This document shows, in pieces, positions 1 through 64,000 of a stretch of DNA of 64,000 bases. The notes beneath the pieces were generated by a model. That model worked only from the letters and a program-made list of their open reading frames with translations, was not told where the DNA came from and made no database searches. The DNA lies in NCBI GenBank assembly GCA_036001465.1, contig DASYUH010000096.1:1-64000 (forward strand). The letters are read 5' to 3'. Made by a program: the position numbers and the translations under genes. The stretch is from Candidatus Polarisedimenticolia bacterium (GTDB taxonomy: Bacteria; Acidobacteriota; Polarisedimenticolia; Gp22-AA2). Positions within the stretch are counted from its first letter, which is position 1. Each line of letters begins with the position of its first letter.

Positions 1-621
1 CGGCCGAGTCTCACCCGAGATAGGCCATCCAGATGGTTCGACGAAGGTCTCCTATCTACCGTCAGCCCCGCCGCGGGGCAACCACAAAGTGAGCGGCGGC
101 AGATTCGCTGGAATGGCCTGTGTGGATGGCTCTTCCGTGGACCTCGTCCAATAAGTCGGTGTGGTTTCGACAAACATTCTTGTGCCAAGTGAAAGATGGC
201 GTCAGGCGTGAGCTCGCGGGAGACACCGAAGAGATGCACGGCCGCAGCCGTCCAAGCCATGGGACGACGCGACAGAAGGAGCAGCAAGCGACCGCCGCGT
301 AAGGTCACGCTCAGATAGGTGGCGCGATGTCCGTCGCCGACGGCGCAGCGGCACAGGGGCTTTCCGCGCGCAGCGTCCGCACGAAGATGCTCCCCCGCAG
401 AACCTCCTCCAGAGGGGGCAACTTGTGGACGGCGCGACGTCGGCGGTCGAGTAGGTTCCGCATAGACTTACATTCTTATAACCGTAAGAGTATTGTTCGC
501 GCAACTCCCTGGGACAGCGGGAACGGAGAAGAGCCTGAGGGGAAGGAAGGAGAGCGGGGCTAACCTGTTGAAAAGACGTGGAACATGGGGCTAACTAACC
601 GGCATTGGGGCTAGCCCCGGG
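1..621. other. Intergenic region without a supportable gene
   Basis: No reading frame here has a convincing start, ribosome binding site or recognisable protein. The ORFs of 60 to 100 codons at 120-302, 202-504 and 327-563 read as arginine-rich, low-information translations typical of GC-rich noncoding DNA. Visible structure is limited to an AGATAGG/CCTATCT inverted repeat near 19-57, a CCCCG/CGGGG hairpin near 66-79, and repeats of GGGGCTA near the right edge. The upstream context lies outside the window. Confidence 0.6.
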
Positions 622-628
622 CTAGCCC
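556..628. repeat. Short GGGGCTAAC/GGGGCTAGC repeats with palindromes
   Basis: GGGGCTAAC occurs at 556-564 and 587-595, and GGGGCTAGC at 607-615. The last copy forms the palindrome GGGGCTAGCCCC (607-618), directly followed by GGGCTAGCCC (619-628), which overlaps the stop codon of the permease gene. There is no T-run on either side, so this is a weak terminator candidate at best. The function is unknown. Confidence 0.45.
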
Positions 629-2067
629 TTCTGGCCCCGGCGGTACAGCACCCAGCCGAAGGCGAGGAGCAGGCCGCATCCGCCGAGAATCTTCCCCTCG
701 AACATCCAGAAATTCGATCCCGCCGGCGGGACGAGAGCGAAGACGATGGAGGCGGCGGTGGTCAGGAACCCGACCACCCCGACCAGCATCATCCCGGCGC
801 GGCCGCCGGGAATCGGAATCGTGCCATCGGGGGCGGAGGCCGCGACCTCCTGACCGGCCGGCGGCAGGCCGAGCTTCAGGAACGCGGCGAAGAGGTAGAG
901 ATAGGGAATGAAATACACCACGATGGTGAAGTCGGCCAGGAAGAGGTAGGCCTGCTCGACATCCACGCCGATGAAGCCGACGAGAATCAGGAGACTCGAG
1001 ATCCCGCCGGTCACCAGGAGCGCCACGTGCGGCGTCCTGTGGACCGGGTGCAGGCGGCCGAAGGCGGGGGGCAGGTAGCGATCGATGCCGGCGACGAACG
1101 GGATGCGCGAGCAGCCGGCGAGCCAGGCGCTGCAGCCGCCGACGCCGCCGAGGGCGATTAAAAGGGCCATGATCCCCGCCAGGAAGCCGAACCCCATCTT
1201 CTCCTGCACCGCCGCGATGGCGGCGGCCACCCCGTCCAGCAGGCCGACGTTCTCCTGCGGCAGCGCCACGAGGAGCGCGGCCGTCCCGAGGATGTAGATG
1301 AGCGTGATGATGACGCCGGAGATCAGGATGGCGCGCGGCACGTTCTTCTTCGGATCGATGATCTCCTCGCCCATGAGCGCCCCGAGATCGAGCCCGGAGA
1401 AGCCGAAGCAGATCGCCGAGAAGAACGACACCGTCCCGAAGCTGAAGACCGGCACCAGGGCGCCGGCGTGGAAGGGGGTCGCGGCCCCGTAGCGCACCAG
1501 GGCGAACGCCCCGAGGGCGATCAGCAGCGTCGCCGGCAGCCAGGTGCCGTAGGCCCCGAGGTTGTTCAGCCAGCGCGCGTGCCTCAATCCGCGCACGTTG
1601 AACCAGACCACGACCCAGAAGATGAGGAGGGACAGCGCCGCCATGAACGGCGGGCTGGATTCGAGCCCCTTGTGCTGGGCTCCCAGCATGAAGGCCAGGT
1701 TGCCGACCGTGAAGATGAGCAGGTGCGGGAAGTAGATCAGATTGTTGGTCCACAGGCACCAGCCCGAGATGAAGCCGTGGTTGTCGCCGAAGGCGTGCTT
1801 GGTCCAGGCGTAGATCCCGCCTTCCTCCGGGTAGCGCGTCGTCAGGTTGATGACCGCCAGGCCGGAAGGTACGAAGAAGCAGAGGAAGGCGAACACCCAG
1901 AGCGGCAGCGCGGCGTAGCCGTAGCCCCCGGCCGACGTCAGCCACCAGCGCAGGCCGACGATGGCCACGACGTTCAGGAGGACGAGGTCCCACAGCCCGA
2001 GCTCGCGTCTGAGGCCGGCCGACGAAGCGCCGGACGCCTGGCCGTCGACACCCCCCGGGGTGGTCAT
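622..2067 (-). CDS. APC-superfamily amino acid permease
   Basis: A 481-residue inner-membrane protein with about twelve hydrophobic segments spread over its whole length, as expected for an amino acid/polyamine/organocation (APC) carrier. The N-terminal part has a glycine-rich first helix region (GLWDLVLLNVVAIVGLRWW) and a TTRYPEEGGIYAWTKHAFG segment typical of APC permeases near helix 3. It probably carries amino acids by proton symport or exchange; the substrate cannot be read from sequence. It starts 15 bases after the stop of the oligopeptide transporter on the same strand, so the two are very likely co-transcribed, with the transporter first. No strong Shine-Dalgarno sequence is visible before the ATG, which may mean translational coupling. 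The pairing suggests uptake of peptides and of amino acids released from them. Confidence 0.85.
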   Translation of the reverse strand: MTTPGGVDGQASGASSAGLRRELGLWDLVLLNVVAIVGLRWWLTSAGGYGYAALPLWVFAFLCFFVPSGLAVINLTTRYPEEGGIYAWTKHAFGDNHGFISGWCLWTNNLIYFPHLLIFTVGNLAFMLGAQHKGLESSPPFMAALSLLIFWVVVWFNVRGLRHARWLNNLGAYGTWLPATLLIALGAFALVRYGAATPFHAGALVPVFSFGTVSFFSAICFGFSGLDLGALMGEEIIDPKKNVPRAILISGVIITLIYILGTAALLVALPQENVGLLDGVAAAIAAVQEKMGFGFLAGIMALLIALGGVGGCSAWLAGCSRIPFVAGIDRYLPPAFGRLHPVHRTPHVALLVTGGISSLLILVGFIGVDVEQAYLFLADFTIVVYFIPYLYLFAAFLKLGLPPAGQEVAASAPDGTIPIPGGRAGMMLVGVVGFLTTAASIVFALVPPAGSNFWMFEGKILGGCGLLLAFGWVLYRRGQKG

Positions 2068-2082
2068 CGGCTCATCGGTCCG

Positions 2083-4137
2083 TTACATCATCGCCGCGGG
2101 CGGAGCCGGCTCGTCGGCGCGGCCGGCATTGTCGAGCGGGACCTTCACGAGCAGGTAGACGATCAGGGCCGCCACGAGGAGCCCCGCCACGTAGGACGGA
2201 TCGCGGAACAGCCCCGGGATCGGGACCTCGAAGAAGTTGCAGGTGGCCGTGCCGAGGCCGACGAGGGCCTCCCCCGCGATGAGCCCCGAGGCGGCCAGGA
2301 TGCCGACGTTCTCGACGCGGATCTTCTGCGCGGCGTTCAGGCCCCGGCGGGTCGCGAGGCGGTCGATGACCCAGCGGATCATCCCGCCGACGAAGATGGC
2401 GGAGGTGGTGGCCAGAGGGAGGTACATGCCGACGGCCACGAGCATCGGGCTCTTGACCTTCACCATGATCATCGCCACGCCGAGCATGATGCCGATGACG
2501 ATCAGCGGCCAGGCCATTTCCTTCCCGACGATCCCCTGCGCCAGGGCGGCCATCAGGCCGGCCTGCGGGGCGGAGAGCTGCCGATCCCCGAAGCCGGTCC
2601 CTCCCGCGTTGATGTTCCCCTCGTGCAGGACCAGGAGCGGGAAATACATGACGAGGCTGGCGGCCAGGACGGCGATGAGCTCGACGATCTGAATCGTGCG
2701 CGGCGTCCCGCCGAGGATGTATCCGACCTTGAAGTCCTGGAGCAGCTCCCCCGCGACCGCCGAGGAGACGCAGACGACGGCGGCCACCCCCAGCACGGCC
2801 GCCACGCCGCTCAGCCCCGAGACGCCCATCCCCACCATCAGGAGCGCGGCGATGACCAGGGTGGATAGTGTCAGCCCGGAGATCGGATTGTTCGACGACC
2901 CGATGAGCCCGACCAGGTAGCCGGAGACCGTGGCGAAGAAGAAGCCGGCCACGATCATCACCACCGCGGCGACGATCGCCCCGGCGACGAGACCGGTCAT
3001 GTAGATGTAGAGAGCGGTCATCAGGAAGAAGAACAGCCCGATCAGCAGGAAGACCGTCTTCGAGCTCATGTAGCGCTCGGTGCGGCTCGCCCTGGCCTGG
3101 GCGGACGCGGAGCCGCCGCGCAGCTCGGAGAACGCCTTCGCAAGCCCCCCGAAGATGCTCCGGCGCCTCATGAACAGGGTGTAGGCCGTGCCGACCAGCA
3201 TGCCTCCCACCGCGATCGGCCTGACGATGAAGCGCCACACGGCGTTGATCGTCCCGCCCCAGGCTTCGGGATCGCTGCCCGCCGGGAGGATGGTATTGAG
3301 CTCCGGACCGAGCAGGTAGGCGATCAGGGGGACCATGAGTCCCCAGGCGATCACCCCGCCCGAGAAATTGAGGGCGGCGAGCTCCGGGCCGATGATGTAT
3401 CCGACGCCGAAGTACGCGGGGGAGATGCTCGGGGCGGCGAAATTCGTCACGCCCCCCGTGGCGACTGCGGGCGCCGCGGCCGTCGCGCCCAGCTTGATCT
3501 TGCTGGTCCCGATCGCCCCCATCTTGACGGGGATGTCCTTGTCGATGGCGACGACCTTGAACACGCTCAGGAGGAAGGCCCCGGCCCCGAACGCCATGCT
3601 GTAGAAAAGATGGCGGGCGGCCTCGGCGCCCCGCTGCCCCGCCTTGTGGATCTCGCCGGCGGCGACCGACTCCGGGAACGGGAGCTCGCGGTCTTCCACC
3701 ATGACGCGCCGGATGAGGGAGCAGAAGAGCACGCCCAGGACCGATCCGACCACCATCAGGGCGGTCGATTTCCAGTAGGCGTCGGCGAAGCCGAACGACG
3801 GCCAGACCCCGGCGATGTAGAAGGCGGGCAGCGTGAAGATGGCGCCGGCGGCCACCGACTCTCCGATCGAGCCGGCGGTCCGCGCGATGTTCTCCTCGAG
3901 GATCGACCCTTTCCACAACCTGAGGATCGCCATGCTGATGACCGCCGCCGGGTAGGTCGCGGCGATCGTCTGGCCGGCGCGCAGGCCGAGGTAGGCGTTG
4001 GCCGCCCCGAGGATGACCGTCATGACCAGTCCGATGAAGACCGCCCTCCAGGTGAACTCCTTCATCTCGACCGAAGGGGGGACGAACGGCTTGTAACCGG
4101 ATGGGTTCGAGGGACGGGAAGACTGGGGGTTGCTCAT
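2083..4137 (-). CDS. OPT-family oligopeptide transporter
   Basis: A 684-residue polytopic membrane protein of the oligopeptide transporter (OPT) family. The N-terminal segment MKEFTWRAVFIGLVMTVILG followed by ANAYLGLRAGQTIAATYPAA is characteristic of bacterial OPT/YSL proteins, and the length is normal for the bacterial branch. The family imports small peptides or metal chelates with protons; the peptide role is favoured here because a peptidase starts divergently next door and an amino-acid permease follows downstream. A TTGACA (complement of 4197-4202) to TAGAGT (complement of 4173-4178) promoter with 18 bp spacing lies about 35 bases upstream of the ATG. The gene heads a two-gene operon with the APC permease. 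Confidence 0.9.
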   Translation of the reverse strand: MSNPQSSRPSNPSGYKPFVPPSVEMKEFTWRAVFIGLVMTVILGAANAYLGLRAGQTIAATYPAAVISMAILRLWKGSILEENIARTAGSIGESVAAGAIFTLPAFYIAGVWPSFGFADAYWKSTALMVVGSVLGVLFCSLIRRVMVEDRELPFPESVAAGEIHKAGQRGAEAARHLFYSMAFGAGAFLLSVFKVVAIDKDIPVKMGAIGTSKIKLGATAAAPAVATGGVTNFAAPSISPAYFGVGYIIGPELAALNFSGGVIAWGLMVPLIAYLLGPELNTILPAGSDPEAWGGTINAVWRFIVRPIAVGGMLVGTAYTLFMRRRSIFGGLAKAFSELRGGSASAQARASRTERYMSSKTVFLLIGLFFFLMTALYIYMTGLVAGAIVAAVVMIVAGFFFATVSGYLVGLIGSSNNPISGLTLSTLVIAALLMVGMGVSGLSGVAAVLGVAAVVCVSSAVAGELLQDFKVGYILGGTPRTIQIVELIAVLAASLVMYFPLLVLHEGNINAGGTGFGDRQLSAPQAGLMAALAQGIVGKEMAWPLIVIGIMLGVAMIMVKVKSPMLVAVGMYLPLATTSAIFVGGMIRWVIDRLATRRGLNAAQKIRVENVGILAASGLIAGEALVGLGTATCNFFEVPIPGLFRDPSYVAGLLVAALIVYLLVKVPLDNAGRADEPAPPAAMM

Positions 4138-4172
4138 GCGCAGTGGGCCCTCCGAGTCGTTCAGGTCGCGAG

Positions 4173-4202
4173 ACTCTACATCGCCCCGCGTGAGGGTGTC
4201 AA
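4173..4202 (-). promoter_or_regulatory. Sigma-70-type promoter of the OPT/APC operon
   Basis: On the minus strand TTGACA (4202-4197), an 18-bp spacer and TAGAGT (4178-4173) precede the OPT start at 4137. It shares a narrow divergent control region with the peptidase gene on the plus strand. Confidence 0.6.
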
Positions 4203-6352
4203 CGAAAGTCGTCTATACTACGCGGCCTTCGCGCCTCGTTCGGGCGGGCCCGGACGGGAGGAGGGCGCCCACGAAGACGAACGCGCCTTGGGTACTGTGC
4301 GCCCTGGGGCTGGCCCTGTCCGCCGGCGCCTGCCGGGGCGACGGGAAGGGATCGATGCCGGCATCCAGGGACAGCGACACGCGGCCGTATCTCCTGGAGA
4401 CGGTCGGCGAGTTCGCCGTGGCGCGGCTCTACGCCGACGGCTTCGAGGAGCTCGACCCGAAAGAGCGGATCCTCGCCTTCTATCTCTACCGCGCCGCCCT
4501 CGCCGGGCGGGACATCTTCTACGACCAGATGGGCCGGGACGTCCTGGAGATCAGGGACCTCCTGGAGGAGATCCTGACGCACCCGCAGGGAGTGGATGCG
4601 CGGTTCCGCGACCGGCTCCTGGTCTATCTGAAACTCTTCTGGATCAACAACGGCAACCACAACGACCGCACGCGGCGGAAGTTCGTTCCGGAGTTCTCGC
4701 CCGACGATCTGCGCCGGGCCGCCGAGGCGGCGGTTTCGGCCGGGGCGAGCGTGAAGCTGGCGGTCGGCGAGACACTGCCCCGGAAGCTCGAGCGCCTCAG
4801 GCCGGCGATTTTCGATCCGAACGTCGACCCCCTGTCCACCTGCAAGACGCCGCCGCCCGGCCAGGACATCCTGACCTGCAGCAGCGTCAATTTTCACGAG
4901 GGGCTGGCGCTCAAGGATCTCGAGGGGTTCCAGGAGAAATACCCGCTGAACTCGCGGCTGGTGAAGAAGGACGGGCGCGTCGTCGAGGAGGTCTACCGCG
5001 CGGGCCGCCGCGAGGTCCCGCCGGGTCGCTACGCCCGGGAGCTGAAGACGATCGTCGGCTTCCTGGAGAAGGCGCGCGCCTACGCCGACGGACCCGAGTC
5101 GACCATCCTCGGCCATCTGATCGATTATTTCGCCACCGGCCAGCCGGAGGCGTTCCGCGCCTACAACATCGCCTGGGTCGCGCAGGACCCCAGGGTCGAC
5201 GCGGTCATCGGGTTCATCGAGACCTACAAGGACCCGCGCGGCCAGAAAGGGGCCTACGAGGGGATCGTCCACTTCGTCGATCCGCGCATGACCCGGCTCC
5301 AGAAGGACCTCGCCCGCCTGGCCCAGTACTTCGAGGACCACGCGCCCTGGGACGATCGCTTCAAGCGCAAGGGGTTCAACATCCCGGTCGCGAACGCCGT
5401 GAACGTCCTGGTCTCGACGGGCGACTCGGGCCCGATGCCCCCCATCGGGATCAACCTGCCGAACGAGGAGGAGATCAGGGAGCGTCACGGCAACAAGAGC
5501 GTCGCCCTGGTCAACGTGATGGACTCCAGCAACCGGGCGGTGCACGCCAAGGTCGTGGAGGAGTTCTTCCTGCCGGAGGACCGGGCGCTGGTCGAGAAGC
5601 ACGGCGCCGCGGCCGACCTTCTGCAGACGACCATGCACGAGGTCCTCGGTCACGCCTCCGGGAAGGTCGCCGACGCCCTCAAGGGGGATCCCCGGGACCG
5701 CCTGCGCGAGTACTACTCGGCGCTGGAGGAGGCGCGCGCCGAGCTGATCGCCCTGCACAACTTCTTCGACCCGAAGCTGATCGAGATCGGGGCGATTCCC
5801 ACCGCCGAGGTCGCCGAGGCCGCCTGCCGGGACTACGCCACCAACGACCTCTACATGCTCAGGCGGGTGCGCCAGGGGGACGTCCTGGAGGACGATCACA
5901 TGCGCGCCATCCACCTCATCGTCAGCTACCTGAGGGAGGCGACCGGCGCGGTCGAGTTCGTGAAGCGCGACGGCAAGAGCTACGCGCGCGTCAAGGACAT
6001 CGCCGCCATGCGCCGGGGCGTGGCGGAGCTGCTGAGCACCCTGCAGCGCATCAAAGGGGAAGGAGACTACGAGGCGGCGCGCGAGCTGACCGAGCGCTAC
6101 GCGGTGCGCATCGACCCCGCCCTGCGCGACGAGATCGTCGCCCGGGCCGATCGGGCCGGCATCCCCTCGTATGTCGCCTTCGTCATGCCGGACATCGTGC
6201 CCGTGCGCGACGCGGACGGGGGGATCCAGGACGTCCGGCTCGCCTATGCGTCCGACCTGGCGACACAGATGCTCAAGTACTCGGGAAAGCTCCCGCTCGA
6301 GGAGCCCCCTCCGGCCCCCTCCCCGACTCCCACGCCGGCCCCCGGACGCTAG
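4196..6352 (+). CDS. Dipeptidyl peptidase III-type (M49) lipoprotein
   Basis: A zinc metallopeptidase of family M49. The HExxGH motif of the family is present as HEVLGHASGK (H at about residue 481 counted from the GTG at 4196), and the second zinc-ligand motif follows as EEARAEL about 30 residues later. Length (about 700 residues) and motif spacing fit bacterial DPP III enzymes, which remove dipeptides from the N-terminus of short peptides. The N-terminus contains a lipobox-like LALSAGAC, so the enzyme is probably an exported lipoprotein. The start is uncertain: a TATACT box at 4214-4219 suggests transcription begins downstream of both the TTG at 4130 and the GTG at 4196, and the only good Shine-Dalgarno (GGGAGGAGG, 4256-4264) sits six bases before an in-frame ACG at 4271. 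The GTG is given as the conventional choice. The gene is divergent from the OPT transporter, consistent with peptide use. Confidence 0.85.
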   Translation: MSTKVVYTTRPSRLVRAGPDGRRAPTKTNAPWVLCALGLALSAGACRGDGKGSMPASRDSDTRPYLLETVGEFAVARLYADGFEELDPKERILAFYLYRAALAGRDIFYDQMGRDVLEIRDLLEEILTHPQGVDARFRDRLLVYLKLFWINNGNHNDRTRRKFVPEFSPDDLRRAAEAAVSAGASVKLAVGETLPRKLERLRPAIFDPNVDPLSTCKTPPPGQDILTCSSVNFHEGLALKDLEGFQEKYPLNSRLVKKDGRVVEEVYRAGRREVPPGRYARELKTIVGFLEKARAYADGPESTILGHLIDYFATGQPEAFRAYNIAWVAQDPRVDAVIGFIETYKDPRGQKGAYEGIVHFVDPRMTRLQKDLARLAQYFEDHAPWDDRFKRKGFNIPVANAVNVLVSTGDSGPMPPIGINLPNEEEIRERHGNKSVALVNVMDSSNRAVHAKVVEEFFLPEDRALVEKHGAAADLLQTTMHEVLGHASGKVADALKGDPRDRLREYYSALEEARAELIALHNFFDPKLIEIGAIPTAEVAEAACRDYATNDLYMLRRVRQGDVLEDDHMRAIHLIVSYLREATGAVEFVKRDGKSYARVKDIAAMRRGVAELLSTLQRIKGEGDYEAARELTERYAVRIDPALRDEIVARADRAGIPSYVAFVMPDIVPVRDADGGIQDVRLAYASDLATQMLKYSGKLPLEEPPPAPSPTPTPAPGR
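4214..4219 (+). promoter_or_regulatory. Candidate -10 box for the DPP III gene
   Basis: TATACT in the divergent OPT/DPP III region. No good -35 box is visible at the usual distance. If real, transcription starts near 4226, which would exclude the upstream TTG and GTG start codons. Confidence 0.4.
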
Positions 6353-6463
6353 CAGGCGGCTCTGCGGTCACGGACCTGCGGCAAGGCCCGTCCGGCATGG
6401 CCCGCCACCCCCCCGCAACCTATATTGGATGACGACGCGCCCGATCGCGGCGCGGGGAGCGTC

Positions 6464-7840
6464 ATGGCGCCGACTCCATCTCACAGGCCTCCGTGTCCAC
6501 CTTTCGCCGGTCTCGTCCTGGCGACGATCCTGGCGACGATCCTGACCGGCTGCCTGGCGTTCCGGCGCTACGACATGGCGCGCATCCATCAGGAGGCCGC
6601 GGCGCGGCCGCGCAACCCGGTCATCGTCCTGCACGGCTTCCTCGGCAGCCGGATGAAGAACCTCCGCACCCACCAGTCGGTGTGGGGGCGCGTGTTGAAC
6701 GCCGTAAGGCGCGGCGATCCCGACGACCTGGCCCTGCCTATCGACCGGCTCCCCCTGGCGGAGAACCGGGACGACCTGGTGCCCTACGAGATCTGCGACG
6801 CCATCCTGGGCGTGAAGTTCTACGGCTCGATCCTGGACTCGCTCGTGCAGGTGGGTGGCTACCGGCTGGGAGACATCGACGATCCCCGCCCCGACGACAC
6901 CGCTTTCGTCTTCAACTACGACTGGCGGCGCGACAACGTCGAGGCGGCAATCGCCCTGGGCCGGGCCATCAGGAAAATCAAGGCCCGCCTGCAGGCGCCC
7001 GGGATGCGCTTCGACATCGTGGCGCACAGCATGGGCGGACTGATCGCGGAGTACTATCTCAAGTACGGCACCGAGGACGTCCTCGATCGACCCGGCGAAG
7101 CTGCCGTGACCTGGGCCGGCGCCCCCGACATCGGGAGGATCGTCGCCATCGGCACGCCGCACCAGGGGACCATGTCGGCCTTCCGCATCCTCAACAACGG
7201 CATCTCCCGCACCCTGTCTCCCCGGGAGCTCTTCACCATGCCGTCGGTCTACCAGCTCCTGCCGGCCACAGGCGCCGGGCACTTCCTCGACATGGACGGC
7301 AGGGAGGTCGCGATCGATCTGTACGACGCGCAGACCTGGATCAGGAACCGCTGGTCGATCTGGAGCCCGCGCGAGGCGGCGATCGCACCGGTCCCGAAGA
7401 ACGCCGGGCGATTCCTGCAGGCCTCCCTGGATCGGGCCCGCGCCTTCAGGACGGCCCTCGACCGGGAGGGGCCGGGCGCCCCGCCGCTGGTGCCGATCAA
7501 CCTGTTCGGCTCGGACTGCATCCCGACCCTCGACCGGGTCGTCGTGGACCCCGCGCCGGGAGGCACCCGGCTCCTGTTCACCGACGGCACGGCCCCCTTC
7601 AAGAATGCGCGCGAGCTGGAACGTCTGATGCTTGCCCCGGGCGACGGCACGGTGACCGCCGATTCGCTCACCGGCCTGGGGGAGCTGTCCCCCCCGTCCC
7701 GGGTCGCCTCGACGTTCTTCTTCTGCGCCACGCACGGGCTTCTGCCCGCCAATCGCGGCTTCCAGGGGAACCTGTTCTACGTGCTCCTGGGAGACACCCC
7801 GCGGCCCCTGACCGCCCAGGCGTCAGCCCACAGCCGCTAG
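6464..7840 (+). CDS. LCAT/PGAP1-like alpha/beta-hydrolase lipoprotein (putative lipase)
   Basis: A 458-residue alpha/beta hydrolase resembling lecithin:cholesterol acyltransferase and related lipases. The oxyanion-loop motif VIVLHGFLGS comes early and the nucleophile elbow is AHSMGG with Ser at about residue 189. An acidic residue in PGDGTVTADS and a histidine in ATHGLLP near the C-terminus are plausible triad partners. The start at ATG 6464 follows GGGGAG and gives a clean lipoprotein signal (hydrophobic stretch ending ILTGC), so the enzyme is probably anchored at the envelope. A longer in-frame TTG at 6425 lies on top of a TATATT box (6421-6426) and is unlikely. Substrate is unknown: phospholipids, glycerides or other esters. 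It follows the DPP III gene by 111 bases on the same strand. Confidence 0.8.
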   Translation: MAPTPSHRPPCPPFAGLVLATILATILTGCLAFRRYDMARIHQEAAARPRNPVIVLHGFLGSRMKNLRTHQSVWGRVLNAVRRGDPDDLALPIDRLPLAENRDDLVPYEICDAILGVKFYGSILDSLVQVGGYRLGDIDDPRPDDTAFVFNYDWRRDNVEAAIALGRAIRKIKARLQAPGMRFDIVAHSMGGLIAEYYLKYGTEDVLDRPGEAAVTWAGAPDIGRIVAIGTPHQGTMSAFRILNNGISRTLSPRELFTMPSVYQLLPATGAGHFLDMDGREVAIDLYDAQTWIRNRWSIWSPREAAIAPVPKNAGRFLQASLDRARAFRTALDREGPGAPPLVPINLFGSDCIPTLDRVVVDPAPGGTRLLFTDGTAPFKNARELERLMLAPGDGTVTADSLTGLGELSPPSRVASTFFFCATHGLLPANRGFQGNLFYVLLGDTPRPLTAQASAHSR

Positions 7841-7905
7841 GATTGCCAAGGCCAGGGCTACGGATCCGTCGTTACGGAAGAGAAACGATCCGTCCTTGAA
7901 GGCGA

Positions 7906-8076
7906 CTAGGAGCGGGGTGTGGAGGACGACGCCGCCGCGGTGGCCACGGCCACCGACGCGCCGCGCGGCGAGATCTTCAGGATCAGCTTGAACAGGAGGG
8001 ACAGGGCCAGGGCCCCGACGCCGAGACCGAACATCACGCACAGGAAGATCACCAGGAAGAGCAGGAACATGTCCAT
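7906..8076 (-). CDS. Small single-span membrane protein, unknown function
   Basis: A 56-residue ORF that starts MDMFLLFLVIFLCVMFG and is almost entirely hydrophobic for its first 35 residues, followed by a Lys/Arg-containing junction and an Ala/Ser-rich tail. This fits a small inner-membrane protein with one long or two short transmembrane helices. A GGAGGG sequence lies about 11 bases upstream of the ATG at 8076. The ORF can be extended upstream in frame, but the extension is arginine-rich and runs through the hairpin at 8105-8129, so it is rejected. The family is not recognised. It lies downstream of the TPR gene on the same strand, separated by a terminator-like hairpin. Confidence 0.45.
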   Translation of the reverse strand: MDMFLLFLVIFLCVMFGLGVGALALSLLFKLILKISPRGASVAVATAAASSSTPRS

Positions 8077-8104
8077 AAGTCCGTCATCCCTCCGGTACGA
8101 AAGT

Positions 8105-8129
8105 GGGGGTGGCGCGTCCCGCCACCCCC
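8105..8129 (-). terminator. Hairpin after the TPR gene
   Basis: Perfect 10-bp arms GGGGGTGGCG (8105-8114) and CGCCACCCCC (8120-8129) with a 5-base loop. On the minus strand the hairpin is followed by a short T-run only (ACTTTC), so termination may be weak. It separates the TPR gene from the small membrane gene. Confidence 0.5.
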
Positions 8130-8164
8130 TTGGGTTTCGTCGCTTCCGAAACGCGGGCGCTAGG

Positions 8165-9166
8165 CTAATATAGGCGTCCCTCTTCGTCAAGCAAGTTGCT
8201 TCCCGACTCGCTTTCGTTTCCCGATCCGCCCGCGTCGTCGATCGTGCCCCCCAGCCTGGAGAGGTTGCGCCCCGCGGCTTCCGAGCCACCCGCCTGGACG
8301 GCGGCCCGGTACTCGTCGACCGCGCGATCCCTCGACCCGGTGCGCTCGTAGGCCATGCCGAGGTTGTTGTGGAAGGCCCCGGACCCGGGCTTGAGACGCA
8401 CCGCCTCCTCCAGGGAGGGGACCGCGTCCTGGAAGCGACCCGCCTGGATGAAGGCGTATCCGAGGTTGTTCAGCGCGTAAGCGTTCGCGGGGTCCTTCTC
8501 GACGGCGGTCTGAAACGCCGCGATCGCCTCGTCCTTCCGGCCCAGGTTCAGGAGCGCCCGGCCGCGCACATTGTGGGCCGGCGAGTCCTCCGGACCCAGG
8601 CTCACCGCCTCGTCGGCGGACTCCAAGGCCTCGGCGTAGCGGCCGGCGTCGTTCAGCACCCTGCCCCGGTTCACCCGCGCCTTGACCGATCGCGTATCGA
8701 GCGCCGCGGCCCCTTCGAGCGCGGTCGCCGCCTCGTCCAGCTTTCCGTCCTTCCAGAGAGAGAGCCCCAGAAGGTAGGCGGGATAGAACCGGTCCGGGTG
8801 CTTCCCGACTTCCGCCTCGAGATAGCGCGAGGCCGAGGTGAAGTCGCCGTCCTTGAAGAACGCCTCCCCCTTGCCGTAGTACGTTTCGCCCGGCCGCAGC
8901 ACCAGGCTCTCGACGACCAGGTCGTCGACGACCGATCCGGAAACCGGACCGCCGGCGCCCGGATCCGGAACGGCCACGGGACCGGCCGCGACGCTCCCGG
9001 ACCCTCCGCCGATCTGACCGGCCTGAATGAACGGCGCGGCCTTTTTCGTCGGCTCGCCCGGCTCCCGGCGCGACGTCGTTCCGACGATCACGATTCCGGC
9101 GGCCGCTACCAGGAGCGCCGCCCCTCCACAGCTGACGATCAACCTGCCTGTCCGACTCATGCTCAT
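8165..9166 (-). CDS. Membrane-anchored TPR-repeat protein
   Basis: A 333-residue protein with an N-terminal membrane anchor (about residues 8-28, LIVSCGGAALLVAAAGIVIVG), a Gly/Pro/Val-rich linker to about residue 75, and then about five to six tetratricopeptide repeats. The repeats carry the usual pattern, for example KDEAIAAFQTAVEKDPANAY and then ALNNLGYAFIQAGRFQDAV. TPR arrays bind other proteins and this one probably faces the periplasm. The start ATG at 9166 is preceded by AGGAGG seven bases upstream, which is better than the in-frame start nine codons earlier. It lies downstream of the two-component genes on the same strand, but 260 bases away, so co-transcription is uncertain. Confidence 0.8.
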   Translation of the reverse strand: MSMSRTGRLIVSCGGAALLVAAAGIVIVGTTSRREPGEPTKKAAPFIQAGQIGGGSGSVAAGPVAVPDPGAGGPVSGSVVDDLVVESLVLRPGETYYGKGEAFFKDGDFTSASRYLEAEVGKHPDRFYPAYLLGLSLWKDGKLDEAATALEGAAALDTRSVKARVNRGRVLNDAGRYAEALESADEAVSLGPEDSPAHNVRGRALLNLGRKDEAIAAFQTAVEKDPANAYALNNLGYAFIQAGRFQDAVPSLEEAVRLKPGSGAFHNNLGMAYERTGSRDRAVDEYRAAVQAGGSEAAGRNLSRLGGTIDDAGGSGNESESGSNLLDEEGRLY

Positions 9167-9426
9167 GTGTGTGACCTCCTGGACCGGCTGCATAGCGAGA
9201 CCGGTGCCAGCCTGGAGGGGGATGGCGGCATGAAACGGACGACCCCGTTCTCAGCCATTCCGGCCGATCGGGTGGTGCGCGGGCCCTCCCCGACGCCGCG
9301 GAGCGAGGGGGCTCCGTGTCCGTGCCGACACGCGGCGCCGCAGCGAAGACACGTGGCGTGGATCCCGGTGCACGGTCGCGGGCGGGAGGGCGTTCGCGGA
9401 AGCCTGTCCGTGCCTCGGCTCCCCGG

Positions 9427-10794
9427 CTAATCGGGAGGGCGAAGGCCCAGCGCCTTGAGCTTGCGGTAGAGGTGGCTGCGCTCCAGCCCGAGCTCGCGGG
9501 CGGTCTTCGTCATCTGCCAGCGGTTGCGCTCGAGCGCCTTGAGCACGATCTCCCGCTCGGCCTGCTGCAGGCTGTCCTTGAGTGAGGTCCTGGCGGGGAC
9601 CGCGGCCGGAGGCGCGGGCGGGACCCCGGGGGACGGACCCGGCAGGACGTGGCGCACGTCGTCTCCGGTGACCGTCTCTCCGGACGCCGTGAGAGCCAGG
9701 CGCTCGGCCAGGTTCCTGAGTTCGCGCACGTTGCCGGGGTAGTCGTACCCCTGGAGAAGGGCCAGCGCGTCCTCCGAAAACCGGCTGGCGCGGGTCGTCC
9801 CTTCGCGGCGGGCCTCCTCCAGGAAGGCGGCGGCCAGGGGGGCGATGTCGTCGCGCCGCGCGCGCAGGGGGGGGACGACGATCGGCAGGACGGCGAGGCG
9901 GTAGAAGAGGTCCTGCCGGAAGCCCCCCGCGGCCATGGCGGATCGCAGGTCACGGTTGGTCGCGGCGATGACGCGGGCATCGACCCGGATCGGCCCCTCT
10001 CCTCCGAGCCGCTCGATGGTCATGGAATCGAGAGCGCGCAGGAGCTTCGCCTGGAGCGGCGGCGGGATCTCGCCGATCTCGTCGAGGAACAGCGTCCCTC
10101 CGGACGCCCTCTCGAAACGCCCGATCTGCCGGCGCAGCGCCCCGGTGAACGCCCCCCGCTCGTGCCCGAACAGCTCGCTCTCGAAGAGCTCGGCCGGCAG
10201 GGCGGCGCAGTTCACCGCCACGAACGGGCCGTCCCGGCGCGCCGATTCCGCGTGGATGGATCGCGCCACCATCTCCTTGCCGGTGCCGTTCTCCCCCGTG
10301 ATCAGGACGGCGCCTCCGCCGGCCGCGGCGCGCGCGATCTCCCGTCTCAGGTCCGCCATCGCCTGCGACTCCCCCACCAGCCGGTGGCGGGCGGCGAGGG
10401 CCCCGCGCAGCTCGCGGTTCTCCCTCTTGAGCCGGCCGAGGGCGAGGGCGTTCTTCGCGGAGAGCATCAGCCGGCCCGGGTCGGGCGGCTTCTCCAGGAA
10501 GTCGTGCGCCCCGCGCTTGACCGCCAGGACCGCCTTCTCGATGCTGCCGTGGCCGGTCAGGACGATCACCGGCGCATCGATCTGGAGCGCCTGCATCTCC
10601 GCGAGAACGGCGAAGCCGTCCTGACCGGGCATCTGCAGATCGAGGATCACCAGGTCGACGTCGTCCTTGCGCAGGATGGCGAGCGCCTCCCCGCCGTCCG
10701 CCGCGGCCAACGCCTTGTGACCCTCCAGATCGAAGAGGCGCACGACGGACGCGCGAATGTTCTTCTCATCGTCCGCGATCAGGACCGTGGCCAC
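9427..10794 (-). CDS. Sigma-54-dependent response regulator (NtrC/NtrX-like)
   Basis: A 455-residue activator with a receiver domain (residues 1-120; acidic pair DDEKN near the start and the phospho-acceptor Asp in VDLVILDLQMPG), a central AAA+ domain with Walker A GENGTGKE and the sigma-54 contact loop GAFTGA, and a C-terminal Fis-type helix-turn-helix (TKTARELGLERSHLYRKLKAL). It activates sigma-54 promoters when phosphorylated. The GTG start at 10794 is preceded by GAGGAGGGG. The ORF remains open far upstream in this frame, but that stretch is the wrong frame of the kinase gene. It starts 17 bases after the stop of the histidine kinase, its clear partner. The receiver resembles NtrX rather than classical NtrC, which is a judgement from the pairing with an NtrY-like kinase. 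Confidence 0.92.
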   Translation of the reverse strand: MATVLIADDEKNIRASVVRLFDLEGHKALAAADGGEALAILRKDDVDLVILDLQMPGQDGFAVLAEMQALQIDAPVIVLTGHGSIEKAVLAVKRGAHDFLEKPPDPGRLMLSAKNALALGRLKRENRELRGALAARHRLVGESQAMADLRREIARAAAGGGAVLITGENGTGKEMVARSIHAESARRDGPFVAVNCAALPAELFESELFGHERGAFTGALRRQIGRFERASGGTLFLDEIGEIPPPLQAKLLRALDSMTIERLGGEGPIRVDARVIAATNRDLRSAMAAGGFRQDLFYRLAVLPIVVPPLRARRDDIAPLAAAFLEEARREGTTRASRFSEDALALLQGYDYPGNVRELRNLAERLALTASGETVTGDDVRHVLPGPSPGVPPAPPAAVPARTSLKDSLQQAEREIVLKALERNRWQMTKTARELGLERSHLYRKLKALGLRPPD

Positions 10795-10811
10795 GTCCCC
10801 TCCTCTCGTCC

Positions 10812-12575
10812 TCAGGAGCCTGTCGGGTGACCGCCCGCCGCGCCCCGGGGGGCGCCCCACGGCAGGAGGATGCGGATCTCGGCGCCGAGTCCGGGACGGT
10901 TGCCTGCCTCGATCCGGCCGCCGTGGTCGAGGACGATGCGCCGCGCGATGGCCATGCCCAGCCCGGTCCCGCCCTGGGTCGTCGAGACGTACGGCTCGAA
11001 CAGGCGCCCGAGCACCTCCTGCGGGAGCCCGGGACCGGTGTCGCTCACCCGGATCTCGGCCCCCGCGTCGGTCCTGCGGGTGGTCACGGTGATCGTCCCG
11101 TCCCTCCCCTCGAGCGCCTGCAGCGCGTTGCCGACGAGATTGTTGATCACCTCGCTCATTCTGTCCGGATCGAGCGACACGGACGGCATCGCCGGATCGA
11201 GATCGGCGACGATCCGCGCCCCGGGGCTCGAGCCCGAGTACAACGTCACCGCCTGGCTGACGACGCCGTTCAGATCGGAGGGGCGCGGCCGGGGGACCGG
11301 CAGGCGCCCGAACCGGGAGAAGTCTTCGAGGATTCCCCGGATCCTCTGGATCTCCTCCTGGATGGTGCGGGCGGCCGCCTCGAAGGCGGCGTCGAACTCC
11401 TGCGGCCTCGTCTGCCGCGTCCTGACCAGCCCCTCGAGCGTCAGGGCGATCGGCGACAACGGGTTCTTGATCTCGTGCGCCACGCGCCGGGCCACCTCCT
11501 CGGCCGCGGCCAGTCGCTCGGTCTGCCGCAGCCGCTCGCGGCTCTCGGCCAGGCCCCGGGCCATGTGATTGAAGGCGGAGACCAATGCGCCGATCTCCCC
11601 CGGGCCCGGCGGCCCGGCGACGGGCTCGTAGCGATCGGCCGCGATGCGGCGCGACATCTCCTCGAGGCGCCGGAGCGGTCCGGTCACGCCGCGCGCCAGG
11701 ACGAATCCCAGCAGGAGCGACGCCAGAAGCCCTGCCGCGACGACCCAGAGCGCGATGGCCCCCAGGGAAGAGGACAGCGCCAGACCGCGCGCCAGCGACA
11801 CGGCGGCCACGAGCGCGCCGACGGGGCGCCCCAGGTGATCGCGCAGGCGGATCATCCGGTAGCTGTGCGGAACCCCTCGGATGTCGAGGCGCCCGCCCTC
11901 CGCCTGAGGGTCCTTCCACCCGGCCGGGATCGGGGGCGGATTGTCGGGGTCGCTGGCCGCCAGGATGGCGCCGTCGCCATCCAGGAGAAGGGTGCGGACG
12001 GTGCCGCCGGGGGACAGGCGCCTCAGGAAATCCGCGTCCAGGAACCGCCCCCCGACCAGGTGGAGCTCCTGCCGGGGGGTCCTGGCGACGCGCCGGGACT
12101 GGAGCGTCAGGACGCGGCCGATGCCCGGTGCGATCTCCTCCTCCACGAACGTGGAGCGCGTGTCGGGCAGGTCGAGCTTCAGGCGCTCCGAACGTCCGGC
12201 GCTCGCGGGGGCATGTCCCGAGGCGAGAACGGTCCCCCGGGCATCGAGAATGGAGAGGCAGTCGAGGCCGGCGTCCGCCATCAGCGAGGCGGTGGAGTCC
12301 GCGCCGGGTACGCCGGCGCGGAAGCGCGGGTCGCTCTCGAGGAGGAGCGCGACGATTTCGAGGGCGCCGGCCGCGTCCCTCCCCTCGCGCTCGATGGCGG
12401 CCTCGAATTCCGAGAGCGCGTCGGCGATGCGCCCTTCGTCCTCGGCGCGCACCAGTGGCAGCACGCGCTCCCGGATGATCCAGACGACGGCGCAGGGCGG
12501 GGCGACGCTGAGAAGCAGGAGCAGGGCCGTGATGCGCGCGCGCAGGCCGAGTCTCATCGCGGCCGAAGATACCAT
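10812..12575 (-). CDS. NtrY-like sensor histidine kinase
   Basis: A 587-residue membrane sensor. An N-terminal transmembrane segment (about 14-32) is followed by an extracytoplasmic region of about 230 residues, a second transmembrane helix (about 270-295, ending LLLGFVLARGV), a HAMP linker and a HisKA domain with HEIKNPLSPI (His at about 367). The ATPase domain has the N box NNLVGNALQAL, DTGPGLP and GTGLGMAI. The large periplasmic loop, HAMP and lone HEIKNPL motif match NtrY-type kinases, but there is no clear PAS domain. It phosphorylates the downstream sigma-54 regulator by inference from their adjacency. Two starts are possible (ATG at 12575 or 12557); neither has a strong Shine-Dalgarno. 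It follows the HU gene by 58 bases on the same strand. Confidence 0.9.
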   Translation of the reverse strand: MVSSAAMRLGLRARITALLLLLSVAPPCAVVWIIRERVLPLVRAEDEGRIADALSEFEAAIEREGRDAAGALEIVALLLESDPRFRAGVPGADSTASLMADAGLDCLSILDARGTVLASGHAPASAGRSERLKLDLPDTRSTFVEEEIAPGIGRVLTLQSRRVARTPRQELHLVGGRFLDADFLRRLSPGGTVRTLLLDGDGAILAASDPDNPPPIPAGWKDPQAEGGRLDIRGVPHSYRMIRLRDHLGRPVGALVAAVSLARGLALSSSLGAIALWVVAAGLLASLLLGFVLARGVTGPLRRLEEMSRRIAADRYEPVAGPPGPGEIGALVSAFNHMARGLAESRERLRQTERLAAAEEVARRVAHEIKNPLSPIALTLEGLVRTRQTRPQEFDAAFEAAARTIQEEIQRIRGILEDFSRFGRLPVPRPRPSDLNGVVSQAVTLYSGSSPGARIVADLDPAMPSVSLDPDRMSEVINNLVGNALQALEGRDGTITVTTRRTDAGAEIRVSDTGPGLPQEVLGRLFEPYVSTTQGGTGLGMAIARRIVLDHGGRIEAGNRPGLGAEIRILLPWGAPRGAAGGHPTGS

Positions 12576-12633
12576 GCCGTGAGGCGGCCGGCGCGCCGGT
12601 CGCCCTGGGAGCCTGGCCGGGGGGACCTCCGGA

Positions 12634-12906
12634 CTAGCGGATCTCGGACTTCAGCGACTTCCCGGCCGTGAACCTCACGACGCGACGTGCCGGGATCTGG
12701 ATCGGGGCTCCCGTCTGGGGATTCCTGCCCGTGCGGGCCCGGCGCCGTGTCACCGTGAAGGTGCCGAATCCGACGAGGCTGGCGCGCTCCCCCTTCTTCA
12801 GCGATTTCATGACGTGCTCCAGAAGAGAGTCGATGACCCGGGCCGCCTTGACCTTGGTCATCCTGGTGTCCCTCGCCACCCTGGCAGTCAATTCCGCCTT
12901 GTTCAT
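12634..12906 (-). CDS. HU-family DNA-binding protein
   Basis: A 90-residue histone-like HU/IHF protein of normal length. It begins MNKAELTARVARDTRMTK, has the dimerisation helices in the first half, the GFGTFTV turn, and the beta-arm segment RRRARTGRNPQTGAPIQIPA that inserts into the DNA minor groove. HU bends and compacts DNA and assists replication and recombination. An AGGAGGT ribosome binding site lies seven bases upstream of the ATG, and a strong promoter precedes it (12968-12995). It shares a divergent promoter region with ttcA. Confidence 0.95.
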   Translation of the reverse strand: MNKAELTARVARDTRMTKVKAARVIDSLLEHVMKSLKKGERASLVGFGTFTVTRRRARTGRNPQTGAPIQIPARRVVRFTAGKSLKSEIR

Positions 12907-12967
12907 TCACGACCTCCTGGAACTAGCGTTGCAGAAGCCTGCTTATTCGGTCCGGTAATTTGATCGC

Positions 12968-12995
12968 TTATAACAAATGCTCCCCGCGATGTCAA
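12968..12995 (-). promoter_or_regulatory. Sigma-70-type promoter of the HU gene
   Basis: On the minus strand TTGACA (12995-12990), a 16-bp spacer and TTATAA (12973-12968; TATAAG one base on gives 17 bp). The flanks are AT-rich in an otherwise GC-rich region. It lies about 60 bases upstream of the HU start codon. Confidence 0.75.
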
Positions 12996-13059
12996 TGCGG
13001 TTTTTCCCCTCATAATTTGATCGGCAAAAAATGAGCGCCCGGCAAGAGAAATTCGCAAT

Positions 13060-13065
13060 TATAAT
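13060..13065 (+). promoter_or_regulatory. -10 box TATAAT at the ttcA start
   Basis: A perfect TATAAT whose last base lies eight bases before the A of the ATG at 13073, the distance expected if transcription starts at or next to the start codon. No good -35 box is seen 16-18 bp upstream. Confidence 0.45.
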
Positions 13066-13072
13066 GACCCCC

Positions 13073-13999
13073 ATGTCGACCCTGTTGCAGATCGAGCTCC
13101 CCCGGCGGCGCCACGGATCCGAGGCCGGAGCCCCCCGTAGCCTCCTGAAGCCCCTGGCGCGTCGCGTCGGCAGGGCGATCGATGATTTCCGGATGATCGA
13201 GGACGGCGACCGGGTTCTGTGCGCCATGTCCGGAGGCAAGGACTCGTACGCCATGTTGCACCTGCTCGATCACCTCAGGCGGCGCGCCCCGGTCCGATTC
13301 GAGCTCGTGGCCGTCACCGTGGATCAGGGGTACCGCGGATTCCAGACCGGCGTTCTGGAGCGTTACTTCAAGGAAAAAGGGTACGCCTATCACATCGAGC
13401 GCACCAACATCGCGGAGGTGATCGACGACACGATGCCGCTCGGCGATACGCACTGCTCCATGTGCGCCCGCCTGCGGCGCGGCGTCCTGTATCGCCTGGC
13501 TCCCGATCTCGGCTGCAACAAGATCGCGCTCGGGCATCATGCCGACGATCTCCTCGAGACCCTCCTGATGAGCCAGTTCTACAACGGCGAGATCTGCTCG
13601 ATGCCGCCGATCCTCAAGGCGCGCGACGGCAGGAACATCGTGATTCGGCCGCTGTGCTACGTCTGGGAGGAGGAGATCATCCGCTTCACGGCGGAGGCCG
13701 GATTCCCGGTGATCTGCTGCGCCTGCCCTGCCTGCGGCGACAATTCCCTGAAGCGCAAGCAGATGAAGCTGCTCTTGCAGCGGTTGGAGGCGGACCATTC
13801 CGGGATCAAGGCGTCGCTCCTGCGGGCGCTCTCGAACCTCAGGACCGAGCACCTTCTGGATCGCCGGTTCCTCCCGGCGCTGGGCGGGAAGGCCATCGAC
13901 CTCGATCCGGGACAAGAAAAACGGGACGGTGGATCAGCCCTGGGATCCACCGTCCCGACGCGGGCAGGAAGTCCCACCTGCCAGCGGGAGGGAGCGTAA
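13073..13999 (+). CDS. ttcA: tRNA 2-thiocytidine(32) synthetase TtcA
   Basis: A PP-loop ATPase that thiolates cytidine 32 in the tRNA anticodon loop. The motif SGGKDS is followed by CSMC (CxxC) and a later CCACPAC cluster, which bind the iron-sulfur cluster in TtcA proteins; GHHADDLLETLLMSQFYNGE is typical of the family. The conserved domain ends near RRFLPALGG, about 30 codons before the stop. The last codons read through a 14-bp inverted repeat that is a strong terminator for the opposite strand. An ATG at 13031 is in frame, but the TATAAT at 13060-13065 lies between it and the ATG at 13073, so the latter is preferred and may be translated from a leaderless mRNA. It is divergent from the HU gene. 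Confidence 0.92.
   Translation: MSTLLQIELPRRRHGSEAGAPRSLLKPLARRVGRAIDDFRMIEDGDRVLCAMSGGKDSYAMLHLLDHLRRRAPVRFELVAVTVDQGYRGFQTGVLERYFKEKGYAYHIERTNIAEVIDDTMPLGDTHCSMCARLRRGVLYRLAPDLGCNKIALGHHADDLLETLLMSQFYNGEICSMPPILKARDGRNIVIRPLCYVWEEEIIRFTAEAGFPVICCACPACGDNSLKRKQMKLLLQRLEADHSGIKASLLRALSNLRTEHLLDRRFLPALGGKAIDLDPGQEKRDGGSALGSTVPTRAGSPTCQREGA
13911..13957 (-). terminator. Strong minus-strand intrinsic terminator
   Basis: A perfect 14-bp stem CGGGACGGTGGATC (13922-13935) with GATCCACCGTCCCG (13944-13957) and an 8-base loop. On the minus strand it is followed at once by TTTTTCTTGTC (13921-13911). On the plus strand there is no T-run after it, so it is oriented against ttcA and serves the minus-strand unit. 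Confidence 0.75.
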
Positions 14000-14103
14000 G
14001 TCGGTCGCCGTCAGGAACCGTCCAGCTCGCCGCAAACCAGAAAGCCCCTGAAAAACCGGCGACCGTTTTTAAAGCCTCCGGTGCCGAACTGCCTTGCTAT
14101 TAC
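13911..14103 (-). ncRNA. Candidate structured RNA of about 190 nt
   Basis: A minus-strand transcription unit with no ORF of note: promoter at 14137-14110, a predicted start near 14103, and a strong terminator at 13957-13911. Inside, GGTCGCCG and CGGCGACC (complement of 14057-14064 and 14003-14010) form an 8-bp long-range stem continued by CAGG/CCTG. A separate GGCAGG/CCTGCC hairpin (around 13964-13983) lies before the terminator. The 3' end overlaps the last codons of ttcA in antisense. No known family core (6S, SRP, tmRNA, RNase P, common riboswitches) could be recognised, so the call rests on promoter, pairing and terminator only. Confidence 0.5.
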
Positions 14104-14109
14104 GCCATG

Positions 14110-14137
14110 AGAGTACGGTCAAAATTGTAATTGTCAA
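14110..14137 (-). promoter_or_regulatory. Promoter of the candidate RNA
   Basis: On the minus strand TTGACA (14137-14132), a 16-bp AT-rich spacer and TACTCT (14115-14110). No protein start follows on this strand within the unit. Confidence 0.55.
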
Positions 14138-14177
14138 GAAAGAAATTGCGCCTCTCTAATAACTCCGCGTCCCGGTA

Positions 14178-14224
14178 ATAGCCAATGGCTATCTTGCTGA
14201 CGAAGCCTTTCCCATCTTGCTGAC
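14178..14224. repeat. Small palindrome and direct repeat
   Basis: ATAGCC-AAT-GGCTAT (14178-14192) is a perfect inverted repeat. ATCTTGCTGAC occurs at 14191-14201 and again at 14214-14224. They lie between the candidate RNA and the M1 peptidase promoter and could be a regulator site; there is no direct evidence. Confidence 0.3.
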
Positions 14225-14263
14225 AGGACATGGGATTGGAGCAATCCCCGCGGCCCCCCGCTG

Positions 14264-14292
14264 TTGACCCCCCGGAGAGCGTCGGCTAGACT
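14264..14292 (+). promoter_or_regulatory. Promoter of the membrane M1 peptidase gene
   Basis: TTGACC (14264-14269), a 17-bp spacer and TAGACT (14287-14292), about 50 bases before the GTG start. Confidence 0.6.
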
Positions 14293-14343
14293 CGGCCCCC
14301 TTGTGGGCTCGGACAGCCTCCAGGCGTCCGGAACGGAGCGCGC

Positions 14344-17300
14344 GTGATCGTCCCTTCTCTGCGGCAGGGATTCACCGAGGCGGCCCGGCAGTACCGCATC
14401 ACCCTGGTCCTCTACCTGGCCAACCTGGTGGCCGCGGCGTTCCTGGCCGCGCCGGTGGCGGTGCTCATCGACAAGACTCTCGGCCGGAGCGCCAGCGGCC
14501 TCGACCTGGCCTTCACCTTCCGCCTCGAGTCGATCGTCGATTTCCTGTTCGCGAACCATGCGGCGCTCGCCGCCCATGACCGGGTGCTCGGTTTCGGGGC
14601 GCTGCTCTTCGTGGTCCTGTCGGCCCTCTTGACCGGCGGGGTCATCGACTCGCTGAAGACCTCCCCCCGGTCTCCCTTCCTGCCGCGCTTCCTGGGAGGA
14701 TGCGGGCGCTTCGCGTTTCGGTATCTGCGGCTCATCCCCTACCTCGCGGCGGCGCTCTGGGGCGTGTACTGGGTCAATCGAGGTCTCAACCGGCTGATCG
14801 TCCTTCTGTACGATCAGTCGGACCATGAGATCGCCGCCTTCTGGGTCATGCGCGGCAAGCAGGGGCTGATCCTCGTTCTCCTCCTCCTCCTCGCGGCGGT
14901 CTTCGACCTGGCGCGCATCCTGACCGCGTTCGAGAACCGCACCCACATGGTCGGCGCGCTCCTGACCTCGGCAGGCTTCGTGGCGCGCCACGCCGGTTCC
15001 ATCCTCGCCCTCTACGCCACACTCATGGCCCTGGGTCTCGGCCTTCTGGTTCCCTACGTCGCGGCGGGGCACGCGGTCCTGCCGCCCGGATCGATCGTCC
15101 TGCTCGCCGTCACGCAGCAGCTCGTGATGCTGCTGCGCCACTACCTGAGGGTCGCTTCCTTCGCCTCGCTCATGGCGCGCTACCGGGGGGCGACCGGCGC
15201 CGCGGCCATGGAGCCCGGGGAGGCGCCGGCCGCTGCGGCTCCCGGGGCGACGGCGACCGGGATGATGGCCCTGCTCGTCCTCGGGCTCCTGCCCGTCGCG
15301 GCGTTCGCCGGACCGCGGGCCGAGGCCGTCGTTCCCGCGGGGGCGTCCGCGCCGCTCAGCCTCCGGGTCGTGGACTACGACATCGAGGCGACCCTCGATC
15401 CGGATCGCCGGCTGGTGCGCGGGCGCGAGACGATCAGCTATCGCAACGCCACGCGGACCGTCATGAGGGATCTCCAGTTCCATCTCTATCCAAACGCCTT
15501 CTCGAACACCCACAGCACGTACATGCGCGGCATTCCCTGGTCGGACGATGCCGCGCGCGGCCGGGTCGAGCGCCTCGGGCGCGAACAGTCGTGGGGGTCG
15601 ATGACCGTGACCACGCTCCGCCTGGCCGGCGGCGCCGACCTGACGCGGCAGGCGACGATTCAGGACACGGTGATGGGCGTGCCGCTGCCGCAGCCCGTCG
15701 CGCCCGGCGAATCGGTGCGGGTCGAGGTCGCGTGGGAGACCGTGCTCCCGAGGACCTTCCATCGGATGGGCCGCTGGGGCGACCATTTCGATGTCATGCA
15801 GTGGTTCCCGAAGCTGGCCGTCTTCGACGCCTCGGGCTGGAAGATCTATCCCTTCTCCCGCTACTCGGAGTTCTTCGCCGACTTCGGCACCTACCGCGTG
15901 ACCCTGACCGTTCCCCGCGAGTACGTCGTCGAGGCGACCGGCGTGCCGGACGCACCGCGCGGCGGTCCGGACGGCACGCGCACCGTGACCTACCGCGCCC
16001 AGGACGTCCACGATTTCGCCTGGATCGCCGACCGGAACGCCCTGGTGGCGAGGGACACGTACGCCGGGGGACCCTACGCCTCGTCTCCCGTCGAGATCCT
16101 CTATGTGCACCAGCCGTATCGGCGCCGCATGGCCCCCTTGATCCTCGAGACGGTGAAGCAGGGGCTGCGCTACTACGGCGATCACTTCATGCCGTACCCC
16201 TACCCCCGCATCGTGGTGGACGACCTGCCGATGGGTCTCGGCGGGGGCATGGAATACCCGATGCTCTTCACCACCTCGATGGCCTGGTTCCTGCCGCGCC
16301 TCTACACGGCGCCCCAGGAAGTCACGCTGCACGAGTTCGGGCATCAGTACTGGTATGGCATCGTCGCCACGAACGAATTCGAAGAGCCGTGGCTGGACGA
16401 GGGGATCAACTCCTTCGTCACCCGCCTGCTCATGGAGCAGGAGTACGCGCCGCGACCGGGCAGCACGTCCGACGGGCTGGCGGCGTACGTCGGCGCGCGC
16501 ATTCTTGGCGAAGGACTGGAGCTCGACCTCGGCCGCTTCACGCTCGACCTCGATCAGCTGCTGGGATTCCGCGCCACGCCGTTCCGTCCGGTCGAGGGGG
16601 GATTCCTCGGCTACCCGGTCGGCCCGTTCGCCCTGGATCTCCCGGGATTGGGGGACGGGGGCCTCCTGGGCAGCAAGGAGGCGTACGCCGGCGTGGCCAG
16701 GGACAATGCGATCGTCACTCCGTCGTGGGGCTTCCGTCCCGGCTCGTACACCGACACGGTCTACAGCAAGACCGACGTCGCCCTCGAGACCGTGCGGCGC
16801 GTCCTGGGGGGAGAGGTCCTTCAGGAAGTATTGCGCGACTACGTCCGGCGCTTCCGCTTCACGCATCCGTCGAGCGACGACTTCTTCCTCGTCCTGAAGG
16901 ACGCCGCCGCCCGGGCCCGGTCCGGGCTCGACATGGCCCCCTACATCGATCAGCTCTTCTACGGCACCGGCACGCTCGACTTCGCGGTCGACTCGTTGCG
17001 CAGCCGCGAGGTTCGCGCGCCGCGCGGTCTTCTGCCTCCGGCCCGCGCGGGCGAGGAGGCGATCGACCGCCGGGCGGAGTCGCCGGAGGGAGGTCCGAAG
17101 GCTTACGAAACCGAGGTGATCGTGGCGCGCCGGGGCGAGGTCGTCCTGCCCGTCGACGTGGTGGTGCGCTTCGAGAATGGCGAGGAGGTGCGGGAGACGT
17201 GGGACGGTCGCGCCACGTGGAGGCGCTTCACCTACGAGAGGACCGTGCGCGTGGAGAGGGCGACGATCGATCCGACGGGGCTGTATGCCATCGACCTCGA

Positions 17301-17415
17301 CCGCAACAACAATTCCCTGACGCTCGATCCGCACGAAGGCGCCATCGCGCCGCTCGCGCTGCACTGGCTCTTCTGGGTGCAGAACCTCCTGCACCTGGCA
17401 TCGTCCCTGGTCTAG
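14344..17415 (+). CDS. Polytopic membrane protein fused to an M1-family peptidase
   Basis: A 1023-residue two-part protein. Residues 1 to about 325 contain around six hydrophobic helices (for example LVLYLANLVAAAFLAAPVAV and the run LILVLLLLLAAVFDLA). Residues from about 335 to 860 form an M1 aminopeptidase-like domain with HEFGH (H663, E664, H667), the third zinc ligand 18 residues on (E686 in WLDEG), and GGMEYP about 30 residues before it in place of GAMEN. The C-terminal part is beta-rich and may be the usual M1 accessory domain. M1 enzymes cleave N-terminal residues from peptides. The likely arrangement is a membrane-embedded N-terminus with the catalytic domain outside the cytoplasm, but topology is inferred. 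The GTG start follows a GGAACGGAG sequence. The gene is long for an M1 peptidase because of the membrane domain. Confidence 0.85.
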   Translation: MIVPSLRQGFTEAARQYRITLVLYLANLVAAAFLAAPVAVLIDKTLGRSASGLDLAFTFRLESIVDFLFANHAALAAHDRVLGFGALLFVVLSALLTGGVIDSLKTSPRSPFLPRFLGGCGRFAFRYLRLIPYLAAALWGVYWVNRGLNRLIVLLYDQSDHEIAAFWVMRGKQGLILVLLLLLAAVFDLARILTAFENRTHMVGALLTSAGFVARHAGSILALYATLMALGLGLLVPYVAAGHAVLPPGSIVLLAVTQQLVMLLRHYLRVASFASLMARYRGATGAAAMEPGEAPAAAAPGATATGMMALLVLGLLPVAAFAGPRAEAVVPAGASAPLSLRVVDYDIEATLDPDRRLVRGRETISYRNATRTVMRDLQFHLYPNAFSNTHSTYMRGIPWSDDAARGRVERLGREQSWGSMTVTTLRLAGGADLTRQATIQDTVMGVPLPQPVAPGESVRVEVAWETVLPRTFHRMGRWGDHFDVMQWFPKLAVFDASGWKIYPFSRYSEFFADFGTYRVTLTVPREYVVEATGVPDAPRGGPDGTRTVTYRAQDVHDFAWIADRNALVARDTYAGGPYASSPVEILYVHQPYRRRMAPLILETVKQGLRYYGDHFMPYPYPRIVVDDLPMGLGGGMEYPMLFTTSMAWFLPRLYTAPQEVTLHEFGHQYWYGIVATNEFEEPWLDEGINSFVTRLLMEQEYAPRPGSTSDGLAAYVGARILGEGLELDLGRFTLDLDQLLGFRATPFRPVEGGFLGYPVGPFALDLPGLGDGGLLGSKEAYAGVARDNAIVTPSWGFRPGSYTDTVYSKTDVALETVRRVLGGEVLQEVLRDYVRRFRFTHPSSDDFFLVLKDAAARARSGLDMAPYIDQLFYGTGTLDFAVDSLRSREVRAPRGLLPPARAGEEAIDRRAESPEGGPKAYETEVIVARRGEVVLPVDVVVRFENGEEVRETWDGRATWRRFTYERTVRVERATIDPTGLYAIDLDRNNNSLTLDPHEGAIAPLALHWLFWVQNLLHLASSLV

Positions 17416-17428
17416 AACAGGCTTCGGG

Positions 17429-18646
17429 TCACATGTCGAAGCGCACGACCGTCTTGACTTCGATCGTCCCCGGCGCCCGCATCGACGCGGGGCCGGCCCC
17501 TGGGGTCAGGGCGGAATCGGGCAGCGAGGCGCGGACCTCGTACCGCCCCGGAGCGGGCACCGGACCGATGGCAAAGTCGTAGCGGCGGACCTCCCCGGGC
17601 GACAGCTCCACGAGGCGGGCGGCGAGGGCCGCGAGGGCCGCGCGCGGATCGACGGGGACGGGCGGTTCGGGGGGGGCGGGCGCCGGGCGGGACGCGGTCG
17701 CTTTCCCGGGGCGCGCCGGAGCCCCGTCGGCCTCCGGAGGCTCCTGCCGCGTGACCCGGACCTCGGGCCCGGACTGCGGCGGCGCGAAGGCGACCTTGCG
17801 ATCCGTGACGTTGCGCACCAGCAGGACGCACGGGACCTGGTCGGGCGGGCGCGGCGGCTCCTCCGGCAGGCACGAGACCTCGGCCGACAGGTCGCCGGGC
17901 GTCCGGCCGAGAAGCGCGCGAAGCGCCGGGAGCGCCGGCTCGCCGATCAGCGCCAGGAGCCGCAGGCCTTCCAGCCGGTGCGGCCCGTAGTCGCGCGCCG
18001 CGTACTCGCGCGCCCGGTCGATCCCTTCCCTCACCCAGGCCTCGCGCGGCTCGTCCCGGTGGGCGAGGTACCACTGCCGCCAGCGGGTCAGGGCGTTGCG
18101 CCGGTCGTCGGCGGACGCGGCGGCATCGTAGTGAAACGACTGGCAGGTGATCGCCTGGAGCCCGCGGTGCGCGGTGTCGCCGATCGTCCAGGTCCCCTCG
18201 TCCGCCAGGATCCGGCGCGAATCGGAGAGACGCGCCAGCAGGAACGGGACGGCCCCCGCGATCAGGTGCTTCCCGGCGGCGCGGATGATGGCGTCGATCA
18301 CCCAGGCATCGCCGTCCGCGGCGAAGCCCTCGTACGCCGCGAAATCGGCGCAGCCCGCGTCCGACAGGGCGCGCACCGCGTGCTCACGCACGAGGGTGGA
18401 GCGCGACGAGGCGTAGGCACCGAGGCTCCGGCACGGCGCGCCGAACTGCCGCAGCGCCTCCAGGATCCGTGGCCGGGTCTCGTCGTAGTCCTCCGCGGTC
18501 AGAAGCGGCAGGATGGAATCGACCGCGGCCGACGGGCCGGCGACCGGTTCCTTCGGCGGGCCGGCCGCCGCGGTGCGGCCCATCGCTCCGCCCGCGAGCC
18601 CGATCGCGACCAGGAACGCGGCTTCAAGCCGCAGAATCAGACACAT
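17429..18646 (-). CDS. Exported HEAT-like repeat protein, unknown function
   Basis: A 405-residue protein with a short signal peptide (MCLILRLEAAFLVAIGLAGG) and an alpha-helical repeat region over about residues 60-270, with HEAT-like units such as VREHAVRALSDAGCADF. The C-terminal third has a beta-rich segment (CVLLVRNVTDRKVAFAPP), a Pro/Ala-rich linker and a final segment (YDFAIGPVPAPGRYEVRASL) that looks like an immunoglobulin-like fold. The function is not recognised; such proteins often bind other proteins. ATG 18646 gives the signal peptide and is preferred, though its ribosome binding site is poor; the ORF can extend upstream through the divergent promoter region. It is convergent with the M1 peptidase gene. 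Confidence 0.6.
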   Translation of the reverse strand: MCLILRLEAAFLVAIGLAGGAMGRTAAAGPPKEPVAGPSAAVDSILPLLTAEDYDETRPRILEALRQFGAPCRSLGAYASSRSTLVREHAVRALSDAGCADFAAYEGFAADGDAWVIDAIIRAAGKHLIAGAVPFLLARLSDSRRILADEGTWTIGDTAHRGLQAITCQSFHYDAAASADDRRNALTRWRQWYLAHRDEPREAWVREGIDRAREYAARDYGPHRLEGLRLLALIGEPALPALRALLGRTPGDLSAEVSCLPEEPPRPPDQVPCVLLVRNVTDRKVAFAPPQSGPEVRVTRQEPPEADGAPARPGKATASRPAPAPPEPPVPVDPRAALAALAARLVELSPGEVRRYDFAIGPVPAPGRYEVRASLPDSALTPGAGPASMRAPGTIEVKTVVRFDM

Positions 18647-18733
18647 TTGTAAGTATCGCGCGTCAAAAACTTGCCTCCTCGCTGGCCGCCATATATATAT
18701 TGGAGCGGACGGAACACACAAGGCTTCGTTGCC

Positions 18734-18762
18734 TTGACGCTCCTCGGACCGTGTGTTACAGT
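18734..18762 (+). promoter_or_regulatory. Promoter of the bactofilin gene
   Basis: TTGACG (18734-18739), a 17-bp spacer and TACAGT (18757-18762). It would give a 5' leader of about 190 bases. Just before the start site the leader has the hairpin ACCCGG (18925-18930) / CCGGGT (18937-18942). An AT-only stretch near 18690-18700 may hold the divergent promoter of the HEAT-like gene. Confidence 0.65.
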
Positions 18763-18959
18763 CCGTTGCATCATAGAGAAGAACGGGTCCGAGTGATCCC
18801 GTGGGGAGCATGGGCTCCCTCGATTCCTTCCCGCAGCCGCCCGGTCCACGTGCCGGCCGGTCGACACAAGCCCCTCATCCGCATCACGGGTGAAGGCTGC
18901 CTGTCGCGCGGGCATCAACGATCCACCCGGAAGCCACCGGGTCTTTCAGGGAGGTTCCC

Positions 18960-19457
18960 ATGTGGGACAAGAGGGACACCATCGGTCGCCCGAACGAGTC
19001 GCCAGTCAATCCGGTCTATACACCCGACCCGGGGAAGGGAGGCCGCATCGTGAATATCGGTCCATCGATCATGATCAAGGGCGAACTGCAGGGTAACGAA
19101 GACCTCACCATCGACGGGCAGGTCGAGGGGAAGATCGAGCTTCGCGATCACAACCTGACCATCGGACCGAACGGCAAGATCAAGGCCGACCTCCACGCCA
19201 ACACCATCGTGATCGCCGGCGACGTGCAGGGCAGCGTCCACGCCAAGGAGCGGGTCGAGATCGCCCCGACCGGCCGCCTCACCGGCGACATCGCCTCCCC
19301 GCGCATCACCATCGCGGACGGCGCCCATTTCAAGGGAAGCGTCGACATGGAACGCGCCGAGACGTCGCGCAAGGCCGTGGCGCCCGGCAAGTCCGAGGAA
19401 GTCCGCCGCATCCCCGAAATGAAGGACGACCTCAAGATCCAGGGCACCCGCCTGTAG
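18960..19457 (+). CDS. Bactofilin (polymer-forming cytoskeletal protein)
   Basis: A 165-residue bactofilin. After a disordered N-terminus of about 30 residues comes the beta-helix core with its repeated hydrophobic/glycine pattern (IMIKGELQGNEDLTIDGQ, VEGKIELRDHNLTIGPNG, then DIASPRITIADGAHFKGSV), ending near residue 130, followed by a short charged tail. Bactofilins polymerise without nucleotide and shape cells, place envelope enzymes or organise polar complexes. A GGGAGG ribosome binding site precedes the ATG. The methyltransferase-like gene follows 95 bases downstream, so an operon is possible, but a GC-rich hairpin lies between. Confidence 0.92.
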   Translation: MWDKRDTIGRPNESPVNPVYTPDPGKGGRIVNIGPSIMIKGELQGNEDLTIDGQVEGKIELRDHNLTIGPNGKIKADLHANTIVIAGDVQGSVHAKERVEIAPTGRLTGDIASPRITIADGAHFKGSVDMERAETSRKAVAPGKSEEVRRIPEMKDDLKIQGTRL

Positions 19458-19482
19458 AGGCAGGCGCCCGAGCTGGACCGAG

Positions 19483-19502
19483 CCGGGGCCGGATGGCCCC
19501 GG
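19483..19502 (+). terminator. GC hairpin after the bactofilin gene
   Basis: CCGGGGCC-GGAT-GGCCCCGG, a perfect 8-bp stem with a 4-base loop and no T-run. It could be a weak terminator or an RNA-stabilising stem between two genes of one transcript. Confidence 0.35.
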
Positions 19503-19552
19503 TTCGGCGGCCGGGAGCGCCCGGCCCGGGGGCCGCCGGGGGCAGAGAGGTC

Positions 19553-20605
19553 ATGCTCCATCTGTTTCGCAAGTCCGGATCACGCGACGGATCGCCGATC
19601 GACGGATCGGAAGGTCCGATTGTGGCGTCGCACATCCTTCCGAAGTTCCTCAAGCGCCTGCGCCCGATGGAGAAGCCGCGGCTTCTGGACCTGGGGCGCC
19701 TGTGCGGCGTCAACATCGAGTTCTTCGCGCAGCGCGGCTGCAAGGTGCAGGTCGAGGACCTTCTCCTCGCGATCGAATCGACCGCGGCGGACGAGACCTC
19801 CGGCGCGACGCCGGCGCATGGGCCCGGCGCGGTCGACGACGCCCCCGCCGGGGGCGGCATCGTGCACGCGACCGACGGCGGTGCCGCGCCCTCCGGGCAG
19901 GCCGTATCCGGTCGGATCGTCCCGCCCGGCACGCGGCCCCTTCCCGCACCCGGCACCGCGCCGGAGACGGTCGCGGCCGGCGGCTCCTCCTCCCAGGCGA
20001 TGGCCGGAGGGGCGGTGGCCGCAGGCGTCCTGCCTGCACGGCAGGGGGCGCGACCGACGCGCCGGATCGTGCTGCCGCCCCGCACCTTCACGTCCGGCCT
20101 CGCGGCCCAGGCCGCGGCACGGGAGTCGGCGCGACGCGCGGGGGGACCTCTGGGGCCGCCCACCCGAAACGCCGCCCTGCCGACGAGGTTCGACTATCCC
20201 GACGAAACGTTCGACGCGATCGTCGCCTGGGACATCTTCAACTACTACGAGGCGGGCACCATGCGCCTGATGGCGTCCGAAGCGCGCCGCATCCTGCGCC
20301 CGGGTGGCCTGCTCTTCGGATACTTCCACGCCCGGCGGCCGGACGGCCCCGACACGCCGCGACGCTACCGCATCCTGGACGAGGGGCGCGTGGCGCGCGA
20401 CGACCAGCCGGGGCCGCCCCTGTCGCGCCACGTCTACCAGAACCGCGACCTCGAGAAGATGTTCGCGGGGCTGACCATCGTGGAGCTGTACTTCCTGAAG
20501 AACTCGACGCGCGAGCTGCTGATGGAGAAGAAGACGGCGCGCTCGGACGGGAGCCGCACCCTGGTCCGCCCCGCCACGCCCAAGCCCCGGTTCACCATCG
20601 AGTAG
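19553..20605 (+). CDS. Methyltransferase-like protein with a long disordered insertion
   Basis: A 350-residue protein with a split class I SAM-methyltransferase-like fold. Residues 42-75 carry a motif I-like LLDLGRLCGVN followed by an acidic segment (CKVQVEDLL). Residues 218-255 carry FDAIVAWDIFNYYE and RRILRPGGLLFGYFH, matching the motif IV region and the strand after it. Between them, about residues 80-207 are a Pro/Ala/Gly-rich insertion with little secondary structure. Motif I lacks the canonical GxGxG, so cofactor binding is uncertain and activity may be lost. The substrate is unknown. ATG 19553 follows GAGAGG and is preferred over an in-frame start 20 codons upstream. It lies between bactofilin and typA on the same strand. 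Confidence 0.6.
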   Translation: MLHLFRKSGSRDGSPIDGSEGPIVASHILPKFLKRLRPMEKPRLLDLGRLCGVNIEFFAQRGCKVQVEDLLLAIESTAADETSGATPAHGPGAVDDAPAGGGIVHATDGGAAPSGQAVSGRIVPPGTRPLPAPGTAPETVAAGGSSSQAMAGGAVAAGVLPARQGARPTRRIVLPPRTFTSGLAAQAAARESARRAGGPLGPPTRNAALPTRFDYPDETFDAIVAWDIFNYYEAGTMRLMASEARRILRPGGLLFGYFHARRPDGPDTPRRYRILDEGRVARDDQPGPPLSRHVYQNRDLEKMFAGLTIVELYFLKNSTRELLMEKKTARSDGSRTLVRPATPKPRFTIE

Positions 20606-20639
20606 CCCCCCCCCGGATCCGGATCGGCTGCCAAGGCGC

Positions 20640-20645
20640 TATAAT
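20640..20645 (+). promoter_or_regulatory. -10 box TATAAT before typA
   Basis: A perfect TATAAT 25 bases before the GTG start of typA; no strong -35 box at 16-18 bp. Confidence 0.45.
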
Positions 20646-20669
20646 TGCCGCTTGCCTGAGAGGAGACCC

Positions 20670-22513
<1,844 letters not shown>

Positions 22514-22517
<4 letters not shown>

Positions 22518-23278
22518 GCAGGGCCTCTCCCCTGCGCATCGCCCACCGCGGCGCCTCCGCGCACGCACCCGAGAACACCCTGGCCGCGTTCAAGGAGGCG
22601 ATCCGGCTGGGCGCCGATCTCATCGAGTGCGACGTCCACCTGAGCGCCGATGACGTGCCGGTGATCATCCACGACGACACGGTGGAGCGGACGACCAACG
22701 GGCGGGGGACCGTCGCGGCCCTCGCCTGCGCCCGGCTGCGGCGTCTCGACGCCGGGGCCTGGTTCTCCCCCCGCTTCAAGGGCGAGCGCATCCCGACCCT
22801 CGAAGAGGCGCTGGAGTGCGCGCGCGGCCGGTGCGGCCTGAACATCGAGATCAAGGGACCGTCCGGTCGCCGCGGATCGGGATCCTCGGCCTCACGGGCC
22901 GCGGCCGGATCGTCCGGCGTGGCGCGCGCCGTGGCGCGCGCGCTGCGGCGCACCGGCTTCAGGGAGCCGGTCATCGTTTCCTCCTTCTCGGCGGCCGCGC
23001 TTCTGGCCGCACGCGCCCACATGCCGCACGTCCGGCTCGGCCACCTGGCCTCGCGATCGCTCCGCGGCCTGCGCGCGGCCCACCGAAGGCTCGGACTCTA
23101 CGCCGTGCACCCGCACGTCCGTCTTGCCGCGTCGCGCCGCGTCCGCCTGGCCCACCGCCTCGGCCTGGTGGTCCTGTTCTGGACGGTGAACGATGTTCCC
23201 CTGATGCGGCGCCTCCTGGCCCTCGGCTCTGACGGGCTGATGACCGACGACCCCGCGCTCTTCCAGGAGCTGGGCTGA
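22514..23278 (+). CDS. Glycerophosphodiester phosphodiesterase
   Basis: A 254-residue GDPD-family enzyme. The hallmark motifs are intact: IAHRGASAHAPENTLAAF (catalytic His and Glu), LIECDVHLSADDVPVIIHDD (metal-binding Glu/Asp and second His), and an internal NIEIKGP. A C-terminal TM-barrel strand is VLFWTVNDVPLMRRLLALG. The enzyme hydrolyses glycerophosphodiesters to glycerol 3-phosphate and an alcohol. No signal peptide is seen, so it is probably cytoplasmic. The TTG start overlaps the typA stop by four bases, implying translational coupling. It may feed the same lipid-recycling metabolism as the lipase-like genes, by inference. Confidence 0.92.
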
Positions 23279-23283
23279 GCGTT

Positions 23284-23304
23284 GCCCCGCCGACGGTGCG
23301 GGGC
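23284..23304 (+). terminator. Hairpin after the glycerophosphodiesterase gene
   Basis: GCCCCGC (23284-23290) and GCGGGGC (23298-23304) with a 7-base loop, six bases after the stop codon, followed by GCTTCCCC. A weak T-run makes termination plausible but not certain. Confidence 0.45.
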
Positions 23305-23334
23305 GCTTCCCCTCGCGCGGCACGTCGAGGCGTG

Positions 23335-23353
23335 CAGCCATGCATCATGGCTG
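23335..23353. repeat. Perfect CAGCCATG/CATGGCTG hairpin
   Basis: CAGCCATG-CAT-CATGGCTG with 8-bp arms and a 3-base loop, followed by TTT. It may be a second terminator for the upstream operon or a protein-binding palindrome. Confidence 0.4.
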
Positions 23354-23407
23354 TTTGGAGTGACCCACCCAACGGCCTGGCGGTGAGGCAACAGGCTCGG
23401 ACCGCCA

Positions 23408-23618
23408 CGGCCGAGGGGGCGGCGACGTGGGGCTTGCGGGGCCTTCTCGAAGCGCGCCGGACATGCCCGCGAATTCAAGCGGGCCCGGCGCGCGAGAGAG
23501 AGGCGAGCCGGAGCGTAGGCCCGGTCGAGCAGTTCCGCTCGCCGCGCCGTGGTCCCCGGGCCGATCCGCGACGGCGGAGCCGTGCCCCGCAAGCCCCACG
23601 CCGCCGCCCCCTCGGCCG
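23408..23618. repeat. 211-bp structured element bounded by 35-bp inverted repeats
   Basis: The arms at 23408-23442 and 23584-23618 are inverted copies matching at 34 of 35 bases. Inside are further hairpins: GCGCGCCGG (23452-23460) with CCGGCGCGC (23485-23493), enclosing GCCCGC/GCGGGC (23465-23470 and 23479-23484); GGCGAGC (23502-23508) with GCTCGCC (23537-23543); and a small CGGC/GCCG stem near 23574. There is no convincing ORF in it. It ends 22 bases before the -35 box of the sat promoter. It could be a nonautonomous mobile element, a structured RNA or a cruciform regulatory site. Confidence 0.6.
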
Positions 23619-23640
23619 GAGAGGCGCGCCGGAAACGGCG

Positions 23641-23669
23641 TTGACAGCCGCCCCCCCTCACCGTATAGT
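23641..23669 (+). promoter_or_regulatory. Promoter of the sat leader
   Basis: TTGACA (23641-23646), a 17-bp spacer and TATAGT (23664-23669): a near-consensus sigma-70 promoter. The expected start is near 23676, giving a leader of about 230 bases before the sat start codon. Confidence 0.8.
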
Positions 23670-23706
23670 TGCGGCTCCAACAGTGCAGCGAGGGGCTCCG
23701 GGTTTC

Positions 23707-23811
23707 ATGGATCAAAACCGCATCGCATCCCGGCTCGACGGCTCTCCGGAAGCGCCCCTTGGGCGCGGCCGCTGTTGTCGCACGACGCGGCGTCCGGCTT
23801 CCGGGGGATAG
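23707..23811 (+). CDS. Putative cysteine-codon leader peptide of sat
   Basis: A 34-codon ORF in the sat 5' leader, beginning ATG at 23707 and ending TAG at 23809-23811. A GAGGGG sequence lies 11 bases before the ATG. Codons 23 and 24 are tandem cysteines (TGT TGT, 23773-23778), flanked by Arg and Thr codons. Its last codons (TTCCGGGGG, 23799-23807) are also the RNA segment able to pair with the 3' arm of the following terminator. It has no resemblance to a functional protein; its proposed role is to sense charged cysteine tRNA. It is not proven to be translated. Confidence 0.5.
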   Translation: MDQNRIASRLDGSPEAPLGRGRCCRTTRRPASGG

Positions 23812-23883
23812 GGCGGCACGAGGCAGACTCAACGACACACGATGCCAAGACCCTTTCCGGTCCCCCGGAAAGGGTTTTTTCTT
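23746..23883 (+). promoter_or_regulatory. Candidate transcription attenuator of sat
   Basis: Four complementary segments are visible. Segment 1, CCGGAAGC (23746-23753), pairs with segment 2, GCTTCCGG (23797-23804). Segment 2 extended, TTCCGGGGG (23799-23807), is the exact complement of CCCCCGGAA (23862-23870), which covers part of the loop and the 3' arm of the terminator, so it can act as an antiterminator. The terminator itself is 23851-23874. A ribosome paused at Cys codons 23-24 would leave segment 2 free; one at the stop codon (23809) would cover it. The pairings are seen in sequence; the regulatory model is inference. Confidence 0.55.
23851..23883 (+). terminator. Canonical intrinsic terminator in the sat leader
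   Basis: CCCTTTCCGG (23851-23860), loop TCCC, CCGGAAAGGG (23865-23874), then TTTTTTCTTT (23875-23884): a perfect 10-bp stem with an ideal T-run. It stands only about 10 bases before the sat ribosome binding site, in the same orientation, so full-length sat mRNA requires readthrough. Confidence 0.9.
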
Positions 23884-23906
23884 TGCAGGAGAGGAGAACC
23901 GACGTC

Positions 23907-25625
23907 ATGAAGGACGACAAGGGGGTTGTCACGGAGGCCGCCGCTCCGCGCCGGGCGGCCCGTTCGGGTCCCACGCCGGTGGGCGGGACGCTCGTCGACC
24001 GCGTGCTCACGGGGACGGCGAGAGATCGGGCCAGGGACCTGGCTCCCCGGCTTCCCAGGCTGACCCTGACCCTGGACCAGATCGTCACCCTGGAGATGAT
24101 CGCGACCGGCGTCCTGAGCCCGCTGCAGGGGTACCCCGGGAGCGAGGACTACGCCTCGATCCTGGACCGCGGGAGGCTCGCCGACGGCACGCCCTGGACG
24201 CTGCCTCCGACGCTCGCGCCGGCCGATGAAGACGGCCGCCGCGTGGTGGACCGCCTCAAGGAGGGGGACGCCGTCGCCCTGGTGGACCAGGCCGGGGCCC
24301 CCGTGGCCATCCTGCATCTTCAGGAACAATACGGCTTCGACAAGAACGAGCGGGCGCAGAAGCTGTTCGGGACCACCGAGAGGCGGCACCCCGGAGTGGA
24401 CGCGATCTTCCGCCGGCTCGGGGACGTGTCGCTCGCCGGGCCCATCGATCTCATCGACAAGACGCACTGGGGCCCGTTCGAGAAGCACCGGCTGGAACCG
24501 AAGGACGCCTGGCGCCTGTTCCATGAGGTGCGCGGCTGGAACACGGTGGTGGCCTTCCAGACGGCCAACCCGCTGCACCGGGGCCACGAGCATCTGCAGA
24601 AGTGCGCCCTGGAGATCTTCGACGGCCTGTTCATCCACCCGGTCGTCGAAACGACCCGGCGCGCCTATTTTCGCAACGAGTTCCGCATCCAGGCGTACGA
24701 GGTGGCGCTGCGCGAGTACTTCCCCGCCGACCGCGTGGCGATGGCCCCCCTGCGCATCACCATGCAGTACGCCGGACCGCGCGAGGCGATCCTGCACGCG
24801 CTCATCCGCCGCAATTTCGGCTGCACGCACTTCATCGTCGGACGGGATCATGCCGGCTTCGGGAACTTCTACGATCCGTACGCGTCGCAGCAGATCTTCT
24901 CGGACTACGGTCGCGACGAGCTCGGTATCGAGCCGATCTTCTTCCGCGAGTCGTTCTACTGCACGCGCTGCGGCGCCGTGGCCTCGGAGAAGACCTGCCC
25001 CCATGGACGCGAGCAGCACATCACCATGAGCGGCACCGGCGTGCAGGACATCCTGCGCTACGGCTTCCTCCCGCCCAAGGAGGTCCTGAGGCCCGAGGTC
25101 GGGCAGGTGATCCTTCAGGGAATCCAGCCGAAGGGGAAAGGCCCGGACGGACACGCCATCAAACCGGTGGGCGAGACCATCAAGGGGCTGTTCCCCTCCT
25201 ACCTCACGCACACCCGGCTCGGGGGTCCGAAGCGCCCGCAGCCGCTCGATCCGAAGTCCCTCAACGCGCGCGACCTCGAGGCGGCGCTGCGGGACACGCG
25301 CGACAACGCCTCGCGCGTCTACGAGCGAGTCTACGAGACGTTCGCCACGCTGTTCGACATCGAGCGCGGCGCCAGCTCGACCCTGGTCGACGAGGCGCGC
25401 CGCAAGGCGATCGCCATCCAGGAAGAGCTGATCCGGGCGCTGGAGCAGAAGCTTGAAATCGCGACCGAATCGGTCGAGGATCCGTACATGTACCAGGACC
25501 GGGACGAGGTCGCGCGCGAGCTCGAGGTGGCGCGCCGCATCCTCGGCGAGCTGCGGGGGGGCGGCGACGGGGATTTCAGGGCGCGCGTCTGGAACCAGCG
25601 CCCCTACGAGGATTACCGGAGCTGA
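23907..25625 (+). CDS. sat: Sulfate adenylyltransferase (ATP sulfurylase)
   Basis: A 572-residue single-chain ATP sulfurylase making adenosine 5'-phosphosulfate from sulfate and ATP, the first step of sulfate assimilation. An N-terminal PUA-like region (about 60-200) is followed by the catalytic domain with QTANPLHRGHEHL (Q218; HxxH of the nucleotide-binding loop) and GRDHAG near residue 312. A metal-binding-like CTRCGAVASEKTCPHG near 352 is found in many bacterial and archaeal Sat proteins. After the usual end there is a C-terminal extension of about 130 residues, helical and charged, with no kinase P-loop, so it is not a PAPS synthetase fusion. ATG 23907 follows AGGAGAGGAG; the ORF is open far upstream, but that part is noncoding leader. 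No other sulfate-assimilation gene is nearby. Confidence 0.93.
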   Translation: MKDDKGVVTEAAAPRRAARSGPTPVGGTLVDRVLTGTARDRARDLAPRLPRLTLTLDQIVTLEMIATGVLSPLQGYPGSEDYASILDRGRLADGTPWTLPPTLAPADEDGRRVVDRLKEGDAVALVDQAGAPVAILHLQEQYGFDKNERAQKLFGTTERRHPGVDAIFRRLGDVSLAGPIDLIDKTHWGPFEKHRLEPKDAWRLFHEVRGWNTVVAFQTANPLHRGHEHLQKCALEIFDGLFIHPVVETTRRAYFRNEFRIQAYEVALREYFPADRVAMAPLRITMQYAGPREAILHALIRRNFGCTHFIVGRDHAGFGNFYDPYASQQIFSDYGRDELGIEPIFFRESFYCTRCGAVASEKTCPHGREQHITMSGTGVQDILRYGFLPPKEVLRPEVGQVILQGIQPKGKGPDGHAIKPVGETIKGLFPSYLTHTRLGGPKRPQPLDPKSLNARDLEAALRDTRDNASRVYERVYETFATLFDIERGASSTLVDEARRKAIAIQEELIRALEQKLEIATESVEDPYMYQDRDEVARELEVARRILGELRGGGDGDFRARVWNQRPYEDYRS

Positions 25626-25651
25626 CAGGATTCCGGACCCGTTTCGCCGTC

Positions 25652-25680
25652 TTGACAAAGGATCACCCTTGTGATGTATT
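25652..25680 (+). promoter_or_regulatory. Promoter of the histone-like gene
   Basis: TTGACA (25652-25657), a 17-bp spacer and TGTATT (25675-25680), about 45 bases before the GTG start and directly after the sat stop. Confidence 0.6.
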
Positions 25681-25721
25681 GATTATCGTTTTCCAACAGA
25701 ACATGCAGAGGGGGTGAGACC

Positions 25722-26033
25722 GTGGCCAAGAAACGAGCAAGGCGCAAATCGCCTCGGCGGAAGAAGGCGGCACGCAAGTCTTCCGCGAAGAGGGCGTCGG
25801 CCAGAAAGGTCGCCCGCCGGAAGAAGACGGCCAGGAAGGCCCGTCCCAGGAAGAAAGCCGCCGCCCGCACGACGGCCCGGCGCAAGCCCGCGGCGCGGGC
25901 CGCAGCCCCGAGGCCAGCCCCGGTGTCGACTCCTTCGAGCCAGGCCCCGGCGATCTCCCCCTCCGGGATGCCCGCGACCGGGATCACGCCGGCCTACGGC
26001 ACCGGGTTCCCCTCGTCCGACGAGGAGGAATAG
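25722..26033 (+). CDS. Lys/Arg/Ala-rich histone H1-like protein
   Basis: A 103-residue very basic protein. Residues 1-65 consist almost only of Lys, Arg, Ala and Ser in AKKxARRK-like repeats (MAKKRARRKSPRRKKAARKS), like eukaryotic H1 tails and bacterial AlgP/Hc1-type proteins. Residues 66-103 are Pro/Ser/Gly-rich and end in an acidic DEEE. It probably binds DNA or RNA nonspecifically and may help compact the nucleoid. The GTG start is preceded by GAGGGGGTGAGA. It has its own promoter and a strong terminator, so it is a single-gene unit. Low sequence complexity prevents a firm family call. Confidence 0.75.
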   Translation: MAKKRARRKSPRRKKAARKSSAKRASARKVARRKKTARKARPRKKAAARTTARRKPAARAAAPRPAPVSTPSSQAPAISPSGMPATGITPAYGTGFPSSDEEE

Positions 26034-26072
26034 GCCCCGGGACGGGGGCGTTGCAGACAGCACCGAATCATG

Positions 26073-26115
26073 CCGCCCGGCGGCGCCTTGCGGCCCCGCC
26101 GGGCGGTTTCTTTTT
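26073..26115 (+). terminator. Terminator of the histone-like gene
   Basis: CCGCCCGGCGG (26073-26083) and CCGCCGGGCGG (26096-26106) form an 11-bp stem, followed by TTTCTTTTT (26107-26115). Confidence 0.85.
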
Positions 26116-26133
26116 CGGGGCAGGACGGGCAAT

Positions 26134-26161
26134 TTGACACGGGCGCGGGCGGGATTATATT
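26134..26161 (+). promoter_or_regulatory. Promoter of the TPR gene pair
   Basis: TTGACA (26134-26139), a 16-bp spacer and TATATT (26156-26161), about 40 bases before the ATG at 26204. Confidence 0.75.
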
Positions 26162-26203
26162 GGGCCATGGAATCTGGGCGGCACCTAATCGGACCGAGGA
26201 ACC

Positions 26204-26710
26204 ATGTCGACGAATCCTTCCATTCCATCCTCCGAGGTGGCCTGGCGAAACGGCGTCCAGTGCCTGGAGCGCCGGAGCTACAAGGAGTCGATCGTCCTCT
26301 TTCAGCAGGCGATCGATCTCGAGCGCCAGGAGGGGGTGAAAAACCCCCGCATGAAGTTCGTGTCCTACCTGGGGCTGGCCCTGACCCTTTCCCAGGGGAA
26401 GTCGGAAGAGGGGTTGAAGCTCTGCGAGCAGGCGGTCAAACGGGAGTTCTTCGATCCCGACCTGTATTGCAACCTGGGGATGGTCTACCTCAGGCACCGC
26501 ATGAAGTCGCCGGCCTTCGAGGCCTTCCAGAAGGGCCTCAACCTGAAGCCCGGCCACAAGCGGATCCTGGAGGAACTGGAGAAGTACGACCACCGGAGCG
26601 AGCCGGTCTTCGGATTCCTGCCGCGCAATCACACCGTCAACCGGCTGGCGGGCCAGCTGCGCTTCCGCTTCCGCTCCCTGTTCGACGGCTCAGGCAACGG
26701 AAGGAACTGA
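26204..26710 (+). CDS. Small cytoplasmic TPR protein
   Basis: A 168-residue protein with about three tetratricopeptide repeats (for example YKESIVLFQQAIDLERQEG, then SEEGLKLCEQAVKREFFDPD and SPAFEAFQKGLNLKPGHKRI). The C-terminal 35 residues are basic (RFRFRSLF) and may bind a partner or nucleic acid. It has no signal peptide. GAGGA lies close to the ATG. Its stop codon overlaps the proposed start of the next TPR gene, so the pair is probably translated in a coupled way. The specific function is unknown. Confidence 0.75.
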   Translation: MSTNPSIPSSEVAWRNGVQCLERRSYKESIVLFQQAIDLERQEGVKNPRMKFVSYLGLALTLSQGKSEEGLKLCEQAVKREFFDPDLYCNLGMVYLRHRMKSPAFEAFQKGLNLKPGHKRILEELEKYDHRSEPVFGFLPRNHTVNRLAGQLRFRFRSLFDGSGNGRN

Positions 26711-28230
26711 GCCGGAGCCGCGCGGCTCCGATCGTCCTCCCCCTCCTGCTGGCTGCCGGATTCGCCTTCGGAGCCACATCCCGCGATGAGCAGTCCCTCG
26801 ACGCCGGCGCCTATGTCGCCCGGGGTTTCGAGTACTTCGCCCGGCCGCGTCCGGAGGATCAGGCCGAGGCCGAACGCCTGTTTCGCAAGGCCCTGGCGAT
26901 CGACCCGGACCTCGCCGCGGCGCACGCGGGGCTGGCGCGGGTGGCGATGTACCTCTACAACCTGGGTCTCGACGAGTCGGAAGACCGCCTGCGAACGGCC
27001 CTGAGCGAAGCCCGCCGCGCCGTGGCCCTCGCCCCGGAAGAGGCGCCATCCGCGGCCGCCCTGGCGCTCGCCCTGGCGACGGCGGACCGCCTGAACCCCG
27101 CCCTGCAGGAGGCCGATCGGGCCGCGGCGCTCGACCCCGATTCGGCCGAGGCGCACGTCGCCCGGTGCATCGTCCTGCGTCTTCGCAAGGACGCCGGCGG
27201 GGCCCTGGACGCCTGCCGCCGGGCCGCCGCGATCGCTCCCAACGACCCGCGCATCCTGACGGCCCTGGGGGATGCGCTCAGGGAAGCCGACCGGTACTCC
27301 CAGGCGTTCGAGATATTCGGCCAGGCGATCGATCTCGATCACGAGGCGATCGGCCCCCAGCTCGGCGTGGCCGGCGCCCTGCTCAAGGCAGGCAACCTGC
27401 CCCTGGCGCGCCGGCTCTACGATCGACTCCTGAGAGACTGGGACTACGGCGAGAACCGGACCAGGCTCGGTGCGGCGGCCCTGCTGGTCTTCATGCAGAA
27501 TTACGAAGCCGCCGTCCAGATGTACGACCGCGTCACCGTCCCCGACGGCACGTCGCTCCCGGCCCTCCTGGCGCTCTATGGAAAGGGGTACGCCCTCGGC
27601 CGCCTGGGCCGCGAGGCGGAGGCGGAGTACTTCTGGAGCTCGCTGATCGAGCGGGTCCCGACCGATTACGACGGGCCGGCCCGGGGCCGGGAGGTCCTGT
27701 TCAGCGCCTACGACGATCTGATCGCCTATTTCAAGACGCGCGGCCGCGATCGCAAGGTGATCTCCCTCCTGCAATCGGCCTGCGAACGGCCGCTCGTCCC
27801 GACCCGACTGGCCCGGGCCCTGGTGGACCAGATGGAGGCGGGGAAGGATGGCGGGAAGGCCGCCTCGCTGCTCGAGAAGTCCATTCTCGGGAGCGATCCC
27901 CTCGAGGATGTGCTCGAGGTGGCCGAGTCGGTCCTGAGGCTCGTGCGCCTGCGCACGGACTCCGGCTCCCACCGCCTGCCGGAGGATTCCGCCGCCGCCC
28001 GCGCCCTGGATTCCGTCCAGGCCCGGCTGCGGGCGACCGATCCGGGGGCCGCCCACTATCGCCTGGCCCGCGCGCTGGCCCTGGCAGGGCGGGAGGAGGA
28101 ATCCCTCCGGTGCCTGGAGCGGGCCCGGGGGGCCGGGTACCTCCCCGCCGACCAGATGGCCGGAGAGCCCGATTTCGCCCGGATTCGCCAGAGTGCGGCA
28201 TTTCAGGCCTTTCTCGGCCCGAGGCCCTGA
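26707..28230 (+). CDS. Exported TPR-repeat protein with a probable CTG start
   Basis: A protein of about 507 residues with an N-terminal signal-like segment (RAAPIVLPLLLAAGFAFG) and TPR repeats through most of its length (for example AERLFRKALAIDPDLAAAHA). The reading frame is open for 1 kb upstream, but the sequence there is the wrong frame of the previous genes. The signal segment begins right after the preceding stop, and the only reasonable initiation codon is CTG at 26707-26709, which overlaps that stop as CTGA and sits just behind GGAAGGAA. This would be a rare CTG start coupled to the upstream gene. It probably acts in the periplasm as a protein-binding scaffold; function unknown. Confidence 0.65.
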   Translation: MSRSRAAPIVLPLLLAAGFAFGATSRDEQSLDAGAYVARGFEYFARPRPEDQAEAERLFRKALAIDPDLAAAHAGLARVAMYLYNLGLDESEDRLRTALSEARRAVALAPEEAPSAAALALALATADRLNPALQEADRAAALDPDSAEAHVARCIVLRLRKDAGGALDACRRAAAIAPNDPRILTALGDALREADRYSQAFEIFGQAIDLDHEAIGPQLGVAGALLKAGNLPLARRLYDRLLRDWDYGENRTRLGAAALLVFMQNYEAAVQMYDRVTVPDGTSLPALLALYGKGYALGRLGREAEAEYFWSSLIERVPTDYDGPARGREVLFSAYDDLIAYFKTRGRDRKVISLLQSACERPLVPTRLARALVDQMEAGKDGGKAASLLEKSILGSDPLEDVLEVAESVLRLVRLRTDSGSHRLPEDSAAARALDSVQARLRATDPGAAHYRLARALALAGREEESLRCLERARGAGYLPADQMAGEPDFARIRQSAAFQAFLGPRP

Positions 28231-28483
28231 TTCCTCCTGCCGCAGCGGGTCACTTTGACAATCGGAGACGATCCGACGACATCTTTTGTCTGACCCGACT
28301 GTAATCTGTCCAAAACCGCGGCAACCGGGGCTTTTTCGGACGCCCGGAACCACCCCGTCCTCAGACCATTAGCGGCTGCAGGGGGACCCACCGTCCAGGA
28401 ACGCGACATGGTATCGGGATTGCTCTATACCGGGGTGCGACGTGACCCCGTGATGCATGGGCGCGTCTCAGGAGGACACGAGC

Positions 28484-28927
28484 ATGAAGCGCGCTCTATT
28501 TGCTGTGGCGGCCATCCTGGTAACCCTTGCCGCTGTCAGTCCCGCCTCGGCCCAGGCCGTGGTGCGGGAGCAGACCTGCACCGAAGTCGTGGGCTCGAAC
28601 TCGATGACCTACGACTGCAGTTTCAACGTGAAGGACTACACGGTGGGAACGCCGGTGACCCTCACCATCAACTACAGCTGCACCGGCGGCTGCGGGCCGG
28701 TCGTGAGCTTCGGCCTGCGCGGACCCGGGTTCGCCCCGCCGGGCACCACGGGTCACATGGTCAGCGGCAAGCGCATCCCGAACGGCGTCGAGCTGACGTT
28801 CGTCTTCGACTCGCTGAAGAATGACCACGTGGGGAACGCCTTCTTCAACCTGAACCTGAACATGGACGACGGCGCGGGCAACTGGGCCGCCCATCCGTGC
28901 CAGGTGAAGGCCCACCTGATGGACTAG
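28484..28927 (+). CDS. Small secreted protein, unknown function
   Basis: A 147-residue protein with a clear Sec signal peptide (MKRALFAVAAILVTLAAVSP, cleavage near ASA-QA). The mature part is beta-rich with three or more cysteines (CTEVV, YDCSF, CTGGCGP) and one near the C-terminus (HPCQV), suggesting disulfides in an immunoglobulin-like fold. AGGAGG lies eight bases before the ATG at 28484. The family is not recognised. The preceding 250 bases hold only weak promoter matches (a TTGACA at 28254 without a good -10; a TATACC near 28436). It ends at a strong bidirectional terminator. Confidence 0.65.
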   Translation: MKRALFAVAAILVTLAAVSPASAQAVVREQTCTEVVGSNSMTYDCSFNVKDYTVGTPVTLTINYSCTGGCGPVVSFGLRGPGFAPPGTTGHMVSGKRIPNGVELTFVFDSLKNDHVGNAFFNLNLNMDDGAGNWAAHPCQVKAHLMD

Positions 28928-29000
28928 GAGAGCCTGACGCCGGACGAGAGCCGGCGTAGGGGCCATCGCCCCCGAGCCGCCCGCGCGGCGGCAAAGAAAA

Positions 29001-29053
29001 GCCCGGCGCACGGAAGTCCGATGACGAATCGGGCCCGTGCGCCGGGCGCTTTT
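29001..29053. terminator. Bidirectional terminator between converging genes
   Basis: A 13-bp stem GCCCGGCGCACGG (29001-29013) with CCGTGCGCCGGGC (29035-29047). On the plus strand it is followed by GCTTTTC, and on the minus strand by TTTTCTTT (29000-28993). It ends both the secreted-protein gene and the lipoprotein gene at 29055-29852. Confidence 0.85.
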
Positions 29054-29054
29054 C

Positions 29055-29852
29055 TCAGGGGTGCAGGGTGGTCTGGGCGGAGCGCTCCAGGTTCACGGAC
29101 ACTTCCTCGTCCGCGTTGATGATCGACTCCTTCCCCTTGGTCCCGCCGGCGACCGCGGTGCCGATCGCGCCGCCGATCAGCGCGGCCCCCTTCGAGTCCT
29201 TCCCCAGGACCTTCCCGAGGAGCGCCCCGCCGGCGGCGCTGCCGCCGATGATCGCGGCCTTCTTGCCGGCGCTGCCTTCGGCCAGCTTGGTGAACCCCGC
29301 CGCAATGGTGGCGGAATGCCCGTCCGGCGCGACGATCCGGTTGAACGAGATCGACAGCGCGCCGCCGGTGTCCTTGAAGCCCTTCTTCGCCGGCTTCACG
29401 TCGCTCACCTGACCCTGGACGCGGCTGCCGGCCGGGAACGCGACGCGGTCCCCCGCGATCAGCGGGCTCTTGAGCGTCGCGCTCACGTTGTCACCCACCT
29501 GCGCCGTCTCGGAGGTGATCATCTCCCCGAAGGTCACCGCCAGCGTCGTGCCGGACGGGATGACCACCGTGACGGCCGGGGGCGCCTGCGGCTTCGGGGG
29601 CGCGCTCTGCCGGGGACGCTCCTCCGGGATCGTCCCGGTGCTGCGCGTTCTCTGTGGATGGGCGGGCTCGGCCTGCGCCTGCGGCGGCGGCTCGGGCGCC
29701 GTCGTCCCGGCCACGCTGGTGTCGGTCGCCGGAGGCGGGGCCTCGTCCATCATCTCCGCGTTGTCGGTCTTCTGCCCCGAACAGCCGGCGGTGTAGAGCA
29801 ACAGCATCGGAACAGCCGAAAGAGCCAGCCAGGTCCCGTGTCTTCGATTCAT
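29055..29852 (-). CDS. Lipoprotein with a beta domain and glycine-zipper tail
   Basis: A 265-residue lipoprotein. The signal ends in a lipobox (LLLYTAGC), followed by a long Pro/Ala/Glu-rich linker, a beta-rich domain of about 80 residues (VVIPSGTTLAVTFGEMIT, then DRVAFPAGSRVQGQVSDV), and a C-terminal glycine-rich segment (AAIIGGSAAGGALLGKVLG, then GAAIGTAVAGGT-like) resembling a glycine-zipper membrane-association motif. It is probably an envelope protein. GAGGAGG precedes the ATG at 29852; a longer in-frame start is rejected. Its beta domain is shared with the neighbouring lipoprotein at 29943-30458, pointing to an old duplication. Confidence 0.75.
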   Translation of the reverse strand: MNRRHGTWLALSAVPMLLLYTAGCSGQKTDNAEMMDEAPPPATDTSVAGTTAPEPPPQAQAEPAHPQRTRSTGTIPEERPRQSAPPKPQAPPAVTVVIPSGTTLAVTFGEMITSETAQVGDNVSATLKSPLIAGDRVAFPAGSRVQGQVSDVKPAKKGFKDTGGALSISFNRIVAPDGHSATIAAGFTKLAEGSAGKKAAIIGGSAAGGALLGKVLGKDSKGAALIGGAIGTAVAGGTKGKESIINADEEVSVNLERSAQTTLHP

Positions 29853-29942
29853 AGGCCTCCTCACTGTGAATGGGGCGCACCCGCGCCCTGTCTGCATCGA
29901 TTTCGCGACCGTGTTCATCATAGTGCCCCGAGGAGCGGAAGG

Positions 29943-30458
29943 CTACTGCTTCACCCGGATGTGGAGGGGTTCCTCGAGGACGACGGCGAGGGGGGCCGTC
30001 GAGATCATCCCCCTCCCGTCGCCGCCCTGTTTCGCGTCCGCCAGCCTGGCCTTCAGCGATGCGCTCGCCCCGGTCGGTGTGTCGATCCGCTCGAATCGCA
30101 GGTGGAGGGACGTCGGCGTCACCTCGGTGACCCGTCCCAGGATGTTTGACCCGGAAGGCACGACGACGATACCGCCGACCATCACCGCCTCGGTCACCAG
30201 GGTCCGGAAGACGTCCCCCTGCTTGCTGGTCTCGGGTCTGAGCGTGTCGATCATGCTGAGCCTGATCGTCGTCCCCTGCGGGACCGTCGCTTCGATCCAG
30301 CGCACCTCCGGCACCGGCTTGGTGTCGGGGACGAGACCCCCGGGGTTTGCGGCGGGAGGCGGCACCGACGCGGTCTGCTCGGACGAGGAACACCCCCCCG
30401 CACCCAGCAGGACCATGGCGAGCGCCGCGAAGAGCCCCGACCTCGAGAGTTCCTTCAT
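29943..30458 (-). CDS. Lipoprotein sharing a beta domain with its neighbour
   Basis: A 171-residue lipoprotein: signal with lipobox (MVLLGAGGC), a Ser/Pro/Ala-rich linker and one beta-rich domain (ATVPQGTTIRLSMIDTLRPE, VVVPSGSNILGRVTEVTP) that parallels the domain in the downstream gene motif for motif (P-x-G-T-T ... GD ... V-P-x-GS-x-x-x-G-x-V-x-x-V). It lacks the glycine-zipper tail. It is transcribed in the same direction and 90 bases upstream of its paralogue, so one operon is likely. A TAGAAT box lies about 12 bases upstream of the ATG, and no Shine-Dalgarno is visible. Function unknown; envelope stability or binding is a guess. Confidence 0.7.
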   Translation of the reverse strand: MKELSRSGLFAALAMVLLGAGGCSSSEQTASVPPPAANPGGLVPDTKPVPEVRWIEATVPQGTTIRLSMIDTLRPETSKQGDVFRTLVTEAVMVGGIVVVPSGSNILGRVTEVTPTSLHLRFERIDTPTGASASLKARLADAKQGGDGRGMISTAPLAVVLEEPLHIRVKQ

Positions 30459-30928
30459 GGACGTCGCATCATTCTAGCCCCATTCGAGCCCTTCCGCGCT
30501 CCCGCCTGGTCCGCATGGGCCGATCGATTTGCATCCATCCATTTGAACCGAATCGTCCAACGAATTGGATAAGCCGGACCAAAAATCGCCCCCAATCCGT
30601 CCTTCTTCTGAAGCGATTTTTTTCTATAACAACACTGGTTTCAGCACTTATCTTGTGGAAATCCGTCCAGTTACACATCTGGCAGTCGCCTTGCAGTACA
30701 TCGACCCAGCGTGGCTCTCTGCCTTGCCACGCGCTGACCGATCGAAGACATCCGCGAAGGAGGTGACGAAGGGGGATCGCACCGAAACGCCGCGGCGAAC
30801 AGGGGGTACCCGTCCCCAGACATCCTGAAAATCGCCGACGGCCGACCGAGGCAGACACGACCGATCAAGCAAAGAGTTCCTAAGAGGCCCGTTTCAGCTT
30901 TCTCAACCTTTCTCGAGGAGGTTTCCGA
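30459..30928. other. Long noncoding region upstream of the porin
   Basis: About 470 bases without a convincing gene. It is more AT-rich than its surroundings near 30540-30660. Features seen are a AAAAATCGC/GCGATTTTT inverted repeat (30581-30589 and 30613-30621), a TATAAC box near 30625, a GCGTGGC/GCCACGC hairpin (30709-30715 and 30726-30732), and a perfect Shine-Dalgarno-like AAGGAGGTGA near 30758 that is not followed by a credible gene. It probably forms the promoter and a long untranslated leader of the porin gene. Confidence 0.5.
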
Positions 30929-32275
30929 ATGAAGAAGTTGCTGTTTGTCATGGTCCTCGCCCTCGGCGCGGTGGCCCTCATGGCTCCCCCGGCGATGGCG
31001 CAGGACGAGAAGCCGTTCACGCTGCACGGCGAAGTCAGGACGCGTGGCGAGTACCTGGACAACACGCAGGATTTCGATGACGACGACACCAGCGACGAAG
31101 GTCTTGCGTGGCCGTATCGCGTGCGCATCGCGGCCGAGGGGCACTTCGCCAAGAACATCACCGCCTGGATCGAATTCCAGAACTCCGGCGTGTTCGGTGG
31201 CGACGAGGGGCCGTTCAAGAACGGATCGGGCGAGGTCGATTTCGGCAACCAGGCCCAGCTCTATCAGGGGAACATCACCCTGAACGAGCTCTGGAGCAAG
31301 AAATTCAGCCTCCGGATCGGCCGCCAGGAGATCGTGGCCGGCACCGAGCTGCTCCTCGGCGACCTCGACTTCTATGCCGGCATCTCGCACGACGGGGGCG
31401 TTGGCAACTGGAAATTCGACAAGTGGAACCTGATGGTCTGGTACACGAGGCCGTCCGAAGGCAGCGGATTCAACGGTGACTTCGGCATCTTCCCGCCCGA
31501 TCAGGTATTCGTCAACAACTGCCCGAATTGTTCCACGGTGCATTTCCTCGGCGGATACGCCAACTGGACGGTCGCGAAGAACCAGGGGATCGACGTCTAC
31601 CTGATGAGCATCGCCGATCGCTCCGACGGCGCCAACTTCCAGACGCTGGGCGGCCGCTACTCTCATGACGTGTCGGGCAAGAACGGCCTCTTCTGGAACG
31701 TCGAGCTGGCGGTCCAGACCGGCCAGGTCGAGAGCGAACTGATCGGCGGCACCGCCGATATCGATGCGGGCGGCAGCGTGCTCGAGGGCTGGATCGGCTG
31801 GAACTTCAAGACCGGGAAGAACAATCACCGCATCTACGCCCGCTACACTTCGGCAAGCGGCGACGACGACCCGACCGACGACTCGTTCGACGCCTTCGTG
31901 CCGCTCTTCGGCGACTTCCACAACCGCCTCGGTCACGGGGACTTCCTTCAGGTTTCCGGCTCCCCCACGCAGTTGGGGGGCGGCGCCGCGGACGATCTCG
32001 GCGTCAACGCCTTCGCTCTCGGCTGGACCGGCCAGTTCGGCGATCGGTCGGAGCTGGGCGCCGAGTTCTGGAGCTTCTCGTCGTCCGAAAGCGATCCGGC
32101 CACGGACGAAGACGCTATCGGCTCCGAGATCGACGTCTTCTACAACTACAACTACAGCAAGAACATGACCTTCTCGGCCTCGCTGTCGCAGTTCACCCCG
32201 GACGACCTGCTGACCGGGGGAGGCGTGGACGACACGGTCACGCGGCTGTACGGGAACGCCCGCTTCCGGTTCTAG
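30929..32275 (+). CDS. Outer-membrane porin, alginate-export (AlgE)-like
   Basis: A 448-residue outer-membrane beta-barrel protein. A Sec signal peptide (MKKLLFVMVLALGAVALMAP, cleavage AMA-QD) is followed by alternating amphipathic strands through the whole length, ending in the aromatic RLYGNARFRF typical of Omp C-termini. Segments such as SLRIGRQEIVAGTELLLGD match the alginate_exp-type porin family, whose members carry sugars, polysaccharides or other anions; the substrate here is unknown. Acidic loops (DDDDTSDE, SGDDDPTDDSFD) are notable and may bind cations. CGAGGAGG precedes the ATG. It ends at a strong terminator and stands alone. Confidence 0.85.
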   Translation: MKKLLFVMVLALGAVALMAPPAMAQDEKPFTLHGEVRTRGEYLDNTQDFDDDDTSDEGLAWPYRVRIAAEGHFAKNITAWIEFQNSGVFGGDEGPFKNGSGEVDFGNQAQLYQGNITLNELWSKKFSLRIGRQEIVAGTELLLGDLDFYAGISHDGGVGNWKFDKWNLMVWYTRPSEGSGFNGDFGIFPPDQVFVNNCPNCSTVHFLGGYANWTVAKNQGIDVYLMSIADRSDGANFQTLGGRYSHDVSGKNGLFWNVELAVQTGQVESELIGGTADIDAGGSVLEGWIGWNFKTGKNNHRIYARYTSASGDDDPTDDSFDAFVPLFGDFHNRLGHGDFLQVSGSPTQLGGGAADDLGVNAFALGWTGQFGDRSELGAEFWSFSSSESDPATDEDAIGSEIDVFYNYNYSKNMTFSASLSQFTPDDLLTGGGVDDTVTRLYGNARFRF

Positions 32276-32302
32276 CTCGGATTCGGGTCGTTACGCTTCA
32301 CG

Positions 32303-32334
32303 CCCCCGCGGGTCCGCCCGCGGGGGTTTTTTTT
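32303..32334 (+). terminator. Terminator of the porin gene
   Basis: CCCCCGCGGG (32303-32312), loop TCCG, CCCGCGGGGG (32317-32326), then eight T (32327-32334): a textbook intrinsic terminator. Confidence 0.92.
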
Positions 32335-32354
32335 GCCCGGACGATTGGGATCGA

Positions 32355-33689
32355 TCAGTCGCTTCGGCGGGTCAACTGGTCGAATCGTGTCCAGAAGTCG
32401 GGGAACGACTTCGACACGCAGCCGGGATCGGCGATGGTCACTCCGGGCACCCTGAGGCCGGCCACGGCGAACGCCATCGCGATGCGATGGTCGGCATGGG
32501 TCTCGATGCGCGCGGCATGAAGCGGGCGGGGTGCGATCGCCAGCCCGTCGGGGAGAGGCGTGGCGCCCCCCCCCATCCGGTTGATCTCGGAGGCGACGGC
32601 GGCAATCCGATCGCTTTCCTTCACCTTCAAGTGAGGGACCCCGGTGATGCGGGTCGGGCCGCGGGCGAACAGGGAGACGACCGCCAGCGTCGGCACGATG
32701 TCGGGCATGGCGCGGCAATCGGCGTCGAGGCCCCGCAGGTCCGGTGTCCCTTCGACGGCGACCCAGGAATTCCCCCGCTCCACCCGACAGCCCATCTCTT
32801 CGAGGAGAGCGACGAACCGCGCGTCCCCCTGGGACGATGCGGGGTCGAGGCGGTTGACGCGGACCCGCCCGCCGGTCACCGCCGCCGCGGCGAAGAAGTA
32901 GGACGCCGAGGAGTGGTCCCCTTCGATCTCCAGGTCGCACGAGCGGTACGGGCGGCCCGGCCGGACGACGAATTCCATGGGCTCGGGGCCGGCGGGGAGC
33001 GTATCGACTTCAGCCCCGAAGCGCCGCATGAGGCCCAGGGTCAGGTCGACATACGGGCGGGACACGAGGGGGCCTTCGATCTCGAGGCGCACTCCCTCGG
33101 GCATCGCCGGGGCCGCCAGGAGGATGGCCGACAGGTACTGGCTGCTGGTCCCCCCCTTGAGCCTGGCCTGGCCGCCGCGCAGGCCGGGGCCGCCGACCCG
33201 GACCGGCGGGCAGCCGTCGCCGCGCAGCGAGACCGCCTCCGCTCCGAGGGCTCGAAGGGCCGCGAGCAGGTCTTCGATCGGGCGCTGCCGCATGCGGGGG
33301 TCGCCGTCGATGACGTACTCCCCCCTGCCCAGGGCCAGCAGGGCGGTCAGGAAGCGCATCGCGGTGCCGGCGTTGCCGACCACGACCGCGACACGGCTCG
33401 CCGGGATGGCGCCGCCCCGGCCTTCGATCTCGAAAACCGGCACCGGGCCGGCCGCGTCGATGCGCGCCGGGATCCCGGCGGCATTCAGGGCCGCGATCAG
33501 GTGGCGCGAGTCGTCCGCCACGAGGGGATGACGAAGTTGCGATCGACCGGAGGCCAGTGCGGCGGCGATCAGGGCGCGCTGCGTCGCGCTCTTCGAGGCG
33601 GGGGCCTCGACACTTCCCTGCACCTCCGCGACGATCGGTATCGCTCGATCGGGATCCACGCAGCGGATCGTACACGAGAATTCGGGCAC
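32355..33689 (-). CDS. aroA: 5-enolpyruvylshikimate-3-phosphate synthase
   Basis: A 444-residue EPSP synthase, the sixth step of the shikimate pathway to aromatic amino acids. Conserved motifs are present: the N-terminal APASKSATQRAL, the phosphoenolpyruvate-binding NAGTAMRFLTALLA, LKVKESDRI and DHRIAMAFAVAGL. It is cytoplasmic. The start is uncertain: GTG at 33689 lacks a clear ribosome binding site and an in-frame GTG ten codons later is also possible; the conserved domain begins after either. It is divergent from the VWFA-like gene, whose -35 box starts at the first base upstream of this start, and is convergent with the porin gene. No other aro gene is adjacent. Confidence 0.95.
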   Translation of the reverse strand: MPEFSCTIRCVDPDRAIPIVAEVQGSVEAPASKSATQRALIAAALASGRSQLRHPLVADDSRHLIAALNAAGIPARIDAAGPVPVFEIEGRGGAIPASRVAVVVGNAGTAMRFLTALLALGRGEYVIDGDPRMRQRPIEDLLAALRALGAEAVSLRGDGCPPVRVGGPGLRGGQARLKGGTSSQYLSAILLAAPAMPEGVRLEIEGPLVSRPYVDLTLGLMRRFGAEVDTLPAGPEPMEFVVRPGRPYRSCDLEIEGDHSSASYFFAAAAVTGGRVRVNRLDPASSQGDARFVALLEEMGCRVERGNSWVAVEGTPDLRGLDADCRAMPDIVPTLAVVSLFARGPTRITGVPHLKVKESDRIAAVASEINRMGGGATPLPDGLAIAPRPLHAARIETHADHRIAMAFAVAGLRVPGVTIADPGCVSKSFPDFWTRFDQLTRRSD

Positions 33690-33718
33690 TTGACGGCGCC
33701 GCGTCCGGTCTCTATCTT
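33690..33718 (+). promoter_or_regulatory. Promoter of the VWFA-like gene
   Basis: TTGACG (33690-33695), a 17-bp spacer and TATCTT (33713-33718), 40 bases before the GTG start. Confidence 0.65.
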
Positions 33719-33757
33719 TGGCTTCCCATAGCCACGCCGTTCGCCGGGAGCCGCCGC

Positions 33758-35185
33758 GTGATCCTCCGCCAGGGCCGATTGGTCGCCGTCGCCGCCTTTG
33801 TCGTCCTCGCGGCCTTCTTCCTCGGCCTGGGAACGCTCCTGACCGGGGCGCAGCCCGCGTCGCGGCCGCGGCAGCCCGAGCGCGCCTCCGCGGCCCAGAA
33901 GAGCGGCGATGACGACGGGTTCTCGATGATCCTGGCGGAGCCGCGCGAGCATTACCTGGTCGGCATCCGGAAAATCGTCATCGAGCCGACGCTCCCGCCG
34001 GGAGACAGCGTCTCCGGAGTGGACTTCTTCGTGGACGGCCGGCTGGTCGCGACCGACCGCCGCGCTCCCTACGCCACCGAGATCGACTTCGGCTCCGACA
34101 TCACTCGGCATACCATCATCGTGACCGCCCAGACCGCGGGAGGGCGGCACGCCAAGGTGTCGTTGATCTCCAGGGCCGCCGACCTCTCGGGGGATCCGGC
34201 GGTGCCGATCGCCCTGGTCCCGGCGATCATCCGGGACGCCTCGGGGCGCTTCGTCGACGGCCTGTCGGTGGGCGATTTCGTCCTTCTGGAGAATGGCGAA
34301 CCGACGCCGATCCTGCACTTCGACAACGAACCGATCCCGCAGTCGATCGCCCTGGGGGTCCAGGCGGATGCCACCGACTCGGCGCGCACGGCACTGGGGC
34401 GAGGCGCTCTCGGACTGGCGGACTCCCTGCTGTCGTTCGACTCGCTCGCTCTCCTCGAAGTCGGGGATCTGACCGCCGCGGCCCCGGAGGCACGGCCCCG
34501 GGCGCAGGAGTCGCTCCAGATCGCCGGAATCGGGCGCCCGGCCGGTGTCGTGACCCGCCCGGGAGGCCTGCCAGGCCACGCCGAGGCGTCCATCGAGTTC
34601 TCATACAACCGGGCCCGGCTGGAGTCCTGGCTCGCCGGCCTGGGCACGTCATCGGATCGGCGCGGCCCGGCCCTTCCCTCGGTGCTGGCCTCCGCCACGC
34701 GGGGCCTTTTGACGCGGCCGCGCGGCCGCATCCTGTTCCTGCTTCTGGCAGGCGACACGCCTCCCATCGGGCCGCCCGCGCCCGCCGACGTGGCGCCGGG
34801 CGCGCCTGCGGGGGCGAAACCGACCGTCCCGGCCCAGGCGGCCCCTGCCGCGACGCTCGCCGAGGCGCTCGACTCGTTCAAGAAGACGGGCGCGACCCTG
34901 TACGTCGTCGTCGTGGGGCGGGCGGAGGGTGTCGCCTTCACGTCGCTCCAGAAGGTGGCCGAGGAGAGCGGCGGGGAGTTCGTGGTCGTCGAATCGGGCG
35001 CCGATATAGAAGCGGCCTGCCGGCGGATGTCCGAGTCGCTGCAGCACCAGTATCTGATCAGCTATGCGCCGGCCAACCCGGATCGCGAAGGCTGGCGCAC
35101 TATCGAGCTGCGCTCCCGCGTTCCCGGGCACGTCGTCCAGGCGCGCCGGACCTGCTTCGCCACCCAGCTCGTGAAGCAGCCGTGA
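33758..35185 (+). CDS. VWFA-related exported protein of Acidobacteria type
   Basis: A 475-residue protein with one N-terminal membrane/signal segment (LVAVAAFVVLAAFFLGLGTLL), an early domain with a SGVDFFVDGRLVATDRRAPY motif, and then a degenerate von Willebrand A-like domain. The segment IRDASGRFVDGLSVGDFVLL followed by ENGEPTPILHF is characteristic of the large VWFA-related families of Acidobacteria. The domain is interrupted by a Pro/Ala-rich stretch near residues 340-365 and its metal-ion site (DxSxS) is not intact, so it may not bind a metal. The end (QHQYLISYAPANPDREGWR) is typical of the same families. GGGAG lies eight bases before the GTG. It is translationally coupled to the next gene (GTGA overlap). 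Specific function unknown. Confidence 0.75.
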   Translation: MILRQGRLVAVAAFVVLAAFFLGLGTLLTGAQPASRPRQPERASAAQKSGDDDGFSMILAEPREHYLVGIRKIVIEPTLPPGDSVSGVDFFVDGRLVATDRRAPYATEIDFGSDITRHTIIVTAQTAGGRHAKVSLISRAADLSGDPAVPIALVPAIIRDASGRFVDGLSVGDFVLLENGEPTPILHFDNEPIPQSIALGVQADATDSARTALGRGALGLADSLLSFDSLALLEVGDLTAAAPEARPRAQESLQIAGIGRPAGVVTRPGGLPGHAEASIEFSYNRARLESWLAGLGTSSDRRGPALPSVLASATRGLLTRPRGRILFLLLAGDTPPIGPPAPADVAPGAPAGAKPTVPAQAAPAATLAEALDSFKKTGATLYVVVVGRAEGVAFTSLQKVAEESGGEFVVVESGADIEAACRRMSESLQHQYLISYAPANPDREGWRTIELRSRVPGHVVQARRTCFATQLVKQP

Positions 35186-35793
35186 ACGGCGGCGCGGCGG
35201 CCGCCGCCCCTGCGGCGCGCAGCGGCGCCTCCTGGACGGCCCTTCTCCTGCTGCCCGTCCTCGGCTTCTGGACCGCAAGGCTCGCGAGCGGCGCCCAGAC
35301 CAGCTGCTTTCTCGACCTCGTCAATCTGGCGTTCCACGAGGCCGGGCATCTCGTCCTGATTCCGTTCGGCTCCACCCTGCACTACCTCGGCGGCACTCTC
35401 GGCCAGCTCGCCGTCCCCGCCCTGCTCGCCGGATGCTTTCTCCTGCGGCCGCCGACGCGCCCCCTCGGCGCGGCCTTCTGCACCTGGTGGATCGGGGAAA
35501 ACTGCATCAACATCTCCGTCTACATGCGCGACGCGCGCGACCTGGCGCTCCCGCTCGTCGGCGGCGGCGATCACGACTGGAACGAGCTGTTCTACCGCTT
35601 CGGCCTACTCGGGGAGGACAGCGTCCGCACGGTCGCCGATCTCACGCATCATCTCGGTGTCGTCGTCATGCTGATGGGGCTGGCCTGGATCGCCTGCTTC
35701 GCGCTCCCGGACCGCCCCAGGGACGGGCTGCGCGAGGCCCTCTCCCGGCATGCCCCCGCGCTTCTGTTCCTGATCGAGCCGTCCGAGAATTAG
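35182..35793 (+). CDS. Membrane protein with a HEAGH motif (putative metallopeptidase-like)
   Basis: A 203-residue integral membrane protein with about four hydrophobic helices. Helix 2 carries FHEAGHLVLIPFG (H52, E53, H56), an HExxH motif within the membrane as in site-2 proteases (family M50). No clear third ligand (NxxPxxxxDG) is seen, so catalytic activity is unproven and it may be a degenerate or unrelated family. The GTG start overlaps the stop of the VWFA-like gene, so both are made together and may act together at the inner membrane. Confidence 0.6.
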   Translation: MNGGAAAAAPAARSGASWTALLLLPVLGFWTARLASGAQTSCFLDLVNLAFHEAGHLVLIPFGSTLHYLGGTLGQLAVPALLAGCFLLRPPTRPLGAAFCTWWIGENCINISVYMRDARDLALPLVGGGDHDWNELFYRFGLLGEDSVRTVADLTHHLGVVVMLMGLAWIACFALPDRPRDGLREALSRHAPALLFLIEPSEN

Positions 35794-35816
35794 GGACCGT
35801 CCCTGGGCGGGCGGTC

Positions 35817-36011
35817 TCAGGCCGGGGTGGTATTCGAGCTGTCGCCGCTTTTGGGGGAGCGGTGGACGACGACGGGGGTGTTGTCCGCTTCCGCCTGCGC
35901 CTGCCAGTTGATCGCCCGGCACTCCGACAGGAGCTCGCAGCGGACGCACTCCTTCATCTTCTTGAGGCTGGCAATCACGGTGCCGAAGCAATCTTTGCTG
36001 ATCCGGGTCAT
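35817..36011 (-). CDS. Small cysteine-rich protein, unknown function
   Basis: A 64-residue ORF starting MTRISKDCFGTVIASLKKMK, with ECVRCELLSECRAINW giving a CxxC plus further cysteines (four in all counting C8), which could bind a metal or iron-sulfur cluster. The C-terminal half is polar and disordered. A longer in-frame upstream start is rejected because a TTGACA/TAGATT promoter lies inside it. That promoter's -10 ends nine bases before the ATG at 36011, so the mRNA would have almost no leader. The family is not recognised. It is convergent with the HEAGH gene. Confidence 0.5.
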   Translation of the reverse strand: MTRISKDCFGTVIASLKKMKECVRCELLSECRAINWQAQAEADNTPVVVHRSPKSGDSSNTTPA

Positions 36012-36019
36012 CGATGGAT

Positions 36020-36047
36020 AATCTATTGACGGCCTGTGGGTTGTCAA
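36020..36047 (-). promoter_or_regulatory. Promoter of the small Cys-rich gene
   Basis: On the minus strand TTGACA (36047-36042), a 16-bp spacer and TAGATT (36025-36020), directly before the ATG at 36011. Confidence 0.6.
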
Positions 36048-36059
36048 CCCTGATGCGCG

Positions 36060-36089
36060 TTGAAAATGCCCCGATCTGTGTTCTATACT
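36060..36089 (+). promoter_or_regulatory. Promoter of the TPR/peptidase operon
   Basis: TTGAAA (36060-36065), an 18-bp spacer and TATACT (36084-36089), about 70 bases before the ATG at 36164. Confidence 0.6.
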
Positions 36090-36163
36090 CGTCAGCCCTG
36101 CCATGTCCCGATCGCTCGGTCCAACCCGGGCCGGCAGCCGGATGGAAGGCCCGGTGCTCGACC

Positions 36164-36646
36164 ATGGGATCGACACTCCTGAAGATTGCCTGCCTGATCA
36201 CGCTCACGTTATTGTTGTCGGGAGCCGGCCGGCGTGATGCTCCCAGGGACGAGATGCGCTTCGGCGCCGAGGCCGCGGAACGGGGTCTGTGGCGGGAGGC
36301 GGCCTTCCGCTGGGAGCGGGTCCTCAAGAACGATCCAGGCAACGCGCGCCTGCGCAACAACCTGGCGGTGGCCTACGAGAGCCTCGGGCAGTTCGAGCTC
36401 GCCCGCAAGGAGTACGAGGAGGCCCGCCGTCTCGATCCGGAACGCAAGGAGATCCGCATCAACTTCGAGGCGTTCCGGGCTCTCTGCAAGGCGATCAAGA
36501 ACTGCCCGGGCGAAGACTCGGGGCCCTCGGCGTCCCCCACGCCCGCCGGGGCCGAGCCTTCCGAGTCCCCGAGTCCCGAACCGGCTCCTGGACCCGATTC
36601 ACCCGCTGGCGGCGGTCCGGGCGGCCTGACGCCCGGCGGCGTCTAG
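36164..36646 (+). CDS. Short exported TPR protein
   Basis: A 160-residue protein with a signal-like N-terminus (LLKIACLITLTLLLSGAG), two or three TPR units (MRFGAEAAERGLWREAAFRW, RNNLAVAYESLGQFELARKE) and a Pro/Ser/Gly-rich tail from about residue 115. The start at 36164 gives a correct signal; the frame is open further upstream but crosses the promoter. It is followed after 10 bases by the next gene. Probably periplasmic and part of the same operon as the large peptidase-barrel protein; function unknown. Confidence 0.7.
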   Translation: MGSTLLKIACLITLTLLLSGAGRRDAPRDEMRFGAEAAERGLWREAAFRWERVLKNDPGNARLRNNLAVAYESLGQFELARKEYEEARRLDPERKEIRINFEAFRALCKAIKNCPGEDSGPSASPTPAGAEPSESPSPEPAPGPDSPAGGGPGGLTPGGV

Positions 36647-36656
36647 GCGCGCGCCG

Positions 36657-37343
36657 ATGCGTCTTGCCGGCCGCCTGATGCTCGGCGCGACCCTGGTCTC
36701 CGCCGCTGGCTCCTGGCCGGGCCCGGCCTCGGCCGGAGTGGTGCGGGTTACCATCAGCGCCCCGATGCCGGCCCGCATCGACATGGGCCGGATTCGTAAG
36801 ATACTGGTGACGCGCTTCATCGTGGACCAGGAGCTTTCGGGGGTCGACCTCAACAAGGAGACGGTCTCGCTGGTCCGGCGCGCGATGCGCAAGAAGACCC
36901 GCCTCGAGGTCCTGGACGCCGAGCCGCCGCCGCTGCCGGAGCAGCCGCTCAAGGATCTCCTGGCGAACAGCGGGTTCTGGAGGCGGCTGGCGGAGACCCA
37001 CGGGGCGGACATGCTGATCGCGGGGAAGGTGTCGTTCGAGTCGCAGGACCGGTCCGGCTTCGTGACCCAGGACGAGATCTCGCCGGTCACCGGGCAGCGG
37101 GTGCGCCGCTCCCGTTTCGTCGACCGCGAAGGATTTTCCCTGGGGCTGAACCTCTTCTTCATGGACGGGGTGACGGGGCGGCTGCTGTACGAGGACCATT
37201 TCACGGGCGAGAACACCCTGACCGGGCATGGCACGGACCGGCTGACCGTTCTGTACACGCTGTTCGAGCAGTTCGAGGACGACATCCTCGGGATCGTCGT
37301 CCCCCGGGCGAAGTCGGCGCAGCGCTTCATCTTCACGGACTAG
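36657..37343 (+). CDS. Exported protein of unknown function
   Basis: A 228-residue protein with a signal peptide (RLMLGATLVSAAGSWPGPASA) and a mature alpha/beta domain. The segment IRKILVTRFIVDQE followed by a Lys/Arg helix and ADMLIAGKVSFESQDRSGF resembles the fold of outer-membrane-assembly lipoproteins such as LpoB/CsgG, but similarity is too weak for a call. There is no lipobox. It lies 10 bases after the TPR gene and 48 before the metallopeptidase-barrel gene on the same strand, suggesting a shared envelope role. Confidence 0.6.
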   Translation: MRLAGRLMLGATLVSAAGSWPGPASAGVVRVTISAPMPARIDMGRIRKILVTRFIVDQELSGVDLNKETVSLVRRAMRKKTRLEVLDAEPPPLPEQPLKDLLANSGFWRRLAETHGADMLIAGKVSFESQDRSGFVTQDEISPVTGQRVRRSRFVDREGFSLGLNLFFMDGVTGRLLYEDHFTGENTLTGHGTDRLTVLYTLFEQFEDDILGIVVPRAKSAQRFIFTD

Positions 37344-37391
37344 AAGACCGCCCGGGCCGACGGCCGGGCTCCTGGACCTCGGAGGCCTCGC

Positions 37392-40300
37392 GTGAGACGC
37401 AGAATTCCGTTCGCCCTCGCCGCGCTCCTGCTGCTCGCCGCCGCGTTCCCCGCGGGCGCGTTCGCCTTCGGCAAGAACAAGATCGCCTATGAGCGGTTCG
37501 ACTGGCACGTCTACCGGTCGCCGCATTTCGACGTCTACTACTACCCGGAGGAGGAGCCCCTCCTGCAGCAGGTGGTCAGCGACGCCGAGAGCCAGTACAT
37601 GCGGCTGTCGCAGATCCTCGACCACGAGATCAAGTTCCGCATCCCGCTCATCTACTACAAGACGCACGTCGAGTTCGAGCAGACCAACATCATTCTGGAA
37701 TTCATCCCCGAGGCCGTCGGCGCCTTCGCCCACCCGATCGAGCACCGCATGGTCCTGCCGATGGACATGCCGCCCGACAAGAAATACTCGCTCATCGGCC
37801 ACGAGCTGACGCACATCTTCGAGTACAGCATCCTGTACCAGGAGTCGCTGTCGCGGGCCTTCCGCTCCAACGTGCCCGGCTGGATCATGGAGGGGCTGGC
37901 GAGCCATCTGGGGCAGGACGAGGACAACTTCGACAAGACGATCATCCGGGACGCCGTGGTCAACGGCCTCATCCCGCCGATCCACCGCGTGCAGGTGCTC
38001 AACTTCATGACCTACCGCTACGGCCAGGCGGCCTTCGACTTCATCGAGGAGAACTACGGCTCGGAAGGGATCCGCAACTTCCTGTGGGAATTCCGCAAGA
38101 GCCTGCTCGCCAACAACGTCGCCAAGCCGATCAAGGACGCCTTCGGCGTGGAGGCCGACGAGTTCGACAGGCAATTCAAGAAATTCCTTCAAAAGCGCTA
38201 TCTTCCGGCGCTTCTGGACAAGAAGGAGGCGGAGGACTACGGCAAGGAGATCGCGCCGCCGGAAAAGCGGCCCTCCTATGAAGAGGGGCATCTCACCCTG
38301 TCGCCGGCCCTCTCCCCGTCGGGGGAGCTGATCGCGGCCCTGACGACCCGCTACGAGGACTGGGACGTCGTGGTGATCTCGGCCAAGGACGGCAAGATCT
38401 TCCGCAACCTGACGAAGGGGTTCACCAACAAATTCGAGTACCCGGTGCTCGGCGGCTTCCAGCTCAAGAAAGACCTCACCTGGTCGCCGGAAGGCGACCG
38501 CCTGGCCTTTTTCGCCCGGCGCGAGAACGAGCGGGCGCTGATGATCTACGACGCGGTGCGCGGCGACCTCGAGCGGATGGTCAGCATTCCGGGCGTGGAC
38601 GACGAGCTGTCGCCCGCCTGGAGCCCCGACGGCAAGAAGATCGCCTTCGAGGGGAACCAGGGGGGGCAGGTCGACCTCTTCACCCTCGACCTGGACTCCG
38701 GCGAGACCCGCAACCTGACCCAGGACGAGTTCTACGACGGGAACCCGGCCTGGAGCCCGGATGGCACCCAGATCCTGTACAACCGGCGCATCAACGCCTC
38801 GGAGAAGATCTTCCTCGTGGACGTCGCCGATCCCTCCCGCAAGGTCCAGCTGACCTTCGGCGACAGCAGCGACATCCAGCCGTCGTTCTCGAAGGACGGC
38901 AAGCGGGTCTGGTACTCTTCGGACGCCTACGGCGGCATCTTCAACCTGCACGTGCTCGCCCTGGACACCGGCGAGATCAGGCGGCAGACCGACATCCTGG
39001 GCGGCGTCTTCACGCCGCTCGAGCTGCCCGACGAGAACGGCAAGCCGTCCCTGGCGTACACCTACTTCGGCGGCGGGCGCTTCCGCCTGTTCCGCACCTC
39101 CCCCGGGGAGCCGGAGGCGATCCAGCACCCCGCCGATCAGGCGCGCGAGCCGGCCGAGCTCCAGCCGTTCCAGGCCCCCCTGCAGCTGACGCTCGACGCG
39201 GACAAGAAGAAGCCCTACGACAAGCTGCGCTTCCACGTCGAGAGCGCGCCGTCGGTCCTGGTCGGCGTCGCGGACGACGGCACGGTCCTGAGCAACGCGC
39301 AGATCATCCTGTCCGACCTCCTGGGCGACCACCGCATGTTCTTCGACTTCCAGTCGGTCTCCACGTTCTCCAACTTCAACTACGCCTACCTGAATCTCAA
39401 GAACCGCTGGAACTGGGGCGTGTTCGCCACCGATTTCCGCGATTTCTACGTGGTCCGCTCGGCCTTCAGCAACGCGACCCTGAGGACGCGCCAGTTCAGC
39501 CGCTTCACCGGGGCCGGCGCGCAGATCAGCTACCCGTTCAACAAGTTCTACCGGGTCGGCGCCTCGGCGGGCTACTTTCAGCGCGACATCAACCGGCCGC
39601 TGGGGCTCGACGCCTCGACCCTCCTGCCTGTGTTTGCCGAGCTGAAAGAGGGCTTCCCGCTGTTCACCTGGAGCCTCAGCGGCGACACGACGCGCTTCAA
39701 GGAGTTCGGCCCGTATCACGGCCAGCGCTTCGAGCTGACCCAGGAGTGGGCCCCGACCGTCAGCGCCTCCGGCGACACGGACCTTTTCCGCAGCGGCCCG
39801 TTCGTCGACAGCATCCTGGACTACCGCCTGTACCGGCGCGCCACCTCCCGCTCGCTGCTCGCTCTTCGCCTGGTCGGCCTGGTCAGCAACGGAAACGGCT
39901 TCAACATTCGATCGATCGGCGGGTTGAACCAGCTGCGTGGCTACGACTACCGCGAATTCTTCGGCAGCCGCACGTCCTTCATGAATCTCGAGTTCCGGTT
40001 CCCGCTCGTGGACGCGCTCGCCTTTCCGTTCGGCATCATTCGGGACATTCGCGGCTTCCTGTTCCTCGACGTGGGCTCCGCCTGGTTCGGCGGCGGCGAG
40101 TTCTTCCACCCGCGCCTCGGGTTCGAGACGACGAGCGCCGTGCAGGGGAAACTCAACCCCGACTTCATCGCCGTGGACGGGTCCGGGAACCCGGTGCGCC
40201 GGCGCTTCCGATTCTGGGACTCCGAGAACAGCAAGCTGGGTGACGGCCGGGCGTCCTACGGCTTCGGCTGGGGCTTCTACCTCGGCCCGTTCCAGCTCAC

Positions 40301-40448
40301 CTGGTCCTTCGCCAAGCAGCTCCCGAACACCATCGAGGTCTGCGACTCCGCGCTACCACCTCCCAGTCCATGTACCATCACCCGCATCGACGATCCGTTT
40401 CACGAGGGCGGCACGGTCACGCAGTTCTACATCGCCAGAGAGTTCTGA
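37392..40448 (+). CDS. Gluzincin-like / PD40 propeller / outer-membrane barrel fusion
   Basis: A 1018-residue envelope protein with three parts. After a signal peptide, residues about 30-290 contain a gluzincin-type HELTHIFEY (H137, E138, H141) with a likely third ligand E167 in WIMEG. Residues about 300-600 are WD40-like PD40 beta-propeller repeats (SPAWSPDGKKIAFEGNQ and similar). Residues about 640-1018 look like a BamA/surface-antigen-type beta-barrel, ending in the aromatic TQFYIAREF. This suggests an outer-membrane protein with a peptidase-like periplasmic domain. Catalysis is unproven. A GTG start follows CTCGGAGG. It is the last gene of a three-gene operon with a TPR protein and an exported protein. 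Confidence 0.75.
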   Translation: MRRRIPFALAALLLLAAAFPAGAFAFGKNKIAYERFDWHVYRSPHFDVYYYPEEEPLLQQVVSDAESQYMRLSQILDHEIKFRIPLIYYKTHVEFEQTNIILEFIPEAVGAFAHPIEHRMVLPMDMPPDKKYSLIGHELTHIFEYSILYQESLSRAFRSNVPGWIMEGLASHLGQDEDNFDKTIIRDAVVNGLIPPIHRVQVLNFMTYRYGQAAFDFIEENYGSEGIRNFLWEFRKSLLANNVAKPIKDAFGVEADEFDRQFKKFLQKRYLPALLDKKEAEDYGKEIAPPEKRPSYEEGHLTLSPALSPSGELIAALTTRYEDWDVVVISAKDGKIFRNLTKGFTNKFEYPVLGGFQLKKDLTWSPEGDRLAFFARRENERALMIYDAVRGDLERMVSIPGVDDELSPAWSPDGKKIAFEGNQGGQVDLFTLDLDSGETRNLTQDEFYDGNPAWSPDGTQILYNRRINASEKIFLVDVADPSRKVQLTFGDSSDIQPSFSKDGKRVWYSSDAYGGIFNLHVLALDTGEIRRQTDILGGVFTPLELPDENGKPSLAYTYFGGGRFRLFRTSPGEPEAIQHPADQAREPAELQPFQAPLQLTLDADKKKPYDKLRFHVESAPSVLVGVADDGTVLSNAQIILSDLLGDHRMFFDFQSVSTFSNFNYAYLNLKNRWNWGVFATDFRDFYVVRSAFSNATLRTRQFSRFTGAGAQISYPFNKFYRVGASAGYFQRDINRPLGLDASTLLPVFAELKEGFPLFTWSLSGDTTRFKEFGPYHGQRFELTQEWAPTVSASGDTDLFRSGPFVDSILDYRLYRRATSRSLLALRLVGLVSNGNGFNIRSIGGLNQLRGYDYREFFGSRTSFMNLEFRFPLVDALAFPFGIIRDIRGFLFLDVGSAWFGGGEFFHPRLGFETTSAVQGKLNPDFIAVDGSGNPVRRRFRFWDSENSKLGDGRASYGFGWGFYLGPFQLTWSFAKQLPNTIEVCDSALPPPSPCTITRIDDPFHEGGTVTQFYIAREF

Positions 40449-40558
40449 TCCCCGGCGGTTTCTGACGGCCGGCTGCGCGGTGCACCTGCCGTGCGGTCTT
40501 CGCCTCCCAGCGCGTCCGGCCCAAGGTGAAAGTCACCAAACAAGTTGCGGAAAATGTC

Positions 40559-40587
40559 TTGACAATTCATGAATCTTACACCATACT
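40559..40587 (+). promoter_or_regulatory. Promoter of the HNH gene
   Basis: TTGACA (40559-40564), a 17-bp spacer and CATACT (40582-40587), about 45 bases before the ATG. Confidence 0.7.
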
Positions 40588-40632
40588 CATTCTGCCCGCG
40601 TCGATGACCTCTGGCCACTGGAAAGGAGGCCC

Positions 40633-42780
40633 ATGCTTCCCAGGCCGAGTATCGATGCATCCACGAATCGCCATCCGTTCGAGCCTGGCGGCGCAACGTC
40701 GCGGAGCTCCTCCCCGGGGGGCGCCCCTCTTCCGAGTCTCGAGTCGCCGGCACGACTGCGTCCGCTCGCCGCTCGACTGTTGGTACGGCAGCTGGTCCGG
40801 CTCGTCAAGGCCACGGCGGCTATCGATCGCCGGCTGGGGCGGGGGCTGGACCTCCTGCACACCGGTCAGCTCTACCGGCAGCTCGGCTACGTCCGGGCGG
40901 CGGACTACGTGACCGAGCGGCTCGGGATGAGCCTCAGGCGCTGTCAGTCTCTCCTCAGGATGGAGCGGGCGCTTCGCGATCTGCCGTCGGTCGCAGCCGC
41001 GTTCGACTCGGGCTCGCTCGGCGTCTCCAGGGCGAGGGTCATCGCCGACGTCGCGACACCCGATACGCAGGAGCTCTGGCTGGCGCGTGCCGGGAAGCTG
41101 ACCGTGCGCCAGCTTGAAGAGCAAGCCCGCGCCGACCGTGCCGCCACGGCCGCCGCGCAGGGGCCGGCGAGCGCGGTGGAATCGCTCGATGAGGCGTTCG
41201 TCCCGGTTTCGTTCGCCGCGCCCGGCCAGGCGGTCGCCAAGTGGCACTGGGTCCTCGACCTGGTCAGGCGCGTCGCGGGCCTCCAGGAGCCGGCCTGGCG
41301 GTGCGCGGAGTTTCTCGCGGCCGAGTATCTTTCCGGCGTCCCCAGCGTCCCCTCGCCGCCGTCGCGTTCGGAGTCCACTTCGGAGCCGGCCGGCGGCGCG
41401 TCCGTGGCTGCGAGCGACCGACCGTCCGGGAACTCAGAAGGAGTCGTGAGCCGTCATGCCGATGGCCCTCCGGATTCCGATGCCCGGCGGGGAGCCGTCA
41501 ACCTCTCCGGCATGGAGGCCTGGACCGCTGCGACCCAGGCCGTCCGTGAAGCCCTCTGCCCTCTCGGCACCGCCGCGGACCCCGACGTCATCCTCTCGGG
41601 GCGCTTGCCGGAGCTCGCCGACAGGTCCGGGAGTGGCTTCCCCAGCGAGGGGTCCCCCGGACCTCCCGCCGAGCGGGTCGATCCGTGGGAGATGGACACG
41701 TACCTGCGCGTCCTCGTCCGGCTGCGGCAATCGCTTGTCTGGCGCCAGGGGCGGCTGCTGCGGACACTCGCGGCCTTCGCTCTCCACAGGGAACTGGGGT
41801 TCAGATCGCTGGGGGAATTTTCGACCGAGGTGCTCGGCGCATCGCCGCGGCGAACCCGGTACCTGGTCTCGCTCGACCGGCGCCTCGATACGCTACCGCA
41901 AGTGCGCGATGCCTACCGGCGCGGGCTCGTCACCTGGTGCCAGGCGCGATTGCTGATTCGCGTCGTTCGCCCAGGCACCGAGAGCCGTTGGATTCGCTAT
42001 GCTCGCAAGGTGACGGTGCGCCGCCTGGAAGAAGTCGTCACGTCGTGCGAAATCCAGACGGCGCTTGCGAACCCGACGGCGGAAGGCAGCGGGGGCGGAA
42101 ACGATTCCGATCGCCGGGACCGTACGGGATTCGGACCCCTCCCTCCCGTCGAGCCGGAGCCCGGGGGCCCGGTGTGGCACACGTCGGCGCCCCGATCGGT
42201 CGATCCGCCCCTTCCTCTCACGTTCGGCACCGGCTCCCAGCCCCTTCGACGGCCGGACCTCCCCCCGGATCCTGGCCGCGCACGGCACCGCATCACCTTC
42301 TACGCTCCGGCCGATGTCGCCCGACTGTGGCAGTCGGCGATCGCCGCCTGCCGCGCGTCCGCCGGCACACATCTGCGCGAGTGGGAGTGCCTGCTTGTCT
42401 TCGTCGACGCGATGCGGGAAACCTGGGAAGACCCCGGCGATCCCGAGTGGCGGCGACGGTATCGCATCCTCGAACGCGACGGCTGGCGCTGCAAGGTGCC
42501 GGGCTGCACGTCCCGCGGCCACCTGAATGCCCACCACATCATCTTCCGCTCCCACCAAGGGGACAACGACGAGGGGAACCTGGTGACGCTGTGCGTCGGG
42601 CACCACCAGGCGGGATTGCACCAGAGGCGAATCAGCTGCTCGGGTCGCGCGCCGGACGCCCTGTGGTGGGAGCTGGGCCGGCGGCAGGGTGCCCCGCCGC
42701 TGGCGCGCTATTTCGGAGACCGGATCGCCGGCGCCGGAGCGCGGCCTGCAGGGCAGAGCGGGGCGCCGGCCGACCTCTGA
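40633..42780 (+). CDS. HNH endonuclease-like protein with duplicated helical domain
   Basis: A 715-residue protein with a C-terminal HNH nuclease domain (about 610-665): RDGWRCKVPGC, HLNAHHIIFRSHQGDNDEGN and LCVGHH give the zinc Cys pair and the catalytic histidines. The N-terminal three quarters hold two related helical domains: about residues 70-165 (LYRQLGYVRAADYVTERLGM... RRCQSLLRM) and about 370-465 (ALHRELGFRSLGEFSTEVLG ... RRTRYLVSL), an internal duplication. Linkers are Pro/Ser-rich and disordered. Similar proteins in Actinobacteria and other phyla combine DUF222/13E12-like domains with HNH, often in many copies. The target is unknown; mobile or defence roles are only suggested. AAAGGAGG precedes the ATG. 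No companion methylase or transposase is adjacent. Confidence 0.8.
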   Translation: MLPRPSIDASTNRHPFEPGGATSRSSSPGGAPLPSLESPARLRPLAARLLVRQLVRLVKATAAIDRRLGRGLDLLHTGQLYRQLGYVRAADYVTERLGMSLRRCQSLLRMERALRDLPSVAAAFDSGSLGVSRARVIADVATPDTQELWLARAGKLTVRQLEEQARADRAATAAAQGPASAVESLDEAFVPVSFAAPGQAVAKWHWVLDLVRRVAGLQEPAWRCAEFLAAEYLSGVPSVPSPPSRSESTSEPAGGASVAASDRPSGNSEGVVSRHADGPPDSDARRGAVNLSGMEAWTAATQAVREALCPLGTAADPDVILSGRLPELADRSGSGFPSEGSPGPPAERVDPWEMDTYLRVLVRLRQSLVWRQGRLLRTLAAFALHRELGFRSLGEFSTEVLGASPRRTRYLVSLDRRLDTLPQVRDAYRRGLVTWCQARLLIRVVRPGTESRWIRYARKVTVRRLEEVVTSCEIQTALANPTAEGSGGGNDSDRRDRTGFGPLPPVEPEPGGPVWHTSAPRSVDPPLPLTFGTGSQPLRRPDLPPDPGRARHRITFYAPADVARLWQSAIAACRASAGTHLREWECLLVFVDAMRETWEDPGDPEWRRRYRILERDGWRCKVPGCTSRGHLNAHHIIFRSHQGDNDEGNLVTLCVGHHQAGLHQRRISCSGRAPDALWWELGRRQGAPPLARYFGDRIAGAGARPAGQSGAPADL

Positions 42781-42981
42781 ACGTCCTGAACCATGAAGCT
42801 GTCGTGTGGCTCTGGAAGCCGTCGGCTCCGCGCGGCCTTCCGGACAACGATGCCGCCTCGAGAGCCACGGGGTCTTTGACAATCGATTGTTCCCGGGGGC
42901 GCCCGTCGCAGAGTGCCGATCCGCCGTCCCCCGGAGCCCGCCTGTCCCCGGCCCGGCCGCCGTGCCCCCGTTCCTCCCGGC

Positions 42982-43431
42982 TCAGCGCTTGGGGCAGTCC
43001 AGGATGTCGACCTCGACGAGGCGCACGGGGGTCGATCCGATGTTCACGATGGAGTGTTTCTCGGGCGGCCGCCAGACGACGTCGCCGTTTCTCAGCGACA
43101 GGGTGGACACTTTTCCGTTCGCGTCACGGATTTCGATCGTCCCCCCTTCGACGACCACGACTGCCCGTGGCGAGGTGTGCTCGTGCTCGGCGACGGCGGC
43201 CCCGGCCGGGTAGTAGTTCGACTCCGCGCGGATCCGGTCGTTCTGCAGCACCAGTTTCTTCGTCGCCTCCCCTTCTCCCGCGGAAGCCGTGGAAGGCTGC
43301 GCCAGGACCGCCACGGCGACGACCGTCAAGACGATCGCCAGGGCTGCAAGAGGGGCCATCCGCCCTGAGCCTGTCGCGCCGGTGTCCGCTCCGGGGGGTT
43401 GGGGATGGGGCAGGTTGCTGGATGAGGGCAT
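42982..43431 (-). CDS. Membrane-anchored cupin-domain protein
   Basis: A 149-residue protein with an N-terminal membrane segment (LAALAIVLTVVAVAVLAQ, about residues 26-46) and one small cupin domain. The cupin core has the metal-binding histidines of motif 1 (AAVAEHEHTSPRAVVVVEGG) and motif 2 (GDVVWRPPEKHSIVNIG). Substrate or function is not evident; exported cupins may bind small molecules or metals. AAGAAGGAGA is close to the ATG at 43431. A longer in-frame start is rejected because it is arginine- and proline-rich. It lies 109 bases downstream of ftsX on the same strand. Confidence 0.75.
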   Translation of the reverse strand: MPSSSNLPHPQPPGADTGATGSGRMAPLAALAIVLTVVAVAVLAQPSTASAGEGEATKKLVLQNDRIRAESNYYPAGAAVAEHEHTSPRAVVVVEGGTIEIRDANGKVSTLSLRNGDVVWRPPEKHSIVNIGSTPVRLVEVDILDCPKR

Positions 43432-43540
43432 CAGCGTCTCCTTCTTGAAGGGGAATCCGTGGTATCCGGGGCGCCAGCCCGGTCGGCCTGCATGTTCGTA
43501 TCGTCGGCTGGTTCGGGCTGACGTCGCCTCCGCACGTTTC

Positions 43541-44446
43541 TCAAAAAGTCCCCGCGCGGCGGAGCGACAGGATGGCAGCCAGGACCCCGAGCACGGCGCC
43601 GCCGGCGGCCAGCGCGGTCGCCGCCTCGGCCGGCAGGAACCGGCCGGCCACGAGGGACATGAACGGGTTCGTGCGGAAGACCTCCGACCGCTCGACGAGG
43701 CGGTGCGTCGCGAGGAGACCGGCCACGGCAATCCCCCCTCCGACGAGTCCCTGCACGGCGGCGGCGAGCAGGAACGGACCGCGGATGAACGCGGCGGTGG
43801 CCCCGACGAGCTTCATGATCTCGATCTCCTCGCGGCGCGCCAGGACGGTCAGCTGGACCACGGCGCCGACGGTGACCAGCGCGGCAAGCGCCAGCAGGAT
43901 GCCGATGCCGTACCCTCCCCTCTGGACCAGCGCGACGATGCCGACCAGACGCTCGGTCCAGCCGCGGTCGTAGCGCACCTCTTCGACCCCGGGGGCCTTC
44001 TCGTACGATTTGGCGATGCGGTCCAGCGAGGCGGGGTCGCGGTAGGCGTCCCTGATCTCCAGCTCGAAGGAGGCCGGAAACGGGTTCGACCCGACGCGCT
44101 CCGGCAGGTCGCCCAGCGACGGGAAATCGCGCTGGAACCTCTGGCGGGCGGCTTCCTTCGACACGAAGCCCACGGCGGCGATGGCCGGGTCGGTCGCGAA
44201 CTCGGCGCGCAGGTCGCTGAGATTGTCCCGGGTGGCCTTTTCGAGCAGGTACACCTGCACCTGGGTCTCGCGGCCGAGGGCCTCGACGAAGCGGTTCAGG
44301 TTGAACGCCAGGAGCAGGAAGAGCCCGAGCACATAGAGCGAGATGCCGATCGAGGCGGCGGAAAGGAGGCTGAGGGCCGGGTTGCGCCACAGACCCTCCG
44401 ATGCTTCCCGGATGGAATGGCGGATCGCGAGCAGCGGGCGTGCCAT
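43541..44446 (-). CDS. ftsX: Cell-division ABC transporter permease FtsX
   Basis: A 301-residue membrane protein of the FtsX family: N-terminal helix (about residues 25-50), a periplasmic loop of about 120 residues, and three C-terminal helices (including GIGILLALAALVTVGAVVQL). The cytoplasmic segment ARREEIEIMKLVGATAAFIRGPFL before helix 3 is highly characteristic. FtsX with FtsE controls peptidoglycan hydrolases during division rather than transporting a solute. The start follows the ftsE stop by 68 bases on the same strand, and the gene order ftsE-ftsX is standard. Confidence 0.93.
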   Translation of the reverse strand: MARPLLAIRHSIREASEGLWRNPALSLLSAASIGISLYVLGLFLLLAFNLNRFVEALGRETQVQVYLLEKATRDNLSDLRAEFATDPAIAAVGFVSKEAARQRFQRDFPSLGDLPERVGSNPFPASFELEIRDAYRDPASLDRIAKSYEKAPGVEEVRYDRGWTERLVGIVALVQRGGYGIGILLALAALVTVGAVVQLTVLARREEIEIMKLVGATAAFIRGPFLLAAAVQGLVGGGIAVAGLLATHRLVERSEVFRTNPFMSLVAGRFLPAEAATALAAGGAVLGVLAAILSLRRAGTF

Positions 44447-44514
44447 CGCTCAGGCGGCTCCCGGGCGGCGTCGCCCCGATCCGTTGCGGCGCGCGGCTCC
44501 CGGGCGGAGACGCA

Positions 44515-45180
44515 TCACGCCACGGCCGCCGCGACCAGGCGCCCGTGATCGAGCGCGACCAGGCGCCGGCCCATGCGGCGGATCATGTCGCGATCATGCG
44601 TCGCGACGATGACGGTGGTGCCGTGCGAGTTGATGTCCTTGAACAGGCCCATGATCTCCTTCGCCAGGTCGGGGTCGAGGTTGCCGGTCGGCTCGTCGGC
44701 CAGCAGGATGAGGGGTTTGTTCACCAGGGCGCGGGCGATGGCCATGCGCTGCTGCTCTCCGCCGGACACCTGCTCGGGATAATTGTGCAGCCGGTGGTTC
44801 AGTCCCAGCATCTCGAGCACATGGTAGGTGCGGCTGCGCTGTTCCTTCCGCGGCAGGCCGATCACCTGGGTCGCGAAGGCGACGTTCTCGAAAACGGTCT
44901 TGCGCGGCAGCAGCTTGAAGTCCTGGAACACGACGCCCACCTGGCGGCGCAGGTGCGGGATGCGCCGCGCCGGCATGGTGGCGACGTCCTCGTTGTTGAC
45001 GACGACCTGCCCCGAGGTCGGGACGTCTTCGCGGAAGATCATCTTCAGGAACGTCGTCTTGCCGGCGCCGCTGGGGCCGGTCAGGAAGACGAACTCCCCT
45101 TTCTCGATGTGCACGCTGACATCGTCGAGCGCCGGCGCCCCGTGCGAGAACTTTCGGGTGACGTGGAAGAACTGGATCAT
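44515..45180 (-). CDS. ftsE: Cell-division ATP-binding protein FtsE
   Basis: A 221-residue ABC ATPase of normal FtsE length. Walker A is GPSGAGKTT, the signature motif is VSGGEQQRMAIARAL, Walker B is LILLADEPTGNLD and the switch histidine is in VATHDRD. IQFFHVTRKFSHG at the start and VFQDFKLLPRKTVFENV are typical of FtsE. It powers FtsX conformational signalling at the septum. The start MIQFF at 45180 is preferred over the upstream in-frame start, although its Shine-Dalgarno is weak. It follows gatB by 43 bases on the same strand. Confidence 0.93.
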   Translation of the reverse strand: MIQFFHVTRKFSHGAPALDDVSVHIEKGEFVFLTGPSGAGKTTFLKMIFREDVPTSGQVVVNNEDVATMPARRIPHLRRQVGVVFQDFKLLPRKTVFENVAFATQVIGLPRKEQRSRTYHVLEMLGLNHRLHNYPEQVSGGEQQRMAIARALVNKPLILLADEPTGNLDPDLAKEIMGLFKDINSHGTTVIVATHDRDMIRRMGRRLVALDHGRLVAAAVA

Positions 45181-45223
45181 GCCGCGCGCCGGTGCGGCGG
45201 CGTGGCGCATCCGGGGACTGGTC

Positions 45224-46675
<1,452 letters not shown>

Positions 46676-46755
46676 TCCGCTCCTTCGAGTCGCGGCGCCC
46701 GTCACCGGACGTCGCGCCGTCACCCGCGGCGCGCCGCCACTCGCGGCGCGCGCGA

Positions 46756-46761
46756 ATTATA
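46756..46761 (-). promoter_or_regulatory. -10 box for gatB
   Basis: A perfect TATAAT on the minus strand in the divergent gatB/gpsA region; no good -35 box at 16-18 bp. Confidence 0.45.
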
Positions 46762-46856
46762 GCATCGCGCCTATGCTAGAGTACGCGCCGGCCGCGCCGA
46801 TCCGCGGCCGATCGAGGTGTCGCGATCCGACGAGCGCCACGGTTCGAGGTGACAGC

Positions 46857-47885
46857 GTGCCGGAGCTGAAGGTCGCGATTCTCGGCGCCGGCAATCTCGG
46901 GACAACACTCGCCATCGTCCTGGCGGGCGGCGCTCCGGGGATCCGCGCCGGCCGGAGCCGCAGGGTCGTTCTCTGGACGATCGAACCGGACGTGGCCCGG
47001 GAGATCCGCGAGCGGCGCCTGAACACGAAGTACCTTCCGGACGTCCCGCTCGCCCGATCGATCGGCATCACGATGGACCTGGCCGAGGCGCTCGCGGGGG
47101 CCTCGGTCGTCCTGGTCACCGTCCCCTCCAAGGTGGTGCGCGACGTGGCCCGCCAGCTGGCGACGGCGCTCGGCGCCGGCACGGCGGGCCCGGCCCTCCC
47201 CGCGATCGTCAGCGCCTCGAAAGGGCTGGAGGCCGGGACCTATCGCCGGATGACGGAGGTCCTCGCCTCCGAGCTGCCCGCCTCGTTCAGCGGGCGGGTG
47301 CTCGCGATGTCCGGGCCGTCGATTGCGCACGAGCTGAGCCGCGGCACCCCGACGGCGGTCATGCTCGCCTGCCGCGACACCGTCCTGGCGCGCGCTGTGC
47401 GCCGCGACATCCAGACCCCCATCCTGCGCCTCCAGATCAGCCGCGACGTGGCGGGCGTCGAGCTCGGGGGCGTCCTGAAGAACGCCTATGCCCTCGCCTT
47501 CGGCTTGAGCGACGGGCTCGGGCTCGGCCTCAACACCAAGGCGGCCCTCCTGGCGCGCGCCCTCCCGGAGCTGGCCCGCCTCGGGGTCGCGCTCGGCGGC
47601 AAGCGGGCGACGTTCTATGGCCTCGCAGGACTGGGCGATCTGGTCGGCACCGGCCTCAGCGAATTCAGCCGCAACCGGCGCATGGGCGCGGAGCTGGCGC
47701 GCCGCCAGGGCGCCGAGGAGGCGCTGGCGTCGATCCCGGGGGTCGTCGAGGGGATCGGCTCCGTCCGCCTAGCCCGCGATCTGGCCGCGCGGCACGACCT
47801 CCGCCTGCCGCTGCTCGAAGGGATCGCGGCCGCCGTCGACCAGGCCGGCGACCCCTTGAAGCTGATCACCCGCCTGATCGGGTGA
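46857..47885 (+). CDS. gpsA: Glycerol-3-phosphate dehydrogenase [NAD(P)+]
   Basis: A 342-residue GpsA. The N-terminal Rossmann fold opens with VAILGAGNLGTTLA; MSGPSIAHELSRGTPTAV, the catalytic lysine region ELGGVLKNAYALAFGLSDG and LAGLGDLVGTGLSEFSRNR are conserved. It reduces dihydroxyacetone phosphate to glycerol 3-phosphate for phospholipid synthesis. The GTG at 46857 is preceded by GAGGTGA; the ORF is open upstream but this runs into the gatB promoter region. Divergent from gatB. The stop codon lies inside a small hairpin. Confidence 0.94.
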   Translation: MPELKVAILGAGNLGTTLAIVLAGGAPGIRAGRSRRVVLWTIEPDVAREIRERRLNTKYLPDVPLARSIGITMDLAEALAGASVVLVTVPSKVVRDVARQLATALGAGTAGPALPAIVSASKGLEAGTYRRMTEVLASELPASFSGRVLAMSGPSIAHELSRGTPTAVMLACRDTVLARAVRRDIQTPILRLQISRDVAGVELGGVLKNAYALAFGLSDGLGLGLNTKAALLARALPELARLGVALGGKRATFYGLAGLGDLVGTGLSEFSRNRRMGAELARRQGAEEALASIPGVVEGIGSVRLARDLAARHDLRLPLLEGIAAAVDQAGDPLKLITRLIG

Positions 47886-47886
47886 T
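47865..47886 (+). terminator. Hairpin overlapping the gpsA stop
   Basis: ATCACCCG (47865-47872) and CGGGTGAT (47879-47886) with a 6-base loop. No T-run follows, so it is a weak terminator candidate. Confidence 0.3.
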
Positions 47887-47957
47887 AGAATGCCGGCCCA
47901 TCGGTAGTCTCTGATAGCACTTCCGCCCTCAGTGTTGCGGTCTGTGTGGAGGGACTC

Positions 47958-50522
47958 ATGTCGACTCCGGTCGCGTCTGCTGCCAGACCTCGCGTGTTCG
48001 TCCTGGTCCTTCTCGGCGCCCTGGCTCTCGGCGTGGTCACGCTGGTCGCGCCCGGCGCCTTCTCCCAGGGGGGATCGGCCACCCCGGCTCCCGCGGCGCC
48101 TCCAGTTCCCGCTCCACCCGCGGGGTCGGCCACCGCGTCGCCTGGAGGGGCGGCTCCCGCAGCGGCAGAAGGCTTCGACTTCGCCGCCAATCGCGAGGAG
48201 GTCTTCAAGGCCTTCTACCAGACCGGTCTCGACACCTCCAAGGCGTACGCCGTCACCAATCTCGCCATCAAGAAAGACAACATGACGCTGCTCCTGAAGC
48301 AGGGGACCGTCTTCCTGATGCAGCCGATCGGCGGTGAGATCACTGGGGCCGTGTTCATCGGAGATGGCGAGGCGTCGATGACGCCCCCGAACCGGACGCA
48401 GCGCTTCATGCTGAACAAGTATTACGGAGCCGAGACGCTGAAGGAGCCGTTCACCGAGGCGACGTTTCGCTTCAGCGACAAGACCGACCGGATGATGATC
48501 GGGGCTGGCAAGCCTGTCACGGCCGAGGCGGCAGCCTCTGCGAGAGCGAGCCAGAACTTTTCCGACCGCAATGGCTGGTTGAATGGGACACGCGGGCTTC
48601 ACCTGGAGATGCAGTACTTGGAGATCCGGATTTCGGGGCTTCGGGATCAGGACTTTTTCGTTGCGGATTTCCATTCGAGCAAGCACGACTGGCTCACCTA
48701 CACATACAACCCGCAGGAGATTCAGGAGAACGAACTGAGCGGCAGCGAGACGATGGGCGCGGCCAGCCGTCGTTACCAGGTGCAGTGGTGTCGGTGGCAC
48801 AAGATGGGCGACTACGCCGCTTCCGGACATTACGTGATGCTGCCCGAGCGCGACGGGCCGCGAGTGTTCAGGGTCCAGCATACGGATCTCGTGGTCGACC
48901 TCCCGTCGACGGCGGAGGTCAAGTGGGAGGCCCGCCTGAAGGTCTTGCCGCTCATGGACAATCTCCGCGCATTTCGATTCGACCTGGCAAGCAATGCCGA
49001 TTTCGCCAGCCGGTGGTACGAGGACTTCAGACCGGTGCGCGTCCTGAGCGTCATCGACGAGTCGGGCCAGGCGCTGGAATTCACGCACAAGCGGGATCAA
49101 CTCCTCGTGACGATGCCCTCTCCGGTGCGGTCGGGAGCGCCGATCGTCATCGTGGCCAAGGGGAAGGCCCAGGTCGTGTATCAACTGACCGCCGAATCGT
49201 TCGGCCTCCTGCAGACCGCCTGGTATCCGCAGTACGGCTTCATCAACGGCCGCTCGACATTTCGCTGGACGGTCAAGGTCCCCAAGCCGTTCTTGATCTC
49301 CGGATCGGGCAAGCTGCAGAGGACTTTCGAAGACAAGGAGAACGGCCAGAACGGCATCGAAACGTACTGCGAATTTCCGACCCACCTGCCGTGGGTCATT
49401 TTCGGCCGGTTTCAGAAGACCGACAGCGTGTTCACGGGAGAGGAATCGAAGAAGAACATCCCCATGACGGTGCATTCCTTCCCGACCATGACCGTCACGA
49501 TCACGGACAAGGAGACCCTGGATTTCCTGGGGTCGAAGAATCCGATCACGTTCAACCTGGTCGCCCCGGCGAAGAAGATTCAGGGATTCGTCGATGAAGG
49601 GAAACAGATTCTGAAGCTCTACGAGAAGATTTACGGTCCTTACCCCTACGACGAGCTTCACATCGCCCAGATGGCCCCGCAGCTGAGTTTCGGACAGGCG
49701 CCCCAGGGATTCGTCCAATTGTGGGGGGTGGCGTTCATGTCGCAATCCGAGGTGGCCGCGAGCGAAATGACCGGGACCGGCCCGATCGACTTCGTGCATG
49801 GCTTCTTCGCCCACGAAATCGCGCACCAGTGGTGGGCGCACCAGATTGGCTGGGCTTCCGATGACGACGAGTGGTTGAGTGAATCGTTCGCGGAATACGC
49901 CTCCGGTATTTTCGTCAATGAATACCAGGGGCCGAAGCGGTTCCGGCAAGTGCTGGACGACTGGAAGAAGGAGACCCGTCTGGGCGACCAGGAGGCGCCA
50001 ATCGCCGCGGCCAACATGCTGGCGGGCCCGAACTCCGGTGATTATCGCAGGTACCTCCTCTACAACAAGGGCGCCTACGTCCTGCACATGCTGCGGGTGC
50101 AGCTCGATGACGAGATGTATTCCAAAGTCATGCGCGGCGTGCAGGAGACCTATCGCAACCAGAACATCTCGACCGAGATGCTGGTGCGCGAGGTCAACCG
50201 GATCACCGGCTCGGACTACACCTACTTCTTCGACCAGTGGTTCTGGGACGTCGGCATCCCCAAGTTCCGCTACTCCTGGCGCTCGGAGAAGCAGCCGGAC
50301 GGGAAATTCCTGATCACCGTGCACGTCGGTCAGGACGACAAGAACCACATCAAGCGCGTGCTGATGCCGATCCACATTCACTTCAAGGACAAGACGATTC
50401 CGCAGTACAAGCCCGTGACCCAGATGGATCAGGACATCAAGCTCCTGTCCCCGGCCGAGCCGAAGGACGTCACGCTCGACGACGACCATTCCCTGCTCGC
50501 CGACATCATCAAAGCGGGCTGA
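47958..50522 (+). CDS. Exported M1-family-like peptidase
   Basis: An 854-residue zinc peptidase-like protein with a signal segment (RPRVFVLVLLGALALGVVTL), a Pro/Ala-rich linker and an M1-type fold. HEIAHQWW (H619, E620, H623) is followed 18 residues later by E642 (WLSESFAEY), the complete zinc site. The GXMEN exopeptidase motif is not visible; the equivalent place reads FGQAPQGFVQL, so N-terminal peptide recognition may differ from that of classical aminopeptidases. The ATG at 47958 follows GGAGG. The sequence is less GC-rich in its third codon positions than its neighbours over parts of its length, which may hint at a different history. It precedes the alpha/beta hydrolase by six bases and is probably co-transcribed with it. 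Confidence 0.82.
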   Translation: MSTPVASAARPRVFVLVLLGALALGVVTLVAPGAFSQGGSATPAPAAPPVPAPPAGSATASPGGAAPAAAEGFDFAANREEVFKAFYQTGLDTSKAYAVTNLAIKKDNMTLLLKQGTVFLMQPIGGEITGAVFIGDGEASMTPPNRTQRFMLNKYYGAETLKEPFTEATFRFSDKTDRMMIGAGKPVTAEAAASARASQNFSDRNGWLNGTRGLHLEMQYLEIRISGLRDQDFFVADFHSSKHDWLTYTYNPQEIQENELSGSETMGAASRRYQVQWCRWHKMGDYAASGHYVMLPERDGPRVFRVQHTDLVVDLPSTAEVKWEARLKVLPLMDNLRAFRFDLASNADFASRWYEDFRPVRVLSVIDESGQALEFTHKRDQLLVTMPSPVRSGAPIVIVAKGKAQVVYQLTAESFGLLQTAWYPQYGFINGRSTFRWTVKVPKPFLISGSGKLQRTFEDKENGQNGIETYCEFPTHLPWVIFGRFQKTDSVFTGEESKKNIPMTVHSFPTMTVTITDKETLDFLGSKNPITFNLVAPAKKIQGFVDEGKQILKLYEKIYGPYPYDELHIAQMAPQLSFGQAPQGFVQLWGVAFMSQSEVAASEMTGTGPIDFVHGFFAHEIAHQWWAHQIGWASDDDEWLSESFAEYASGIFVNEYQGPKRFRQVLDDWKKETRLGDQEAPIAAANMLAGPNSGDYRRYLLYNKGAYVLHMLRVQLDDEMYSKVMRGVQETYRNQNISTEMLVREVNRITGSDYTYFFDQWFWDVGIPKFRYSWRSEKQPDGKFLITVHVGQDDKNHIKRVLMPIHIHFKDKTIPQYKPVTQMDQDIKLLSPAEPKDVTLDDDHSLLADIIKAG

Positions 50523-50528
50523 GACGCG

Positions 50529-51467
50529 GTGGCCTGGGGTGCTCTGGCCTCCTCGGTCGTCAGGACGGTGCTGGCGGCCGGCGGGGTCATCGTAGCCGTC
50601 GTCCTGGCCGTCAAGATCGCCGCTCTGGCCCTCGAGCCGCGCCTGACGTTCTATCCCGTGCGCGCCTACCCTGAGACGCCGGCCGCGGCGGGACTGCCGT
50701 TCGAGGACGTCGTCCTGCGCACCGGCGATGGGGTGAGCCTCCACGGCTGGTTCGTTCCGGCGGCGGATGCACCATCGGCTCGGGCGGGCCTGATCGCCTC
50801 ATCCCGATCGCGACGGCCGATCACGCTGCTGTTCTTCCACGGGAACGCCGAGAACATCGGAGGCTGTCTGGACCTGGCGGCGCGGGCACGGCAGGCCGGG
50901 CTCAACCTGCTTCTGATCGACTATCGCGGCTACGGCCAGAGCGACGGCCATCCCTCGGAGCGCGGAATCTACCAGGATGGCGAGGCGGCGCTGCTCCATC
51001 TGCTCTCGCGTCCGGACGGCGATCCCGCCCGGATCGTCGTGTGGGGGCGGTCGATCGGCGCGGCCGTGGCGGTCTACCTCGCGGCGGGAGGAGCGGAGGG
51101 GGCCGCCCCATCCCCTGATCGGAACGGCTCGCCCGCGGTGGCCGGCCTCATTCTCGAGTCACCGTTCACATCCGTGCCGGACCTTCTGCGCGAGGGCGGG
51201 CACTTCGCGCTTCTCGCCCTGTCACGGTTCGGGACCTACCGCTTCGACTCGGCGGCGCGGATCGGGCGGGTGGCCGCGCCGGTCCTGGTCGTGCACGGGA
51301 CGGACGACGAGATCGCGCCGTTCGATCTGGGCCGGCGGCTCTACAACCTGGCGCCGGGGAGAAAGGTACTGGCGGCGATCCGGGGGGGCGGGCACAACGA
51401 TCTCTGGGCCCTTCACGACGACGAAGTATGGGACGCGGTGCGGCGCTTCCTGGAATCGCTGGGGTAA
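50529..51467 (+). CDS. Alpha/beta-hydrolase, membrane-anchored esterase-like (BEM46 type)
   Basis: A 312-residue hydrolase with an N-terminal membrane anchor (about residues 10-35) and an alpha/beta-hydrolase fold similar to BEM46/DUF-type esterases. LLFFHGNAENIGG is the oxyanion-loop motif and VVWGRSIGAAVAVYLA holds the nucleophile Ser in GRSIGA; an aspartate in VHGTDDEIAP and a histidine in GGGHNDLW complete the triad. Substrate unknown. The GTG start lies six bases after the peptidase stop without a strong ribosome binding site. Anchoring and neighbours suggest work at the periplasmic face of the inner membrane. Confidence 0.85.
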   Translation: MAWGALASSVVRTVLAAGGVIVAVVLAVKIAALALEPRLTFYPVRAYPETPAAAGLPFEDVVLRTGDGVSLHGWFVPAADAPSARAGLIASSRSRRPITLLFFHGNAENIGGCLDLAARARQAGLNLLLIDYRGYGQSDGHPSERGIYQDGEAALLHLLSRPDGDPARIVVWGRSIGAAVAVYLAAGGAEGAAPSPDRNGSPAVAGLILESPFTSVPDLLREGGHFALLALSRFGTYRFDSAARIGRVAAPVLVVHGTDDEIAPFDLGRRLYNLAPGRKVLAAIRGGGHNDLWALHDDEVWDAVRRFLESLG

Positions 51468-51477
51468 AGAGCGCGGC

Positions 51478-52656
51478 CTACGCGGGAAACGGCTCGGCGA
51501 CGGCGACGGTCGTCCGCGCCCCGCGTGCCTCGAGGTCGCGGAAGAATGCTGCGGCATCGACGGCCTGCTCGGGAGCGAGGACGCCGGCCTGCTTGATCTG
51601 GCCCCGCGCCAGCCAGCGGGCGACGATGGCGGGCGGCGAGGCGACCAGCACGGTCCCGCCCGAGACGCCCCATTCCTTGTGCGGCCAGCAGGTGGTCTCG
51701 ACTTTCCCGACGAGAGGCTTCCCGCCGCGCGTGCCGCGCACCTCGGTGACGATGTCCTTGAAGCCGAGGCTCCCCTTGCGCTCCACCTGGGGGGCGCGCT
51801 TCAGGACTTCGACGAGGACGTCGCGCGGCTTCACACGGGCGCCGCGCACCTCGACCGGCTCGGTGGAGGCCAGGCCGATCTGGGCCAGGAACTGAAGCTG
51901 GCGCAGCGCCTTCTCCGAGTAACCGAAGAAGGAGATCTTGAAGAAGCACTCCTTGATCCCCCTGGCGCCGTAGGTCAGTGGCAGGGTGGCCACCTCGGAG
52001 TGCAGGGACAGGTGCACCTTGGAGACGCCGATCGGGTCCTGGAAGCGGTACAGCTCCTCCTCCCCCAGCGTCGCGGTCTCCTGGAACCGGCCGTCGCGGA
52101 AGACCATCGGGGGCTGGGTGATCTCGTCGAAGATGGTCTGGATCGAATAGGCCCAGGCGAGGGAGTCCCCCATGTCCGGCGTCGCCCCGTTGTAGATCCG
52201 GATCGACTCGACGGTGTCGAGCGTGTCGGCGACGGCCCGAGCCTGCACGTTGGCGATGCCGGGGCACGATCCCAGCCCGAGCACCGCGAGGAGCCCGGCC
52301 TTCCTGAACTCGTCGTGCAGCTCGAGCTGCTTGCGGGTGGTGTGAAACAGGCCGCCGAGATCGAGATAGTGGGTCCTCGCCTCGAGGCAGGCCTGCATGA
52401 CCGGGATGTTGAAGTAGTACTGCACCGAGTTGATGACGGCGCCGGCACCGCGGACCAGGTTGACCAGGGCGGCGTGATCGGTCACGTCCGCCTGCACCGC
52501 GACGGCGCCGGGCCGCCCCAGGGAGGCGGCCAGCTTCCTGGCCCCGTCGAGATCGAGATCGGCGATGACGATCTCCTTGACCTCGCGGTCGCCGGCCAGG
52601 TCCCGGGCGATGACCCGCCCGATGATCCCCGCCCCTCCCAGCACCACGATGCGCAC
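51478..52656 (-). CDS. Saccharopine dehydrogenase-like oxidoreductase
   Basis: A 392-residue NAD(P)-binding protein of the saccharopine dehydrogenase/Lys9-like family. The Rossmann motif VVLGGAGIIGRVIARDLA is at the N-terminus; VINSVQYYFNIPVMQACLEA and YLDLGGLFHTTRKQLELHDE follow in the usual order, as does the GLGSCPGIANV loop. The exact reaction cannot be assigned: members act in lysine, carboxynorspermidine or other amino-acid metabolism. Start is GTG at 52656 behind GGGAGGCCGGGA. A promoter is visible at 52684-52713. It converges with the alpha/beta hydrolase gene and is separated by only 10 bases. Confidence 0.85.
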   Translation of the reverse strand: MRIVVLGGAGIIGRVIARDLAGDREVKEIVIADLDLDGARKLAASLGRPGAVAVQADVTDHAALVNLVRGAGAVINSVQYYFNIPVMQACLEARTHYLDLGGLFHTTRKQLELHDEFRKAGLLAVLGLGSCPGIANVQARAVADTLDTVESIRIYNGATPDMGDSLAWAYSIQTIFDEITQPPMVFRDGRFQETATLGEEELYRFQDPIGVSKVHLSLHSEVATLPLTYGARGIKECFFKISFFGYSEKALRQLQFLAQIGLASTEPVEVRGARVKPRDVLVEVLKRAPQVERKGSLGFKDIVTEVRGTRGGKPLVGKVETTCWPHKEWGVSGGTVLVASPPAIVARWLARGQIKQAGVLAPEQAVDAAAFFRDLEARGARTTVAVAEPFPA

Positions 52657-52683
52657 TCCCGGCCTCCCCTGCGGATGGCGCGC

Positions 52684-52713
52684 ATGCTAGCGTTTTCGGC
52701 GAAGCGGCGTCAA
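52684..52713 (-). promoter_or_regulatory. Promoter of the saccharopine-dehydrogenase-like gene
   Basis: On the minus strand TTGACG (52713-52708), an 18-bp spacer and TAGCAT (52689-52684), about 30 bases before the start codon. Confidence 0.5.
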
Positions 52714-52721
52714 TGATGGAC

Positions 52722-52743
52722 CGTGGGCCGCGCCGGGCCCACG
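52722..52743 (-). terminator. GC hairpin after the beta-oxidation operon
   Basis: CGTGGGCC (52722-52729) and GGCCCACG (52736-52743) lie about 30 bases downstream of the acyl-CoA dehydrogenase stop on the minus strand. There is no T-run, so it is only a possible terminator. Confidence 0.35.
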
Positions 52744-52776
52744 CGCGCGGGCGCCCGCACGCGGCGGGCCGGCGGG

Positions 52777-54507
52777 TCAGGAAATCAGGTCCTCGCCGTA
52801 CCCGCCCTGATCGCAGGCCAGGTCGCTGACGCGCACGAGGTTTTCATCCTGGTTGTGCGTCACCTGGTGCAGCCGCCGGCGGATGCGTCGCCAGGCGGCG
52901 TTGCCGAAGGTGCGGGTGAGCAGGAGGTCCCGCTTCGCCTTCGCGGCCCCCTCCTCCTTGATGCGGGTGTTGGCGCGGGACAGGCAGGCGATCAGGGCAT
53001 AGAGGTCGCCGGCCGCCTCGGCGAGGCGCTCCTGGACGAACTCCCGCTCGACGATCTGCTTGCCGTGATCGCGCAGCGCCTGCTCGGCGGTGGTGGACAG
53101 GGCCTCGGCGTAGTGCGCGGCCCGCACGGCGGTCTTCTTCAGGAGGGGGTCGATGTCGGGGAACTGCTCGTCGGTGATCGCCTGGCGGATCTTCTTCAGC
53201 GCGAAGTCGGACAGCACGCCGATCTGGGAGATCGGATCGCGCAGGGCCCGGCCGACCTTCTTCAGCTCGTCGCCCAGGTTCTGCACGCCGGCGAGCGCGA
53301 CGAACACGCGCAGGATCTCGTTCGTCCCCTCGAAGATCATGTTGATGCGGCAGTCGCGCAGGTAGCGCTCGTACGGGTACTCCTTGATGAACCCGTTGCC
53401 GCCGGCGATCTGCACTGCCTGGTTGACGACGCGCCAGGCGTTCTCGGACGAGAAGATCTTGCACAGGGCCGACTCGATCGAGTAGTCGACGCCGCCGCGC
53501 TCGGCGAGACCGGTGGTCAGGTAGACCATGCTCTCGGCCGCGTAGGTGTCGGTCATCATCCGGCCGATCTTGTCCCGGATCATCTCGAACTCGGCGATCG
53601 GGCGGCCGAACTGGCGGCGCCCCTTGGCGGCCTCGACGGCCCGGTCGATCATCTCCTTGGAGGCGCCGACCGCCCCGGCCGCGAGGGAGACGCGGCCGTC
53701 GTTCAGGATCTCCATCGCGTACTTGAAGCCGCGCCCCGCCTCCCCGAGCAGGTTGTCCTTCGGCACCGGCACGTTCTCGAGGTAGAGATCGGTCGTCGAC
53801 GACCCCTTGAGGCCGAGCTTGTCCTCCTCCTTGCCGGTCGAGACTCCGGGGAGATCGCGCGTCACGACGAACGCGCTGATCTTGTCCGCGCCGCCGATCG
53901 CGGTGCGGGCGAACACGGTGAACAGGCCGGCGTGACCGCCGTTGGTGATGAAGCGCTTGCCGCCGTTGAGGATCCACGCCTGGCGCTTCTCGTCCCACAC
54001 GGCGCGGGATTTCAGCGACCCGGCGTCCGACCCGGCTTCGGGCTCGGTCAGGGCGTAGGCGGCCAGGAGGTCTCCCTTCGCGACGGCCGGCAGCCAGCGC
54101 CGCTTCTGGTCGTCGCTGCCGTACAGGACGATCCCCTTGCTGCCGATCCCGAGGTGCGCGCCGACGATGGTCGCGGTGGCGGCGCAGTGGTGGCAGATCT
54201 CCTCCATCAGGCGGCAGTACGAGGTGATCGACAGGCCGGCGCCGCCGTACTCTTCGGGAACGGTCAGCCCGAAGATGCCGAGCTCCTTGAGCTCGCGCAC
54301 CTGCGCCTCGGGGAACACGGCGGCGCGATCGATGGCGCCGCCGTCCAGCCTTTCCCGCGCCCAGGATCGGAACGACTCGAGGACGAGGCCGAGGGTGTCG
54401 CGCGCGTCCTTGTCCTGCCGCGGGTACGGAAAGACCAGGTGAGCCGGCAGGGCGCCCCCGAACAGCGACTTCATGAAGCTGAGCGGGGCCTCTTCAGGCT
54501 TTCCCAT
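52777..54507 (-). CDS. Acyl-CoA dehydrogenase
   Basis: A 576-residue FAD enzyme that starts fatty-acid beta-oxidation by forming the 2,3-enoyl-CoA. It has the N-terminal helical domain, the flavin-contact LTEPEAGSDAGSL, the beta domain and the C-terminal segment with QIAGGNGFIKEYPYERYLRD, which holds the family's CoA/FAD interface. An extra helical C-terminal domain of about 150 residues makes it longer than short/medium-chain enzymes (about 380) and similar to very-long-chain or FadE-like types. Its start lies inside the upstream hydratase/dehydrogenase gene (14-base overlap), so the two are coupled. Confidence 0.93.
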   Translation of the reverse strand: MGKPEEAPLSFMKSLFGGALPAHLVFPYPRQDKDARDTLGLVLESFRSWARERLDGGAIDRAAVFPEAQVRELKELGIFGLTVPEEYGGAGLSITSYCRLMEEICHHCAATATIVGAHLGIGSKGIVLYGSDDQKRRWLPAVAKGDLLAAYALTEPEAGSDAGSLKSRAVWDEKRQAWILNGGKRFITNGGHAGLFTVFARTAIGGADKISAFVVTRDLPGVSTGKEEDKLGLKGSSTTDLYLENVPVPKDNLLGEAGRGFKYAMEILNDGRVSLAAGAVGASKEMIDRAVEAAKGRRQFGRPIAEFEMIRDKIGRMMTDTYAAESMVYLTTGLAERGGVDYSIESALCKIFSSENAWRVVNQAVQIAGGNGFIKEYPYERYLRDCRINMIFEGTNEILRVFVALAGVQNLGDELKKVGRALRDPISQIGVLSDFALKKIRQAITDEQFPDIDPLLKKTAVRAAHYAEALSTTAEQALRDHGKQIVEREFVQERLAEAAGDLYALIACLSRANTRIKEEGAAKAKRDLLLTRTFGNAAWRRIRRRLHQVTHNQDENLVRVSDLACDQGGYGEDLIS

Positions 54508-56782
54508 GGAACCCCCGGCCTTCGCGGGCCATCTCGAGGAGCAGGCGGGCCGCCAGGAATCGCGTGCCGTGACGCCCCGCCAGCGCCTCCAGTCCCTGCA
54601 CCACGGCCGTCAGACCGAGCGCGTCGGCGTGACGCAGGAGCCCGCCGCGGAACGGCGGGAAGCCGGTCCCGAGGACCATCGCCAGGTCGACGTGGGAGGG
54701 ATTGGCGACGATCCCGGCTTCGAGGCAGCGCGCCGCCTCGTTGATCATCGGCAGGACGAGGCGGGTCTCGGTCGGCCCCGGGTCCTCGTGGTGGCGCGGC
54801 CTGGCGGAGATGAGCGCATAGACCGCCTCGTTCACGGCGCGCGGCGGCCCCTCGACGCGGCGCGCCCGCTTGCGGCCCGCGGGGGCGCTTCGGCCGGCGG
54901 GGCCGCCGCCCGCCGCGGTAGCGCCTCCATCGGAATCATCCGCGTGGTCCGGATAGGTGTAGAAGCCGCGCCCCGACTTGCGGCCGAGCCATCCCTTGTC
55001 TTTCAGGATCTGCAGCGCCGTCGATCGCGGAGCCCGGTCCCGGAACGCTTCGGAGAGCACCCCCGCGACGTGGCAGGCGACGTCGATGCCGATCTGGTCG
55101 AGCAGCGCCAGCGGTCCCATCGGCATTCCGAAGTCGAGAAGGGTGCGGTCGATCTCGTCGATCATCGCCCCCTCCTCGATCATGAGCAGGGCCTCCCCCA
55201 GGTAGGTCATCAGGATGCGGTTCACCAGGAACCCGGGGGCGTCCCCCACGACGATCGGGGTCTTGCCGATGCGCTTGGCGAGAGCGACCGCCGTGGCCAC
55301 GGTCTCGGGGGACGTCCGCGGACCGCGGATCACCTCCACCAGCGGCATCTTGTGGACGGGATTGAAGAAGTGCAGCCCGACGACGTTCTCGGGGCGGCGG
55401 GCGGGCGAGGCGATGGCGTCGATCGGCAGGGAGGACGTGTTGGTGGCCATCACGAACCCGTCCGGCATGACGGTCTCGACCTCGCGCAACACCAGGTGCT
55501 TGATGGCGATCGACTCGACGACCGCCTCGATCGCCACGTCGCAGCGCCGCATCCCGGTGTACTCGAGCGTGGGCTGGATGAGCGCCAGCTTCTGATCGCT
55601 CTCGCGCCTCGTCAGCCGGCCCTTCCTGGTCTCGGCGCGGAACAGGTCGTGCGCCGCGCTCATGCCGCGCGCCAGCGCCTGCGGATCGATGTCCTTCAGG
55701 CGCACCGGGATGCCGCTCCGGGCGAGGGTCTGGGCGATGCCTCCACCCATGACGCCGGCGCCGATCACGGCGGCGGCCCGCACCTCCCTGGGTCGCACGG
55801 CGGGATCGTCGACGCCGGGATCGCGCTTGGCGGCCCGCTGCATCTGGAAGATCGCCACCAGGTTCTTGCTGGTGCGGCCCGCGGCGAGGGGGCCGAGCAG
55901 CTCCGCTTCGCGCCGCAGCCCTTCGTCCATGCCGTGGCGCAGCCCGTGGACGACCGCCTCGAGGGCGCGATAGGGGGCGGGGTAGTGCGCCTCGTTGACG
56001 CGGCGGCGCAGTCCGGCCCGGGCGACCTGGGCCGTCAGGGCGACCCGGGCCAGGCGGACCGGGTTCAGCCGCGCCAGCGCGGAATCGCCGGCGTGCGGCC
56101 GCGGGTGGCGCCGGCCCTCGGCGGCGTCGACGACCAGCCGCTCGGCCGCTTCCAGGAGGGTCTCGGCGGGGGCGATCTGATCGACCAGGCCCAGCCTCTG
56201 CGCCTTGCGCGCGTCCACGGAGCGGCCGGTCAGGATCAGTTCGAGCGCGGGGCCGATGCCGATCAGGCGCGGCAGGCGCTGCGTCCCGCCCCAGCCCGGG
56301 ATGATGCCGAGGCGCACCTCGGGGAGGCCGATCTCGACGCGCGGATCGTCGGCGGCGATCCGGAAATGGCAGGCCAGCGCCAGCTCGGTGCCGCCCCCCA
56401 GGCAGGTGCCATTGAGGGCGGCCGCCACCGGGAACGGCAGGGCCTCGATCGCGTCGAACAGGCGGTGCCCCTTGCGCGAGGCGTTCTCGGCGTCCTGGAT
56501 CGACCCCAGAGATCCGATCTCGTTGACGTCCGCGCCGGCGATGAAGGAGGCCGGCTTGGCGCTCATCACGACCATCCCGCGCACGTCCTTGTCGTGCGCC
56601 AGCTGGTCGACCAGGATCTCCAGGACGGCGACGACCGGGGAGGAGAGAAGGTTGACCTTGTCGTGCGGCCGGTCGAAGACCAGGAAGGCGAGCCCGTCCC
56701 GGCGCGTCTCCAGGACGACCCCCGGTCCTTCCATCGACAGGGTCTTGTCGCCGATCTCGGCCGCCGCACGCTTGGGATCCAT
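54494..56782 (-). CDS. fadJ: Bifunctional enoyl-CoA hydratase / 3-hydroxyacyl-CoA dehydrogenase
   Basis: A 762-residue FadB/FadJ-type protein. The N-terminal hydratase half (about 20-210) has the oxyanion-hole segments SAKPASFIAGADVNE and ALNGTCLGGGTELALACHFR with the catalytic Glu pair (EIGLPEVRLGIIPGWGGTQR). The dehydrogenase half starts with AAVIGAGVMGGGIAQTLARS and contains FNPVHKMPLVEVIRG and the C-terminal domain. It carries out steps two and three of beta-oxidation. Whether it is FadB- or FadJ-type is uncertain; the symbol is tentative. The ATG at 56782 is preceded by GGGGAGGGGG; an upstream in-frame start is rejected. Gene order is thiolase, this gene, acyl-CoA dehydrogenase. Confidence 0.92.
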   Translation of the reverse strand: MDPKRAAAEIGDKTLSMEGPGVVLETRRDGLAFLVFDRPHDKVNLLSSPVVAVLEILVDQLAHDKDVRGMVVMSAKPASFIAGADVNEIGSLGSIQDAENASRKGHRLFDAIEALPFPVAAALNGTCLGGGTELALACHFRIAADDPRVEIGLPEVRLGIIPGWGGTQRLPRLIGIGPALELILTGRSVDARKAQRLGLVDQIAPAETLLEAAERLVVDAAEGRRHPRPHAGDSALARLNPVRLARVALTAQVARAGLRRRVNEAHYPAPYRALEAVVHGLRHGMDEGLRREAELLGPLAAGRTSKNLVAIFQMQRAAKRDPGVDDPAVRPREVRAAAVIGAGVMGGGIAQTLARSGIPVRLKDIDPQALARGMSAAHDLFRAETRKGRLTRRESDQKLALIQPTLEYTGMRRCDVAIEAVVESIAIKHLVLREVETVMPDGFVMATNTSSLPIDAIASPARRPENVVGLHFFNPVHKMPLVEVIRGPRTSPETVATAVALAKRIGKTPIVVGDAPGFLVNRILMTYLGEALLMIEEGAMIDEIDRTLLDFGMPMGPLALLDQIGIDVACHVAGVLSEAFRDRAPRSTALQILKDKGWLGRKSGRGFYTYPDHADDSDGGATAAGGGPAGRSAPAGRKRARRVEGPPRAVNEAVYALISARPRHHEDPGPTETRLVLPMINEAARCLEAGIVANPSHVDLAMVLGTGFPPFRGGLLRHADALGLTAVVQGLEALAGRHGTRFLAARLLLEMAREGRGFHGKA

Positions 56783-56824
56783 GCTCCCCCTCCCCTGGGT
56801 CCGACGCCGGACCGAGGCCACCCC

Positions 56825-58107
<1,283 letters not shown>

Positions 58108-58111
<4 letters not shown>

Positions 58112-59583
58112 TCCTGGACCTGGTCTCTCGAGATCCCGTACTGCTCGAGCTTCTTGTAGAGGTTGCTCCGGGGCGTGTCGATCGCGCGGGCTGTCTTGGA
58201 GATGTTCCAGCGGTTCTCCTTGAGCTTCCTCATGATGAAGACCCTCTCCGCCTCGTCCTTGTACTCCTGCAGGGCCCTGAAGGAGGACGGATCCGGAGGC
58301 TCGAGCGATCCCGAGGCGCGCGCCGCGCCCGCCGCGGCCTGGCCCTGCCCGGCGGCGGCCGGATCGGCCGTGGCCGACTCGGAGGCGGCCGGGACGGTCG
58401 CGACCGGGACCGGCAGGGCCTGCTCGAGGCCCAGGGCGTCGACGTCGTCCGCCTCGATGGAATCGTGCTCCACCATGATCAGGAGCCGCTCGACGGCGTT
58501 TCTGAGCTCGCGGATGTTGCCGCGCCACGGGCGCGCAGCCAGCCGCTCGAGGGCCCCGGGGCTGAACTTCTTGGGGCGGTAGCTGCTGTCGGCCGCCAGG
58601 ATGCCGACGAAATGGTCGACCAGCGCCGGAACATCTTCGCGCCTGTCGCGCAGAGGGGGACAGGTGATCTGCACCACGTTCAGCCGGAAGAACAGATCTT
58701 CTCGGAAGGCCCCGGCCCGGATGCGCTCGCGCAGATCCTTGTTGGTGGCGGCGATGACGCGCGTGTCGACCCGGATCATCTTGGCCATGCCCACCGGCTC
58801 GACGTCTCCTCCCTCCAGCACGCGCAGCACCTTGGCCTGGGTGCGCGGGCTCATGTCGCCGATCTCGTCGAGAAAGATGGTGCCGCCGTCCGCCTGGACG
58901 AACTTGCCGATCTGCCGGGAGGTGGCGCCGGTGAACGCCCCCTTCTCGTGGCCGAACAGCTCCGATTCGATCAGGTCCTCGGGGATGGCCGCGCAGTTCA
59001 CCTTGACGAACGACTTCCCCGATCGCGGGCTCAGGCGATGGATCTCCCAGGCCACGAGCTCCTTCCCCGTGCCGCTTTCCCCGGTCACGAGGACGGTGGC
59101 GTGCGCCGGCGCCGCCCGGGTGATCGCCTCGCGCACCGTCCCGAGCGCCCGGGACTCCCCCACGAGGCGCAGGCTGGCCTCGACCTGGTGGCGCAGGCGC
59201 AGGTTCTCCTCGCGCAGGCGGCGGCGCTCGATCGCGTGCCGGAGCGCGGTGACGACCCGCTCTCCCTCGAGAGGCTTCTCGAGGAAATCGTAGGCGCCGT
59301 TCTGGATCGCCTCCACGGCGGTCGGGATGTCGCCGTGCCCGGAGATCATCAGGATCGGCGTCTGGGCATCCTTGGCGCGGATGGCCGCCAGCGCCTCGAG
59401 CCCGTCCATGCCCGGCATCTTGATGTCGAGAAGCACCGCGTCGGGCATCTCCCGGCGGAGGGTATCGATCCCCTCCGGCCCGGAGGGGGCCTCGACGAAG
59501 TCGAAGCCCTCGTATTCGAGGACCATCCGCAGCGACTTGCGGATTTCTCCCTCGTCGTCGATGACCAGGATCTTTTCCTTCAT
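58108..59583 (-). CDS. Sigma-54 response regulator coupled to the beta-oxidation genes
   Basis: A 491-residue NtrC-family activator: receiver (residues 1-120; VIDDEGEIRKS, phospho-acceptor Asp in DAVLLDIKMPG), AAA+ domain with GESGTGKE and GAFTGATSRQ, a Pro/Ala-rich linker near 390-435, and a Fis-type helix-turn-helix (NISKTARAIDTPRSNLYKKL). It is complete. Its stop codon overlaps the thiolase start (GTGA), so regulator and enzymes come from one transcript. No histidine kinase gene is adjacent. The likely role is control of fatty-acid breakdown, by inference from position. The start is ATG 59583; no strong promoter is visible just upstream. Confidence 0.92.
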
Positions 59584-59652
59584 GGCGTCAGGTCCATGCG
59601 GCGCATCGATGGGATGGAGATGATATCAGGCCGGGGCGGCAAAAGCCGCCCA

Positions 59653-59683
59653 TAAAAAACGGGGCCCGTCATCCGGGCCCCGT
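59653..59683 (-). terminator. Terminator of the DegP-type gene
   Basis: ACGGGGCCCG (59659-59668) and CGGGCCCCGT (59674-59683) form a 10-bp stem with a 5-base loop; on the minus strand it is followed by TTTTTATG. A second hairpin GGGCGGC/GCCGCCC with a TTTT loop lies directly beyond (about 59633-59652). Confidence 0.8.
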
Positions 59684-59745
59684 GCGCTTCGACCGCGACG
59701 TCCGGCGCGGACGGCGGCGCGCCCGCCGTCCCGCGTTGCATCCGG

Positions 59746-61335
59746 CTACTTGTCCTCTTCTTCGTGGGCACGCAGCCGCACGGTGACGTAGCGCGAGATC
59801 GGATCGGTGCCGGTGCGCCCCGAGGGACTGATGACGTACAGAACGACCAGGCCGCCGTCCTTGACCTTGGCCAGCTCGCGACGGTACTCGGCGACCGCCT
59901 TCACCGGGACCCGGTTCACCTCGGTGATCACGTCCCCTTCCCCGAGCCCCTTCTCGTACGCCTCCGAGACGCGCGAAACGCGGGTGACCAGGACGCCCCG
60001 GGTGTCATCCGGCAGCTCGAGCTTGTCCAGGACGTCCGGGGTCAGGTCGTCCACCGAGATGCCGAGCTTGCGCTCGTTCGGCTCCTCGGGACGGCTGCCG
60101 CGCTCCGGCGTCTCGGCGGCCTCCTTGCCGATGTGCTCGCTCCGGTCGGCCAGCTTGGCGGCCAGCGTCGTCTCCTTGCCGTTGCGCAGCACGGTCAGCT
60201 TGACGGTCGAGCCCGGCTCCTTGGCGGAGACCAGCCGCACGACCTCGTTGGTGCTCTCGACCGAGCGGCCGTCCACCGCCACGATGACGTCCCCCCTCTT
60301 GAGCCCGGCATCTTCGGCGGGAAGCCCGGGGCGCACCGAGTTGACCAGGGCGCCCTTGTCGGTCGACAGGCCGAAGGCCTCCTGCAGGTCGGGGGTGATC
60401 TCGGCCAGCTCGATGCCCAGGTAGCCGCGGGACACCTTCCCCTTGGTCTTCAGCTGCTCCATGATCCCTTTCGCCACGTTCACCGGCACCGCGAAGCCGA
60501 TCCCCTGGCCGACGCTGCTGATGGCGGTGTTCACGCCGACGACCTCTCCCGCCACGTTGACCAGCGGGCCCCCGGAGTTGCCGAAATTGATGGCGGCGTC
60601 CGTCTGGATGAAGTTGTCGAGGGAGAAGTCGCGGGACAGGTCACGCAGCACGCGCCCTTTGGCGCTGATGACGCCGACGGTCACGGTGTGGTCGTAGTTG
60701 AGCGGATTGCCCACGGCCATGACCCAGTCGCCGACGCGCACCGGCTCGGAGTCGCCGAGCGCCAGGTAGGGCAGCCTCTTGTCTCCCTTGATCTTGATGA
60801 GGGCCAGGTCGGTGGAGGGATCGGTCCCGATCACGTCGGCGAGGTAGTCGTGCCGGTCGCCGCTCAGATTGACCTTGATCTTGCTCGCGTCCTCCACCAC
60901 GTGGTAGTTGGTCAGGATGTAGCCGTCGTCGCTGATCAGGAAGCCGGATCCGCCGCTGATCTCGAAGCGGGGCTCCTCCTCCGGGGCGAACCGGCGTCGC
61001 TGCTCGGGCCCGAAGAAGAACTCGAACGGATCGCCGTGGAACGGCTGTCGCCCGCGCCCCTTGTCCTTCGGTTTCACGGTCTCGGTGGAGGTGATGCTGA
61101 CGACCGCCGGGTTGACCTTCTCGGCGATGTCGGCGAACGAACCCGGCCCGCCCGCTATCCCCTGGCCCGCCGCCATCTGCGCCCTCGCCGCGGCGTGGAG
61201 CGGACGATCCTCCGCCCTCTCGCCCGCCTGCCCGGAGCGCGTCAGGTGCAGCCCTCCCGCCAGGACCATTCCGAAAACAATCGAGGCCACGATCAGTGCA
61301 AGCGTGACCGGTTGCCCGCTTTTCTTCATCGACAT
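59746..61335 (-). CDS. DegP/HtrA-type periplasmic serine protease
   Basis: A 529-residue Do-like protease. An N-terminal signal/anchor (TLALIVASIVFGMVLAGG) is followed by a trypsin-like domain with the catalytic triad His145 (LTNYHVVEDA), Asp176 (DPSTDLALIKI) and Ser254 (NFGNSGGPLVN). Two PDZ domains follow (about residues 295-385 and 420-515). It degrades or refolds damaged envelope proteins. The Q-loop between strands 1 and 2 carries an unusual Phe-rich insert (GDPFEFFFGPEQRRRF), which is common in many DegP proteins. AAGGAGCGAGG precedes the ATG. It is a monocistronic unit with promoter (61357-61385) and terminator. Confidence 0.93.
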   Translation of the reverse strand: MSMKKSGQPVTLALIVASIVFGMVLAGGLHLTRSGQAGERAEDRPLHAAARAQMAAGQGIAGGPGSFADIAEKVNPAVVSITSTETVKPKDKGRGRQPFHGDPFEFFFGPEQRRRFAPEEEPRFEISGGSGFLISDDGYILTNYHVVEDASKIKVNLSGDRHDYLADVIGTDPSTDLALIKIKGDKRLPYLALGDSEPVRVGDWVMAVGNPLNYDHTVTVGVISAKGRVLRDLSRDFSLDNFIQTDAAINFGNSGGPLVNVAGEVVGVNTAISSVGQGIGFAVPVNVAKGIMEQLKTKGKVSRGYLGIELAEITPDLQEAFGLSTDKGALVNSVRPGLPAEDAGLKRGDVIVAVDGRSVESTNEVVRLVSAKEPGSTVKLTVLRNGKETTLAAKLADRSEHIGKEAAETPERGSRPEEPNERKLGISVDDLTPDVLDKLELPDDTRGVLVTRVSRVSEAYEKGLGEGDVITEVNRVPVKAVAEYRRELAKVKDGGLVVLYVISPSGRTGTDPISRYVTVRLRAHEEEDK

Positions 61336-61356
61336 CCTCGCTCCTTGAGAAAATTC

Positions 61357-61385
61357 AGTATAGGGCCGCCCCGACCCTCCGTCAA
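61357..61385 (-). promoter_or_regulatory. Promoter of the DegP-type gene
   Basis: On the minus strand TTGACG (61385-61380), a 17-bp spacer and TATACT (61362-61357), about 20 bases before the start codon. The -35 box overlaps the stop codon region of the receiver gene. Confidence 0.7.
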
Positions 61386-61789
61386 GGACATGGCGGCCTC
61401 TCTGCGAGAGCCGCGCGCACGCACGCCAGCAGGTGCGCGGTATCGACCGGCTTCTCGATGACCTCGATCACCCCCAGCCGCGCCGCGCGCTCCCGGATCG
61501 CCTCGCTCAGGTACGCGCTGATCAGGATCACCGCCGGGTACCCGGGGGCTGCCGTCTGCATGTCGCCCGCGCCCCGGCGCCTCAGGCAGGCCAGCAGGTC
61601 GAGCCCCGTGGTCTTCGGCATGCGCTGATCGAGGATCATCACGTCCACCCCGCGCAGGCTTTCCGGATCGGACAGGACCGTGTCGGAATCGTCGACCAGC
61701 ATGACCTGACAACCGAGCCTTCGGAGAAGATGCCCGTACGACCTGAGAACGGCCGGATCATCGTCGACGACCAGGATCACCCTGCGCAC
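61382..61789 (-). CDS. Stand-alone response-regulator receiver protein
   Basis: A 135-residue single receiver domain. The acidic pocket VVDDDPAVLRSYG, the phospho-acceptor Asp in VDVMILDQRMPKTTGLDLLA, the Ser/Thr position (VILISAY) and the conserved Lys in VIEVIEKPVD are all present. There is no output domain. It may relay phosphate or act by protein contact. The GTG at 61789 is the best guess; a longer ORF with ATG at 61873 is possible but its extra residues are not domain-like. It lies between the sigma-54 regulator (upstream) and the DegP-type gene, with no kinase beside it. Confidence 0.8.
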   Translation of the reverse strand: MRRVILVVDDDPAVLRSYGHLLRRLGCQVMLVDDSDTVLSDPESLRGVDVMILDQRMPKTTGLDLLACLRRRGAGDMQTAAPGYPAVILISAYLSEAIRERAARLGVIEVIEKPVDTAHLLACVRAALAERPPCP

Positions 61790-62000
61790 GGATACTGAGA
61801 AGAGCAAGGCATGTGCCAGGCGGGGGACCCCTGCGGAATGTCGAGGCGGTTCGGCGAACTGCCTTCGTGTCATCGACTTCCAAGGCCTGATTCGGGCGGG
61901 ATCCTGGCCTTCGCCACCCGCCGGCGGCAGTCTCGCCGCGCCGTGGCAGACGGGACGCGGGGAGAAGCGCGCCAATTTGGCGCCGGCCTGGGAGCGTGTC

Positions 62001-63416
<1,416 letters not shown>

Positions 63417-63418
63417 CT

Positions 63419-64000
<582 letters not shown>

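Follow-up and report, generated by a model that had tools for sequence, protein, structure and literature searches.

Immediately upstream of the sat gene of Candidatus Polarisedimenticolia bacterium there is a leader with its own promoter, a small ORF with tandem Cys codons and an intrinsic terminator, which raises the question of whether a ribosome translating the leader decides if sat is transcribed. From the sequence and from RNA modelling we put the probability that this leader is a ribosome-mediated (trp-type) transcription attenuator sensing charged tRNA-Cys at roughly 90%. Under this control sat would very probably be switched on only when cysteine is short. The window (the whole 64,000-nt stretch of DNA that was analysed) comes from a genome of 4.58 Mb in 114 contigs, and all its features described below are on the forward strand.

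Layout of the sat leader

The promoter (TTGACA-17-TATAGT, 23641-23669) was of the sigma-70 type and agreed with the consensus at 11 of 12 positions, with a predicted transcription start at about 23676. It was the sole promoter-like site in 22000-26000, where shuffled sequences gave an expectation of 0.1. The leader peptide ORF (23707-23811) had 34 codons, encoded MDQNRIASRLDGSPEAPLGRGRCCRTTRRPASGG and was preceded by only a weak and distant Shine-Dalgarno-like sequence, which counts against the attenuator. The putative control codons, the tandem Cys codons TGT TGT, were codons 23-24 (23773-23778) and the stop codon TAG was at 23809-23811. Segment 2, the 5' strand of the antiterminator (TTCCGGGGGA, 23799-23808), overlapped the end of the ORF, with GGGCGGCA (23811-23818) just after it. 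The intrinsic terminator (23851-23884) read CCCTTTCCGG-TCCC-CCGGAAAGGG at 23851-23874, comprising a stem (23851-23860/23865-23874) and a TCCC loop, and ended in the T tract T6CT3 at 23875-23884. The sat ribosome binding site GGAGAGGAG was read at 23888-23896. The predicted controlled gene, sat (23907-25625), encodes a sulfate adenylyltransferase (ATP sulfurylase) of 572 aa, with Pfam matches to PF01747 and PF14306 and matches above cut-off to the NCBIfam models PRK04149 and sopT. An earlier note on this DNA had listed the promoter, the 34-codon ORF, the tandem TGT codons, the terminator with T6CT3 and the sat ribosome binding site, and all of these were present where it placed them, base for base.

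The same note had proposed an exact complementarity between the end of the ORF and the terminator. We recovered it, with TTCCGGGGG at 23799-23807 complementary to CCCCCGGAA at 23862-23870, and it could be extended to 10 Watson-Crick pairs between segment 2 and 23861-23870. The latter, TCCCCCGGAA, is the 3' strand of the antiterminator and consists of the terminator loop and the first part of the terminator 3' arm. The proposed pairing holds with a correction, as segment 2 can pair with the loop and the 3' arm as well as with the 5' arm. In the computed pairing, the antiterminator and the terminator were mutually exclusive.

The promoter, the ORF with its tandem Cys codons, its overlap with segment 2, the terminator and the exclusive pairing were thus read from the sequence or computed, and from this anatomy of a cysteine attenuator and its conservation we infer the following mechanism. 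The leader ORF would be translated, with transcription coupled to translation. When Cys-tRNA is scarce, the ribosome would stall at codons 23-24 and leave segment 2 free, and the free segment 2 would pair with the emerging terminator sequence, allowing polymerase to continue into sat. With ample cysteine, the ribosome would instead get to the stop codon inside segment 2 and hide it, the terminator would form, and transcription would end near 23884. In the window's genus the leader ORF ends within segment 2, and a ribosome finishing the peptide would therefore cover segment 2 directly. In two genomes of sister genera (G005 and G006), segment 2 would be hidden by pairing with the Cys codons in a strong hairpin, as in E. 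coli trp.

Conservation of the sat leader in the family

We found a complete sat element directly before sat in all seven sat-bearing genomes of the family, the window's own included. An eighth family genome (G007, 63% complete) gave no sat match and is outside this count. Each of the seven leaders consisted of TTGACA-N17-TATAGT, an ATG ORF of 22-43 codons, an antiterminator strand, an intrinsic terminator and then the sat ribosome binding site. The ATG was 26-33 nt from the predicted start in the six relatives. Every leader ORF had 2-6 Cys codons, always with a tandem pair or more. The seven peptides were MDQNRIASRLDGSPEAPLGRGRCCRTTRRPASGG, MVQNGSIIGCCCRTGGRADSGG, MLKRPVRPRSMAPEPCRCCRSGGRVVSGR, MFRNGVHYRFCSVRQARGSRPASRVVVAACCCRTLRRPVSGR, a 43-codon one ending in GCRRCCSGRRPASGG, MAGKEKSNTCSTFAAALRVRGLLPVLGGGTCCCCPICR and MSGNGGTSHRFTGRLVRSRAHLGCCCPICP. 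Peptide length and the N-terminal part varied freely and the sequence diverged outside the Cys cluster; the same freedom was not seen in the Cys cluster itself, in the spacing between promoter and start codon or in the RNA that follows. In dinucleotide shuffles, an ATG ORF of at least 20 codons with CC that ended before the terminator arose in 0.2% of cases for the window leader and in 0.1-0.65% for each of the six relatives, and it was observed in seven of seven. The stop codon was inside segment 2 in all five members of the genus, a feature whose conservation in close relatives the earlier note had named as support; this did not extend to G005 and G006, where the leader ORF stopped earlier.

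The note had also set beforehand, as refuting, relatives that keep the terminator without the ORF or its Cys codons. No relative showed this, which supports the attenuator reading. A further possibility that it named, an aptamer-like core in place of the Cys leader, was not seen either, and there was no match to an Rfam aptamer. The result bears on the alternative that the terminator is governed by a metabolite-binding riboswitch of a new kind, responding for example to SAM, cysteine or sulfide, and that the ORF and its Cys codons are incidental. Riboswitches, too, place a terminator that has a competing pairing partner ahead of a metabolic gene, but the window had no Rfam match at the gathering threshold, T-box, S-box and SAM families included, and the loci of five relatives, searched at E values up to 1, gave one unrelated sub-threshold match only. 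Moreover, the conserved parts were the Cys codons and the complementary strands rather than a compact core, the distance from ORF start to tandem Cys codons ranged from 27 to 96 nt, and the unrelated leaders before cysH described below have the Cys codons alone in common. We therefore consider a riboswitch very unlikely, and the attenuator remains the preferred reading.

The sat of G014, from another family of the class, was 62% identical and was without such a leader. A covariance model of the sat element, run on 41 genomes of the class, gave one true site per genome and nothing convincing outside the family. Its reverse-strand matches were discarded as extra copies, being the palindromic terminator. 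Among 46 sat upstream regions from outside the family, a Cys leader was present in one, probably by chance.

RNA pairings in the sat leader

The terminator kept 10 of 10 pairs in all seven genomes. For the antiterminator, 88.6% of cells were paired across the seven genomes, against 33-69% for slid versions. The compensatory changes that the earlier note had suggested looking for were present at one position, where both sides had changed (GGGA/UCCC in some genomes and GAGA/UCUC in relatives), and at one antiterminator position GC, GU and AU all occurred; a formal covariation test was weak and not significant by itself with seven related sequences. In G001 the loop GAGA breaks the antiterminator pairing, and its segment 2 can pair with the terminator 5' arm instead. 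The antiterminator duplex was stronger than in shuffled sequences (Fisher p = 1.6e-5 over seven leaders), a value that overstates independence because the seven leaders are related.

GGGCGGCA can also pair with the Cys codons (TGTTGTC, 23773-23779). In G005 and G006 this 1:2 hairpin was strong, with 11-13 bp, and exceeded chance (p = 0.006 and 0.045, respectively). It was weak in the window leader and no better than shuffled in the sat leaders of the five genus members. The naked window leader was not unusually stable overall (z = -0.84), and the case for a switch is independent of overall leader stability.

These pairings also bear on the alternative that the ORF encodes a real small Cys-rich protein, such as a metal or redox peptide, made from its own promoter, with the hairpin as its terminator or as a processing site. 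The ORF does have a promoter and a terminator of its own, and Cys pairs could bind metal. However, neither the length of 22-43 codons nor the sequence outside the Cys cluster is conserved, the ORFs of the genus end within the antiterminator strand, and in six of the seven genomes the strand at the ORF end or beyond it complements the terminator loop. In the cysH leader, the run of six to eight Cys codons doubles as a hairpin arm. A small protein is accordingly very unlikely, and we retain the attenuator.

Computed ribosome switch

Each of the seven leaders was folded without the bases under the ribosome and with only 18 nt of the terminator present. For a ribosome on the Cys codons, the expected number of segment 2/terminator pairs was 7.7-14 across all seven leaders and reached at least 8.6 in every leader but G002. 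With the ribosome at the stop codon (23809-23811 in the window leader), the antiterminator was removed and had 0 pairs in all five genus members. The naked RNA of G005 and G006 already hid segment 2 (0.2-0.3 pairs). When the footprint alone was masked and the upstream RNA was left free, the switch held in six of seven leaders, with 12 pairs in the window leader; it failed in G006 and was weakened in G002.

With the full terminator present, the terminator was preferred at equilibrium in nearly every state, so that the outcome must be decided kinetically, as it is in other attenuators. For the same reason, the fold with and without 23773-23810 masked that the earlier note had suggested did not discriminate; the terminator won in both, and the switch was visible only when the terminator was partly transcribed.

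A second leader before cysH

A weak match of the sat covariance model in the window's own genome (G000:C23, E = 0.19) lay directly upstream of cysH, which was identified by PF01507. This cysH leader (L214, G000:C23:1-3600, minus strand) had an ORF with a GTG start, MSLFKANSSMLRRGAVAARAMVSPATCCCCCCCRPTRPTGGSGPGGSDE, containing seven consecutive Cys codons, followed by the terminator AACCCACTGCC-ACC-GGCAGTGGGTTTTTT and then by cysH. By inspection of its translation, the ORF after cysH reads like an assimilatory sulfite reductase. A streptolysin S model also matched the cysH leader; its score was below cut-off, and the Cys run is the most likely cause of the match.

All eight family genomes had a Cys-run leader before cysH, with six to eight Cys (CCCTCCC in G005), and all eight kept the terminator. 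GGCGGCAGCGGG, the antiterminator strand, also paired with the Cys codons, which made up one arm of the resulting long hairpin. In seven of eight genomes, G005 being the exception, the naked cysH leader RNA folded mostly into the 1:2 hairpin, without antiterminator. With a ribosome on the Cys run, 7-11 antiterminator pairs were obtained in all eight. The computed switch was sharper here than at the sat leader, and in the model the cysH attenuator appears to be the stronger of the two.

From sequence and folding, sat and cysH thus appear to be under control of one kind, which would cover at least two steps of assimilatory sulfate reduction. The cysH leader lends independent support to the attenuator reading of the sat leader. 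Since a second putative attenuator stands before the cysH-sulfite reductase operon in the same genome, assimilatory sulfate reduction would be under joint cysteine control. The control of sat advanced in the earlier note is supported, and its scope was too narrow, cysH-sir being under what looks like the same kind of control.

A genome of the same order (G010) had a match of the cysH-leader model (L227, G010:C38:3950-4077, E = 9e-5) before a cupredoxin-like gene. Its leader ORF, VTVPGAEGASHLPIRWRWCAYYRRSPRPAAG, had Trp/Tyr/Cys in place of the Cys run. It is possibly an attenuator relative that was re-used for another signal, or one that has decayed.

Cys-rich leaders across Acidobacteriota

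Regions of up to 3.5 kb upstream of cysH were taken from 49 other Acidobacteriota genomes, and the last 900 nt were scored. In 13 of the 49, cysH was preceded by a small ORF containing a stretch of 8 residues with 4 or more Cys, compared with 1.0% of shuffles and 2 of 49 on the antisense strand. A Cys leader was present in none of 28 cysK/cysM/cysS upstream regions. The Cys ORFs were followed by strong terminators in G048 (L249), G167 (L334), G101 (L328), G121 (L309) and G146 (L323), and by weaker ones in G166, G173 and G047. The G048 leader, from an extra genome, preceded an operon starting with a cobA/cysG-like gene and comprised MKKTMCSMCCCCCMCRGRAREAFDGGAS, a terminator and an antiterminator. 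Antiterminator strength was mixed in the cysH leaders of the phylum (combined p = 0.006). A poly-Cys DNA pattern was rejected as a census; it matched 116 of 297 genomes, the window's own at the cysH leader only, and was useless because most matches look like ordinary coding repeats.

No clear terminator followed the Cys-rich cysH leader ORFs of G085, G073 and G126. Cys-rich ORFs lacking a clear terminator occurred in several genomes of family f18 (loci with Cys-rich leader ORFs: L303, L304, L305, L307 and L317). Control by translational coupling or Rho-dependent termination instead of the intrinsic terminator, which has been proposed for cys leaders of Actinobacteria, would fit G085, G073 and G126 and the terminator-less cys leaders reported in Actinobacteria (PMC1262725), but a strong terminator with its T tract is kept in all seven sat and all eight cysH leaders of the family, and we consider such control very unlikely here.

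The cysH leaders of the phylum show no obvious sequence relationship, pointing either to rapid divergence or to repeated origins. We lean slightly towards a wider reading of the attenuator, in which attenuation by Cys-tRNA is the main control of assimilatory sulfate reduction throughout the phylum and has evolved there repeatedly, with non-homologous Cys-run leaders and intrinsic terminators before the cysH operon (and before sat in this family) in at least six families.

Relation to known attenuators

The sat leader resembles E. coli attenuators of the trp/his type in its leader peptide rich in the regulating amino acid, in the competition between an antiterminator and an intrinsic terminator, and in its place before a gene of the same pathway. 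In contrast to these, it would sense cysteine. In the window's genus it has only a weak 1:2 hairpin, and segment 2 would be hidden by a ribosome at the stop codon; the classic 1:2 hairpin is seen in the sat leaders of the sister genera and in the cysH leader. One family thus holds two architectures of one putative attenuator, with the stop codon inside segment 2 or with the classic 1:2 hairpin, and offers a case for the study of attenuator evolution.

Tandem-Cys uORF attenuators with a terminator have been predicted before cysS in Rhodobacterales as the uORFC-8-2 motif (PMC8632094). The motif has in common with the sat leader the tandem Cys codons in a uORF, a hairpin containing these codons (weak in the window's genus) and a terminator with a U run. 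However, it belongs to Alphaproteobacteria and is found exclusively before cysS (cysteinyl-tRNA synthetase), whereas no Cys leader was present upstream of cysS in the family studied here. In Actinobacteria, Cys-run leaders without conserved terminators precede cys and cbs genes (PMC1262725), and papers citing Canestrari et al. 2020 describe mycobacterial Cys leaders as leaderless, cysteine-responsive attenuators. As far as these sources and citing papers describe them, such leaders resemble ours in having a small ORF with Cys-codon runs ahead of genes for cysteine biosynthesis, but differ in that the leader here has an intrinsic terminator and an ORF starting about 31 nt after the predicted start.

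The mechanism class is already known. The accessible part of the open-licence literature on Acidobacteria and attenuation, leader peptides or terminators described nothing of this kind, and the use for sat and cysH in Acidobacteriota was not found described there. With the attenuator reading, Cys-tRNA becomes the sensor and sulfate assimilation, through sat and cysH-sir, the target pathway, and the control acquires a phylogenetic spread. The reading also names a candidate control for a core pathway in a poorly studied phylum, the host being an uncultured soil acidobacterium. Any cultured acidobacterium with a Cys-rich cysH leader could serve to test it.

Other features of the sat locus

Just upstream of the sat promoter there was a 35-nt inverted repeat with arms at 23408-23442 and 23584-23618, 97% complementary and separated by 141 nt. 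No such repeat was seen in the 500 bases before sat of G001 and G004, and its core had no further copy in the window. The repeat (23408-23618) looks like a small inserted element of the MITE or REP kind.

The sat product has a conserved C-terminal extension of about 165 residues past the ATP-sulfurylase domain (residues 405-572, 25119-25625). The extension had no Pfam match and no matching solved structure. It was also present in relatives at 58-62% identity, a Hydrothermarchaeum and a Bacillota MAG.
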